Part shown: in pieces, positions 1 to 64,000 of the stretch | Layout: every line of letters begins with the position of its first letter | How positions within the stretch are numbered: the first letter of the stretch is position 1 | Source of the DNA: Chrysoperla carnea | Lineage: Eukaryota > Arthropoda > Insecta > Neuroptera > Chrysopidae | NCBI RefSeq assembly: GCF_905475395.1 | Contig: NC_058342.1 | Span: forward strand, 19,316,640-19,380,639 | Reading direction: 5' to 3' | DNA length: 64,000 bases | The notes under the pieces: model-generated | Databases searched by the model: none | Told to the model about the DNA's origin: nothing | Seen by the model: only the letters and a program-made list of their open reading frames with translations | Program-made: the position numbers and the translations under genes

Positions 1-1860
1 AAGCAGTAATTAAGTTAAAAATAATAGCCATTGAATTGAATATTAAAAGGAACAGTTAATAATTGATTAAATAAATGTATTTCATAAAATCAGACTTTAT
101 TCCAAGGAATAATAATTGTAAATTAGAACGTATTACATTAAATTAAGTTAGTGGAAACACAACCTCAAATATGTATGATATATTTTCAATTACATTATTT
201 ATTCATTTGATGAAAATCTTATGTGATATTTTATTATATACAATGTTGTCAACTTTTAACTATACGCTCTTTTTATATGTATATTGATCAGGACCGTGAC
301 TAGAGTGTGGCAAAGGAGGTACCCTCCACCGGCGCAACAGAAATTGAGCCGCAAAACAAAAAGAATGTTTTGTACGTAAAACAAAATTTTTGTAAAGAAT
401 CATATAAAAAACGCAATCGTAGAGAATTCTCTGAACTCCGGAATAACTTGGCGGCACCAATAGTTTATATATTTAAATTTTCATGCAGCAAAAATGTTTA
501 TTGGCTCCAAAGTTATTGCGAAATAAAGGGCGGATTTTCTAAATTTATTATAAATATTTATATTCTTCGCTTTCATTAAAAATGGGAATGAAGTTATTCT
601 TTAAATTTATTATGATTTATTTTAGAATAACTTTGGACCTAATTAAAACGAAATTTCGGAAATTTCTAATGATTCTGGCTCATAGTTTAATTATTTGGCG
701 CTGGTTAAATTACAAACGCTTTTTTTATGGCTAATCTTAAGCATCAAAGCTAAAAAGACCTTTACCTTTGAAAAATAAGCTGGAGATAGAGAAGACAAAA
801 TCGATGCCTCTTATAATTTTCCGAGATGACCCTACTACATAAATATTTTGGAAAAATTTTGGAAAAATCTGCAGTATGTCACCAATATAATTTACTCTTG
901 TGCTTAATACTCTCTGTATCAGAATTTTCAGAATTAAAATCGTAAGAGTTAATCCCGATATATGGTTACGGCCCTGATTTTGATTTACTGTTTGGTTCTT
1001 AAGACGGGAGTTACTTCTTAATGTGCATTCATGTGGAAATTTCTTTATATATTTTTCAAGAATATCTACAGGAAAATATTGTTTGATTTATTACTAGGGT
1101 TGCCAACTCCAAAATTATCAACTACAATTACTTATGTATTTATGATTAATTGTTTAAAAATTTTCATACGATTTATGAGGATTTGAAGCGCAAAAATGAT
1201 CGTTCTCATGGTTGAAAATAATGTTAAAAATTAAATTTTTAAGCTACCAAAATTCGTAATAACTATCGTTTGAAACAAAATCTTATCAGATTTCTCCATT
1301 TCTAAGCAAAAATTTTATTGTTCAAGTTTGCTGTGATTAAATTGCAAAAATTATTTATTATTAATACTGTAATAGAATTGCAAAAAACAAACTAAATAAA
1401 AAATATTGGCACGTTCGTTAAAAATTAACTATAATTATTTTAATAATTATTTAAGAATTTTTGTAGACATAAAAATTGCATTTTGTACATTAATTTTCTT
1501 GTCTTAAAAACGACTGTTTTTGCATCTTTTTTTAAAAATAAACTATTTCCATTGATTGATATATACAGAATTTTTGATAAAAAAAAGTTCTTCGCTTAAA
1601 TGCGTAGAATTCATACCTTTATCCGGGGACCGAAGACGCACCTCGAAAACATTATAGCTATTAACATTATTGTTATAGCATACCCTTTCTAGCGCTAACA
1701 TTGTTGACACAAAAATCAAGAACTTTGCTTCAAAATGAAAGAACAAAAAAACTTTGCCTAAATATAAACTATAATTTCCCACTACTACTCAATTAATTTG
1801 ACATTTTTTCAAGTCGATTGGTGAATTTTCAAATACGTAAAGAACAGAAAACGTAATTTT
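1..1860. other. No supported gene; A+T-rich DNA
   Basis: Only short open frames occur here, and all are A/T-biased. A 90-codon frame at 307-579 has no recognisable domain and overlaps an open frame on the other strand. I found no terminal repeats, tRNA boxes or strong splice-like borders. Confidence 0.6.
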
Positions 1861-1959
1861 GGCTGGTTTACCCATTTTCGGAGGGGCTGCAAGGAAATAT
1901 TTTAAGTTTTCCCATATGTTTAAAGAAATTCCCAGTAGAATGTCGAAAACCGCATATTT

Positions 1960-2115
1960 CATTCATATCGAAAGACCCAAGAATAAAATTTTTCGACATG
2001 TGCCTTGGTTTTCGAAATACCGAAATCTAAATAATTCAATAAAACTTTCAATTTTCGATATTTTGAATATTACTCCAGATATAAGTCAAGTTATAACAGA
2101 ATTCACTATCAAAAT
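1960..2115 (-). repeat. Dispersed repeat R5, diverged copy
   Basis: Text such as TTTTCGAAATACCGAAA and TTTCAATTTTCGATATTTTGAA is the reverse complement of the better-preserved copies at 51985-52230 and 53445-53640. The open frame over it (1859-2143) therefore looks like repeat sequence, not a gene. Family identity is unknown. Confidence 0.5.
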
Positions 2116-2149
2116 TGAAAATAAAAATATTTTAAATTTATGACCCCAC

Positions 2150-3062
2150 TACCGGACTCTTTCATCTTTAATTAGTCGGATTCAATGGCTTTTTATTTTT
2201 TTGTTTTCAATAACTTATTAACGTTTATGAACTTATTTTTACTGTTGATGTAAGGTATGTTTTTTACTATTTGCCCACATTTCTTTTAGATGCGATCAAA
2301 ATTTTGATAACATATGCTATAAGGAGACACCCATAAATTAGCTGAGCATTTTTTTATTCTATGTAGAGTGTAGATCCCTCCCTCCTTTAGGTGAGATTTG
2401 TTGGGACTGCCCCCCTCCCCTTGCGTGTAGATTTTTTTGCAATATGAGTTTATACACAAAATTTGTACTGAATGCTTACGCTTATAAGCTGCATTTTTTT
2501 TTATCTCGAAATAAGCATTTTTAATAATAGCCATGAGAATTTTTTAAGCGGCCAAAATATTTTTATTTTTTTAAACTTGACATTAGATTTTTATTATGCT
2601 CTTCCCCTTACCAATGAGATTTGGTCAGATTTTCTTGAACCCTTCTCTCCCCTCCCTTTGTGTTTACGTAATTTTTGCATGTCCCCTAACTAGTTAAACA
2701 CAAGTGCACAACACGTTTTATTCTAATGCATCTATAGCCATCAGTAGGTTTAATTAAAAATTGCGATTCCCCACAAATGATGTAACATCAGGTGGTACGG
2801 CATTTGAAAAAATTTAGTTTAATAAAGTTACAAGAGTATACTTTACCATAGTATCATTTACAAGATCTTGTGATTTTATAAGTACGAAAATGTTTTTGAA
2901 ATAACATCACGTATCACTTTTTCGAGTATGAAATTCAATTAAAAAACGAAATCATATAAGAAAAAATTGTAGCAAAATTCTACGAAAGTGACGAAATCAA
3001 AGTAATATATAATCTAAATTTTATATCTGTGAACAAAGAATAGAAAGTAAATTTAGCACTCT
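2150..3062. other. No supported feature
   Basis: A+T-rich sequence with two C-rich patches near 2370-2420 and 2640-2690. The short frames have no recognisable motif. Nothing else is supported. Confidence 0.5.
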
Positions 3063-3570
3063 TTTTTATAGCATGTATATGACAAATACGAAGGTATACT
3101 ACGTTTAGTCCCAAGTTGGTAACACTTAAAAATATTGATACCATGAACAAAATTTTGGTATAGGTGTTCATCTAATTAATCCATTTTTAGTTGTCTGTCT
3201 GTCGTCTGTCTGTCCGTCTGCCATCGCCATTACTCAAAAACGAAAAGAGATATCAAGCTGACGAAAAAACTGAGGTCAAGTTCGTAAATGAGCAACATAG
3301 GTCAATTTGGTCTTGGGTCCGTAACACCGATCTTGTAAACCGTTAGAGATAGAACAAAAATTTAAATTAAAAAATGTTCCATATAAAAAAATAAACAACT
3401 TTTGTTCGCAACATTTTTTCGTAAACATCACTGTTTACCCGTGAAAGAACAAGTTGTATAGTATGTATGTTATGGCTGTATCAGTTATATATGTGTGACA
3501 TGTATGTATGTGTAAAGTGACAGATTAATCTATACTGTCTATACATGGTATTTCAACAATTAACTCCATT
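3063..3570 (+). mobile_element. DINE-1/Helentron-like non-autonomous element, copy A
   Basis: Orientation runs from the TATACCATGTATA end to the CACTTGTT end. The start is a diverged TTTTTATAGCATGTATATGAC. It then carries the family text TTTAGTCCCAAG, a GTCTGTCTGTC tract at about 3193-3222, and the core ACTCAAAAACGAAAAGAG. It reaches the inner inverted repeat TATACATGGTAT at about 3540, followed by half of the 3' hairpin. The last approximately 30 bp are lost. There is no coding capacity. The DINE-1-like assignment rests on shared architecture (subterminal inverted repeats, microsatellite core, 3' hairpin), not on a database match. Confidence 0.75.
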
Positions 3571-3897
3571 AAGGATGTATGAGTATGGCAATTTTTTTAT
3601 AGGTAGACTTTTACTCAAAGAATATGTGGTTAAAATTTATATCAAAGAAAAAAATCATTGAAAAGCGATATAACATACGTTGGCTCTCATGGAGAAATCT
3701 AAAAAAACGATATATTTTGAAAGTTTTTAATAATTTTTACTTGGAATGAATGAAAACAAATGAAAAATAAACTTTTTAAACATATAAGCAATGACATAGA
3801 AATGAATTTTCTATGATGTTTCATGTTAAACCTTTCTTTTTGTTACTTTTTAAACTTACAATTCAACGAAACAAAAGTAATTCGATATAACAGTATT

Positions 3898-3960
3898 TTT
3901 TTTTTCTTAAATCATTTAAACTTTTATATTATCATAATTTTTTGTCTATTAACAAGTCTC
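3898..3960 (+). repeat. Short dispersed repeat R8
   Basis: TCTTAAATCATTTAAAC, TTATATTATCATAATTTTT and TAACAAGTCT recur in the same order at 45070-45145. The shared stretch stops about 45 bp before the SINE that begins at 4004. Family unknown. Confidence 0.6.
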
Positions 3961-4003
3961 TTGGACGTACGTCCATAAGTCTCTCATATCTTTTTTTAAA
4001 GAT

Positions 4004-4300
4004 CGCCCTATTAGCTCAGTTGGTTAAGGCGTATCCAATTACGTCCGCGGTATGCTTAGGGTAGAGGGCTCGATTCCTCGCCGTCGCAAAAAAATTAATT
4101 TAATTATTAGTTGTGATGGGCTGGTGTAGTGCTTGGTATATGCATGACGAAGGTACATTCAGCCTCTGAAATTGAGGAGCTGATAAATGAAATTATCAGC
4201 GGAAAGGTGGTAAAACACATATATGGTATCACAATGGGCTCTATAGCCTAAGTGTGTCCTTCGTGGACAGCCAATATAACCTAACCTAACCTAACCTAAT
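4004..4300 (+). mobile_element. tRNA-like SINE with (CCTAA)n tail, copy 1
   Basis: The head CGCCCTATTAGCTCAGTTGG looks like an RNA polymerase III A box, and GGCTCGATTCCTCG about 50 bp on resembles a B box. A conserved body follows, including the hairpin CTGATAAATGAAATTATCAG and GTGTCCTTCGTGGACAGCC. The 3' tail is four CCTAA units. Short flanks AAAGAT before and after may be a target-site duplication. Pol III transcription and LINE-driven mobility are inferred from the family type. Related copies lie at 5461, 15081, 19326, 21889 and 50968. Confidence 0.85.
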
Positions 4301-5069
4301 GGCAAAGATAATTTATTAGTTCATTGTTAAATTATGTAAGTTAAATTGAAAAAAAATTATTTTTGTCATGTAAAAATTGAGCGGACGCTAACGATAGTAG
4401 AGAGATTTTATTTTTAATCCTTGCTAATCCTCTTTACTCGATTTAATTACCTAAAAAAATTGTCCAATTTTTTAACGATACAAAAAATACAAAAATAATT
4501 GAAAATTCATTGCATAATTCATCATCAAAGAGAAAATTTTTGATATAATATTGCAAAAAAAAAGTAACACACATATTTACAAATTTAAATAAAATATTCT
4601 CGACGGTATACTTTTTTCATTTTCAAATTCAAGTTTATGTGAATAAACCCACAACTACGGAAGCCTGAATGGCTCACAATCAATTTATGAGAAAGTGGCG
4701 CTACTGTAGCTTATTTTTTAAATGTGTACTACCCACAAGTATAAAACCAACTTTTAAAAAGCCCCTTGTTCACTTTCAAAAAGTGCACTTGTGACTTGTG
4801 GTAGTACAAAGCGACAAGGCATAATAAAAATTTGTGTTGAGAAACTTGATACTAGATAAGTACAAGTTTTCTAATAAGCACGATAAGATTTTAGATAGCC
4901 TTTTTTTATTGGACAGCCAGGTGAAAAAACCTCTAAAATACGGAAAAATTCTATTTTTGGACATGTTAAAAAACGAAAAGTGAGAGAGTGATAAAAAGTT
5001 TTAAGAAACAATATGCCAGGGCCTAAAAGAAGGCAGTTAAGGTGAATAATCAGTGCGATGATTATTTCA
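4301..5069. other. No supported feature
   Basis: A+T-rich spacer between the first SINE and repeat R3. Short open frames only, with no recognisable motif or repeat terminus. Confidence 0.5.
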
Positions 5070-5460
5070 GATGAAACAGGGTTTTCAATCCAGAAGTGTC
5101 AATTTTGCTGAGAAAGCCCATATCTTGGTCCAAAATGCTCAGACGGGAATTTTTTATAGCTCATTTTCAAGAAAAACAAACAAGCTTTGTGATATTAACA
5201 TATTTATTGTAAAATAGTTTTTAAAATTTTGATACGCTTCTAAATTTTTTATGAAATTTAGTGTTAATATTTTTCACTTTTTAAAATCTTCTTGCAAAGC
5301 GGCAAGTGGTTATAAAACTTTTGAGCAAACAATTCAAAAACTAGAATGTACAAGTTTTTAAATGAACTATTGAGGTTTCAAATTCGATGGTTTTTCGCGG
5401 AGATAGAGTTTTTTAAAATTTAAGTAAAATTTTGTGTAAAAATCGAGTGTCTTTAATAAT
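5070..5460 (-). mobile_element. hAT-like non-autonomous element R3, truncated copy
   Basis: This stretch is the reverse complement of 58690-59140, sharing for example GTAAAATTTTGTGTAAAAAT and TTGGCGCAG. The 58.7-kb copy begins CAGGGGTCGACCACC, which resembles the CAGGGGTCGGCAAAC-type terminus of hAT transposons. Here that terminus has been replaced by a partial SINE. No coding sequence remains. Confidence 0.55.
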
Positions 5461-5660
5461 TTGGCGCAGAGTTAAAACGTAACCAATTCCGTCCGCGGTA
5501 TGCTTAATGCTTGCATGCAGGAGATGCATTCAGCCTCTGCAATTGAGGAGCTGATAAATGAAATTATCAGCGGAAAGGTTGTAAACCACATATGTGGTAT
5601 CGCAATGCGCTCTATAGCTTAAATGTGTCCTTCGTGGACTGCCAATATAACCTAACTATC
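5461..5660 (+). mobile_element. tRNA-like SINE, copy 2 (degraded head)
   Basis: The body from CGTAACCAATTCCGTCCGCG through CTGATAAATGAAATTATCAG to TCCTTCGTGGACTGCC is intact. The first 20-25 bp of the head and the B-box region are gone, and the tail is one CCTAA unit. It abuts the R3 hAT-like copy, so one insertion probably disrupted the other. Confidence 0.8.
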
Positions 5661-6478
5661 AATAAATGGAATAGTTTGTTTTTATAAAAAAATTTTATTT
5701 ATGTTACAATTTATTGTAGCATAAATTGAGAACTATTTATTGTTCGTAAGAAAAATTTTGGTGGCTCTTTAAAAGAGCCACCCTGGCCGAACCTTACCCA
5801 ACTACTTATAACTAAATTTCCATCTCCTTGACGCAATTTTTGAACTGAAGGTGAGCAACTAACTATATTGTCTGTACTAATATATTTATATCCATATATA
5901 TTTAGTATAGCAGTACATACACTTGTGATAAATAATAAGTCTTTTCTTAAGTAAAGTCTCTCTAAATGGATGTTCATTAATTCAAAATCTTTGACTATAT
6001 ACCCATTGAATGTTGCTCGCATTCCAACTCAATGTTTTGTATATCATTGAACCGTTAATTTAAGATATTACAATACAATAAACCATCTCCTCTCCTATGT
6101 TTTATGCAATGTAATATACATCACTATTAGAATATACCGGTTGTTCGTTTTTCTTTGAATTTTAACTGTTTTTTTTTATTTACCTTGCGTTTTAACCACT
6201 CAAAATATCCTTTTAGTGCGCCAATATTGATGATATACAATTTCAAAATAGATAGGACCTTAGGAAAGGATAAAGTGTACTTTTTGTCGCGAAAATAAAA
6301 CTTGAAGCGAGTTAAATAGAAAATTTGTAAGAGGATTCAATCAATTCTCAAGTTAGGGATATTTTAGCTTATATATCAGAATAGGACAATAGGCTATAAT
6401 CTATTTTAATATTTAATTTAATTTCTAAATCATAACTCTCAGTAAATAGGAAAATCATTTTAAAATGTACGTCACAAC
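5661..6478. other. Spacer with a perfect 23-bp palindrome
   Basis: GGTGGCTCTT and AAGAGCCACC at 5760-5782 form a 10-bp stem around TAA. A 103-codon minus-strand frame (5711-6022) covers it but has no recognisable domain, so I do not call a gene. The rest is featureless A+T-rich DNA. Confidence 0.5.
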
Positions 6479-6512
6479 AGGCTGTTTTTCCCAAAAATGG
6501 GAAAAACAGCCT
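6479..6512. repeat. Perfect 15-bp hairpin
   Basis: AGGCTGTTTTTCCCA (6479-6493) and its exact reverse complement (6498-6512) are separated by AAAA. No run of T follows directly and no gene lies next to it, so a terminator role is not supported. Confidence 0.85.
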
Positions 6513-6691
6513 CTTCTATATATATGTTAGAAAGATTCGGTTTGTTTGCTTTGAAACTTCATGAAACTTAGGATAAAAATTGAAAACTTTTGAATTTTCA
6601 ACCCTCAAAATCAATTTATTTTATTTTTGAATTTACAGTTTTCTACCTCATAGGTTTTTCCTGAGATGTGGGGCCATGGCAGCCCAGGAAG

Positions 6692-7010
6692 TCAAGCTTA
6701 CTAGTAATAAGTTAAGCTTACTAGTAAGCTTATTAATTAATTTATAATTAAAAATGCTATATTCTATTTTAAGAAATTGAATATAGCATTGTTATTTTTT
6801 CAATCTCTTAAGAAATTTGTTTAGCTAAGCTAACGCAGCTCCTGCGCTGCGAATTTTGTTAGGTTTTTGTTTGCGAGTGGTAAATAAAGTGGATAAATAA
6901 GGACAAAGTCTTTTCCCTACATAAATAAGGACAAGGTCCTTTCCCTACATTCATATAGCGAATCAATGATTCGCTATATGAATCAACGATTCACTAAATG
7001 AATCAATGAT
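6692..7010. repeat. Cluster of small palindromes and a tandem duplication
   Basis: In order: repeated AAGCTTACTAGTAA words (6692-6730); a hairpin AATGCTATATTC/GAATATAGCATT (about 6753-6790); a direct duplication of ATAAATAAGGACAA(A/G) plus CCCTAC (about 6893-6948); and a perfect palindrome built on TTCATATAGCGAATCA with its complement (about 6949-6983), followed by decaying GAATCAATGAT copies. No single element boundary is clear. Confidence 0.7.
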
Positions 7011-7039
7011 GCATTAAATTAATCGCGACCGAAGACGTG

Positions 7040-7273
7040 AGCTAGTTCAGTATAAATTTAATTCATTAAAACTACTTCATCATTTTCTTATAAAATAGTT
7101 TGAGAAGAAAATGTATTGAATCTGTCTTCACCCTCTACTGTACTAATTCCTATTCATAGAATTTTAGAGACAAAGTCATATAACGATATAAAACTTCGAA
7201 CTTCATCTTCACACACTACACCGTCCAGATTGTTTGTTGAAAGTGTAACATTTGTTAGTTCACTAAGTGTCAT
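7040..7273 (-). pseudogene. Possible decayed coding fragment, unidentified
   Basis: From an ATG at 7271-7273 the minus strand reads about 40 codons beginning MTLSELTNVTLSTNN. After a stop the same frame continues as IGISTVEGEDRFNTFSSQ, then meets further stops. The acidic, balanced composition is unlike the Phe/Ile/Tyr-rich noise frames nearby, which suggests an old transposase or gene piece. I do not recognise the family, and chance is not excluded. Confidence 0.2.
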
Positions 7274-7443
7274 TTTATTACAAGTTTAAAAAAAAAAAGT
7301 TTTTCTCAATCATTCTGTATATAATAAATATATTTATATAATAAATAACAGTAAGTAAACTTTTCTATGTATAGTCAAAGCCGATTATAATGTCAGGTTT
7401 ATACAATTAGGGCGGTTATATCCGACATAAGGGGAATATTCGA

Positions 7444-7862
7444 CTTTTTTCGTCAAGTAAGTGACAGATACCCACTCTTAGATAGCCACACCTACATACA
7501 TGTCACACACACTGATATTCCCATATAATACATACTATATAATTTGTGCCTAATTTACTCTCGCGGGTAAACAGTGATGTTTACGAAAAAATGTTTCAAA
7601 CAAATTATTTATATTATTTATTTATTTATAACGAACATGTTTTATATGTTAACATCTTAAAATTTCAGCTTGATATCTCTCTTCATTTATGAGTTATCGT
7701 GTTACCAGACAGACAGACAAATAACCGGAAATGGACTAATTATAGGAGACTTTATGAATACCTATACGAAAATTGTTCATAGCATCAATATTTTTAAGCA
7801 TTACAAACTTAGCACTAAACTCCTTATATTTTGATATATTTCATATATACATGGTATAAAAA
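7444..7862 (-). mobile_element. DINE-1/Helentron-like element, copy B
   Basis: Reverse orientation. It runs from family text near the hairpin end (GATAGCCACACCTACATACA) through GTAAACAGTGATGTTTACG and a short GTCT tract to the TTTCATATATACATGGTATAAAAAT end. The hairpin end itself is missing. Non-coding. Confidence 0.75.
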
Positions 7863-8358
7863 TGAATGCACTAACAATGTACTTGGAATGGGTATGTTGA
7901 CTTACGGATAGAAAAGTGAAGTTGGTTTTCGAAAATTTTTCGAAGTACGTAAAATATGAACGTTAAAAACTCCTAATTAAAAAAAGAGGAAGATATAGAG
8001 TGATGACGTCATTGTATCGCGATAGAGATTACATATAAAAACTCTATTTTGCAAAAAGAGATTTGCAATAACCTTTGAATGCTTATAACTTCTTCGTTTT
8101 TAATGAATTTTTACTTAACTTTTAAATTGTGTTAAGGTATCAAGTGTACTTTTACATTTTGGTGGGTTATGTGGTAAATTCGATATTAGTCATCTACCCC
8201 ATTGCCGATGTTCTTTTGTTTTTTTCGTATGTATAATGGGCACAAGAATATGACATATGAAAAGATTTCGAAAAAATTCGTATATAGTTTGGTGTTTCGA
8301 TACTTTTCTAAAGCCCGTACGTATGTGTATATGATTGAATTTAGTTTGTGCCTTGCCA

Positions 8359-8608
8359 ATACGCCATGGGAACTGATTCTAGCGCTGTTTGGTGGTAGAA
8401 AGTAGAAGCTGTCTATGACAAATCAAATTTCAAAAGAAATATGAGTACGAACGTGTCAATACTTAAAATAATTTAGTCTTTTTTATTTCACTCATTGTCA
8501 AAATATAAATAAACAATTCAATCATAGCCATGCATAAGTTTGACTTGTCATAGGCCGCCTCTATTTTCTACCACTAGACAGCGCTAGAATCAGTTCCTAT
8601 GGCGAATT
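8359..8608. mobile_element. Foldback/MITE-like element with ~60-bp arms
   Basis: CGCCATGGGAACTGATTC, TAGCGCTGT, GTGGTAGAAA and CTATGACAA (8361-8421) recur as an inverted copy at 8547-8606, enclosing about 125 bp of A+T-rich DNA. Arm identity is high but imperfect. There is no ORF and no clear target-site duplication. Superfamily unknown. Confidence 0.7.
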
Positions 8609-9019
8609 CGTCGAAATAATCAATTCATCGTTATAACCAATTTTGACTGTATTTATACTAAATAACAGTACATAAAACTTTACCAGTATATACCCGTCTT
8701 TGTTATACATGTACATACTAAATAATATGTTTCTATACAAAATTTTATCATAAACTGCTACGAAAAGTAAGTTTGTGAAACAAAGATATAATGAATATAT
8801 AAAGACATTTATCAAAATGTACAATTGTGTAATTTATTTGATGGATATAATAATGTTGTCTCATTCTAACTGTATAATGTTCTTTCGCACTCTAAACTAT
8901 ATTGTACAGTCTACATGAATGACAGACTGATCCACTAAAAGTGCTACGCTTTTTCAAGCTTTTATTTAATTGGTAATGTTCTATGCATAAACTAGTAATA
9001 AAAAAAAATTTTAGTAAGT

Positions 9020-10380
9020 AATATTTAAAATTTGTTACAGAAAAATTAGGTAAGGTGATAGAATTCTCACAAGTGACATGTTCTACAAAACTAGCATAAA
9101 TAATCTATAAATTTGTTCTTATGTTTGTCTTTTTTTCACTTTTTTAATGGAAGAGTATTTTACATGGCATGGAACTATAAAATTTTTTTTGTTCCACTGT
9201 ACCTGGGTGGGAAAATTAACATGATTTTCGAAAAATAAATGTATTCATGGCAGATAGAATATGAATATCTATAACATATCCAAATCGATAGAGTTAAGGG
9301 TATAATCGTAGTGCTAGAAATTCAATTGTAACTTTAACTATTCTTATCTGGAACTGCTTTTATTTCTAAATTTTTTTTCTACCAATGAATATTCCAGAGG
9401 ATTCTTAAAAAAATTATAAAGTTTCACGCCAATCAAAAATTTGTACATAACTGCCTAAAACCATAAGTTATATATTGACTTGAGAAAATAATCCACTTGA
9501 AATAAGGAAACTATATAATTTAAGTTAGTATTTTTGGACATCAGTATCAAAAAAAAAAGATATAAGATACGAAAAAAATGATACAGCCACAAACTTAATA
9601 AACTTTTGAAACTGATTTCGGTAAACAAGTACTTTAAATACTTAATATCATATAAAGAGTATATTTTCTTAAACCAACATATTCCTTGCAAATCGTACAT
9701 TTTTAATAGTAGATTATAAAAGTGATATTTTCATGTTAATAAATTATGGTAAATATTATTTCCTACAAAATTTATTATTATAAAAAGTGGTTCATTTTCT
9801 GAGTTCAATTTATAACTTCCATTATGGTTTAAGGCAGTTATGTTCAAATTTTTGATTGGCATGAAACATTCTCTAATTGGAGTGAAACTTTTTAATGTTT
9901 TAGGAATCCACTTAAATAGTCATTGGTGGAAAAAAACATTTATAGAGAAAAGCGGTTTTCCATCTAAGAGTGGTTAAAGTTACAACTGAATTTCCAGCAC
10001 TGTGGCAACATCCTTTACTCTATCGCTTTGAAATTCGGATATGTTACAGACATTCATATTCTACCTGCCATTAGTACCTGCCATTTATTTTTCGAAAATT
10101 CTGTTATTTTTCCCAATTTACGTTTTTCACACCCAAGTACAGTGGAATAAAAAATTTCTGTTGTCCTAGAGCAGGTAAAATATCCTCCCATTAAAATAGT
10201 CAAAAATAAAATGACAAAATTTTGGTTCTTTAGAGCGTAGTCATACGAAATTTTGCAATTTTTCTTGTCTACCAGTAATTTGTAGAAGTATTTTTACTAG
10301 TCTTACAGAACATGTCACTTGTAAGATTCTGTAACTTTAATTAATTTTTCTGTAACAAATTTTAAATGTATCTTAAAAAT
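9020..10380. mobile_element. Large foldback repeat R6 with ~450-540-bp arms
   Basis: The left arm (about 9020-9465) and right arm (about 9830-10380) are inverted copies. Paired blocks include ACAAGTGACATGTTCT with its complement near 10310, a CCACTGTACCTGGGTG block with the CACCCAAGTACAGTGG block near 10135, and CCAATCAAAAATTTG with CAAATTTTTGATTGG at the inner ends. The roughly 365-bp centre is A+T-rich, and the open frame in it (9455-9700) has no recognisable domain. Related arms sit in the opposite arrangement at 25000-25575. Family unknown. Confidence 0.75.
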
Positions 10381-10769
10381 AATGCCACCTTTTTTTCTAT
10401 TTCTAGTTTATGCCTGTTGAAAAAAGTTTATTAATTAAAATCCGATTCCATGTTTATAATATTATTGAATTGAAACATTATTTTATTGAATCTACATAAT
10501 AATTTCTTCCCGAAATTAATAGTTCCATGGAAATGAAATTAGATTGTTATTTCGTTGACTCAAGAAAGTATTTACTTGTTTTATAACATCGAAAGCCAAT
10601 TAAACGCGCTTTTTATTGTGGAAAATGACATATTATATTAGATCAATGTACACTGTTGAAATAACTGTGTGCGTCAAAGTGTCATGATTGTGCATGGATT
10701 ATTCGCATGCTTGAAGCGCGATTGTTTCCTACATTGTTTTCAAAATTAGGTTAAGTATACTCGATGAAT

Positions 10770-11073
10770 AGATGATATTATCATTTTTGATTGAATCAGG
10801 TCAGAATTTCTGGAGTAGGTAGAACTACCTACTCCATCTATTATATCCAAAAGGTCTGGATGTATTGGTGCGCGAAATAATAAGTGCATTCCTAGCACTA
10901 TATCGATCATGAGCGATTTCATACTCGAATTGGGCTGATGACTGTGACGTGCCCATCATCTTTTTTTCAGGGTTGGATACGAGCCTATCGATGATATTAT
11001 TATTTTTAATTGAATCAGGTCCGAGCTTCTGGAGTAGGTAGAACTCCAACTCCGTCGCTATTTGATGTACCAT
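10770..11073 (-). repeat. Local direct repeat with an 82-codon frame of unknown origin
   Basis: GATGATATTAT, TTGAATCAGGTC and TTCTGGAGTAGGTAGAACT occur at about 10770-10834 and again at about 10989-11056, a spacing of about 219 bp. A minus-strand frame (10825-11073) spans the interval and contains SSAQFEYEIAHDRYSA. A similar peptide, KCKLKYKLAHERYSA, is encoded on the plus strand near 47830, so a repeat-borne coding fragment is likely. I do not recognise the protein. Confidence 0.4.
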
Positions 11074-11279
11074 TCTGTATTTGTTCCTGTACGTTGTAAT
11101 ATATTTATCTTTTTTTATTAATACGATATGTTTTATCTTTGTCTTACGTGTTAAGTTGTGTATACAGTTGATATTAAAAATATTTTACGTGTAGGTATTA
11201 TAGACGTTACGTAACGTTACCATTAACATCAACTAAATTTTATTTTTCTGTAAGATGTGTATTTATATATATTATGTGT

Positions 11280-11322
<43 letters not shown>

Positions 11323-12570
11323 TGTGTATAAGTGAATGTGTTTTTGTTATTTTTTTTCATCAAGACTATAAACATGTTTGATTTAATGACTTTCCTGTCA
11401 AAGAACACTAATCATTCGTAAAGTAGCTAAAAATTTTTGCTTAATAATTACTCATGTTTGTTTTTCTCCGATTTCATTTCACCATTCAATGATAATTTCT
11501 TTGAATAACAAATAAACTTTATCTTCTGTTATAATTTTTATTTTTTGTGAACATAGTTGAAAAATTGTGGTTTTATCTATAAATTATGTTGATAAGAAGG
11601 CCCAGTTTTCATTCTTATGCGATTATTCAAGATATGGGTGTTTAAGTAAACCATAATCGCACAATATTTAAAAAAAAACTCAAGTTAACCGCCTTAAACA
11701 CATAAAAAGCCTTTGATCGTGTTTCCTTTGGGTTTTGTGAATTTTTTCATTTTAACGTAAAGAAAGTCCGAAAAGTTCTAAATTTATATGCAAAACTTTT
11801 TATTGAATTATACTCATAAACTATACGTATCACCAAAAATTTTACCAGGTTAGCAAAAACAGGTGAGATTGGTGAAAGAATCTGGTTTAAATGATGGTAG
11901 AGATATTAGAAATTGTGAGAATTTACCCGACCTAGGGGGAGGAGGCAAACAATCGGCAGGGGCGGCAAATCTTTAACATATTATATACAGTAATCTCGAT
12001 AATCGAGGCTCATTAAGACCAGGGCTATTCCAAAAACTGTGTATGGAAAAAAAAATTCAAATTGTATTAACAAGAATTAATCTTCTACACCAAACGATGT
12101 AACTCTTGTGAATTTTTTTCTCTCATCTGAAGAGTAAACCTGAAATTGGACATTTGAAAGCAACCTACAAAACAGACGCCACGAGAGGTTTCTAAAAAAA
12201 TTATTATTCATAGTAAATTTTTTTCTTGTTATTAACCTTCAAACAAAAAGACTTCAAACAAAGCGAGGAGGTTATCAATTCGACTGTATTTTTTTTGTTT
12301 TAAATGTTTGTTGCCTCAGAACTTTCGACTTTGTGAACCGATTTTGATGATTCTTTATCTATTTGAAAGCTGTTGCTTCCCGTGTAGTTCCACTTCATTT
12401 TGGTTCAGTTCTGACAACGCCATCCATGAGAAAACCATAAAAGTCTTAAATTTGCATTAAGTGTGCACGGCAAGAGGATTAATAACTCAATATCACGCCA
12501 ACCGATTTCGATGATTCTTTTTTTAGTGACAAATTAGTTAGTGTACTTCAGATTCACTAAAAATCATAAA
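11057..12570. other. Spacer with (GT)n microsatellite
   Basis: An interrupted GT tract runs from about 11275 to 11328. A small palindrome ACGTTACGTAACGT lies near 11206. From about 12300 to 12560, phrases like AACCGATTTTGATGATTC and CCAACCGATTTCGATGATTC repeat, which is typical of decayed transposon text. No gene is supported. Confidence 0.6.
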
Positions 12571-12826
12571 ATAAAAAAAACTTTCAAAAAGAAAACAAAA
12601 AGAAAACCGACTTCAAAATATAGTTAAAATTATTGTTATTTTTGGAGTCCGTGTCAGCCAAGGAAACAACTTTGACAGAACAGTTTGCTACATTAGCTTG
12701 GCTGACACCGACTCCAAAAATAATAATGATTTCTACTACATTATATTATCGTTCTTTTTTTACTTTTTAGTGCATATTAATTTGTTTTGAAGTCAGTTTT
12801 CTTTTTGTTAAAAGTTTTTTTTATTT
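12571..12826. mobile_element. Foldback MITE with two-part arms
   Basis: The outer arms pair AAAAAGAAAACCGACTTCAAAA (12598-12619) with an inverted copy ending near 12826. The inner arms pair GTTATTTTTGGAGTCCGTGT and CAGCCAAG (about 12634-12661) with CTTGGCTGACACCGACTCC (about 12696-12715). Intervening segments differ in length. Non-coding; superfamily unknown. Confidence 0.75.
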
Positions 12827-13438
12827 TCAATATATAGTAAAAATTCATTTTTGTATAGCTCCTTTCGTTATAAGACGTCATTTCCTTCCTTTTAAGCTAA
12901 GAGAACAATTCTAGAAATTTTGGTTTGTAACTTACGATTGAACTAAGAGTGGTTTATGCCTATCGAATCTGAACTCATCAGGTATACTAATAAAAGAAAA
13001 CTCCTTGATGAAAGAATCGTTTATTTGTTAGACCTTTCATCATTTAAATGCCTATTTTTTATACGATGTGGATAAAGGTACGAATTCGAATCTTTAAATT
13101 CATTTCTATAAGGTAAATTATGATGTATAACATTTTCTTCCATTAAGCTTCTTGCAAGACTATTTGGATGGTTTCTGATCCTTTTCTTGCCAGTTTTTGT
13201 AAATTGCAGAATTTCCTGTTTGACTGTTTTAATTTGTAGGTCATGATAAAGCTCTTAATTTGTGACAAACCAAGTTGAATTGGTAACCATCCCTAGGGAT
13301 TTATTATGAAGTATGCAAAATTTTGTCGCTGGAGTGAGAGGCTGTTCTTAGGTCAAAAAAATATCTAAAAAAAAATTTCGTTTCTTGATTTTATTGCCAC
13401 GTATATTTTAAAAAATTATACCTTTAAATTTATCCCTA
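12827..13438. other. No supported feature
   Basis: A+T-rich spacer with no repeat termini, tRNA boxes or plausible coding frame seen. Confidence 0.5.
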
Positions 13439-13888
13439 TCCCTATATATTATAAATGTGAACGTCAGGATGTTTGTTTGTTTGTTACGCTTTCACGAAAA
13501 CACTAATGAATAGATTTGAATAAAACTTAACAATATATAGCTCATATATCAGAATAACAAATGAGCTATAATTTATAAAGATATATTTAAAAAAAAAAAA
13601 AAAAATTAAAAAATTTAATTTAATTTGACATTACCATAAATAACAGATTTCTGTAAAAAAAGTCAATATAAAACATATCGTGGCCATATTTTCTGACATA
13701 CTCAATGAATTATGACTATTTTACATTTAAAAAAGTAGAAAACCGTACATATATATATATATATATATTACCTATGTAAAACAATCCCTACCATTATTTC
13801 GAGTGTTATAGAAAAGAGATGAGTGAGAATAAAAGAGGTTGAGACTCAATAGAATACGGTGGTCTTTATCAATCTTTACTTTTCGAAA
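13439..13888 (+). mobile_element. Non-autonomous Helitron, copy a (3'-truncated)
   Basis: It begins TCCCTATATATTATAAATG immediately after an A, as expected for A/T insertion. It then has the conserved GTTTGTTTGTTACGCTTTCACG block and the TTTCTGACATACTCAATGAATTATGA block. The 3' end breaks off after TCTTTATCAATCTTTACTTTT, before the CCCAGCGAAGCGGG hairpin and CTAG end. It contains an (AT)n run near 13749-13768. No Rep/helicase coding sequence. Confidence 0.85.
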
Positions 13889-14092
13889 CACAAATTAGCA
13901 TAAGTCTTTGTTAAACGGATTGGATCACGAAGAAGCCATCTATCGATAAATATACTAGATGACTTTAATGGTTCTCTTACGAGGGATTATTTTACCCCGA
14001 GGATTCATTAAAGACTATTTTCTCCTATATTTCAAATTACTAGAATTGGAATGGAATAACTAAAATTCATATTTTATCATAATTTTCTTAAA

Positions 14093-14598
14093 TCCCTAAA
14101 TATTATAAATGTGAAAGTAAGGATGTTTGTTTGTTTGTCACACTTTTACGCAAAAACTAGCGAATAGTTTTTAATCAAACTGTACAGCAATATAGCTCAT
14201 ACATCAAAACAACACATAAGCAATAAATTAAAATGATACACATACTAAAAAGAGAAAAAATTTTTAAATAAATTTAATCTGACATTTACTATTTTAAATT
14301 TTTACAGAAATCTTTAATTTATGGTTCTAAATGATGATCATAGTTGGAGTTAACATCATCATTTTGAACTATAAATTAAAGATTTTTGTAAAAATTTAAA
14401 ATAGTAAATATCACAATTCATGGCTACCTTTTCTGATATACATAATTAAAAAATTGAAAACTGTGCCTATATTTTGGCTGCGTAAAACAATCCCTTCAAG
14501 TGTTATGGAACGTTGATAAGTGAGATCAAAAGAGGTGGAGGCTATAAAGAGGTGGTTTTTACTTTTAAGCCCAGTGAAGCGGGCGGATATTAAGCTAG
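14093..14598 (+). mobile_element. Non-autonomous Helitron, copy b (full length)
   Basis: A|TCCCTAAATATTATAAATG marks the 5' end, and CCCAGTGAAGCGGGCGGATA followed by CTAG|T marks the 3' end, matching the Helitron TC...CTRR pattern with a GC-rich element just inside the 3' end. An internal inverted repeat surrounds ATGATGATCATAG near 14330. The 21 bases left of the element (14072-14092) are repeated exactly to its right (14599-14619), which a Helitron should not generate. Confidence 0.88.
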
Positions 14599-15080
14599 TT
14601 TTATCATAATTTTCTTAAATATACCTACGCTATTTGAAAGTTGAATGTCATTGCATATCTTTAAGACAAGAATTAAAAGATACGAACTCGTATCTTTATC
14701 CACAGCGTTTTATATTCTTACGAACCATTCAATACTTATATACAAGGAATATTGTATTTATAAAAAGAAATAAGGGAACGATGGGTTTAAGCACAAAAGT
14801 AAACAAAATTTAATAAAATAAAAACTATTGTTTACAGTGCACAAAAAATTGTAAGTACAAATTTTTTTTTTATGATGATCATGTTGTCGAGTGTATACAC
14901 ACGGTATGTCAATATTAAATCTATGTTAATATTTACAGTATTATTTTTGTGTAACACAACCCCACATTTCCTCTATTAATGTAGCATAAATGTACGTCTA
15001 TGCGTTGCCGTTAAAGCACGTAATGCAGGCATTCTATATACTAGAGTGATTACAAAAATAGTTTATCCTTGACGTATAGT

Positions 15081-15367
15081 CGCCCTATTAGCTCAGTTGG
15101 TTAAGGCGTAACCAATTCCGTCCTCAGTTTGCTTAGGGTAGGTGGTTCAATTCCCGTTGTCGCAACAAAATTAATTTAAACATTAGTTGTGATGGGCTGG
15201 TGTAGTGCATGGTATATGCATGAAGGAGGTGCACTCAGCCTCTGAAATGGAGGAGCTGATAAATGAAATTATCAGCGGAAAGGTGGTAAAACACATCTAT
15301 GGTATCACAATGTGCTCTATAGCCTGAGTGTGTCCTTCGTGGACATCCAACATAACCTAACCTAACT
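15081..15367 (+). mobile_element. tRNA-like SINE, copy 3
   Basis: Near full length. The A-box-like TTAGCTCAGTTGG, the B-box-like GGTTCAATTCCCG, the body hairpin CTGATAAATGAAATTATCAG and a tail of two CCTAA units are all present. GACGTATAGT to the left and GATGTAGGAT to the right may be a diverged target-site duplication. Confidence 0.87.
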
Positions 15368-16018
15368 GATGTAGGATATGGAGGAAAAATGAAATTGAGT
15401 TTGGGGGTTTTATTTAATATTCAATAATAATTAATGCATCATCCTTATCCACGAATAAATGTAAAATAAAAAATTTTTACGAAAAGGACGTACCCTGACT
15501 TTTATGACATTTATAGAAAAAAATAGACAATTATTTTACTATGTTTTGGAAAAGGACAAAATATTCATGATTAGTTTAAAATATTTATGATTAGTTTTAC
15601 ATGCACCTACGATAATCCAGTGGCCAAAAAAATATTGTATGTGTGTTGGACATAATCAAACCAGCATTAATAAGACATGGTTATTTTTAAAAAAATGATG
15701 ACTCTAGATATTTTTATTTTGAATTTAATCGAATTTTGTTATTCAAATGTATCTATTAAGCTAACAACTTAACACTATTAAAAAATGAATTAGTCAGACC
15801 GATCGATTGCTCTAGCAATCCTTTTATTAAACATTAAATATTACAAAATATAATCAAACAAAACAAAAAAAGATAAATGTCTTGTTATATGATATTTTGA
15901 TGCTTGCAATCAAAGAGAGTTTAGTATAAGAGACTTTATTTCGAGTTCATTGGTGAAGATTCCATATTTCTAGCATGTATAGAACAGAAAATCGATATTT
16001 TTGAGTGGTTTTTTCGCG
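15368..16018. other. No supported feature
   Basis: A+T-rich spacer between a SINE and an R7 terminal-repeat fragment. No coding or repeat boundary recognised. Confidence 0.5.
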
Positions 16019-16090
16019 CGATATCCTACCGGGCTACCCACCGGCAACCTGCACTTTTACGTTCATGAGCATTTTTTAAGGAGAACTAAC
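16019..16090 (-). mobile_element. Solo terminal repeat of element R7
   Basis: CGATATCCTACCGGGCTACC, CACCGGCAACCTGC and TTTTACGTTCATGAGCATTT match the right terminal repeat of the element at 37578-38509. No partner terminus is found close by, so this is a remnant. Confidence 0.65.
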
Positions 16091-16254
16091 ATGCATTGCT
16101 GATTCAAGAATGCAAATCGATCCAAATACTAATAATTGTAAATATGAAGAACAAGAATCTTGTCGTCTCAATATAACATGTATTGATTGAAATGCCATTT
16201 TTACTTTATTATATTATAAATATAACAAATAAATATAAAAGTATGGCGATATAT

Positions 16255-17206
16255 TTTGAGGGTCCCTGACGTCCGTCGGTATGTCGGTATGTCGGTATGT
16301 CTGTAACCAAGCTGGAGCCTTCAATTTTCAACCGATTTTTCTCAAACTCGGTACATAGGTTCAGTTTGGTCATAATTCCAGACGATTTATTTCATTTTTT
16401 CCCTAGGCCTTTTTTCAAGGGTACTTGAATGGGTACAACCACAACAAGGGTACTCTAGGCCAAAACAAGATTTTTGGGGTTTTCTCAAAAGCGGTTCTAA
16501 CGATTTGGATTAAACTGGGCATAATGCTAGACCTTAAGATGTTCCTAAGATTGGTATAAACCACATAGCCGGGAAAAATCGAGAAGGCCCACACCCTAGG
16601 GAAAACCTTTCCAAATACAGGAAAATGGGATTTTCTAGGGAGAAGCTGAGGGTCCTAGGTTAAATATTACTCCCCTCTGAGACCCCTCCCCTTGGAGCCG
16701 TGGAGTTGGAGGGGATGAAATCGTCAAAATTGGTCTAATCAACATTACCCGAAATTGATCAAATATTATTTAAAATGCCTTTTTAAGTAACTTTTGTAAC
16801 TTGGTAATATTTGCTTAACCTCACTCTTACCAAACTACATCCTTCTAAATATTATATTAAATCCAATAAATACCTAAGCCTGTTCCTCATTACCGTATGA
16901 TTCTAAATATATCGCTATGCTTGTATCTATAGCTGATATAAAATTAAATTTGGGAAAAATAATAAATTATCCAAAAATTACCTACCTTTTACTAAAAAAT
17001 TATTTTGACAAAAAATTATTACATCATAAAGAATGTAAAAAAAATCGAGAAGGGCCACACTCAAGGAAAATCTTTCCAAATACAGGAAAATGAGATATTC
17101 TAGGGAGAGGCTAAAAGAACAACAATGAAACTTCGCATTAAGATATATATCAACAAGGTCCTTGGTTTGATATAACTTCCCTCTGGAATCCCTCACTCTA
17201 TTACTA
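16255..17206 (+). repeat. G+C-richer unclassified repeat with internal direct copy
   Basis: It opens with a GTCGGTAT-type tract (about 16272-16302), then non-coding text of higher G+C than its surroundings up to about 16740. AAATCGAGAAGG, CCTTTCCAAATACAGGAAAA and TTCTAGGGAGA occur at about 16570-16695 and again, diverged, at about 17036-17206. The short-tandem core recalls the Helentron-like elements, but the rest does not match them. Family unknown. Confidence 0.5.
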
Positions 17207-17855
17207 AGACTGTAAGAAACTGAAGCATTTCCTTGTTTTCAAATAATTCTTACAATTGGCTGCTTTTAATAAAAATATTACAAGAATAATATATCAATTT
17301 TAATATAATAAAGTCTTGTCCGATGTTTCGGACCGTTTTTTTTGTTTTATAAATACTTCTTTAAAGCAGCTTGACCAGGCAATACAAAGAATTCCATGCG
17401 TAAAAATGAATGCCTAGTAGAAAGTGATCAAAGCTTTTATATCAGGTACTATGACAATTCTGTAGAAGATTCTATAAAATATTTGCAGTTTACACTTTAC
17501 CGATGACACATATATGAATGTATGTATGCTTTCTCTCGTATCTTTTTTGTTCGTATTAAAAGAAGTGATGTGGAATCGTTTTTATGTGATTAAAAAAAAT
17601 TTTTTTTGATTCTGATTGTATTTTAATGTAAATTTTTGCAATATTTTTGGAGTAAAAGCGTCACTCATGCGTAAAATAAAGGATAAGGTATTTTACCCAC
17701 AAATTAATGTAGTCATTTTCTATATGTATTTTTTATTATCAATTGGTTGAATGTGTTCTTATTGTTTGGATTATATTTTATATTTTGATGAAAAATTATT
17801 GTTATCGGGCTTAAAGAGATTTTAATTGTGTATTGTGTTGGTATGTTAATATGAC
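17207..17855. other. No supported feature
   Basis: A+T-rich spacer. No supported ORF, repeat terminus or RNA gene. Confidence 0.5.
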
Positions 17856-18382
17856 CCTAAGTACAGCATAATTTTCATTCCAATGGTCAAAATATGGATT
17901 AAGATACTTCTGGTCATGCTGATCAAAAGTTTTTATGAACTCAGCCCTTAAAAACGCATCCCTTTTAAGCTACGGCCCTTCAAAGGTTATGCCTACATAA
18001 GATATTGATTTTTTGTTTCCGTTAAAATTTGTTGAAAAGTATAGATTAAGGTAGTTTAGATCATACTGATCAAAAGTTCTTACGGATTCAACCCTCAAAA
18101 ACCCTTCCAGTATAATAATTCACGGATTTATGACGAAAAGAATGTTTTGTGTACTACACGGTCAGAAGTCTTTTGTGGATATAACTATGTCAGTATCGGT
18201 TTGCACGCCATACTGATTCCACAATTGAGACAATATTAACATTAGCAATAGTTATGGCGGACGATTCATTGCAGTATGGGAGTTCATAGAGTAGAATCTA
18301 AATTTCGAGTTCTTGAAATGATTTGAAAATTGAGAGAATAGTAACATTAGCAATAGTTATGGCGGACGAGTCAATGCAGTAT
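17856..18382 (+). repeat. Two local direct duplications
   Basis: First pair: a GGATTAAGATACTTCTGGTC and CTGATCAAAAGTTTTTA block near 17890-17960 is repeated with changes near 18045-18110. Second pair: AACATTAGCAATAGTTATGG with CGGACGA and TGCAGTATG occurs at about 18223-18280 and again at about 18325-18382. Non-coding and of unknown origin. Confidence 0.65.
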
Positions 18383-19325
18383 GATAGGCAGGCTCATATA
18401 GCGAAATCATTTTGAAAAAACGAAACAGTTTTCCAGAAAATCGTCAAATACGAATTTTCACACATTACGCATACCAAAAAAGTGGTTAATGGAAGTTTAT
18501 AACTGTTGGAAGTTATCAAAATTTCGAGGTAATTCTATTCGAGTATTCAAAATGAGAGTTTTTTAACAACGAATAAAGTATGTTAAAAGTGGCATCCAAA
18601 TTTCAAGCTTTTCCTGGTTACAAGCTGGCAGTGACACCTTTTGAAAAAACCCAACAGTCCCAGCACCTAGTATAATTTCACGTTCTTTTACAGATTTTTA
18701 AGGAAATTCGTTCCTGACGGGGGTCCCTCAACCGAACTCGTTTTGTTCTTCATTTTACATCCTATAAGCTACATATCACAAAATTCTTCTTCACGTAACC
18801 TTCGAATTAAAAATTTGTGCTAGTAGCGGTGATTAAAGTTAATTATGATATTTGATTAACTTAAATTATGAAAAAACAGCAGCAATATTTCCGACATAAT
18901 GTAAAAATTTTGTAATTTGAGTGCTTTCAAAATTAAATGGTTTCATCCTAAATTAATGGAAAAATAATTATTTAGCCATTAACAGGTGTAAATAAATAGT
19001 TAGGGGCCTTAATTGACAGCATCGTTAGCAGTTATCAACATATGTATCAATACCGGCATTCATAGTTAATTATGCAATTACAGTAATTAAAACAATGGAT
19101 CATTATATATGAGAATTTATTACCGTTATTCATTTGTCCGAAAAAGTAAAAGATGCAAATTTTCTACAATCTTCCATTGCTAAAATTAATAGTTTTATTA
19201 GTTTTCAAAAATTTACTCAACTTCAAATGATTGTACCTTCGAATACAAAATCCAGTCATTTTTCAATCATTTGGAACAGAAATTTTTTCAATAGAATTTT
19301 AGAGGAGAATTAGTGCTTAAAAAGT
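18383..19325. other. No supported feature
   Basis: A+T-rich spacer with no recognised coding, RNA or repeat signal. Confidence 0.5.
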
Positions 19326-19565
19326 CGCCCTATTAGCTCAATTAGTTAAGGCGTAACCAATTCCGTCCGCGTCGCAACAAAATTAATTTAATTAATAGTT
19401 GTGATGGGCTGGTGTAGTGCATGGTATATGCACTCAGCCTCTGAAATTGAGTATCTGATAAATGAAATTATCAGAAGAAAGGTGTTAAAACACATATATA
19501 GTATCACAATGGGCTCTATAGCCTAAATGTGTCCTTCGTGGACAGCTAATATAATCTAACCTAAT
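19326..19565 (+). mobile_element. tRNA-like SINE, copy 4 (internally deleted)
   Basis: The A-box-like head is present. The sequence then jumps from GTCCGC straight to GTCGCAACAAAATTAATT, deleting the B-box region. The body and a diverged tail (TCTAACCTAA) follow. Flanks GTGCTTAAAAA and GTGCTAAACAAA look like an aged target-site duplication. Loss of the B box would be expected to silence Pol III transcription. Confidence 0.85.
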
Positions 19566-19680
19566 CATGTGCTAAACAAAACCATAATAATCCGAAATTG
19601 GGGAATGACTATCCCCCAAAAATGCATTTATTTGTATAAATTTGTCTCGTATTTCTTTCTTATCTGTCAGCATTTTCACA

Positions 19681-19957
19681 AAATAATCTGACATTTTACT
19701 GCAACATCTATGATCATCATTTTGAAGCATAAATTAAAGATTTCTGTTAAAATTTAAAGTAGTAAATGTCAAACAAATCATGGCCATCTTTTCTGAAATA
19801 CTTAATGAATTACAACTATTTTTTATTTTTTTTAAATTGAAAAGTATGCATACATTTTAGTGTTATGGAAGAGGAATAAGTGAGATTAAGAGAGGTGGAG
19901 GTTATAAGCGGTGGTTTTTACTTTTAAGTACAGTGATGCGGGTGGGTATGAAGCTAG
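19681..19957 (+). mobile_element. Non-autonomous Helitron, copy c (5'-truncated)
   Basis: It starts inside the element at AATCTGACATTTTACTGC and runs through ATGATCATCATTTTGAAGC to AAGTACAGTGATGCGGGTGG and CTAG|T. It is separated from copy d by only 18 bp. Confidence 0.8.
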
Positions 19958-19975
19958 TAATAAAATATAACTAAC

Positions 19976-20343
19976 TCTATATATTATGAATGCGAAAGTA
20001 AGCATGTTTATCTGTTTGTTTGTTTGTCTGTTACGCTTTCACGCTAAAACTAATATAGCTGATATATGAGAATAACACATGAGATATAATTTATAAAGAT
20101 ATATTAATTAACAAATAAAAAAAATTTAAAAATTTAATTTGACATGACAGATTTCTGTAAAAGTAGTCATTTGACATTACCATAAATTACAGATTTCTGT
20201 AAAAATAGTCAATATAAAATATTTCACGGCCATCTTTTCTGATGTACCAATGTTTCCAATATGTCGAAAAAAGGGGATAAGCTAGAGCAATCTTTATCAA
20301 TTTTTACTTTTAAACCCAGCGAAGCTGGTGGGTATCACTCTAG
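19976..20343 (+). mobile_element. Non-autonomous Helitron, copy d
   Basis: 5' TCTATATATTATGAATGCG, the GTTTGTTTGTTTGTCTGTTACG block, a duplicated CATAAATTACAGATTTCTGT block (about 20141-20200), 3' CCCAGCGAAGCTGGTGGG and CTAG|T. The middle is shorter than in copies e or l. Confidence 0.85.
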
Positions 20344-20670
20344 TACTGAATATAAATATACTTAATTGTATTACTGATGACAACACCTGTAAACTAGAAG
20401 TTATGAAACTATTAAGATTATTAAAATAAACTACAAATGAAATGAATATTTTAATGGATGATGGACTGTGGCGAAAAGTTTTAAACAGACAATAAAACAA
20501 TTGTTTTGAATGAAATATATCATTTTATTAAAACTTTGTTGATATATGATATTATTAAAGGTTTTCCATTATGAGCGATAGAGCTTCAAACTTAAATTAA
20601 ACAAGTATTTTGATTGCGCGCTTGAATTTGAATACGGATGCAGAAATTTTGCAAAATCCCCTTCTAAAAA

Positions 20671-20740
20671 TGCTCCTGAACGTAAAAATGGGGTGGGTTA
20701 AACGCTAGGATATTGTTTAAACTAATTTATTTTAAACAAA
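20671..20740 (+). mobile_element. Solo terminal repeat of element R7
   Basis: TGCTCCTGAACGTAAAAATG and TAGGATATTGTTTAAACTAA match the left terminal repeat at 37610-37680. A Helentron-like fragment follows directly. No opposite terminus is seen. Confidence 0.6.
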
Positions 20741-21066
20741 TAAATAATATTGAAAGAATCGGAATACCTGGTACAGATGTTCATAAAATTACTAAATTAA
20801 AACATTTCCGGTTGTCCACTGTCTGTCTGTCCGTCTATAAACACGATAACTCAAAAAAACGAAAGAGGTATCAAGCTGAAATTTTTATAAAGTGCTCCGG
20901 ACATAGAAATTCAGTTTGAGTTCATAAATGAGCAACATAGAATCTTGGGTACGTAGGACCCATCTTATAAATCGTTAGAGATAGAACAAACTAAGTTTCA
21001 ATGCGTAGCTATTATATTTTCTTTTTTGTAAATTTTTGTTTGAAACATTTTTCGCAAACATCACTG
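20741..21066 (+). mobile_element. DINE-1/Helentron-like element, copy C (both ends lost)
   Basis: It contains the GTTCATAAAATTAC block, TTTCCGGTTGTCC, a short GTCTGTCTGTCCGTC tract, CGATAACTCAAAAAA and CGTTAGAGATAGAACAAA. It stops at CGCAAACATCACTGAG. An open frame (20713-20919) overlapping it is repeat sequence, not a gene. Confidence 0.7.
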
Positions 21067-21888
21067 AGACAAAATATTGGTTCATTTTAAAAAAATAAAA
21101 AAAAAAATGGCGGTTTAAAATTTGACAAATCTTCGAAACTAGTAGTTCTGTGAAAGATTCTCAGAAAACAAATAACAATTTTAGAAAATGCCTTCGAAAG
21201 GACGCCATTTGTTTTAGTTTTTTTAAACTTTTCTTATTTATTAAAAATAATGCAAGCACTAACATTCCTAACATGAATAGGTACAAGTTGTTTAATTTTA
21301 GGTTAATCTTATATTATTCTTAATGGAATGCCTTATAATTTATTTATTAGATATATTAGAGCTAAATTATAATAAATAGATTTGTCTAACTTGAAACTCA
21401 ATTCCAGTTTTATTTATAAAACATGAAACAAAAATATATTGAGATGTATGTACGATATTTTAACCAAATTACATTTCTATATTTTTACAAATCAGAATAC
21501 GGCCCTTTTTTGGTTCGTAAAAAGATCTTCAAAATACGCTACACTAACATGGAAAATTCAAAGGGCTATGACAATAATAAAACTGATTATTCGCCTTTTC
21601 AGAAACATAACGCTACATTCAATGAATTGCTACTAATTGGAAGTATTATTTTTACAAATACAAAAAGCTATCGAGTCTTTCTCATATTACAGGCTTTTTT
21701 GTAATATCTTTTTCAATTAAATGTGCAGTTGTAGAGTTATGCATGAAAATTTCGGGTTTTACGCATATCAGATTTAATAATAACGTCATAAAAGTATTCA
21801 TCGTTAAAAAAAGCCAACATTTCAACCACTTTTTCTGCTTTTAGCGAAAATGTGCACAATTACGTCAACTGTAATTTTAGTTTTCCAT
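21067..21888. other. No supported feature
   Basis: A 93-codon plus-strand frame (21423-21704) is rich in Tyr/Phe/Asn/Lys and matches no family I know. I treat it as chance in A+T-rich DNA. Confidence 0.45.
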
Positions 21889-22014
21889 AGTGCATGGTAT
21901 ATGCATGAAGGAGGTGCACTCAGCCTCTGAAATAGAAGAGCTGATAAATGAAATTATCAGCGGAAAGGTGGTAAAACACATATATGGTATCATAGTGGGT
22001 AAAACACATATATG
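21889..22014 (+). mobile_element. SINE fragment, copy 5
   Basis: Only the central body remains, from AGTGCATGGTATATGCATGA through CTGATAAATGAAATTATCAG to GGTAAAACACATATATGGTA. AAAACACATATATG then repeats once more. The head and CCTAA tail are absent. Confidence 0.8.
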
Positions 22015-22019
22015 ACGTA

Positions 22020-22105
22020 AAAAATCAACGATTGCTTGATCAACACTGTCTTTACACGTTATTTCAACAATTAACTCATTCAATTGTTTTTATTCATTTG
22101 TTATT
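22020..22105 (+). mobile_element. DINE-1/Helentron-like 3' end fragment
   Basis: CAACGATTGCTTGATCAACA, a diverged subterminal repeat (TTACACGTTAT) and the hairpin AACAATT/CAATTGTT lead into TCATTTGTTATT. It matches the last 85 bp of the complete copy D and abuts the SINE fragment. Confidence 0.7.
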
Positions 22106-22592
22106 CACAAATAACATTGATTCCATATTTTGTGTTGGTGCCTCTGGACACCAACACAAAAATAGTTTACCTACATATTTAATACCTAACTTTTCTATCG
22201 AATTTCAATATATTTAGGGATAATAATCTCTATCTCTTTTAATGGTGATTATTTCCAGGTATTCAATAAGGCCGGTGTAGTTTTAGTATTCGTAATTTAA
22301 TTTTGCTTGACTATTTTTTGTCCATTGGCCGGTTTTTTTTTTTTGTATTATTTTAACAATTCACAATTTTTATGGTTTTATTTTTCGTTACGATATATTC
22401 GAATAAAAATTGAGTATTATTTGTTAGGTATGGAAATTTTATAGGTGGGGGATTTATCAATATAATAGTGGTAGGAGTATTAACTGAATTGGGTGAAATG
22501 CAAAGGTATAATATGTATACAATTACAATATTAAAAATACCAGATGTTTTAAAACTTCTGTGAGCAACTATTGCAATAATCTTGTTCAGTTG

Positions 22593-23745
22593 ACGAGATA
22601 CACAAGGATTGAATAATAATAAGGATTTCAATAAAACTTTACAAATACATTTTTTGATTAACAGAGTTTCCAAAAATTACAAAAAATTTGTAGGTCATTG
22701 AGCTTTTTATACCATATATATATATGAAATATACATAGTATATTAAGTTTAGTCCAAAGTTTGTAACGCCTAAAAATATTCATGGTACGAAAAAAATTTT
22801 GGTATAGGTGTTCATAGAATCACCTAATTAGTCCATTTCCGGTTGTCCGTCCGTCCGTACGACCGACCGTCCGTCCGTCCGTCTGTCCGTAGGACCGTCC
22901 GCCCGTCCGTCCGTAAGTCTGTGAACACGATAACTCAAAAACGAAAAGAGATATCAAGATGAAATTTTTATAGCGTACTCAGGACCTAAAAACTGAGGTC
23001 AAGTTCGTAAATGAGCAATATGGGTCAATTGGGTCTTGGGTCCGTAGGACCCATCTTGTAAACCGTTAGAGATAGAACAAAAGTTTAAATGTAAAAAATG
23101 TTTTTTATAAAAAAATAAACAACTTTTGTTTGAAAATTTTTTTTGTAAACTTCACTGTTTACCCACGAGGGCGCTTATTAGGTGCAAATTTTATAGTATG
23201 CATTCATATGGGAATGTCAGTGTGTGTGTAGCTATTTAAAAGTGGATATCTTTTTTTATTAACATGCCGTCAAAAAACAAACGATTGCCTCATCAACACT
23301 GTCTATACATGGTATTTCAACAATTAACTCAGTCAATTGTTTGTTTTCACTTGTTATTATTATTTTATCGTTCAAAGTTGGCTGAAAAAATGATGAATCT
23401 TACAGGTTATTCTTGTCATATATCTTATCCTATCTATTTCAAAAAATCGAGTGTGCCAATCTTGTAGTTTATAATAATATACCATAAAAATATAAGGTTG
23501 CCGATGATATAAAAACAAAATTTTAATTTAATTATGAATTCATCGAAAATCCATCATTTGATGAACAGAGACGACAATAGTTAAAGTATCACTTGCACAC
23601 AATATATTATATATTTTTGTAGTTGCGTGGTAATGTAAAGCTAAAAATAAAACATTATTTGGCTACAAATCATGTATTTGGTTTATATGTATGTACTGTG
23701 CCACAAAAAAAATTCTTTTACAATACTGTATGAAAACAAACATCT
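22593..23745 (+). repeat. Dispersed repeat R2, interrupted copy
   Basis: Left part 22593-22705 and right part 23356-23745 together match 62905-63510 in order. Shared text includes TTCAATAAAACT, CAAAGTTGGCTGAAAAAATG, CATTTGATGAACAGAGACGA and TTGTAGTTGCGTGGTAATG. The 650 bp between them is the Helentron-like copy D, absent at 63 kb. A third, partial R2 copy is at 38866-39000. No ORF of note; family unknown. Confidence 0.75.
22706..23355 (+). mobile_element. DINE-1/Helentron-like element, copy D (complete reference copy)
   Basis: Boundaries are set by comparison with the empty R2 site at about 63014-63026. The element starts TTTATACCATATATATATATG in a T run and ends CACTTGTT before ATTATT. In order it has: a start inverted repeat; TTTAGTCCAAAGTTTG; a long CCGT/CCGTCTGTCC tract (22846-22918); the core ACTCAAAAACGAAAAGAG; CCGTTAGAGATAGAACAAAA; TATACATGGTAT (complement of the start repeat); the hairpin AACAATT/AATTGTT; and the end. 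It creates no obvious target-site duplication. It encodes nothing, so mobilisation would need a trans-acting Rep/helicase (inference). Confidence 0.85.
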
Positions 23746-23905
23746 TAAGCGGGATTTTTTCAAACAGTTCATCAGTACTTTTTTGGCACTATAAGGTATA
23801 CGGCGGGAAAATAGTCAGACTGCACTTTAACATATCGTTAAAAATGATGGAACATAAAAAATTGCAAAAGTTATGAACAATTAAAAATGAAAAAAAGGTA
23901 AATGA

Positions 23906-24037
23906 AACCGGAAATGGACTAATTAGGTGATTTTATGGTTACCTATACCAAACTTTTCTCAATCAATGTTCTTAAGCGTTACAAACTTGGGACTAAACTT
24001 AAAATACTATGCTATATCTCACATATACATGATATAA
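23906..24037 (-). mobile_element. DINE-1/Helentron-like 5' fragment, copy E
   Basis: AACCGGAAATGGACTAATTA through GCGTTACAAACTTGGGAC to ACATATACATGATATAATAA is the reverse complement of the first 130 bp of the family. The rest is missing. Confidence 0.75.
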
Positions 24038-24648
24038 TAAAACCTTTTACTGAAAGTTGCAATTTTGTTCGTACTTTCTTAACTGATTCTAGTTAACAAG
24101 ATGTTTGAATGCAAGTCTAGACTAAGAATAGGTCTATTAGGAGACTTATATGTCTTAGATTCAAGTCTATTAATAAACGATATATACAAATACTCTAATA
24201 CGCCTATACGTTTTGTTTCATCCTGTACATATATAAACGGTGTGGTTCATGTTAATTCAATTAACTTCATGCCATTTTATTTATTTCCATACACATCTGG
24301 CCCATGGTATTGTCCTAGTATTTGCAAATACAAGCAAAATTGTATCACATTTGAATAACATTTAGGAAAAACAAAAAATTGTCTAATTATTTCACAATAG
24401 GTTATTTTGTCCTCTATACCTATTTTTTAGGTTTACTTTTTATAGGTTTATATTTCCATCCATACATTTACTTTTTCATCTACAATAGCGGTATGTGTAG
24501 AGAAAGTATGTTGATCTAGTTTTTGATGTGAATACAAACATTTTGTCAAACTTTTATTTCTTAACTTGTTTTCCTAACTGTGAAATAATAAATCAGACAA
24601 GTTATTTTAGTAAGTTAGCGATCAATTCGTTCAACCAGCAATCATGTT

Positions 24649-24968
24649 CCCTGGTAAAAAAGTCGAATTCAATTCCGATTCAAATTTCCAATTAATTCCA
24701 ATTCAATCTTGAAGAACCTAATATAAAATTTCTAATTTGATCCCATTCATGATTTGGAACTAATAAGAAACTTACAATAATTTTATGGGATTGAATCGGA
24801 ATTCAATCGAAATGAATTGAAAATTAAATTTCCATTTGAAATTTTGAATTGGTTTCAATTGAATGAATACATTGAATGAATCGAAAATTTTTTTCCAATT
24901 AAATTCTATTCATTCCGATTGGTTGAATTTGAAATTTGCGATTCATGAATTGGACTTTTTTATCGGGG
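24649..24968. mobile_element. 320-bp foldback MITE made of AATTCAATT words
   Basis: The left end CCCTGGTAAAAAAGTCGAAT and the reverse complement of the right end CCCCGATAAAAAAGTCCAAT form about 25-bp terminal inverted repeats. The whole interior is a loose array of AATTC, GAATT and CAATTGAA words on both strands, so it can fold on itself throughout. No ORF; superfamily unknown. Confidence 0.65.
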
Positions 24969-24999
24969 TGGTAGCCTTTATTAAGGCACTTATGTACAC

Positions 25000-25575
25000 A
25001 TTTTAAACATCCTTTGATTGGCGTAAAACTTGAAATTTATAAATGAAAAAGAAAAGAAAAGCGATTTTAGAAATAAGAAATATTAAACTTAATATTGCAT
25101 TTTAAGCACTGCGACTATATCCATCCTTTACTCTATCCATTTGAATTGTTGATAGGTGATAGGTATTCACATTCTACCTGCCTTGAGTGTTTTTACTGTT
25201 TGAAAATCCTGTTAATTTTCTCAATTTTCATTGTTCACACCCAGGTACATTGGAATAAGAAAAGTACCAGGGCAGGTAAAAATACTCTTCCATTAAATGA
25301 TGAAACTATAGAAATTTTTCTAATTCCATAGTATCTGGGTGAATTAAAAAATGAAAATTGGGAAAATTAACAGGATTATCGAAAAATAAAAGTACTCATG
25401 GCAGGTAGAATATGAATAACTATATAAAATATCCGAATAACAAAACGATAGAGTATCTTATTTGAAAAACCGCTATTCTTTATAAATATTATTTCCCACC
25501 AATGGATATTTTATGATATAGGATTCTTAAAAAAATTCCACGAAAGTTAAAGAATGTTTAAAATTTGTAAATAAT
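25000..25575. mobile_element. Foldback R6, second locus with reversed arm order
   Basis: About 25000-25290 matches the right arm and about 25310-25575 matches the left arm of the 9-10 kb element. Here the CACCCAGGTACATTGG and CATAGTATCTGGGTG blocks face each other at the centre, whereas at 9-10 kb they lie outside the inner ends. The single arm therefore seems to be the repeat unit. Confidence 0.65.
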
Positions 25576-25705
25576 AGCCTAAATAGAGAAATGAAGTATG
25601 TTGAGAATGTACTATTTAAATTTCAGTACCGCGGCAAATTTCAGTTACGCGACATACTATGGTCAGTCAAGCGAATGATGGAACAGGGATCAGATATATG
25701 CTATC

Positions 25706-26055
25706 GAAACGACTATGTTTTACGTGGTACTCAGATAAATTTACTAAAGCTGAAAGTAACAAGATCTAAATAACAGTTATGCCTGTCAGTCAGTTAGGTG
25801 TTAAAACAGGGCTGGCTGTATGTACAACAAATAAATTTCAATTCAGTTATGATGACCGTGGTATTTCAATAAATTTGTTAAAATTGAAAATTATTATACA
25901 GATTATATATTTGAAGATAACAGTAATGTCAGTCAGTCAGTTAAATATTAGAACAGGGCTGGTCAGTCAGCCCTTATGTATGAACAATAAATAAATAAGA
26001 TTCAGTTATGATTTCCGTGGTATTTAAATGAATTTATTAAAGCTGAAAAATGTTA
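25706..26055 (+). repeat. ~147-bp tandem repeat, about 2.4 units
   Basis: GTCAGTCAGTTA, ACAGGGCTGG, TTCAGTTATGAT and CGTGGTATTT recur with a period of about 147 bp (CAGTTAGG at 25791, CAGTTAAA at 25938). A partial upstream unit holds GTGGTACTCAGATAAATTTA. Short frames inside are not recognisable proteins. Confidence 0.75.
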
Positions 26056-27823
26056 TATAATTTTTATATGCAATATATAAGCTGTATAACCAATATATAA
26101 GCTATATATAAGCTGTTTGATGTTTGCTGCCAAATACGTTTTACAATTGTGTTAGAAAAAATGTTTAATAGTTCATCGAACTTTTTGGTACTTTCAATAA
26201 CATGAATAAAAAGTTTTCAGCTTTTGTTGATCTATACTTTACGTAAACGAAAGGAACCAGTTGATTACACAGGACCATTTCTAACTATTTTATTAACGTA
26301 TTTAACCCTAAAAATTTTTATAATTGTATACCCATGCATGAATAAGGGATTAATTGAATTTAAACATTGTCAAAAAAAATAAATACATAAATATATAAAA
26401 TGCGAACTATATTTCGAATGACATCACACAAAAGTATGTCAAATATTTTAAACAAAATATTTTAATCAGATTTTTGTCGATCAATGATAGAGATGTGGAA
26501 GTTAAATCGTTGTACGAAAGAGTGAACATATTCAAAGATACATGAATGAATAATACAATACAATATTTTTTTACTTTCATATGCAAAATATGTGACATTG
26601 ATTGAAGTTTTTTAAATGTTATTGGATTTTAACGCTAAGATGTCAGCGCCACGAGCAAAAAAAAAATGTAAACCATTCTCGTTACAATCAGGTGATTATT
26701 TCATTGACTAAAGAGGAAAGAAATATTTTACATTTTTTATACATATTAATGTGCTGTGCTATATTTACTCCCCGAGTCTTTTATAATTACGATAATTTTC
26801 CTAGTTTTTTATATAAACTTTGTAGTTTGTGTTGTTATGATTTACATTTTTAACTTTTAAATTTGTATACTTTTTTACTTTTAATTTCATATTTGTGTGT
26901 GTTTTCAAATACAGTTTTTTAAATAAAACAATTATTTTAATGTTTTATAGCATTCTCTAATAAAATTTGTGTTAATAAAAATTGTTGCAATAACCTTTAT
27001 TATATGCTTATGACATGTGCGTATAGTTTCAAGATTCTAAACAAACATTTCCGTCAGATTTATGTACTTATGGGCGTTCTGACAATAGTTTTTTTTTCTA
27101 TCGCTAGATATAGCCTTTCTTAGCATTAAAATAAAATAAGAAGCCTCAGATGCCATTCATTAATTATAAGTGATGATTTTGAAAATTGAAAATTTACTAA
27201 CTGGAAATAGCAACAGAGGGAGAACCACGTCTCCAAGATAATTGAGCAGAATATTATATGCGAGAGCATGATTATTAATGCGCATGTCTTAATATACAAT
27301 ATAATATTCTGGCGCGTATTTACAACATAATAATTGCCGCTTAATAAATATTATTTAATTCATAAACTTTACTAACCTGTGATACAAGTCTACTAAATAA
27401 AACAATATCTAACCATTTTTTAATTCTTTAACACAGAATTAATTAAACAAACAGTAACTATTGAAACAGATGTGTCGGTTAATAGGATGATGCGCACTAA
27501 ATAACATGATCTGTTATTGTGGTTATCTGTCAGCTGTTTGAGTATCGTGTTGTTGTCTCTGTTAATCGTCTCTATGAAGCAAAAATGTGCACTCGGGGGC
27601 ATATAGTAATAGAGGATTTAAGATTTTGACCGTTTTTAAACCCTCCTCCCCCTTTTTACGTAATATTAAAAAACAATTGTATTTTTATTTTTCAAGAATT
27701 TTGATTTCGTAAACTAAGAGCTTAGAGAAAAAATCACAAGAGCACTATTTTGCTTAAAACTGAAAGAAGAAATATTCCACCATCAGTACAAAAGCAATAG
27801 CTCCATTTCCTTCGGCAATTCGC
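26056..27823. other. No supported feature
   Basis: Long A+T-rich stretch. Several 60-83-codon frames are hydrophobic or Asn/Lys-rich noise. No repeat termini or RNA boxes recognised. Confidence 0.5.
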
Positions 27824-27960
27824 TAAAAATGGACTAATTAGGTAATTTAATGACAGCTATACCAAAATTTTGTTGGTAGCATCAATATTTTTAAGCGTTA
27901 CAAACTTTGGACTAAACTTAGTATACCTTGACATATTCCATACATACATGGTATAAAAAT
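27824..27960 (-). mobile_element. DINE-1/Helentron-like 5' fragment, copy F
   Basis: TAAAAATGGACTAATTAGGT through GCGTTACAAACTTTGGAC to CATACATGGTATAAAAAT. As in copy E, only the first 130-140 bp of the element survives. Confidence 0.75.
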
Positions 27961-29819
27961 AAATTGAAAACTAAGGTGAAAGTAAGCACGACGCTAAGAA
28001 AAAGACATCATTTCAATAATATTTTTAAAATGTCCATATGTATCTCTCTGAATTTTTATTTTAGTCTTTTATAAATATTTAATGTTAATTGCTATAAATG
28101 TAATTGTCATATTATTCACATGAAGGTCCCGTGAGAATTTATAGTATGTATATATTCATATTCTGTACGTATGTAAGTATGTATGTGTAAACAATTGTCC
28201 TTAATATCCACCGTCCGATGTTGTCTGTTGTCCCCGATTTCGTACTGTGCGTATAAAGCCTAAATTAAGAAGTATAAGATAAGGTAAAGGTACCATATTA
28301 CGGGATTTTTGATTTATTGGGAAATAGTTTTGATTATTTTTTCACGCCTAGTTCTTTAATTTATAGTATTTATATTAAACGATAATTTTCTGGACTTCGA
28401 GTTTATTACTAATTTCGTGATACAATTTGGCTTTGAACTTGATTCCGGGAATGGAAGTTTATAATTCCGGAATACACACTTAATATATCCTTTGCCTGTT
28501 ATACGTAATATGTAGTAAAATTTATAAATAGTAACCCAAAAAAACCCGAAAACGTACGATGTATGTTGATTGAGTAGCTATATAGTCATTCTGTTTCGAT
28601 GGGTAACAACTCAATTGTGTGTTGTGTGCGTCAAGTTATTGTCAGTTTCAAAGAATAGCTGCTTTGTCTACAACACGCAAGTATACAAGATATACACACG
28701 CATTACTAAAAAGCCAGAGCTGCGCACGATAGGCTGCTCTTTCAAAACGAAACGGTATCATTCGATTACCAGATCTTACTCGTCATATCTTTTACCTACC
28801 TGGTGCCTCATTCGAAAAACTATTGATTCTTCGAAGGAATAAATTTAAAAAAAAAAAATGTAATATTAATTTAGCTATATTTTTAAATCACATATTAAGT
28901 ATAATGCATTAAATATGAAAAATTATGTCAGTCAAATGATTGCCTCTGAATTTTCTTTTCAAGGTAATTTTCAATGACATTTTCCCAAGTTAAGTTTCAG
29001 GGATTATCTCATCTTTAGCTTGGTGGATGAAAACTTAAGCTTGCTCCAACGTTCCAGGTTTGCTGTAATAGATGTGACTCTTCAATGCCGTCAAGGTTCG
29101 CGTCTCAATTTTTCACAAAAACATGTGTTGTTTGTTTCTGAATTATGGCTTATTTGGAAATATAGCGGCTAGAAGACGGTATTACTACCAAATATTGTTT
29201 GATTTTTTTTATTACTAATCACTGAAGCTAGAGTGGAAACCGATTTTGATCACCGTCAATGTGTTGTAAACGTATATTTTTAGTGGAAAAAATTTTGTAA
29301 TATTCCCCCCCCCCCCAAAAAAAATAACAAAAAAATAATAATTTTTCCTTAACCAAAAATACTTTACGGGTTTTCTTTTAATCTCGAATATAAATATTTA
29401 ATATTGGTACATCGAAAAATAGAATTCAAGAACAGAGATAGCAAAATATTTTAAATAAATATTTATTTTTATTGTCAAAAAAGAAAAAAAATGTTGCATT
29501 AATGTAATTGTATTAGCTGGAAAACTTTGAATTTGACATGATGAGCCTAGTAAGGGAGTGTCAAGGGTATCCAATATTAAGGAGTGGGTTAAAATTGAAC
29601 ATAGAATTTAATGTTTAGAATAATATACCTATATATAAAGTAGTGACGTGACGAATAATTTCTTACGAATTCGTAAGAAACGATGCAAATTTTGCTAACG
29701 TGGAAAGAAAAAATGCAATGAAATTCGAATATGAAAAAATGAAAAAACAACTAATAATATTTATATTTTTATTTACTTGGGTAAAAAATGACTATGTAAC
29801 AGTCTTAAGGTTACATAAA
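27961..29819. other. No supported gene; possible retroposed tail at 28820-28860
   Basis: A G+C-richer frame at 28570-28842 ends at GGAATAAATTTAAAAAAAAAAAA, which could be a poly(A) signal and tail of a retroposed transcript. The gap between signal and tail is very short and the protein is unrecognised. A C10-13/A8 homopolymer junction lies near 29306-29325. The rest is featureless. Confidence 0.35.
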
Positions 29820-30241
29820 TCTCTATATATTATAAATGCGAAAGTAAGCATGTTTGTTTGTTTGTTTGTTTGTTAGTTACGTTTTCACGCTAAAACTAGC
29901 GAATGGTTTTTAATGAAACTGTAAAGCAATATGAGATATAATTTATAAAGATATATGAATAATAATTTAAAAAAATTTAAAAATTAATTTAATTTGACAT
30001 TACCATAAATTACAGATTTCTGTAAAAATAGTCAATAAAAAATATTTCACGGCCATCTTTTCTGATATACCCAATGACTACTTACTACTATTATGCATTT
30101 AAAAAAATAGAAAACCATACATATATTTTACCTGTGTAAAACAATCCCATTATTTCGAGTGTTATAGAAAGGGGATAAGCGGGGGTAATCTTTATCAATC
30201 TTTACTTTTAAACCCAGCGAAGCGGGTGAGTATCACTCTAG
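29820..30241 (+). mobile_element. Non-autonomous Helitron, copy e (full length)
   Basis: A|TCTCTATATATTATAAATGCG at the 5' end, the GTTTGTTTGTTTGTTTGTTAG block, CATAAATTACAGATTTCTGT, then CCCAGCGAAGCGGGTGAG and CTAG|T. At 422 bp it is one of the cleanest members of the short subfamily. Confidence 0.88.
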
Positions 30242-30368
30242 TTGTTAAATAAGACCAAACTTCATTAATATATGTTTTACCCATATTTTTACTTTTTAAT
30301 CAGAGTTAAATTTGACTGTTGGGCATATGGAAATATAGCAAACTCACCTCAAATCGAAACAAACTATA

Positions 30369-30444
30369 GTTTGCTTTTAATGGACTTACACGATGTGTTT
30401 TCAATGCGTTAGTTTAGTTTGTTGTTAATGGACTTATACGATGG
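30369..30444 (+). repeat. 28-bp direct duplication
   Basis: AGTTTG, TTAATGGACTTA and ACGATG at 30369-30396 are repeated at 30417-30444 with few changes, just left of the Jockey insertion site. Confidence 0.7.
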
Positions 30445-30460
30445 ACTCTTTTACGCTAAT

Positions 30461-31189
30461 TTTTTTTTTTAGCGTCCTAATTTTAACTGTTATCAGTTCG
30501 ATTCAGTTATCACTAGATAAAATCGTGATTTGTGTCTACCCAATGGAAGGCACAAAAATAAATAATTATATATTAAAATTTAAATACAATTATCATCAGA
30601 ATGTCACATAAATCTATGTTTTAGTTCTAAAATATTAAGTTTCTTTAGTCTGATTAAGGTTTCACTATTGTCAAGAAGGTACAGGACATACACAATTGGA
30701 TGCATTTCTAAACGATACACATAGTTTTCACTAAATCGCACTATTTCTTCACGCACTGTAGACACATTTAAACTACGGTGTAGGTCATCGTTTTGTACGT
30801 ACCATGGTGAATCACTTCTCATACTCAGCACTTTGGACTGAAAATGCAGTAAAATCTCAATGTTGCTAATACTTACAGTACCCCACAATTGCACACCGTA
30901 TGTCCATACAGGTTTCAAAACACTCTTATACACTAACAACAGTTTCGAGCGATAATTGAGTTACGATTTAGTAACCAGAAATATTTATTAAATTGAATAT
31001 TTAGTTGTTTTCTTATGGTCCATATGTGTTTTCGCCAAGTAAAATGTTTATTCACATGCATACCCAGATTTTTAACATCTTCGTTTTGTGGAAGTATCAC
31101 GCCATTTAAAGTAAGTGGGTGACAGATTCCTCTGCGTAAGGTGAAGGTGACTTGGACCGATTTATTTGTATAAGCACGAATAACGCTAA
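30461..31189 (-). mobile_element. 5'-truncated Jockey-clade LINE insertion
   Basis: The perfect 11-bp duplication TTTACGCTAAT flanks the insert (30450-30460 and 31190-31200). On the minus strand the element ends in a 10-base poly(A), seen as T at 30461-30470. The remaining sequence is the C-terminal part of the reverse transcriptase ORF plus about 130 bp of 3' untranslated DNA. Poly(A), target-site duplication and 5' truncation are the expected products of target-primed reverse transcription. Confidence 0.92.
30604..31186 (-). pseudogene. Jockey-like reverse transcriptase, C-terminal fragment
   Basis: On the minus strand, pieces match the end of Jockey-clade ORF2: QVTFTLRRGICHPLTLNG, VKNLGMHVNKHFTWRKH, WTIRKQLNIQFNKYFWLLNR, then KLLLVYKSVLKPVWTYGVQLWG and FQSKVLSMRSDSPWYVQND. 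A one-base frameshift near 30945-30955 separates the last two blocks from the rest. The catalytic palm (YADD region) and endonuclease are absent. The open 111-codon part is an internal frame starting at a TTG, not a gene. Confidence 0.9.
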
Positions 31190-31200
31190 TTTACGCTAAT

Positions 31201-31815
31201 GAAAATATAAATTTAATAAATACGCATTCGCGTTCTAGAATATTGGAGAAAAACATGTACAAAATACTTCATTCGCCCCATCACTAATTTAAAGATATAT
31301 TTTGTACCCTTGAGATGATTCTACCCTTAAATTATAATACAAACTTTATCCTAAAGTTTTGTAATAGTTTAGATTTGTGGTTTTTCAGTACAAAACATAG
31401 GAATTATAATGAATATATACTTCCTCTTATACATTTCCCGTTTTGCTAATAAAAATTTCTGCAAGATATAATTTTTTTTTTTTTTTTGGTAATTTTCTGT
31501 TATAATTTTTCATTATTTTTTGTCAGCAGTGGAGTTAATAGATGTTTTGACTTGAGAAAATTTCGGAGAGAGTGATTTTTAATCATGTATCTCTAAACAT
31601 GGTGCAAAAGTTATAAGCTATTGTCTTTGAGTTCGCTTTTCTTTTAGCTAACAGAAAACCTTCACTAACATAGAAGTCTTCACTAACGTGTAACAATCCA
31701 TATCCAATTTCTATTGGAGCAGTTAACCGCTCGTTAATTAGTCCAAGCAATTCTCAACGTAAAATTCTCAAAGTTTTTAGTTTTCATATATTTTGATACT
31801 AGAATATATATATAA
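31201..31815. other. No supported feature
   Basis: A+T-rich spacer with a poly(T) run near 31471-31487. No coding or repeat boundary recognised. Confidence 0.5.
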
Positions 31816-32070
31816 CTAGATTGATACCCACCCGCTTCGCTGGGTTTAAAAGTAAAAATTGATAAAGATTGCTCCCACTTATCCCTTTTCTATAACACTC
31901 GAAATAATGGTGGGGATTATTTTACACAGGTAAAATAGTTCATGTGTTATTCTGATATATCAGCTATATTGCTGTACAGTTTCATTAAAAACCATTCGTT
32001 AGTTTTAGCGTGAAAGCGTAACAAACAAACAAACAAACATGCTAACTTTCGCATTTATATTTTATAGAGA
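31816..32070 (-). mobile_element. Non-autonomous Helitron, copy f (internal deletion)
   Basis: Reverse orientation. CTAG at 31816-31819 with CCCGCTTCGCTGGG just inside is the 3' end; CATTTATATTTTATAGAGA before T is the 5' end. About 170 bp of the middle is missing relative to copy e, with TTTTACACAGGTAAAAT joined to the AGTTCATGTGTTATTC block. Confidence 0.85.
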
Positions 32071-32519
32071 TAATATTACTCAGGGGTGTCGCCAGCTAAT
32101 AGGCCAGAGGGGGGCAACCTGAAGGATACATAGTATGAATTATAGGAAAAAATACTTTAAAGGGTCATCTTGCGCTTTCCTTACGCATGTGACTTCATTT
32201 GACAGATTGAGAGATACATTTTGCTTAATTAATTATTATTGAAGATTTCTTTGAATTTAAATAAAGCAACCCTAATAATTATTTTAGGAAGATTACATTT
32301 ATTTACAAGTATTTCTTCATTATCTTATGTTAAACGTCCTTCAATAGCCGTATATTACAATTACAGTGAAAAGCGATTCTAGTGTTTTAGTACTGCAAAA
32401 CACTCTAAAATTTCAGTTATACATCTATTAATACTTTCACGCTAGCTTTTTGTTCTCGAAATTATTTTTACATTAACATTTGGTTATTCATGAAGGGTGA
32501 AGCGTTTTCTTTCATATAA

Positions 32520-32979
32520 TCCCTATATATATTATAAATGTGAAAGTAAGGATGTTTGTTTGTTACGCTTTCACGAAAAAGTAGTGAATGGTTTTTAATG
32601 AAACTGTACAGGAATATAGCTCATACATCAGAATAACACATGAGCTATAAATTAAAAAGATGAAGATACAAAAAAAAATTTTTTTTTCTACATTTAATCT
32701 GACATTAACTGTTTTAAACTTTTACAGAAATCTTTATTTTATACTTCAAAATGATGATCACAGATGGAGCAGAGTTATGATCATTATTTCAAACCATAAA
32801 TTAAAAATTTCTGTAAAAATTTAAAATAATAAATAACACAATTCATAGCAACCTTTTCTGACATACTCAATTAATTATGACTACTTTACAATTAAAAAAA
32901 TTGAGATCAAAAGAGATGGAGGCTATAAAGCGGTGATTTTTACTTTTAAGCCCAGTGAACCGCGCGGGTATCAAGCTAG
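32520..32979 (+). mobile_element. Non-autonomous Helitron, copy g (full length)
   Basis: A|TCCCTATATATATTATAAATG at the 5' end; central inverted block around ATGATGATCACAGATGGAGC; 3' CCCAGTGAACCGCGCGGGTA and CTAG|T. It belongs with copies b, h and i, the subfamily carrying the GATGATCA centre. Confidence 0.87.
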
Positions 32980-34719
32980 TCAGTCAATAAAAATGGCTGG
33001 GCAAAATATAAAAAAAAAAAAAAACATGAAAATGGTAGTGTTTTAAAACTAGATTTATTTTATCATTATTTTACCTGAAATACGATTTGATAAAAGAAAA
33101 TGAAAGTTTGAAATGAAATTTTGAAAGCAGTATAATATTACATATTAAAATCAAAGCAGTGACCTTTGAATCATTTTTAGGAATCTTTAGAGGGGGTTAG
33201 TTATTAGTTATCACATATATGAACAAACAATATTCATTGTAAAATGAATATTTCATTGATATCTCCACGTCAAGGGTCCACTTTCCCTTATAAGTCATAT
33301 GTAAATAAATTAAAACTAATTAAAAATCACCTTCGACCTTATTTCACATCATACTTGTTACACACTATATGTAAGGTGTACAAAGTTCATATAGATTAAT
33401 TAAGGATATGAAAATCGGTATATTTGCCATTTGGAATAATTTCAGGAAATAGTCAATCTTGTTTTTATTTTAATCAAAAATCTACCAACAAATAAAAATA
33501 ATTCTTTTGCAAATACAGAAAAAAAGAGGTTTAATTGAAATTTTGTTTATGACCGACAATTTATCTTTTTCACATTTTTTTTTTTTTTAAATTCGTATTA
33601 AATATCATTCTATCAAAATATCATTATTGATATTGACTCGACTTTTTAAGTCTTCCATTGAGGGTAATATTTCTTCTGTCGGCTTTGGTAATGTATCTTT
33701 TTTCACTCATATACTACGTATACTACATATGTATACCATACAATGTGTCTCAAAAAATAGTCACATTACAGTTAGATTGTTGTAGCCTGGAATTTAGTTT
33801 TATACACGGACAAAGTATCCTTGTCATCTACTCAGCGAATAAAACTGATATATGCTACTTATGAAAAATGAAAAATCTGTTTAAAAGAAATTAATTATGA
33901 GTTTCTCACAAGTAAAGGTAGATGACTTTAAGGTGTTATGGGTAGTCAACAGAACATCTTTTTTTCAAATTTTTGAATAGCGTACAAAATTTAATACACA
34001 CGTTATCATAATTAATCATAATAATTAAATTGATTTTATAACAATTAATAATACATAAAATTCTAATACAAAAAAAATAAATTGTATTTTGACTATTCAG
34101 TTGATTAGTTATTGTACTTATAATTCCTATATTATCGACATATTTTACTCTAGAAATCCTCTGTGACATACTGAAAATAATAGATTTGGTAACATTACAA
34201 CGGTTTAAAGCGCCGAGTTATGGTTCTATAAAATTTTCGGAGTCGATTGTCAACGAGTCAGATGTCAACGACATCTGTTAATGATTTTTAAAGTTTTCAT
34301 ACTCATAATGAAACATACGGAAATTACAATGTGATATGATTAATCGTTAATATTTTTTGATAATGATCGATAACATGTATTTTTTTATAGATATATATAT
34401 AAATTCTTTTAACTTTAAGCTTTTTTTTGATGCATTATTACGTGAACACAGTTTTTTTAGAAATATGAGAATTTCATCCTCAAACTTGAATAAAAACATT
34501 ATTTAGATGCTTATCTTTAATATAATAAAAGGCTTACTGTAAGTTTATTTCTATATTTTACCCATACTACCTTAAATAAAAATGAGTCCATAAAAGTACA
34601 AAACTATAATAATAATTCACAATTCAGTATTTAAATTTTCAATGAATAAAACAAAACTTGAATTTTATTATGTCTTGGGCAAAATATATTTTGAATTTAA
34701 ATCTTAAATTATATCAAGC
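32980..34719. other. No supported feature
   Basis: A+T-rich spacer before the tRNA array. Short hydrophobic frames such as 33658-33864 and 33936-34169 look like noise. Homopolymer A and T runs only. Confidence 0.5.
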
Positions 34720-34852
34720 ATCATTGGCGCAACTAGATAAGGCATGGTACTATATGACAGAATTTATTTTATGATTATTATTTATTTTACCTGGTACTAT
34801 AGGACAGTATTTGGGCAATGCCGGTACTTTAAATTCAAGTCTCACCAAGACC
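34720..34852 (+). pseudogene. Decayed tRNA-Ile(UAU) copy with duplicated middle
   Basis: CATTGGCGCAACTAGATAAG and GGTACTATATGACAG (34720-34765) resemble the 5' half plus intron start of the intact genes. After about 25 bp, GGTACTATAGGACAGTATTT, GGGCAATGCCGG and a weak TTCAAGTCTCACC (34789-34852) resemble the middle and 3' half. The anticodon region thus occurs twice, and neither part can fold a full acceptor stem. Confidence 0.7.
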
Positions 34853-34920
34853 ATCATATTTTAATAGATTAAAAATTCTATAACTAAATTTGTTTTTAAA
34901 ATTTGCTACGGTTATCAGAA

Positions 34921-35010
34921 GCTCTAGTGGCGCAATTGGTTAGCGCACGGTACTTATAGGACAGTATTTGAGCAATGCCGGGGTTGTGAGTTCGAGCCTC
35001 ACCTAGAGCA
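34921..35010 (+). tRNA. tRNA-Ile(UAU), intron-containing, copy 1
   Basis: Acceptor GCTCTAG pairs exactly with CTAGAGC, discriminator A. D arm GCGC-AATTGGTTA-GCGC. Anticodon stem CGGTA/TGCCG with loop CTTATAA after removal of a 16-base intron (GGACAGTATTTGAGCA) placed 3' of position 37. T arm GTGAG-TTCGAGC-CTCAC. The sequence closely follows the eukaryotic tRNA-Ile(UAU) that reads AUA codons and usually carries an intron. A run of T from 35011 is a good Pol III terminator. Confidence 0.95.
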
Positions 35011-35076
35011 TTTTTTTTAAATAGATCAAAAATTGCCAAAACTACAAATTTTTAATATTAAAATCAGTTATTACAA

Positions 35077-35166
35077 GCTCTAGTGGCGCAATTGGTTAGC
35101 GCACGGTACTTGTATGACAGTATTTGAGCAATGCCGGGGTTGTGAGTTCGAGCCTCATCTAGAACC
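35077..35166 (+). pseudogene. tRNA-Ile-like copy 2 with UGU anticodon
   Basis: The body is identical to copies 1 and 3 through the D arm, anticodon stem and nearly all of the intron. The loop, however, reads CTTGTA, giving anticodon UGU (Thr). The 3' end is CTAGAAC followed by C, which breaks the second acceptor pair (C-A) and changes the discriminator from A to C. The T stem has a G-U at its base. Decay is the simplest reading; a mis-decoding tRNA is possible but unlikely. Confidence 0.85.
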
Positions 35167-35231
35167 TATTTTTTAATAGATAAAAAATTGCCAAAACTAC
35201 AAACTTTTAAAAGTTGTATCGGCTTTAACAA

Positions 35232-35321
35232 GCTCTAGTGGCGCAATTGGTTAGCGCACGGTACTTATATGACAGTATTTGAGCAATGCCGGGGTTGTGA
35301 GTTCGAGCCTCACCTAGAGCA
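35232..35321 (+). tRNA. tRNA-Ile(UAU), intron-containing, copy 3
   Basis: Same perfect acceptor, D and T arms as copy 1, anticodon loop CTTATAA, discriminator A, 16-base intron TGACAGTATTTGAGCA, and a T-run just downstream. It starts 311 bp after copy 1, and spacers between copies are also alike (AATTGCCAAAACTACAAA), so the unit duplicated in tandem at about 155 bp. The 105-codon minus-strand frame across it is an antisense shadow. Confidence 0.95.
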
Positions 35322-35773
35322 CTTTTTTTAAATAAATAAAAATGAATATTTAATTCCATATTTATTTTATATGAATTTCCTGAGGCAAAATTAAAAAGGA
35401 ATGGGAAATTTATAAACCAAAGAGAAATTTTAGTGGCTAAACTGGGAATTTTGGCAACAATGCCCACATCAAGCATAACCATCCTTTTAAAATAACGAAA
35501 GAAAACAGCTGTCAATAGTACGATGAAAACACATTGACACAAAATTAATATTCTCTAATTGATCTATAATCTTTTTATTCAATGAAAATAATCAGCTGGA
35601 TGACCTGATGAAAGGTTCATTTTGTTACTTCCGCGGTGTTGAGATCTTCATAATGTTCGCGGATAGGTTGTGGAATTAAGTTGGATTTGGCTTTGCTAAC
35701 CCTGATTAATTCTAATTTTATTGTAATTTTTAGAATATACTGCCATTAAGTGAGAAAAAACATACTTTAAAAG
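35322..35773. other. No supported feature
   Basis: Spacer between the tRNA array and the MITE. Slightly less A+T-rich near 35620-35700, but no ORF or motif recognised. Confidence 0.45.
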
Positions 35774-36350
35774 GGAATATTCATGAAATTAATTTTGGTT
35801 TAAATGTTTTTTTTCCGCAACTTTATTGGCTGGACATTTCAACTAAACCATTATTTTAGTTAATTAATTAAATCTTTTTAATTATTTAAAATATAATTCA
35901 TAAAAGAGCAAATTCAGTGAGAGGAATTCAAAATTTCTAAAACGGATATTCAAATTTTAAAACGGACATTCGTCATTGTCATAGTATTGGCTTACCAAAA
36001 TCGTTGACATACTGTATGGTATTAATTACTTATATTTTGTATGTTATTACATTAAGTTATATTATTCTACAGCTTTTTATTAAAAAATTTGATAATAACG
36101 AATGTAAATTCATTTTTTTTAAGTGTAAATTATGCATTGAACTATCACCAAATGACAGGTCACATATTAAAACGTCCTCAACAGAAAAAGCCAAAATGAT
36201 TGCGTTTAAACATCTCAAAATTATTATGTATTTTAAATATTTTTTTACACTGAATTACAACATTTTTAAAGAGTATTTATATTTTTTACTATGTTATAAC
36301 GGTGTAAAAAATAAATTAAAAATATAAAAAAAAATACATTAATATTCCGT
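35774..36350 (+). mobile_element. MITE R4, copy 1
   Basis: It begins GGGAATATTCATGAAATTAA and ends in a diverged complement (TACATTAATATTCCG), giving a terminal inverted repeat of about 13 bp. The second copy, inverted at 46853-47357, shares TTATAACGGTGTAAA, GTTTAAACATCTCAAAATTA and AATTTACACTT-type blocks. The 107-codon frame (36004-36327) inside has stops in the other copy, so it is probably not a protein. Confidence 0.65.
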
Positions 36351-37577
36351 ATTATAGAATAGACTTCAGGAGTACAATTTTTTTAAACCACAACCAAACA
36401 AATGTAAAATACTCTTTGATCGAGAAAATTCAATTGATTTTCATACAGCTCTATATGTTAAAAATACATTTAAATATAGGGGTGACAAAGTAGTATTTTA
36501 TATTGAGTTCTATTGTGAGCTAAATATAACGAGTGATACATACATTTATTTCAATTTTCACTCATATGTCCCCCAAAAATATACACTAATGAATAGACCT
36601 TTTTCAAGAAAAACAGAAATGCTTTTTGTTAATTTTTTATGAAAATATAAGTCAAATGAAACAGTATGAAAAAAATTGTAAGAAAGTCACAATATTTGAA
36701 ATAATTTAAAACGATTTTTTTTTTGCTCCACCACACACGTGATCTGCGACGTCAATTTGACAAGCAATGACAATAAAACAGTGTCAACAGTCGTATTAAT
36801 ACATCGTTAATATCAACTTTAAAGGGGTATTGTCTATATTATATCATTTCTGAAAGTGAAGAATAAAAGGCCACCAAAATCGACCCAGTATTTTCAAAGG
36901 CAGATCAAGGAAATCTACGGAAAATAACTATTTTTAAGGTTATGGTTTTTAGTGCAAGATGACAGGTTTAATGCATCCGAAGTTCTTGAAGTAAATGCAA
37001 CTTTGTGAGTACCTACTAATTTTAATAAAAAAATGCGTTACATTCAAGAATAAAAAATAAAATTTCATAAAAAAATTGTAAGGGCTTCGAGGGAGAGCAA
37101 TGGGGACTCTTGTAGCATGTTGAATTTTGGTAAATTTCATCATGTATAGTAAAAAAAACATGTTCATCATGACAATGATAATATTGGTACTGTACTTGCT
37201 ACAAAATGATCTTCGCAATAATAATTAGATTTTCCCAACCACTTTTTCTAATAGCCATATCCATTGGCACGGAAAATTAATGTTTTTCTGGCTGTTTTGA
37301 AGTAGTATTCGGGCACAGAGGTACACAACACGCCCGAAAAGGAAAAGTATGTTTACTCATTTTTAATCAACTGTTACTGATGTTTTCAGTAGGAGTTTAT
37401 TCTGTCTAGGGAGCGTCAACTCTTACTAACAATCGACTTTTCCTGTAACACATTCACCCAATTAATGTTATTAAAAATTAACTGACGTTAAAATAAGGTA
37501 TATCTTTGTTTATTCAAAAAAAAAAAAAAAAAAAAAACTATCAAAGCGAATATTTCCTTTAATGAGCATGACTAATT
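36351..37577. repeat. Spacer with inverted R7-related fragment at 36598-36800
   Basis: CACACGTGATCTG, TGACAAGCAATG and AATAAAACAGTGT (36598-36800) are the inverted match of 38165-38405 inside element R7 (ATTGCTTGTC, CAGATCACGTGTG). It is a partial second R7 copy facing the first. The rest shows only a long A run near 37519-37538. Confidence 0.55.
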
Positions 37578-38509
37578 TTCGCATGAACAATTTTTACATG
37601 ATCCCGTTTAAAACATTCTCCTGAACGTAAAAGTGCAGGTTGCCAGTCGGTCACCTGGTAGGATATTGTTTAAACTAATTTTTTTTATACAAATAAGTAA
37701 TATTGACAATATGGCATATAATTGAGATCAAAAATAAAAAAAAATAAAAAAATGTGCTTAACCATTTTTTTCTCTAAACTCTCCAGTTTTCGAGTGAAAC
37801 ATTCGTAAAATTTGAAAAAATGCGATTTCGACAATTTTCATTCTCAAAAAATGTATGAAAAAATCAGATTTTTAAAATGTATAAAATTATTGGCCTGCAA
37901 GTGCTTGATAGTAAACTGTTAAGAGAGCGCGCGAAAAACCACCCAAAAATAACGATTTTCTGTTCTATACTTGTTTTAAAGATGGGATTTAAAAAAGTTC
38001 GAAAAATTTCATTTTCCACAACGCAACTTGCTGGAAAAACGGTTTTTACAATATCCCGGAAGGTTTCGTTGTGGAAAATGTTAATTTTTAACTTTTTTAT
38101 TAATTTACAGGTCTGCGACCAAAAAACTGCATAGGATTTTTTTACAATTTCTAATAAATTTTGTTTCAGTGTTAATACACTGTTTTATTGCCATTGCTTG
38201 TCGGATCATCACAGATCACGTGTGCAGTGGAGTCAAAAAAAATCCTTTTAAATTATTTCAAATATTGTGACTTTTTTAAAATCTTTTTCATAGTGCTTTT
38301 ATTGTTAAAAATGCGTAATTTTCGAGTAATAAGCTCTACTCGACCTATGTTTTCATAAAAAATTAACCAAAAGTATTTCTGTTTTTCATGAAAAAAGTTT
38401 AAAAAGTATTAGTTTAAAAAATATCCTACCGGATTAGCCACCGGCAACCTTCACATTTACGTTCAGGAGCATTTAGTAAACGGGATCCAGCAAAAATTTT
38501 CCATGCGAA
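37578..38509. mobile_element. Element R7 with ~100-bp terminal inverted repeats
   Basis: The left terminus TTCGCATGAACAATTTTTAC, ATCCCGTTTA, CTCCTGAACGTAAAAGTGCA and GGTAGGATATTGTTTAAAC (37578-37680) is mirrored at about 38402-38509. The roughly 720-bp interior has an 85-codon frame (37877-38134) without recognisable transposase motifs. It is therefore a non-autonomous DNA transposon by structure; superfamily unknown. Solo ends lie at 16019 and 20671. Confidence 0.7.
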
Positions 38510-38865
38510 CACAGTGAATAGAGTTACAAGTTGAGTTGAGTTGAACGTAAATTTTTATTTTATTGATGACCCACCAGAGAGAACATTTATGTATATTGTG
38601 GCTCCCATAAGTGTAAATATTATATGTGTTTTCATCTATTTATTGTTCACAATATTCATATACGAACATAACCAAATTGAGTCACTGAGTGTTATTATGT
38701 ACATAATAAAGAGTTTTTCCAGATCTACACAATACTATACAATCTACATGTGTGAGTGTGTTAGTGTAACGTTTAAAGTCTTACTATGAGTATATTCAAT
38801 TTCCTATGGAAATATTTTGAACGTTAAACGTCATACCATATACCATATTATTCTATGTTTAAGGA

Positions 38866-39000
38866 TGTACGAGTAGTCTGGTTAAGGAGATATGCAAGTA
38901 TTGAATATACGGATTTCAATAAAACTTTATAAATACATTTTTTGATTAAGAAAGTTTTCAAAAATCACAAAAAATTCCTAGCCCATCGGGCGTATCGGAA
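38866..39000 (+). repeat. Dispersed repeat R2, partial third copy
   Basis: AAGGAGATATGCAAG, ATTTCAATAAAACTTTATAA and ACATTTTTTGATTAA match the left part of R2 at 22593 and 62905. It ends near CCTAGCCCATCGGG, close to the point where copy D interrupts R2. Confidence 0.7.
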
Positions 39001-39200
39001 TTTATTTAATCATGAAATTATTTAATAAAATTTAAAAAAATGGACTTGACCTTAAAGTCATGCAGGTCAATAGTCATGATGCAGGTCAAATCCAAAGTAA
39101 CCAATAGATTCTACAATTGAAATCCTACAACTTTTCCTCATTATTTTCTAAAATTCAGGTTTGTGGATACACAGGAAAACTTCTTAGTTCTATATAATTA

Positions 39201-39658
39201 CTAGCTTGATACCCGCCCGCTTCACTGGGCTTAAAAGTAAAAAACCGTTTTATAACCTCCACCCCTCTTGATCTCACTTATCCCCTTTCCATAACACTTG
39301 AAGGGACTGTTTTACGCAGCTAAAAGATATGTACAGTTTTCAATTTTTTAAATTGTAAAAAAGTCATAGTTCATTGAGTATCAGAAAAGGTGGCCATGAA
39401 TCGTTTGACTATGGTTCATGATAATCATTCTGCTCCATCTGTGATCATTATTTTGAACGATAAATTAAAGATTTCTGTAAAAATTTAAAATAGTAAATGT
39501 CAGATTAAATTTAATTTTCTTAATTTTTTTTATAAAATATCTATATCTTTATCATTTATAGCTCATGTGTTATTCTGATGTATGAGGTTTATTGCTGTGT
39601 GAAAGCGTAACAAACAAACAAACAAACATCCTTACTTTCACATTTATAATATATAGGA
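39201..39658 (-). mobile_element. Non-autonomous Helitron, copy h (full length)
   Basis: Reverse orientation: CTAG at 39201-39204 with GCCCGCTTCACTGGGC just inside, and CACATTTATAATATATAGGA at the 5' end. The centre has the GATCATTATTTTGAAC block of the b/g/i subfamily. Confidence 0.86.
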
Positions 39659-41230
39659 ATATGAGGTATAATTGTCAAAAGAAAATTAAATCGTTTTAAT
39701 AAATATTTGTATTGTAGTTTTGTTATGTAGAAACTTTTCCATGAATTATAGTAATACATATATAAAACTATTAAACAGTTTTCCGTTGTGTGAAAAATAA
39801 GAGTTAATTATTTTTCGAGTAAATTAACAATTTAACTGTGTACTTCAAAAAAATAATTTTTACTTTCTTTTTTTTTTTTTTTTTTTTTGTTTTTTTTAGT
39901 GAGCCAAGAAAAATGAAAATAAATTTTACGTACTTACTTTTTTATATTATGAATGGGATACCTACATTATGAACATTTGTAATTTATACAGCTTTATTTT
40001 TTTGTGCGAGCTATGTAAGCCATAAAACTAGTACAGTGACTACATACAGTAAAGAGCATATTATACAATTAATCGGAAAAGTTTTTGGGTTTAATTTTCT
40101 TTTCAATTCTTTTTCAAGATTTCGTTTAGGTTCTATCAGGACTCATGTTAGGGGTAAATAAATTTTTCTTTGTCAAAATATGCGTGATTTTGTAAGCCCT
40201 GATTAAATATGCTCTAAAATATGTAAAATACGAAAAAAATTATTAGCAAAGAACGTCCAATTCTCTACAAAAATGATTATTATAAATAGTGTCGTTTTTT
40301 TTTACAAAAATAGAGTAAACTGGAACTGAAGCGTTGTACATGTTTTTGCCTGTATAAGTTTTGTAAAGGTATAAGATTTTACTCAAATTGTAAAGTTCTC
40401 GCTTGCAAAAATACTCATGCGTCACAAATGTTAATAGATATGCCAATCAAACGCACATCAAATTGGTGGTGAAAAAAGGAATGCCTAAAGAGCATAACAG
40501 TTTTCATAAAAAGGACGGGTTACGTGCGTGTCAGGAAAAACTTTGAACCTTTTTTCCATTTAAAATCACCCTTAAATTTCTGATTGCAATGACAATACTT
40601 CTGGTTTTAGAGTATATTGGAGTAATATGTAAGGGTAACAAAGTTAAATGCTTGCAAACATTGTGTAGCAGCTTTTTCTTGCAGCTTTGCTCGCGATAGC
40701 GATTCAGGTCAATTCACTTTAATTAATTAACTAGATAATTCATTTATTTCAATGAATATACCACTCGAAATATAGAAAGCCCGTAAATGTTTCACTATCA
40801 CAGGCCTATTTTCTTCCTTCAAGAAAGAATCTTGAAAAATATTGTACTTTTCTTCTTTTAAACATGTTTCGATGAACTTTCGAGAAGAAACAAAATAATT
40901 ACTTAGTGAAAAATTTCCCTATGTCCTGTACTATTGTGATTACTTGTATCATAGTATATGAGTATTGTACAGTGAAGAAAATAATTGACTGTGTTATGTA
41001 CGGCAGCAGCCATCAGGTGCTAGATTCAATTATTAGAAAGCGCTTTATACTCAACGGTAAAGAATTTTGTTCAAATGAAATTATAAAAAAAATTAACTTA
41101 ATTTCAAATAACTTTATCTTTGCAAATTCCTGAGCTACCTGTATTCTTTGCCTAATTTGAAATTGACAATATATACTGTATGTAGCTAATTCGAAAGTAG
41201 TACTTTCTACTTTTTGAAAATTTAGCTAAA
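39659..41230. other. No supported feature
   Basis: A+T-rich spacer with a T run near 39868-39889. Open frames at 40243-40446 and 40906-41133 carry no recognisable motif. Confidence 0.5.
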
Positions 41231-41527
41231 ACAAGTAAAAACAAACAATTGACTGAGTTAATTGTTGCAATTCCATGTGTAGACAGTGTTGATTTCACTG
41301 TCACGTAACACATACATAACTGATATTCCCATATAATACATAGAATACAATTTGCTCCCTCACGGGTAAACAGTGATGTTTACGAAAAAAAGGTTTCAAA
41401 CAAAAGTTGTTTATTTTTTTATTAGAAAATTTTTTACACTCAAAGTTTTGTTCTATCTTCAACGGTTTACAAGATGGGTCCTACGTACCCAAGACCTTGA
41501 TGAATGTTGCTCATTTAGAAACTCTTT
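41231..41527 (-). mobile_element. DINE-1/Helentron-like 3' half, copy G
   Basis: It starts ACAAGTAAAAACAAACAATT, keeps the hairpin and the inner inverted repeat (ATTCCATGTGTAG), and runs through GTAAACAGTGATGTTTACG to GGTTTACAAGATGGGTCC before breaking off near TGCTCATTTAG. Confidence 0.75.
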
Positions 41528-41659
41528 AATTAAGTATTGAAATTGTTGGCTTTAGAAAATGTTTACTTATTAAAATAACATCAACAGCCAAGCAGTACTT
41601 CAATTCAGTAAATTTTTTACTGTCCATCTTACAAGTATCATCCTGTTTTGCAGGATTCT

Positions 41660-42014
41660 ATTATACCATGTATATATGAAATATATCATAGTATATTGAG
41701 TTTATGAGTTTAAGTGAGGTCGAGTTCGTAAATGGCCAACATTGGGTTTGCGGTGGTAGGACCCATCTTGTTAGAGATAGAACAAAAGTTTATTGGTGAA
41801 AAAAATTCCGTATAAAAAAACTTTCTTCTTAAACAGTTTTTCGTAAACATCACGAGGGCGCAAATCAGGGGAAATTATATAGTATGTATTATCTGGGAAT
41901 ATCAGTTATCAGTATGTGTGACATGTATGTATGTGTAATGTGACAGTGTAATGAACATAGTCTTTACATGGTATTTCAACAATTAACTAAGTCAATTATT
42001 TGTTTTCACTTGTT
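41660..42014 (+). mobile_element. DINE-1/Helentron-like element, copy H (internal deletion)
   Basis: Both ends are intact (TTATACCATGTATATATG and CACTTGTT), but the centre, including the GTCC tract, is deleted between TTGAGTTTATGAG and TTTAAGTGAGGTCGAG. Copies G and H lie about 130 bp apart in opposite orientation. Confidence 0.8.
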
Positions 42015-42588
42015 TTATGATAATTCCAGTGATGATAGGAAAAATATAGCATATTTTATTTTATCGTGACCACCTTATATGTTTTGGGTACGTAAACTTG
42101 ATGCGTAATAAAATTTTTTGAAAAAAATGTTTACAACGTAAATATTCCAGCCTCATGTCGAGCAAAGTGACCTTGTGAAAGGGTATGTATATGATTTTAA
42201 ATGTAGGCCAAAATATCATTTTGATAGAAAATTGTTGTGTAACATACTTTAAAAGGTAACACTGTGTATAAGTATGACATTAATATATTTTATAAAAATA
42301 AATAAAGCTGGCTATCAAAAATGGTACATATCAAATGAGGTAAAAGCAGCTCAAAATATATAAATTATTCTTTGACCACAATGAAAGGTTAATCAAAAAC
42401 TTTAATTTTACTAGATTTGCGATCATTTTACAATAAACTTCCAAACTAGCTTAAGATACAGCACAACATGGTTGTAAATGTAAGGTCTCTCCCACAAAAA
42501 AACAAAATTTTTTATTTTATTCAACATAGTTTACAACATGAAATTTCAACCATCAACCCCTCCGCAGACATTTAATTAGATTTTCAAT
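42015..42588. other. No supported feature
   Basis: A+T-rich spacer between copy H and Helitron i; nothing recognised. Confidence 0.5.
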
Positions 42589-43063
42589 TCCAATATATTA
42601 AAAATGTGAAAGTAAGCATGTTTGTTTGTTTGTTTGTTACGCTTTCACGCTAAAATTAGCAAATGGTTTTTAATGAACTGTATAGCAATATAGTTGATAT
42701 ATCAGAATAACACATGTACTATAATTTATAAAAATATATTTAAAAAAATAAATCAAATAAAAAAATTTAATTTAATTTGACATTTACTATTTTTTAAATT
42801 TTTACAGAAATCTTTAATTTATGGTTCAAAATGATGATTATAGATTTATGATCATAATTTTGAACCATAATTAAAGAATTCTTAAAAAATGTAAAATAGT
42901 AAAAGTCAAACAAATCATGGCCAACTATTCTGATGATACTCAATGAATTATGACTATTTTACATTTAACAAAATTGAAAACTGTGTATATCAAGAGAGGA
43001 TGGAGGCTATAAAGCGGTGGTTTTTATTTTTAAGCCCAGGGAAGCGGACAGGTATCAATCTAG
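42589..43063 (+). mobile_element. Non-autonomous Helitron, copy i
   Basis: 5' TCCAATATATTAAAAATGTG (diverged), GTTTGTTTGTTTGTTACGC block, ATGATGATTATAG centre, 3' CCCAGGGAAGCGGACAGG and CTAG|T. The base before the start is T rather than A, probably by mutation. Confidence 0.83.
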
Positions 43064-43888
43064 TATTACTTTTTTTCAAGTATAATGTCAAGCAAGTTTG
43101 TGGGACGCTTTAAACATAAACATAAAATATTTTTCTTTGAAAGAAAAATAATATAACAATTTATGCGAACCATTCTGTACATATATTATATGTATAAAAC
43201 GTGTATGTGATGGGCGAGCTCGTTCACTGGCTTTACTCACTTAGTTTCTGGGTTTCTATCATCGTAAGTACTATGTTTTACCATATTCAAAACTCTGAAT
43301 CCTCTCTTCTATACAATAGTCCAAGCAAATTAGACATTTCGATCCGTAATTCTGAAACGAACCATTCCTCAATCCAAAGTTGTAGGTTCTAAAAAGTATT
43401 TTAGGGACCCGTTCTCTCCCAGGACCTGGCAACTCCCTCCACTAAAGTCAGACTCTTGAACTTAAATTAATTCATTTTGGTAAAATATTACTTCAGTCTA
43501 CAGATAATTTATTTCTGCATTTAACTACAGAAGTAATTTTTTATTTAAATAGGCTAAGTATCACGTAATGAATGTAATTGCACAAAATTCATACAAAAAA
43601 AGGGGGGGAGAAGTTCCTCAATTTTAAGGAAAACCGTTTTGGTCTATATCTCCGTAAATGTGTAATTTAGACCAAAACTGGTAATAAGCTTAATTGTAAA
43701 TTATTAAACTTCCTATCTATTTTGTAAAATTTTTTTTTATATCACTTGATGCCTTGAACCGTTGATGACTTATTACGACTATGACGATTTACTTATTAAC
43801 TATTTGACCGATATCTCTTCTAATACTTGTTTAAACAGTAAAATGCTAATAACACTTCTATAATTTTAAATCAACAAATTTCTTAACT
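43064..43888. other. Spacer with a G+C-richer patch
   Basis: 43190-43460 is less A+T-rich than its surroundings. It has TATAAAA at about 43194 and a consensus-like donor ATC|GTAAGT at 43266/43267, loosely resembling a first exon. Its frame is not phase-compatible with the candidate exon at 45587, so no gene is called. Confidence 0.25.
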
Positions 43889-44496
43889 CTTTTTATACCA
43901 TGTATATATGAAATATACATAGTATATTAAGTTTTTATGCTATGTATATATGAAATATACATAGTACATATATTAAGTTTAGTCCCAAGTTTGTAACGCT
44001 TAAAAATAATGATGCTAGGAAAAAAATTTTGTCATAGGTGTTCATAAAATCACCTAATTAGTCCATTTCCGGTTGTCCGTCCGTCCGTCTGTGGACACGA
44101 TAACTCAAAAACGATAAAAGATATCGAACTGAAATTTTTACAGCGTACTCAGGACGTAAAAAGTGAGGTCAAGTTCGTAAATGAGCATCATAGGTCAATT
44201 GGGTCTTGGGTCCGTAGGACCCATCTTGTAAACCGTTAGAGATAGAACAAAAGTTTAAGTGTAAAAAATGTTCCTTATCAAAAATTAAACAACTTTTGTT
44301 TGAAACATTTTTTCGTAAACATCACTGTTTACCCGCGAGGGCGCCAATTAGGCGGAAATTTTATAAAATGTACTATACTTGGTTATCAGTTACGTATGTG
44401 TCACATGTTTGTATGTGTAATGTAATAAAGAAATCAATACTGACTATGCATGGTATGTCAACAATTAACTCAGTCAATTGTTTGTTTTCAGTTGTT
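43889..44496 (+). mobile_element. DINE-1/Helentron-like element, copy I (near complete)
   Basis: The 5' end is partly duplicated: TATATATGAAATATACATAG occurs twice (about 43904 and 43943). It then carries TTTAGTCCCAAGTTTG, the CCGTCCGTCCGTCTGT tract, the full core and GCATGGTATGTCAACAATTA, ending CAGTTGTT. The next base already belongs to an inverted partial copy. Confidence 0.85.
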
Positions 44497-44811
44497 ACAT
44501 TTAAACTTTTGTTCTATCTCGGTTTACAAGATGGATCCTACGGAGCCAAGACCCAGGTGACCCATGTTGCTCAGTTACAAACTCGACCTCACTTTTTATG
44601 TCCTTAGCACGCTATAAAAATTTCAGTTTGATATCTCTTTTCTTTTTTGACTTATCGTTTTGTCAGAAAGACTGATAGACAATCGAAAATTGACTGACTA
44701 ATTTGGTAACTTCATGAATATCTCCTATACCAAAATTTGTTCGTATAATCAATATTTTTTAAAGCGTTACAAACTTGGACTAAACTTAGTATACCTTGAT
44801 ATATTTCATAT
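44497..44811 (-). mobile_element. DINE-1/Helentron-like element, copy I' (inverted partial)
   Basis: Directly abuts copy I. It runs from core text (AAACTTTTGTTCTATCTC) through GATATCTCTTTTC and CGTTACAAACTTGGACTAAA to TTTCATA, where the (ATT)n end of a SINE begins. Either a SINE landed in it or the element inserted beside the SINE tail. Confidence 0.8.
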
Positions 44812-44995
44812 AATAATAATGGGGTTTAACCTTCGTTTTTCAGATATCTATCTATAACAGAGGCCACCCACGTCATTGTTTTCTTATCTTTAATTATTTT
44901 ATTTTAAATTACACCCAATTTACAATTAAAGTTTTATGATGTGAATGTAGACGGTTATTTTGTTCTTATTCAAGCGAAGATAGTCTGGATTCAAT
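44812..44995 (-). mobile_element. tRNA-like SINE with (ATT)n tail, 5'-truncated copy
   Basis: Its reverse complement reads AAGAACAAAATAACCG, ACGTGGGTGGCCTCTGTTAT, AACGAAGGTTAAACCCC and then ATTATTATT, matching the 3' 185 bp of the complete copy at 55188-55492. The tRNA-like head is missing. Confidence 0.75.
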
Positions 44996-45069
44996 TTCGA
45001 TTTTAGAGTTCCGTACCCCAAAAAATTTGTCGGGGGTTTTTTTTAATTTTGTAAATTTAACTTGTTCTT

Positions 45070-45145
45070 TCTTAAATCATTCAAAATCATTTAAACTTTT
45101 ATATTATCATAATTTTTTTTTTTTAGTTTTAACAAGTCTGATGAT
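45070..45145 (+). repeat. Short dispersed repeat R8, second copy
   Basis: TCTTAAATCATT, AAATCATTTAAACTTTTATA, TATCATAATTTTTTT and TAACAAGTCTGATG correspond to 3898-3960, with a small internal duplication of AAATCATT. Confidence 0.6.
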
Positions 45146-45415
45146 TGAGAGTTTTAAGTACCTACCCAAATGTTTAATTTGCTTGGACTAGTATATATGA
45201 AGTAATGTAGTTGCATGGTACTTTTCTCTATATTACATTTGGGATTGATATCAGTGGTGGTTATATTTGACTGTAGTAATGTATATGTGGATTGTTGTTG
45301 CTGTTTATTCACAATGAGGTTTTATTATACTATTATATATCTAAATAGTCAAAATCCGAAAAAAGGTTCCTTCATTTTTAATGGTTTAGACGTTTTAATA
45401 TTCTATACAAGTATA

Positions 45416-45655
45416 CTGGATGTCCCAAATTATGGAAACCCTTGAAGATCTCGCATAGTCGGTGGAAAAAAAAAGATTATCAGGATTGTCCTTCTTGTCT
45501 AAATGGTACAGGAGCTCGCAACGTCGGCAAAACAAGAATTTTATTATGGCTGATTTTATGATGTGTTGCCCTTCTTGCTCTTTCAGTTAAACTTTGGGCC
45601 ATCTGGCTGGCGGTGATAGTTGCGTTTAGTACTGCGCAGCCTGAATTTACAGGTA
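45416..45655 (+). other. G+C-richer island with exon-like segment 45587-45652
   Basis: A 66-base segment is bordered by a strong acceptor-like TTGCCCTTCTTGCTCTTTCAG and a donor-like ACAG|GTAATA. Its only stop-free plus frame reads KLWAIWLAVIVAFSTAQPEF, which looks like a signal peptide with a cleavage site before Q. Two points count against it: the island starts with a mariner-like TA-CTGGATGTCCCAAATTATG, and the minus strand is also open for about 60 codons. It may therefore be transposon DNA. No start codon or neighbouring exon in phase was found. Confidence 0.25.
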
Positions 45656-46218
45656 ATAATCCTAAATTTTAAAACTATTTAGGTATGTCTGTAATTTTAA
45701 TATTATGTAATGATAATACTAACTCTATCGAAAAAATTTATAATTGTGAAACGTTGCGTTAAAAAAAGTTTTAACTTATTTACTTGCTCCGAAATGTATC
45801 CTCTGAATAGTTATTGTTATCATTTTTTATCCAAAATCGGGTATGGAGTTTTTAACATATAAATATACATTTTTTTCTAGTTTGTTCCTAAAACATTAAC
45901 TTATATACATACTAAAATAATGTACTATTATATAAAAATTTTTTTCTGGTATAATATGTTTGTGTTTTAAAACAATTCAAAAATTAAGTTGATGTTTAAA
46001 CATTATTATTTCTAATTTACATAGCCCGTTAATTGTGTTAACTATTTTGTATATAAATTTATATTTAGGTATAAACAAGAGACCATGTGTTCATTTTCTC
46101 CGAGCTATGAGTTCTTGTTAACAGCAATGATGCTTGAAATAAACCGATAGTTTTTATTTATCCTGGGTAACTTTTTTCTCTGTGATAAAATATACTACTA
46201 GCCACAATCAAACGAACA
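45656..46218. other. No supported feature
   Basis: A+T-rich spacer; no recognised repeat or coding signal. Confidence 0.5.
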
Positions 46219-46640
46219 ATTTTTATACCCTATATGTGAAATATATCAGATTATAATAAGTTTAGTTCCAAGTTTGTAACGCTTAGAAATATTAGTGCTT
46301 CAAATAAAATTTTGGAATACGTTTGTCCACCCGTCAACACAATGTCTCAAGAACGAAAAGAAATATTAAGCTGAAATTTTTAAAGTGTGCTCCGAAACTA
46401 AAAAGTGAGTTTGAGTTCATAAAAACATCGTTTCATTGGGTTTTTAATCCGTAGAACCGATTTTGTAAGCCATCACAGCTAGAACAAAATTTTAAATGCA
46501 AAAATTGTTATACTATAAAAAAGTAAACGACTATATTTTCGTTTATATCTTTGTTTCTCGTGCGCACATACTCATGAATGTCTAAATTAGGATAAAAATT
46601 TATTTTCCATTTTTCCAAACACTATAAAAGATTGACAGTT
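46219..46640 (+). mobile_element. DINE-1/Helentron-like element, copy J (old, second subfamily)
   Basis: Diverged start TTTTTATACCCTATATGTG, TTTAGTTCCAAGTTTG, a decayed GTTTGTCCACCCGTC tract, then CTCAAGAACGAAAAG. The 3' part carries CCAAACACTATAAAAGATTG, shared with copy O near 59517 and not with copy D, so at least two 3' variants of the family exist. Confidence 0.65.
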
Positions 46641-46852
46641 GAAAATTTTAGTTGGAATTAATTTTTTGCTATAAAAATTCATTTGAAATTTTGAAATTTT
46701 GAAAAATTTGCATGTTGATTTCAAAAAGCTCGTCACCGACGCTCTTGTTGACTCCCGCTAGTTTCTGAAATCACCAATTTTCTAAACCTCTGGCACGAGA
46801 CGGAGGTTCTAATTCAATACCATTTCCTAGTTCAAATTCAATACTATAAATA

Positions 46853-47357
46853 GGGAATATTCATGTATTTTTTATATTTTTAATTAATTGTTTACACCGT
46901 TATAACATAGTAAAAAATATAAATACTGTTTAAAAATGCTGTAATTCAGTGTAAAAAACTATGTAAAATAGATAATAATTTTGAGATGTTTAAACGCAGT
47001 CCTTTTGGCGTTTTCTGGGAATGCCGTACTAATATGTGACCTGTCAATTGGTGACAGTTCAATGTATAATTTACACTTTTAAAAAAATGAATTTACAACA
47101 CAGAATTTACACACGTTATTATTAAGTTTTCTAATAAAAAGCCGTGGAATAATATAACTAAATAATTAATACCATACAGTTTGTCAACAAATCTGACAAG
47201 CCACATACTATGACGTCAATTCCGTTTTAGAATTTGAATTTCCGTTTTAGAAATTTGAATTTCTCTTATTGAATTTGTACTTTTATTAATTAGTTTTAAG
47301 TTATTAAAAAGATATTAATTACTAAAATAATAATTTAGTTCAAATGTCCAGGCAATA
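46853..47357 (-). mobile_element. MITE R4, copy 2
   Basis: Inverted match of 35774-36350. It starts GGGAATATTCATGTATTTTT and continues through TTTACACCGTTATAACATAG and GAGATGTTTAAACGCA. The far end is diverged near ATGTCCAGGCAATATG. The terminal GGGAATATTCATG is perfect here and pairs with the left end of copy 1, confirming the inverted terminus. Confidence 0.65.
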
Positions 47358-48100
47358 TGAAATCATGAAATCCAGTATTTGGTATGGAAATTTCACTATG
47401 TATCCAATAATAATGTTAAATCAGAAAATTAAGTGAGCAAAACCAAGCAAGTATGTTAAACGATGTGGCAAGAATACATTATAAAATTTATATCAAAATA
47501 TGTAGGACATGGTAAAAGCTTAAAGAGTCGCTAATTGGCGGTGAAAAAAACATGAAATGTTGCTCATACTGCAGTATATGCATACACATACATTCTTGTT
47601 AAAATTTAGAACATTTTTTTATTTTTATATTTGTCTTTTGATACACACATTCCATTTTTATTTATACTACAGTCATTTAGATGAGTCCACCAACCTCCCA
47701 AATGATTCAAACTAGGTAAAGTGAGCCCATCATAATAATTTTGGAAGTTTTCTGCAGAGAAAAAATTTGCCTGCAAATAACCAAGCGCGGATCCATCCCT
47801 CAAAACAGGTTATGGGCCCCGAAAATCGGCCAAATGCAAATTGAAGTACAAACTCGCTCATGAGCGATATAGTGCATTCCTACAAAGGAGATGGTTACAA
47901 AATATATCATGCCCTGACCAAGATTTTGTATTTTGTATTTGCAAATTAATAAACCTGTAAGATGTTAGTTCGCACACAACCTTACTTAAAAACGGCTGAA
48001 CCAATTTTGATGAAATTTTTTTAACTTCAATTTAAATTAAATGCCAGTATACATTTTACATTAAATAATTATATTTAAGTTCTTTACTTAAATAAAAAAT
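47358..48100 (+). other. Spacer with repeat-borne peptide fragment at ~47810-47950
   Basis: The plus strand reads KSAKCKLKYKLAHERYSA, then LQRRWLQNISCPDQDF and a stop near 47960, resembling the minus-strand peptide at 10825-11073. Just after comes CGGCTGAACCAATTTTGATG, a phrase common in decayed transposons. The opposite-strand frame 47606-47803 is not recognised. Confidence 0.35.
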
Positions 48101-48500
48101 TCAAGCTTTAATAATATCATCGAAGTTGATAATATAAGCAAGCTCGAATAATCTTTCCTGCCCCAATGAGGCATACAATCAAGATTTTATCCCGTAGAGT
48201 GTAGAAAACAATCTCTCTGCGGTGGCTACGCTGGTTGAAAGAGTTACGCTACAAATCTTGGTCGCATGCTTGAATGAGATAAGCAGCCGACTTTGGCGGA
48301 ATTATTTTTACATTCTGTTTTCCATTTGGCCATTCAGAGTCGGTATTCATTTATAATAGTTGATTCACTATCATTAATGAATCGCCGGTACATCTGAACC
48401 ACTTTTTTCACTGTCTGGATTGTGATATGTGATTGTTCTGTTATACCGGATAACGTATACAACAATGCAATAATCTTAATACCGCATTGGTTGCTGTTGA
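48101..48500 (-). pseudogene. hAT transposase, C-terminal dimerisation domain remnant
   Basis: On the minus strand the fragment reads GIKIIALLYTLSGITEQSH, then NEYRL-stop-MAKWKTE, a frameshifted PKSAAYLIQACDQD, and finally LSTSVATAERLFSTLYGIKS-stop-LYASLGQERLFELA, ending at a TGA (48101-48103). VATAERLFSTL followed by LGQERL is the signature of the hAT C-terminal dimerisation region (compare TATAERSFSTL...MGQERL). At least two stops and one frameshift are present, and the catalytic DDE region and zinc finger are absent. Confidence 0.85.
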
Positions 48501-48775
48501 AATTAACAAAAAAAACTTCATTTTGAAGTCTTTTGAATTTTAAAATTATTTGAAAATATAATTTCTTGCGAATTAAACCGACAGACTATCATTGTTTAGT
48601 AAAGTAAAGACGTTCGTTATAGGGCCAAAACATCTCGTGAAATCAATTTTTGCATAACATCAATAACTACGAAAATATGAAGGATTTAAATGTACAAATA
48701 GAAATAGGACGTCAAAGCTTGCAATTGCCGTAGAGACTACATATCAAAAGTTGTTTTCCTAGCATAAGATAGAAA

Positions 48776-49018
48776 AAAATGATGATTATAATGAAGCAGA
48801 TCTATAATCATTATTTTTAACCATAAATTAAAGTATTCTGTAAAAATTTAAAATAGTAAATATCCAACCATTCATGGCCAACTTTTCTGATATGCTCAAT
48901 GAATTGTGACTATTTAACATTTAACAAAATTTAAAACTGTGCACATCAAGAGAGGTGGAGGCTATAAAGGGGTGTTTTTTACGTTTAAGCCCAGAGAAAC
49001 GGGCGGGTATCAGGCTAG
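48776..49018 (+). mobile_element. Non-autonomous Helitron, copy j (5'-truncated)
   Basis: It begins at the central block ATGATGATTATAATGAAGCA and continues to CCCAGAGAAACGGGCGGGTA and CTAG|T. It matches the b/g/h/i subfamily. The 5' half is absent. Confidence 0.8.
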
Positions 49019-49707
49019 TGAATAAATTAACATCAAATATCAAATATTTCGATGAAAATTATTGATAAACAAAATATAACATTTCAACTAATTGCCACAA
49101 TTAGAAAGTTTTATTTATGGTAGTGAAACAAAAACGATATTTTATACTCAAAATATTATTATTATTTTATATTCAAAAACATTTTGTTAACAACATTTTC
49201 TAAAACATACGGACAAACGAACGGGACGGACCACCAACATTGGGTTAGGTCAACATTACTAGTTACAAATTCACGTGATATTAACTGCAATTAGTGAGAT
49301 AAATGTTACAAAACAAAAGTTGTGTTTCACATTGTTTTATATAATTTTAATATAATATAAAATAAACAAAATTGTACCATTGAAATAAATATGAGCAGTT
49401 ATTCAAATTTATTCAAACAAGAAACTGTTTTAAATTAAGGTTATTCAGTTAGTACTGTTATGCATAATAGACAATATAAGTTGTTAGACATTTTATCATT
49501 TGCAAACATTTCAGAAAAGTGCAAAACTGAGTCAGGAGCATACATCCCACTGAAATAAACTTCAGATTCGATCCTGGTGTCTCTCTTCGTTTTTTAAGAC
49601 TAAAAATCTAAAAATCGGTTCTCACTCTAACATCGCTTTCAGTGGTCAGAATATAACTTTATAAGTAATATCGCCTGATTCTTCAATGTCATAATTAATT
49701 ATATTTA
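49019..49707. other. No supported feature
   Basis: A+T-rich spacer; nothing recognised. Confidence 0.5.
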
Positions 49708-50314
49708 ACAAGGGAAAACAAACAATCGACTGAGTTAATTGTTGAAATACCATGTATAGACAGTGTTGATGACCCAATCGTTTGTTTTTTTAAGTCATAT
49801 AAGTTAAAGACAGATAGCCATACATACATACATACACACTTAACTGACATTCCCATATAATTAATACAAACTATATAATTTACACCTAATTTAAGCTCTC
49901 ACGGGTAAACAATGATGTTTACGAAAAAATGTTTCAAACAAAAGTTGTTTATTTTTTTTATAAGGAATATTTTTTGCACTAAACTTTTGTTCTATCTCTA
50001 ACGGTTTACAAAATGGATCCTACGGACCCGGGATTCAATTGACCTATGTTGCTCATTTACGAACTCGAGCTCACTTTTTATGTCACGAGCATGCTATACA
50101 AATTTCAGCTTTAATATCTTATTTTCGTTTTTGACCTATCGTGTTGACAGACAGACGGACAGACAGATGGATAGACAGCCGAAAATGAACTAATTAGGTG
50201 ATTTTATGAACAAATATACCAAAATTGTTTTCGTTGCGTCAATATTTTCAAGCGTTAAAAACTTAGGACTAAACTTAGTATACCTTGCATATTTCATATA
50301 CATGGTATAAAAAT
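49708..50314 (-). mobile_element. DINE-1/Helentron-like element, copy K (complete)
   Basis: It starts ACAAGGGAAAACAAACAATC with the hairpin and the inverted repeat AATACCATGTATAGACAG. It carries the CGGACAGACAGATGG tract near 50157 and ends TTTCATATACATGGTATAAA. All diagnostic parts are in the same order as copy D. Helitron k starts about 32 bp downstream. Confidence 0.85.
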
Positions 50315-50346
50315 TTTGTGCCACTGAGGATATCTCTATCTCCATT

Positions 50347-50623
50347 TCTATATATTATAAATGCCAAAGTAAGCATTTTGTTTGTTTCGCTTTCACGCTA
50401 AAACTAGCAAACGGTTTTTAAGGGAATTGTACAGCAATATAGCTGATATATCAGAATAACACATGAGATATAATTTATAAAGATATATTAATAAAAAAAA
50501 AAAATTTAAAAATTAATTTAATTTGGCATTACCATAAATTACAGATTTCTGTCAAAATACTCAATACAAAATAATTCACGGCCGTCTTCTCTGATATACT
50601 CAATGAAAAATTACGACTATTAT
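50347..50623 (+). mobile_element. Non-autonomous Helitron, copy k (3'-truncated)
   Basis: 5' TCTATATATTATAAATGCC, a shortened GTTTGTTTCGCTTTCACGC block, and CATAAATTACAGATTTCTGT; broken at TTACGACTATTAT, where Helentron-like core sequence takes over within about 25 bp. The CTAG end is lost. Confidence 0.8.
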
Positions 50624-50644
50624 CGACTTATCGAGTTATGAAGA

Positions 50645-51428
50645 AAACGGACGAAAAGAGATATCAAGCTGAAATTTTTATATTCCCCTAGATATCAAGC
50701 TGAAATTTTTATATTCCCCTCAAGACGCAAAATTGAGACTGAATTCGATGAACAACATGCATCAATTGACTCTTGGATTCGTAGAACCCATTTTGTAAAT
50801 CGTTAGAGATAGAACAAAAGTTTAAATGTAAAAAATGTTCCAAAATAAATAATTTTTGTTTGAAACTTTTTTTCGTAAACACCACTGTTTACTTGTGTGG
50901 TTCTTATTTTCTAGTGGTCTTGTGAAATATTTTCGGAAAACGAAAAACAATCTAGTTAAGAATTTTTCGCCCTATTAGCTCAGTTGGTTAAGGCGTAACC
51001 AATTCCGTCTGCGGTATGCTTAGAGCAGCGGATTCGATTCCCGCCGTCGCAACAGAATTAATTTAACTAATAGTTGTGATGGGCTGGTGAAGTGCATGGT
51101 ATATGCATGAGGACGTGCACTCAGCCTCTGAAATTGAGAAGCTGATAAATGAAATGATCAGCGGAAAGGTGGTAAAACACATATATTGTATCACAATGGG
51201 CTATATAGCCTAAGTGTGTCTTTCGCGGACAGCCAATATAACCTAACCTTACCCAGTTAAAAATTTCTAAAATTTTCGAAAACCAATTAAAATGCGTTCG
51301 AAAGACCATCATATTTGTGTTGGTTCTTTAAAATCTTCTGATTTATAAAAACATATTGCAACCACTGATATTCAACATTTTCTTTACAGGGTATTTCGAT
51401 CTCAGCCAATTGTTTGTTTTCACTCGTT
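50645..51428 (+). mobile_element. DINE-1/Helentron-like element, copy L, interrupted by a SINE
   Basis: Starts in the core (GACGAAAAGAGATATCAAGC, with AGATATCAAGCTGAAATTTT duplicated in tandem) and runs through CCACTGTTTACTTGTG. It then shows the second-subfamily 3' region (GTGGTCTTGTGAAA), interrupted by the SINE at 50968-51254, and resumes to TTTACAGGGTATTTCGATC and CACTCGTT. Copy O supplies the uninterrupted version. Confidence 0.78.
50968..51254 (+). mobile_element. tRNA-like SINE, copy 6, with clear target-site duplication
   Basis: A complete element from CGCCCTATTAGCTCAG, B-box-like GATTCGATTCCCG, body hairpin (CTGATAAATGAAATGATCAG), to CCTAACCTTACCC. Flanking AGTTAAGAATTT (50954-50965) and AGTTAAAAATTT (51255-51266) differ at one base of twelve, which is good evidence of LINE-type insertion. 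The minus-strand 63-codon frame here is a repeat shadow. Confidence 0.9.
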
Positions 51429-51984
51429 CATGAATATTATCAACATATCTATCACTATTCAGCGCAGATAAAAAGTCAAATAATTCCTCATAAAGTTCTT
51501 CCTGATCAGCAAGTTGCTATGTTTAAGCTTTGCGATTTTTAGAAATGATTGTTATTATGCGTGTTAAGTAACAAGCTAAAAACTATGCTTTATAATTTTT
51601 GGAGTGTATTCTAAACGCATAAATAATACGAAAAAAAAACAAAATTAACGTCGATTTTCTAACCTTAATAAGGAGCAAGAGTTTGTCGCGAATCGAGTCA
51701 AATTTTTTCAAACTTTCTTTGTTAAATTACAAACTTGTAGATTCTGAGCCTAAATAAATAAAATTCAGACATAAATTGGATGTAATTTTAATACGATGCT
51801 TCCAAAGCAAAACAAATCTTATTAAAAATATTGTAAATGGTAAAAGTTCAATCAGCTGCTTTCAAAAGTAGTGGGTCAGTGACTTCTTGTTAGGATGTAT
51901 GAGCACCGTAATGGGGACAAAAATTTAAAAAATATATAATTTCAATTTGGATAGTCAATTATATTATAACTTGAAAATAAAGGA
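51429..51984. other. No supported feature
   Basis: A+T-rich spacer; nothing recognised. Confidence 0.5.
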
Positions 51985-52230
51985 CGAAAAGTACGAATAG
52001 AATTTTTCGATATCTGAAGTAATTTTAAAATATCGAAAATTGAAAATTTTGTTTAATTATTTAGCTTTCGATATTTCGAAAACCAAGGCAGATATCGAGA
52101 CATTGTATGATTATTTTTCGTCTACATTCATGAATTTATAACAAAATTCATCATCAAAAATGAAAATAATGTACAAATAATTTCAACTCTAAGTCTAAAA
52201 TTGTCTTTGTGCTAAAACTACCTTAAGGAG
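51985..52230 (+). repeat. Dispersed repeat R5, copy 1
   Basis: GAATTTTTCGATATCTGAAG, TAGCTTTCGATATTTCGAAA and ACCAAGGCAGATATCGA recur in order at 53445-53640. The TTTCGAAA and TCGATATCGA words make it locally self-complementary. A diverged inverted copy lies at 1960-2115. Unknown family. Confidence 0.75.
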
Positions 52231-52608
52231 TGTCATAAGAATTGACTAGGGACGCACGCGGGTGGCGACTAGTTTGACAGATACAGCAATAACTATTAAT
52301 TATGTTTAGAATTATAATAGTAAAGTTTAACACACAAACACAAAGCAGATAGATATTATATTTTTTACAAAGTAAAATAAATGGTCGAATTAGGTCTTAT
52401 AATGTATAGAATAGCATCGTGATGATGACCACTTTTAATGGATATTGAATCGTATAAATAATGACTTGAAGACGAACAACACGCACGATATCCTAAAAGC
52501 TGTGAGTGAACATTTTTACACACGTAAATAAACTTTAATATCATTTACAAGATGTTACAAATACCTAATGGCAAACATAGTACAATTAAACTGAATTTCT
52601 TAAAGGAA

Positions 52609-52893
52609 ACAAGTGAAAACAAATAATTGATTGAGTTAATTGTAGAAATACTATGTATAGACAGTGTTGATTATTCTGTCACATTACACATACATACATG
52701 TCACACACATATAACTGATATACTCATATAATACATACTATACAATTTGCGCTATCACAGGTGAACAGTGATGTTTACGAAAAAATGTTTCAAACAAAAG
52801 TTGAAACTTTTGTCGTATCTTTAACGGTTTACAAGATGAGTTCTACGGACCCAAGTCCCAATTGACCTATGTTGCTCATTTATCTCTTTATCG

Positions 52894-52971
<78 letters not shown>

Positions 52972-53160
52972 TTTCATTTTTGAGTAATCGTGATGACAGA
53001 CCGACAGACAGACAGACAGACAACTGGAAATGGACTAATTAGGTGATTTTTATGAACACCTATACCAAAATTTTGTTTATAGCATCAATATTTTTAAAAG
53101 TTAAAAACGAGGAACTAAACTTAGTATACCTTTGTATATTTCAAATACATGGTATAAAAA
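52609..53160 (-). mobile_element. DINE-1/Helentron-like element, copy M, with expanded (TA)n
   Basis: Both ends are present: ACAAGTGAAAACAAATAATT with an AATACTATGTATAGACAG inverted repeat, and TTTCAAATACATGGTATAAA. The core is broken by a (TA)n tract at about 52898-52967, replacing the usual text between GCTCATTTA and ATCTCTTTTC. A PACE of GACAGACAGACAGACAG repeats follows at about 53002-53022 (reverse-strand GTCT tract). Confidence 0.83.
52898..52967. repeat. (TA)n microsatellite
   Basis: About 35 uninterrupted TA units within copy M. Other family members lack it, so it expanded after this copy inserted. Confidence 0.95.
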
Positions 53161-53444
53161 TTAAGGTATCTTAGAAATTTTCTGCCGCTGTTAATTAGGT
53201 CGTATAAACTTCGTAAAAAAGTTGACCTCTCAGGCTCGTAACTAACTCCCATTTTTGGGGGGTAGTTGGGGGTTTTAATTGGACAATCCAATTGGCTCCC
53301 AATTGAGAGTACACGAAAATTTATAGTCGGGTTTAATATTTAAAACATGGTATGGATTGAAAGGGAAAAGTATGCCCAGTTAACCCGAATAACTCTATCC
53401 CAACCAATTTTGAAAATGGAAAGTCGATATAAAACCCAATAATA

Positions 53445-53640
53445 CAATACAATTTTTCGATATCTGGAGTAATTTTCAAAACATCGAAAAATGAAAATTA
53501 TGTTTAATTATGTAGCTTTCGATATTTCGAAAACCAAAGCAGATATCGAAAAATTTTATTCCAATTTTTTTTAATAAGATACAAATAATTTCAACCATGA
53601 GTTCAAAACTGCCTTGGCGCTCGTACTACTTTAAATGGTA
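53445..53640 (+). repeat. Dispersed repeat R5, copy 2
   Basis: Direct-orientation match of 51985-52230 (AATTTTTCGATATCTGGAGT, GCTTTCGATATTTCGAAAAC, ATACAAATAATTTCAAC). The two copies bracket Helentron-like copy M, so a local duplication followed by insertion, or two insertions, are both possible. Confidence 0.75.
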
Positions 53641-53841
53641 AATAAAGTAATTTTTTAAGTTAATTTTTCATTTCCAAGCACTCTTTGATACAGGGTTATT
53701 GAAATTATAATTGAACACCCTTTTAAATACCTATAACGAAATGTTCAACTTTTTCTCATAATTTTTCTCAAAGCTCAAAGTAAGTATTTGACTCGATTGT
53801 CTGTATTATGTACGTACACTACTAGTATCATTATACTTATA

Positions 53842-53930
53842 CTAGCTCGACCCGAGGGGAATCCTACTACCGTAGTTACCGTAACCATAGCTATCCGTAG
53901 CTAAAAAAAACAAACAACAAATTTCCTAGA
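53842..53930 (-). mobile_element. Possible Helitron 3' end of a different family
   Basis: CTAGCTCGACCCGAGGGGAA resembles the reverse-strand 3' end (ACTAGCTGACCCGG type) of Helitrons common in insects and differs from the family seen elsewhere in the window. The rest is short and decayed, so this is tentative. The 18 bases just before it recur at 54688-54705. Confidence 0.4.
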
Positions 53931-54189
53931 AATGTGGTGAAAAAAGTCAAAAATACTTTTTAAATAATTAATATTAGGAGAACATGTTTTTAAAATAGTA
54001 ATTATATATCTAAAGTTTCAGGAGGATGTTTGCCAAGTAATGTTTTTCCTAAGCGGTACATTCCGTGAATATATTTTTTGTCAAACCTAGACATAGTAGG
54101 CTTTAAAATGATGGATGAATCATAGAATTTGATAAAATAATAAGAAAGATAAGGGTAGAACCGAAAAAAACTTGCTAGAGTAATCTTTA
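53931..54189. other. No supported feature
   Basis: A+T-rich sequence leading into Helitron l; may be part of the decayed element at 53842, but no other end was found. Confidence 0.4.
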
Positions 54190-54668
54190 TCTCTAAATAT
54201 TATAAATGCGAAGGTAACCGTGTTTGTTTGTTTGTCACGCTTCCACGCTTCAAATTAGCGATTGGTTTTTAATGAAACTGTACAGCAATATAGCTCATAC
54301 TTCAGAATAACACATAAGATATAATTTAAAAAGATATATTAATAAATGAAATAATAAATTTAAAAATTCATTTAATTTGGCATTACCATAAATTACAGAT
54401 TTCTGTAAAATTAGTCATTTGACATTATCATAAATTACAGATTTATGTAAAAATAGTCAATATAAAATATTTCACGGCCACATTTTCTGATATACTCAAT
54501 GAATAATTACGACTATTATACATTTAAAAAAATGGAAAACCATACATATATTTTACCCGTGTAAGAATCATTACCATTATTTCCAGTGTTATAGAAAAGG
54601 GATACGCAAGAGCTATCTTTATCAATCTTTACTTTTAAACCCAACGAAGCGGGTGGGTATCAGTCTAG
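54190..54668 (+). mobile_element. Non-autonomous Helitron, copy l (full length)
   Basis: A|TCTCTAAATATTATAAATG at the 5' end, GTTTGTTTGTTTGTCACGC, a duplicated CATAAATTACAGATTTCTGT / CATAAATTACAGATTTATGT block like that in copy d, and 3' CCCAACGAAGCGGGTGGG with CTAG|T. Non-coding. Confidence 0.87.
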
Positions 54669-55187
54669 TCTTATATAAAAACCTATAAGTATCATTATAC
54701 TTATATTGTTATTGAGACATGCAGTCGATTCATTCTAGTTCTAGTCATAAACGTATTGATATAGTGCTATAAAGAGGTGAATAAAACATTCTTCTATGGT
54801 GGTCTTTATTATTTAATAGCATTTTTATAAAACTTTTATTATTACTCAATGTTTTTCTTTTTCCATTTTCAGTTTTCCTTAACAGTTAATTTTAAACTTT
54901 AAAAAAAAAAAAAATTAAATGACAATTCACGTGTATTATTCATTTGAATACTTACTACTAATTATTAATTACATTTTTAATTATTTTTGTAAACTATACA
55001 CCCATTATCAGTATCGGTATTTTAAAGACAGGTGGTACCATTACGGTGGAAATGAGAGAATGTGTTAACCAATGAAAATCTCTTGATAATTATATAACAT
55101 ACGGAAACAAATATTTTGAACTTTTCACCTACTTCTTTTCAAACAAATTTTCCAAGTTTTAACTTGATAATATATTACCTATTTAGA

Positions 55188-55492
55188 GCCTAAATGGCAG
55201 AGCGGTCTAAGGCGTGTGTCTATGACTGTTTGTCCATTTAGACTTAGGTTGCTGGTTCGAATCCAGGCAGCGGCAGTGTGAACAATTTTGATTAATGAGA
55301 GCGGTAGAATTGATCACATTGTCATCGCTTGGATAAGAACGAAGTAACCGATTCCACCCACATCAAAAATGTAATTGTAAATATGTTTGTAATTAAATAA
55401 ATAAAGATTAACAAATAATGATGTGGGTGGCCTCTGTTATAGGCGTATATGTCAGAGAAACGGAGGTTAAACGCCATTATTATTATTATTAT
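55188..55492 (+). mobile_element. tRNA-like SINE with (ATT)n tail, complete copy
   Basis: The head GCCTAAATGGCAGAGCGGTCTAAGGCG has a Leu/Ser-type A box (GGCAGAGCGGTCTAAGGCG) and GGTTCGAATCC is a perfect B box. Together with a long variable region this resembles a class II tRNA, but acceptor pairing is poor, so it is a SINE head. The body includes GATGTGGGTGGCCTCTG and GGAGGTTAAACGCC, and the tail is ATT repeats. Flanks TATTTAGA at 55180-55187 and 55493-55500 form an 8-bp target-site duplication. Confidence 0.87.
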
Positions 55493-55819
55493 TATTTAGA
55501 AATGACGTCATCAAAAGATAAATAAGTACATAAATATCAAAAAAATATTTCTGCGTTTGAAAAAATATAACTTGTAAGCTCTAAAAATTTCTATTAATAA
55601 AAAACTGACCGATAATGTTCTTTTCAATTATTATTATTATTGATTCGGTAAAAATATTTACTTTTTATAAATATTCTATTAATTTACTTTGTTAATTATC
55701 ACGCAAAGTAGGCCTCAGATTCAAAATTGATAAATAACTTTTTCCTTCGTCTTTATGAGCTTATTCTGTACGCCCACGTTCTGCAGTCAACGACAGAGCA
55801 TAAAATATACATCGCATAA

Positions 55820-56200
55820 AACTGATATTATAATTTACGAAAAAATGTTTCAACCAAAAGTCCTTTTTATAAAAAACATTTTTTATATTTAAACTTTTGT
55901 TTTATCTCTAATGGTTTACAAGATGGATCCCACGGACTCAAGACCCAATTAACCTATGTTGCTCATTTATGAACTTCACTTCATTTTTTACGCCTTAAGC
56001 ATGCTATTAAATTTCAGCTTGTTATCTCCTTTCTTTTTTAAGTTATCGTACTGATAGACGGACAGACGGAAATGGACCAATTAGGTGATTTTATAACCTA
56101 TACCACTAATTTTGTTCATAACATCAATATTTTTAAGCGTTAAAAACATGGGATTAAACTTAGTATACCTTGATATATTTCATACATACATAGTATACAA
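55820..56200 (-). mobile_element. DINE-1/Helentron-like element, copy N (3' end lost)
   Basis: Runs from TTTACGAAAAAATGTTTCAA through GGTTTACAAGATGGATCC, a short ACGGACAGACGG tract, and GCGTTAAAAACATGGGATTA to TTTCATACATACATAGTATA. The hairpin end is missing. Confidence 0.77.
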
Positions 56201-57498
56201 AAAAAATGGATAAAAAAAAAGAATGGAAACTTTATAACCGTGGATATTTCTTAACGAACTAATAAAGCCTATTGATAAAAGTGGACTAATAAAATATATT
56301 GATAAAAAAAAATGATATGAGAAAAAAACAAATGTCAAAAATTATATAATTAATTTTTTTTAATTTCAAATAACCCCTTAATTAAAAAACTTAATGAGAT
56401 GTTTTTAACAAGTTAAATTAGATGGTTTTAAGAAAAAAAAATGTCGATAAAAATTAAAATTTGTGTATTAATTAACAATTTATAATTTAAATAAATAAAA
56501 AAAACAAACCAAGTCAAAAAGGTGCATTGAAATATTTTGATAAGTGTAAATAAAATTATTTTTTATTATTTTTATTATTGATTGTAAATCAAAGGTTGAT
56601 GTTAAGGTATTTCCAGCATGGTGTTTGCAGTCCCTATACTAAAAGTATGACAAACCTAACTTTTGACAAAATGGCACCAATGGTTTCCATAAACTAAGAA
56701 TAGGGCTTACTATTTAATCCCAAAGTTTCAGAAATTTTGATTCACGAGTTGCAAACTTGCATAACAAACGATTTTAGAATACTAATTTTGTTGTACATTT
56801 CTTTAGCTTTAAAACTGTGATCTCCGTCTAATTTAAGAATCTAGTTGAAGCATTTCTATTGAAACAAAACGAGAATAACAAAATCTAAATAGCTATTCAA
56901 ATTTTCATGCTTTTAACAATATGATTCGTTTTTGAGCCAGGGAGAAAAAAAGTAACATCCGTCATGTTGCTAAACGTTTGTTAAAAATTTGTAGCTTTTT
57001 TTTGACTACATCCCACAAGTAATGAAACTTATCTATTAAAAGTTCCAAAATGCCCTTGGTAATAAGTTCTTTAAAAATTTATAATAATACTAATTCTCAA
57101 CTTCTATTCCTGATTTTGTTTTTTGTTTTTTTTTTTTGCTGTTGTAGAAAACGATAGGTAGAAGTTATTGTAATCGAACCAGGAAAAATTATTTTAATCC
57201 TTCTTCCAATTTTAGATTTTACGTATCAGAAGGACGTAGATTATATATCCATTAAAAATTCTATCCATCGTAAATTCAGTTCCAAGCCTTTTCTCTGAAC
57301 TTAGAAGAGATAAAAACTTGAAAATTGGTTTGAAGCCCTGGATCTATACTGACTAACTTCATACCAATCCTATCTGATAGTATCAAAGGGATTAAATACG
57401 ATTAGTAAAGAAAAATCATAACGTCTAATTAATTCCTTTTAATGTAATCAAATCGGCTTGATATGAAATTAGGCACAATAAAACAATAACTGACACTT
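56201..57498. other. No supported feature
   Basis: A+T-rich stretch. No ORF of note and no repeat terminus recognised. Confidence 0.5.
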
Positions 57499-57640
57499 CC
57501 CTACCAAATGGTAACCTTCTATATGTTTCATAGTTTCGGCAAAAAACTCTGAAAATCTCAGAGCACTAAATTTTGTAATTAAGTTTCCATAGGAGTTCTC
57601 CGAAACTATGAAAGATAGAAGTTTGCTAATTGGTATGTAG
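57499..57640. repeat. Foldback of ~42-bp arms
   Basis: TACCAAATGGTAACCTTCTA and TTTCATAGTTTCGG (57499-57540) pair with CCGAAACTATGAAAGATAGA and AATTGGTATG (57600-57640) around a 60-base centre. A/T-rich and non-coding, possibly a small MITE. Confidence 0.65.
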
Positions 57641-57999
57641 CTTTGAATTGTCTACCAAGCTTATTTTCGAAGCTCCCAAGATTTGAGGAGCTTCAAATAG
57701 TAGTTTAATTGATTTAATCAACCATAATATCATATCAAATTAATGGGCAAAAGTTTTTATAAGCGGACAAAAAAGTTAGTCGATAAGTTTTTGGGAAAAC
57801 ACATGCTTTAAAACAAATGGGACCCAGAAATTTTTGTAAGTTCGAAATTTTTAATGGAAAAAAAGTTTATACCTTCTTAGTCCACAAAGATAGAACTTTT
57901 TGTGGAATCATTTGCAGTGTTTTTTGTATAAAATTTTAAACATAATCCATATACAGTTGATTCCAAAAACTTGTATAATCTATAATCAATATTATCAGC

Positions 58000-58155
58000 A
58001 TATACAATTTGTATGACTTTAACTGTGCTATTTAAAATAGAATGGTTATTGGTATGGTAGGTATGTGTTCAAATGTTCAAATGTTCAATGTTCAATGTTG
58101 GGTTTGCATTGGCTTGGCTTTCTCCATACCAATATTAAAGTCAATTTGTACAATT
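58000..58155. repeat. Foldback with short tandem centre
   Basis: ACAATTTGTATGACTTTAA (58004-58022) and GGTTATTGGTATGG pair with CCATACCAATATTAAAG and TCAATTTGTACA (58123-58151). The loop holds TTCAAATGTTCAAATGTTCA-type repeats (about 58068-58100). Confidence 0.65.
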
Positions 58156-58689
58156 CTCCAATGAATATTTTAAAAATAAATTTAAATTCACAAAACTATT
58201 TTTAAAAAGTTTTAAATAAAATTTACAATTTTTATTCAGTGTGTTTATTGGGTGTTTCAAAACTCACTTGAATAATGATTTTGTCGTTATTTCTATACAA
58301 TAAAAAAGTTATTCAATTGAAAAAGATTTTAACCATGACATCATTTTTACTTTTAACTCTGTGTGTATAAATTATACAACATGAATCAAAATACGAGCTC
58401 CTTTTTCCTTTAAAACTAATAATGGTTTATTATTTATATTTGTTTACTAAAATAGATATACAAATTTTTAACTTCAAAGTCTTTCAAATATAATTGTTGT
58501 TTTATATGATGCATCAAAGGCGTAAATGATAAAAACAAATAGTTTGTCTTGTTAATCTTTAAATATTATTATTAAAGAGAATTGATAAAAATACTCACAT
58601 AAAAGAAGTCGAACCCAGTTCTCTTGGATTCATACCAAGCGTACTAAATTTTATTTGAAACAAAACTTATGAAACATATAGCCTAGCTC

Positions 58690-59140
58690 AGGGGTCGACC
58701 ACCATTTGAGTCAGAAGAGTCAAAAATTACAATAAACGAAATTTCAAAGTTTTTTAAGAGCCTGCGCCAAATTAATACGAAACCAAATTTTTACACAAAA
58801 TTTTACCTATATTTCAAACAGCTGTATCGCTGCGAAAAATCTTCGAATTTGGAACCTCAAAAGCTCATTTGAAAACTTGTACTTTTTAGTTTTGGAATCC
58901 TTTGCTCAAAAAGTGTCCCTTGCCGCATTCCAAGAAGGGCGAAAGGGTGAAAAATGTTATCCCTAAATTATACATGAAGTTTAGAAGCGTAAAAAATTTA
59001 AAAATTTTTACAACAAATTTGTTAATACCACCTTGAAAGCTTGTTTATTTTTCTTGAAAAAGATCTATCAAAAATTCCGGTATTCGCATTTTGGACCAAG
59101 GTATTCGTTTTCTGAGCAAACGAAATATTTTCAATCTCAT
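58690..59140 (+). mobile_element. hAT-like non-autonomous element R3, longer copy
   Basis: Begins CAGGGGTCGACCACCATTTG, a hAT-type terminus, with GAAGAGTCAAAAATTACAA just inside. The interior matches 5070-5460 in inverse orientation. The far terminus is not preserved; Helentron-like copy O starts about 25 bp beyond. Confidence 0.6.
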
Positions 59141-59164
59141 GGTCTCAGTTACAGTCTACAAAAA

Positions 59165-59756
59165 TTTTATACCCTGTATATTTGTAATAAATATAAAGGT
59201 GTCTTAAGTTTAATCCCAAGTTTATAACGCCTCAAACTATAGATTCTACGAACAAAATTATGGCATATATATCTGTCTGTCTGTGATCACGATAACTCAA
59301 AAACGAAAAGAGATATCAAGCTGAAATATTTATAGCATGCTTAAGACATAAAAAGTAAGGCCCATCTTGTAAACCGTTAGAGATAGAACAAAATCTTTAG
59401 TGTTAAAATGTTCCTTATAAAAAAATAAACAAATTGTATTCGAAACATTTTTTTCTTAAACGTAACTGCTTATCCGTGAGGGCGCAAATAAGTACAAAAC
59501 TTTGCTGTCTATTCTCTCCAAAACTATAAAAGATAAAAAGTTAAAAGTTTTCAGGTAACTTTAACCAGTGGTCTTGTTAAACATTCTCGATAAAAATTCT
59601 AGAAAATTCTTTCGAAATCTTCAAAAACCAAATAATTTGCGCTCTTTCGGCTAACATAATTGTGTTTTTTAAACTCTTCTAATTTATAAAAATAATAGTA
59701 GAAACACCGATATTCAACACTTTCTATACAGGGTACTTCAACAACTCTTTACTTGT
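59165..59756 (+). mobile_element. DINE-1/Helentron-like element, copy O (second 3' subfamily)
   Basis: Starts TTTTATACCCTGTATATTTG, then TTTAATCCCAAG, a short GTCTGTCTGTG tract and the core. Its 3' half (CCAAAACTATAAAAGAT, AGTGGTCTTGTTAAACATTC, CCGATATTCAACACTTTCTA) differs from copy D and matches copies J and L. It ends CAGGGTACTTCAACAACTC and ACTTGT. Confidence 0.77.
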
Positions 59757-60530
59757 AATTTATTAAATACATGTGAATAAGTTTTCCTATACAATTTGAT
59801 GTGCTGATTTCGAATAAATGCTTGGTTAGGTCTAGCTTTCGAAAGACCTTACTTTAAATCCATAACCGTGTTCAAATTTGTGTAACAATGCCACGCATTT
59901 TGTTTCAACTAAAGGCATCTAAAAGTAAGTATTATTCTTCAAAATTTATTTTTAATTACTACAATATAATTATGATAGTTTATCCAAATTTTATTTAAAG
60001 TACTTGTGGTTAAATTTGATCAAAAATAAGTTTTTTACATATTTTCGAACTAAATTTTCACAGATATACATACTATTAATAAACTACTAAAAAATGTCCA
60101 ATTTGTCAAAATATTTTATTTTTTGATTAATTATTTAACATTTGACATTTTTGAGCACAAGCAAAGGCTTTCTATTAAATTTTTTTTATTAATATTTTCT
60201 AAATTAGAAATTTTTAAGATGACTGTACGGAAGTGCACTGACCTCTGACATCAGCAACAAGTAAATGATAAAGAATGAAGAAATTTTATTGAACGAATGA
60301 GTTGCAGTTTTTACCCTCTTATTTTTCAATTATAAATTGAAAAAATTCAGTTTTAGCATTCTTTTAACATTTTCAATCCAAATAATAAAATTGCAAATTC
60401 CTTAATAAAATAGCAAAAATTATTTATTTTGTTTCGGGGAAAATATTTTAAGGTTATTTGGACACTTTAGAAAAAAAAAGGATCTTTAAAACTAATAGTT
60501 AAACTAAATTTTCTTTAAAACTAATAGTTC
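59757..60530. other. No supported feature
   Basis: A+T-rich spacer; CTTTAAAACTAATAGTT is duplicated near 60483 and 60513. Nothing else recognised. Confidence 0.5.
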
Positions 60531-60833
60531 CAGAGATATCAAGCTGAAATTTAAAATTTTTTTAAATTTTATCACTGTTAGAGACAGAACAAAAGTTTAA
60601 ATGTAAATAATGTTCCTTATAAAAAACTAAACAAATTTTGTTTGAAACATTTTTTCATAAACATCACTGTTTACTCGTGAGATCGCAAACTATGAGCAAA
60701 TTGTATAGTATGTATAACGTGGGAATATCAGTTATATATGTGTGACATGTATGTATGTGTAATGTGACAGAGTAATGAACACTCTCATGGTATTTTAACA
60801 ATTAACTCTGTCAATAATTTGTTTTCACTTGTT
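60531..60833 (+). mobile_element. DINE-1/Helentron-like 3' half, copy P
   Basis: CAGAGATATCAAGCTGAAAT, GTTAGAGACAGAACAAAAG, CATAAACATCACTGTTTAC, then CTCATGGTATTTTAACAATT and CACTTGTT. The 5' half including the GTCC tract is absent. Confidence 0.77.
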
Positions 60834-61595
60834 TTGTTCGTAATTTTGTTCCAAGTAAATTTAAAATCTTTTCTCCGAGGCATAATAAATAATTTTCGCA
60901 ACATTATTAACGAAAATGATTCACAAGTTTTCCGACCCGGCAATGTGCATTTATATCATCATTAGGACATCTTTATGTTTTATCATTTGAAAAATTAAGT
61001 TGTGAAAGTTATCAGAAGTTAAAGATAACAGAGATAATTTAAAGTTAGTATAATGAAATTTATATGGTATGTCATAATAAAAATCCTGATCAAACCAAAC
61101 GTAATGTACGCACATATTGGATTGACTACTAAATCAGAAGTATGTCTTCTTTAATCTAATATTACAATAAATCCATACAGTTAAAGCTAAAAGTTGCTAT
61201 CAAATAAAATTTTTTAAATAATCAAACAAACATTTTTTAACTTCTAAAATTAATACCTTAAATTTTTCATAAAAATTTCTTTAATCAAATAAGTAAGCGC
61301 TTCATTTATAATATATAATATACATATATAATATTCTATAAGGTACGAAAGTAATATAGCTCCTACCGGGTGCCCATGACACCTCTTGTTCTTTTTTCTT
61401 GGCAATATGTTAATTTTTGTTAAGTTTTCCATGCCTTGCTTTTTTGGCCAATAGATGGCAGTAGATTTAAAATTATTCAGTAAAATAATAAAAATATAAC
61501 ATTAAACATATCTACAAGAAAATGGAATATAACTATAACATTTCTTGAGACTAATCTCAAGTAAATAAAACGTTTTGTGTTAAGTTATTTAAATA
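60834..61595. other. No supported feature
   Basis: A+T-rich spacer up to the TA target site of the palindromic MITE. Short frames only. Confidence 0.5.
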
Positions 61596-62049
61596 CAGGG
61601 TCCGTCACCATATGTGGTACATTGAGTATTTTAAGGCGGTATCAATTTAATTTAATTTAGTATTTCATTGGATATATATATATATATATATATAGATAGT
61701 TATGGACACACACACAATATTTTTTATTTTTAAGTAGTGGGAGATTTTGGTACATAACAAAAAATAATAGTTTTTATTTTTTGTTATGTACCAAAATCTC
61801 CCACTACTTAAAAATAAAAAATATTGTGTGTATGTCCATATCTATCTATATATATATATATATATCCAATGAAATACTAGTTTTTATTTTTTGTTATGTA
61901 CCAAAATCTCCCACTACTTAAAAATAAAAAATATTGTGTGTGTGTCCATATCTATCTATATATATATATATATCCAATGAAATACTAAATTAAATTAAAT
62001 TGATACCGCCTTAAAATACTCAATGTACCACATATGGTGACGGACCCTG
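61596..62049. mobile_element. Palindromic Tc1/mariner-like MITE with near-perfect ~172-bp arms
   Basis: CAGGGTCCGTCACCATATGT begins after TA (61594-61595), and its exact complement ends before TA (62050-62051), giving a TA target-site duplication. The arms stay essentially identical for about 172 bp, through GGCGGTATCAATTTAATTTA, a TATA run and GTAGTGGGAGATTTTGGTAC. The inner part of the right arm occurs twice in tandem (61768-61877 and 61878-61987, period 110). No ORF. The TA site and CAGGG start suggest the Tc1/mariner superfamily (inference). Confidence 0.88.
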
Positions 62050-62051
62050 TA

Positions 62052-62904
62052 TATTTTAAGTTTATTGCATTTACGATTAACATAGGCTTCTGCACACAGA
62101 TACTATAATACACCTATGTGTGTGTTGTGATGTATACAAACACCAGAAGTAGAAGATAGTAAGTAAAGTAGGGAGATCAGAACTTGGTGGGTGTATTATG
62201 TGTTCACTCCAATGAAGTGTAAGAATGGTTGGGTGTGTACACGGAATGTACTGAAGTGTAATGAAGTGTTCACATGGTCGGTATTCGATTATTTGATATA
62301 TTAAACCTAACACTGTAGACAACAAGGGCTCTTAATGTAGTGGGAACACGTGTATACTGTTTTTTTTTTTTTTTACTTGTGATCGAAACCAAAATCATGA
62401 GTCAGCTAACGACATTCATAAGGATACGTATACGGTGAAAAATTCATTTATTTTCACTATGGCGTATTTATTGTATACACTTTTATATGTAAAGGTTTTT
62501 TTTAAAATCGTCTGATGTTTAAATATTTTAATAGAGACGTGACTTTTTTTAAGTTGTATCATTAGTCAAATGGATACAACAGACAGCAAATAGATTAAAG
62601 CAGAACGAGTTTCCGTTTAGAAATCATTTGTTAAATCTTCTTATTAATCTGAGGTGGTTCAAGGAACTTTATCCAAATATATTAAGATTACAGCTAGGAT
62701 AGTATTAAATCGCAATCGAACTTCTAACTTTCGTCTTGATCAATCAAAACAATTTTGGGATATATTTGCCCCAATTTACTAGATCGTTTTTTGTATTATA
62801 TAAATACGTATTTGGACTATGACGTATTCATCATCAGAATGAATTAGCTAATCGTAATAAAGTTATTTAAAATTAATAACTACCAAAAACGAAAGAACAC
62901 TAAT
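62052..62904. other. No supported feature
   Basis: Near 62190-62270, ATGAAGTGTAA-type words repeat three times. Otherwise A+T-rich spacer. Confidence 0.5.
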
Positions 62905-63510
62905 TTAAGGAGATTTGCAAGGGTTGAATAATACTAGTGTTCAATAAAACTATATAAAATATATTTTTTTATTAACAAAGTTTCCAAAAATTTCAAAAAA
63001 ACCCTAGGTCACCCGGCTTTCTGTTATTATTTTATCGTTCAAAGTTGGCTGAAAAAATGATGGATCATATAGGTTATCCTTTTCAATTGGATTTTTCTAT
63101 ATCAAAAAATCTAGAGAGTGTGATAAAAACCTATCTAAAATATTAAGACAATTTTGTAAATTATAATAATACCATAAAAATATAAGGTTGTCGATGAAAT
63201 AAAAACAAAACTTTAATTTAATTATGAGTTCATCGAAGATCCATCATTTGATGAACAGAGACGACCTTTGTTAGAGTATTGATGATTGAAGAGCGATATC
63301 TATATTATCAAATTTATAAGCATCACTTGCACACAATATATTATATAGTTTTGTAGTTGCGTGGTAATGTAAAGCCAAAAATAACTCATTACTTGACTAG
63401 AAAGCATGTATTTGGTTTATATGTATAACCATATAACGGTATCGTGTAGATGTATCGTTTTTTAGTATGTACCGTGCAATAAACCAAAACTTTTTTAAAA
63501 TACTGTGGGT
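62905..63510 (+). repeat. Dispersed repeat R2, uninterrupted copy
   Basis: Carries in one piece the two halves that flank Helentron-like copy D at 22.6-23.7 kb. The empty site is CGGCTTTCTGTTATTATTTT at about 63014-63033. It has extra sequence relative to the 23-kb copy, for example about 63282-63320 and about 63425-63460. Confidence 0.75.
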
Positions 63511-63660
63511 TTAAAATCACTTTAAGCAAGTGGGTGAATCTGTGGATAGTGTTGGCGCGTACACTATTTCTGCAAATTTTCCAAGCAAGCATATTTTGAT
63601 GTTTTTTGACAACAAATGTAATTTTTTTCCCTTCACAGTTAAAAAAAGTTGTATAGTTAA

Positions 63661-63982
63661 TATACAGATTGTTAGATTTATATCTAGGCACATAAATATC
63701 ACAAGTATGATAGAATACATGCATTAAGCAATGCATGTAAGTAAGAGGTATTGTAGGTGTTACATGAAATTGCAAAAGTAACTTGTATCGTGGCTTATCT
63801 GTTGTAGTTCATCTATTCAACTAAGAAACTCCCACTTTCTAAGCGTCTTACAACTATCTCAACGCATATCGAGGCTCCAACACATGTATATAATACCTCT
63901 TACTTAGATGCATTGCTTTACACATGTATTTCGGCATATTCGTGATATTTATATGCCTAGATGTAAATCGAACATTCTGTAT
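63661..63982. mobile_element. Foldback element with ~92-bp arms
   Basis: Left arm 63661-63752 (TATACAGATTGTTAGATTTA, CTAGGCACATAAATATCAC, GCAATGCATGTAAGTAAGAG) pairs with right arm 63892-63982 with scattered mismatches, around a 139-bp centre. The longest open frame of the window (63389-63775, minus) runs across the left arm and is therefore unlikely to be a gene. Confidence 0.75.
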
Positions 63983-64000
63983 AAAGAACCTTTAAAGAAG

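Follow-up and report, generated by a model that had tools for sequence, protein, structure and literature searches.

The genome of Chrysoperla carnea raises, at one locus, the question of how a copy of a repeat comes to lie in two halves. The locus was analysed within a stretch of 64,000 nucleotides (C6:19316640-19380639 of the 559-Mb genome; hereafter the window), in which one copy of the repeat, termed R2, occupies 22593-23745 and is split by some 650 bp, and a further copy is located about 40 kb away at 62905-63510. A sequence-only reading of the window had proposed that the latter is continuous across the split and that the intervening DNA, placed at 22706-23355, is a Helentron-like insertion whose ends are fixed to within a few bases and which lacks a target-site duplication. 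We asked what the insert is, whether it was gained or lost, and by which protein it may have been moved.

Results

An R2 copy split by 647 bp

When 22300-24000 was compared with the window by BLAST, two matches at 63 kb were obtained (Table 1), and therefore the R2 halves are contiguous there, as had been proposed. R2 is a high-copy repeat with 3146 first-look candidates in a genome search. The insertion point, at about position 116 of the query, fell within a single match in all 40 of the places scored, which were the best 40 of the 3146, so that this count is a lower bound. Thirty R2 loci, among them the window's own 63-kb copy, were fetched, and every one was empty and unbroken at the insertion point. 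The six bases at the junction were TTTTTA in 22 of these loci, TTTCTA and ATTTTA in two each, and TTTCTG, TTTTTG, CTTTTA and CGTTTA in one each, i.e., eight loci departed from TTTTTA by one or two bases. Across this point the R2 consensus reads GGGC-TTTTT-ATTATTATTTTATCG, and the filled copy reads GAGC-TTTTT-ATACC...CACTTG-TT-ATTATTATTTTATCG.

With respect to its own boundaries, R2 has TTAA at its start in 24 of 30 loci and at its end in 11 of the 18 for which the right end was read; it is perhaps a TTAA-targeting MITE, judged by these termini. The filled copy begins with TTGA where the consensus has TTAA, and the empty copy at 63 kb carries an extra ~38 bp near 63427-63464 which is absent from most other copies.

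The net insertion amounts to 647 bp (652 bases in the place of 5), and deletion of 22707-23353 restores the R2 consensus. Because the left-hand match extends across TTTTTAT and the right-hand one begins with TTAT, the ends of the insert can be slid within the T-rich site, from 22707-23353 to about 22709-23355. Both ends are accordingly placed to a few bases, as the sequence-only reading had stated, while its limits of 22706-23355 overshoot the slidable range by one or two bases.

Table 1. Positions in the window of the split R2 copy, the inserted element with its parts, and the uninterrupted R2 copy
Feature	Position	Strand	Basis
R2 left part, filled copy	22590..22706	+	BLAST, 22595-22697 to 62910-63011, 81%; R2 consensus and boundaries
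Probable HINE insertion (non-autonomous Helentron, DINE-1-like), 647 bp	22707..23353	+	Net gain against R2 consensus; same ends in 37 family copies
5' subterminal inverted repeat, ATACCATATATA (family ATACCATGTATA)	22709..22720	+	12-bp match to reverse complement of 3' arm
5' palindrome overlapping the 5' subterminal inverted repeat, family ATGTATAT...ATATACAT	22714..22736	+	Fold of consensus 5' end
(GTCC)n microsatellite block	22845..22915	+	Tandem Repeats Finder
3' subterminal inverted repeat, TATACATGGTAT	23304..23315	+	38 bp from 3' end
3' hairpin, AACAATT-loop-AATTGTT	23319..23341	+	12 bp from 3' end; no mismatch in 31 of 37 copies
R2 right part, filled copy, ends CTTAA	23354..23748	+	BLAST, 23357-23692 to 63024-63426, 73%
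Empty R2 copy, TTAA-bounded	62905..63525	+	BLAST, genome search, boundaries
Empty target TTTCT (R2 consensus TTTTT)	63018..63022	+	Comparison with R2 consensus

The insert has the anatomy described for HINEs

The insert recurs elsewhere in the genome with identical ends (40 left and 39 right ends were viewed), and 38 of the 40 family places scored reach both ends. The counts given below for 37 copies leave out one copy with tandem 5' ends (L040) and two incomplete ones (L046 and L047).

HINEs, or DINE-1-like elements, have been defined by subterminal inverted repeats (subTIRs) of 12-15 bp, with the 5' arm set in from its terminus by 2-4 nt and the 3' arm by about 38-60 bp, by a palindrome lying 8-35 bp short of the 3' end, and by a T-rich target with at least two Ts on each side, according to the definition in PMC4067079; a GTCY-rich microsatellite is among the features described for DINE-1 in PMC2374699. 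In the insert, the subTIRs are 12 bp long with the 5' arm 2 nt and the 3' arm 38 bp from the termini, a spacing within the defined range. A 12-bp subTIR was reached by one in 1000 mononucleotide shuffles of the family consensus, and 30 of the 37 copies carry the two arms without mismatch. The hairpin near the 3' end has a stem of 7 bp and lies within the distance given for the HINE palindrome, and the palindrome at the 5' end folds in the consensus at -10 kcal/mol, a value taken without shuffle control. The (GTCC)n block corresponds to the GTCY-rich microsatellite, and no frame of at least 110 codons is present within the element, in keeping with a non-coding HINE. A canonical Helitron, with 5' TC and 3' CTRR ends and insertion between A and T, is ruled out by the TTATACC...CACTTG ends and the TTDTT target.

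The copy number of the family in the genome is high. In the window alone, 35 matches in 19 clusters cover 9.5% of the sequence at E<=1e-5, and the reversed window gave none at the same threshold; the matches are therefore not due to chance. A search with 64 bases of the 5' end had 581 first-look candidates, and the 40 that were scored, all on C1, each matched identically over the full length. The median divergence from the consensus was 1.2% among the 37 best copies, which is not a family average as the search retains the best matches, and that of the copy under study was 2.8%.

Two other features of the window were recorded. A 155-bp tandem repeat at 34793-35343 contains three predicted tRNA genes of ~90 bases, Ile(TAT), Thr(TGT) and Ile(TAT). 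In addition, the window contains a putative jockey-like open frame.

Target site and further empty sites

The element interrupts the pentamer TTTTT in 25, TTATT in six and TTGTT in three of the 37 copies, and CTATT, ATATT and ATTTT in one each. The motif TTDTT thereby describes 34 copies, the other three deviating at the first base only, and insertion occurs at a T-rich site with at least two Ts on each side, as in the HINE definition. The base which follows CTTGTT is free (T in 22, A in eight, C in four and G in three copies), and therefore a duplication of more than 2 bp is excluded. If the element is taken as ATACC...CACTTG, the empty sites are equally compatible with a 2-bp duplication of TT or with T microhomology. 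Insertion without target-site duplication is the likeliest reading, short of proof from the R2 site; the earlier claim that there is none holds only for anything longer than 2 bp and was slightly overstated for a TT duplication, which fits equally.

For further empty sites, the joined flanks of the 37 copies were used as queries against the window and 88 fetched loci. Five of them matched across the junction, namely those of the element in the window, L027, L029, L031 and L043, and for the remaining 32 no across-junction match was present in the window and the fetched loci. L027 and L029 have exact empty sites in L064 and L065, at 89-93% identity over 363-394 columns, in which CACAATTT is followed directly by TTAATGC at the junction. 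The two insertions have flanks in common and may represent one event. In the cases of L031 and L043, one or two unmatched bases remained at the empty-site junction; the comparison of L043 with L003 and L064 was set aside on account of large alignment gaps.

Tandem 5' ends in several copies

A copy at 43890-44497 of the window carries tandem 5' ends, which start at 43890 and 43932 and represent a unit of 42 bp. Tandem 5' units of 42 bp were also observed in L082, L083, L084 and L085, numbering two, four, two and two, respectively, and units of ~54 bp in L086, L009 and L040; in L030 the unit is 30 bp. Among the 40 scored 5'-end loci, five (L082-L086) had an extra 5' end just upstream. The flanks of the copies with tandem 5' ends looked unrelated by eye. 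The junctions of the 42- and 54-bp units are located at TTT tracts inside the element, and that of the 30-bp unit in L030 is not.

Tentatively, the two to four 5' ends with units of 42 or ~54 bp could be the remains of elements that inserted into themselves and were then copied by the rolling-circle route, with the outer 5' end as start and the first 3' end as stop, a scenario to which we give rather less than even chances. Slippage at T runs would also explain the tandem ends of 42 and 54 bp. If self-insertion is true, such copies would be evidence, at the level of sequence, that transfer is initiated at the outermost 5' end and terminated at the first 3' hairpin, and self-insertion would be a route by which HINEs gain 5' repeats. 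A limited literature search returned no obvious published precedent for tandem HINE 5' ends, which does not imply that none exists.

A Helentron with matching ends

A search for PF14214 gave 64 matches in the genome. An element of 11.4 kb on the minus strand of C192 contains an open frame of 2158 codons (17855-11382), the predicted product of which has DUF6570, Helitron_like_N and PIF1 domains in a whole-protein scan. An endonuclease domain, PF14529, was matched with E 4.5e-5 when the C-terminus was scanned alone, at 23.7 bits and hence below the curated cut-off of 27.4, and it stayed above E 0.001 when the whole protein was scanned; a GDFN motif is present. The frame accordingly combines Rep, PIF1 and a C-terminal AP endonuclease, the latter below the curated cut-off, which is the combination that marks Helentrons. 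Among solved structures, the protein matches PIF1 helicases and Helraiser. Helentrons are further marked by (F/Y)xR near motif 2 and by S after RG, according to the description in PMC4067079, and the Rep motif of the C192 protein, YYRIEFQQRGSAHVHG, has the Helentron-diagnostic YYR as well as RGS. Near its N-terminus, the protein (L079) has a run of 21-residue repeats, RREDEIYKRAEQAENSLAHKL.

Both ends of this element resemble those of the insert. Near 20460, its 5' end aligns with positions 2-475 of the HINE at 86% identity over 474 columns, and near 9035, its 3' end matches the last 64 bp at 95%. A published rule assigns elements with at least 80% identity over the last 60 bp to one subfamily (as given in PMC4067079), and judged by their 3' ends the two elements are one subfamily under this rule. 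The corresponding rule for a family demands at least 11 bp of identical subTIR (also as given in PMC4067079); the subTIRs agree at 11 of 12 positions with the mismatch in mid-repeat, which is borderline under that rule. The arms of the C192 element, ATACCCTGTATA and TATACAGGGTAT, are exactly complementary, and the same base differs from the HINE in both of them. By this matched change, the 5' and 3' ends of the C192 element are linked to one another. For HINE segment 476-586, the C192 element offers no match beyond a 16-bp word, and therefore the HINE did not arise from that copy by simple deletion; the partner's 5' part also diverges from the HINE by 14%. A second, partial HINE-like stretch lies within the element upstream of the frame.

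HINE fragments, which make up ~10% of the window, might by chance flank a Helentron frame, and we consider this unlikely, as the frame is flanked by two lone ends with mutually matched subTIRs. On these sequence comparisons, the C192 Helentron is the likely autonomous partner of the HINE.

In a genome search with the C192 protein, the best 22 of 452 first-look candidates were scored, and these included one intact frame of the C192 type, a close copy on C4 that is interrupted by stops, and a fragment located at C1:8743133. The stop-interrupted pieces of the C4 relative are 74-97% identical. Its match on the 3' side ends after 253 bp, and ~4.8 kb of other DNA lies within its N-terminal repeat region; neither a HINE 3' end nor a partner-like 5' end was present in the stretches fetched beside it. 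The C4 relative speaks neither for nor against the proposed partnership.

A frame on C7 (2462 codons, of which 1908 lie in L078) was also considered as a partner. It is of the Helitron type and was ruled out, given that it has no endonuclease match, that its Rep has RGL, the Helitron state, and that the fetched stretch contains no HINE end. Frames of the Helitron type with 2462 codons occur twice, at C7:377020 and C7:190501. Repeats spaced at ~756 bp follow the C7 frame in L078, visible only as recurring BLAST matches at chance level. At C3:3767553-3809834, seven Helitron-helicase matches, mostly ~5.8 kb apart, form a tandem array of a Helitron-bearing unit (one unit: L080).

Discussion

The insertion with its ends, target motif and terminal structures, its family of copies and a Helentron with matching ends in the same genome together point to one explanation. 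The 647-bp insert is very probably a HINE, i.e., a non-coding, DINE-1-like Helentron derivative moved in trans by a protein with Rep, PIF1 and endonuclease domains. The earlier assignment as Helentron-like is upheld by the DINE-1/HINE anatomy, by the further empty sites and by the long element that has both ends and a Rep-helicase-endonuclease frame, and it can be refined in that the insert would be of the non-autonomous kind. By analogy with the published family, the rolling-circle steps and the mobilisation of the HINE by a protein of the C192 type can be outlined. The Helentron protein, comprising Rep (HUH), PIF1 helicase and AP-type endonuclease, would act on the HINE in trans and nick at its T-rich border; a single strand would be copied, starting at the 5' end and stopping at the 3' hairpin, and the copied strand would then be joined into a TTDTT target, so that the host would gain the element with no duplication of more than 2 bp.

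As a pair of aligned sequences gives no direction, the 22-kb R2 copy could in principle be ancestral and the 647 bp have been lost from the others. The insert is a repeat itself, present with identical termini at many further sites, which indicates gain and not deletion from R2, and in view of its absence from all 30 fetched R2 copies a loss is extremely improbable. With the ends set at ATACC...CACTTG, the empty sites in R2 and in L064/L065 are also compatible with a 2-bp duplication of TT, as would be left by a cut-and-paste MITE whose first base is that of its inverted repeat (ATACC...) and whose insertion duplicates TT. The same ambiguity about the target-site duplication has been raised for DINE-1 in the discussion by Yang and Barbash (PMC2374699). 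However, the 3' inverted repeat of the insert sits 38 bp internal to its 3' end, and the C192 partner, whose ends match, codes for Rep, PIF1 and endonuclease, so that we regard movement by cut-and-paste as very unlikely.

A larger, still minor, share of doubt falls on the source of the protein, as the HINE may have been moved by a Helentron family other than the C192 type. Such a source would accommodate the one differing position per subTIR arm, the segment that the C192 element lacks, and the finding of a single intact C192-type frame among the 22 scored candidates. Against it stand the agreement with C192 over the last 64 bp (95%) and over the first 474 aligned columns (86%), and the fact that, among the best 22 of 452 candidates, only C192 combines high identity with a full-length unbroken frame. 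We therefore favour a HINE served by the C192 type of Helentron.

Comparison with known systems

A filled and an empty R2 copy 40 kb apart thus place the ends of a DINE-1-like family to a few bases, and one genome provides a matched pair of a non-autonomous HINE and a probable autonomous Helentron. Like DINE-1/INE-1 of Drosophila as described by Yang and Barbash (2008, PMC2374699), the element in the window has a (GTCC)n block. In contrast, the subTIRs in the compared rows of Table 1 of that paper do not include ATACCATGTATA, and the central tandem-repeat block of 50-500 bp described for DINE-1/INE-1 has no counterpart found by Tandem Repeats Finder in the HINE studied here. By its description, Helitron2_Cv of Calliphora vicina is similar, being DINE-1-like, ~750 bp long and GTCY-rich with 11-bp subTIRs, and it is called very common in Muscomorpha in the same account (PMC3630058). 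Close parallels are also offered by the HINEs and Helentrons of Metaseiulus, Culex and Drosophila (Thomas, Vadnagara and Pritham 2014, PMC4067079). For these elements, paralogous empty sites, a T-rich target with at least two Ts per side and a Rep/helicase/endonuclease partner with common ends have likewise been described; no target modification was found in them, which for the HINE studied here holds as regards duplications longer than 2 bp. What sets the C192 element apart from the Helentrons described there is its 2158-codon frame, in which DUF6570 and a repeat region at the N-terminus are present. The HINE of C. carnea confirms the published picture of HINEs and Helentrons and leaves it unchanged.
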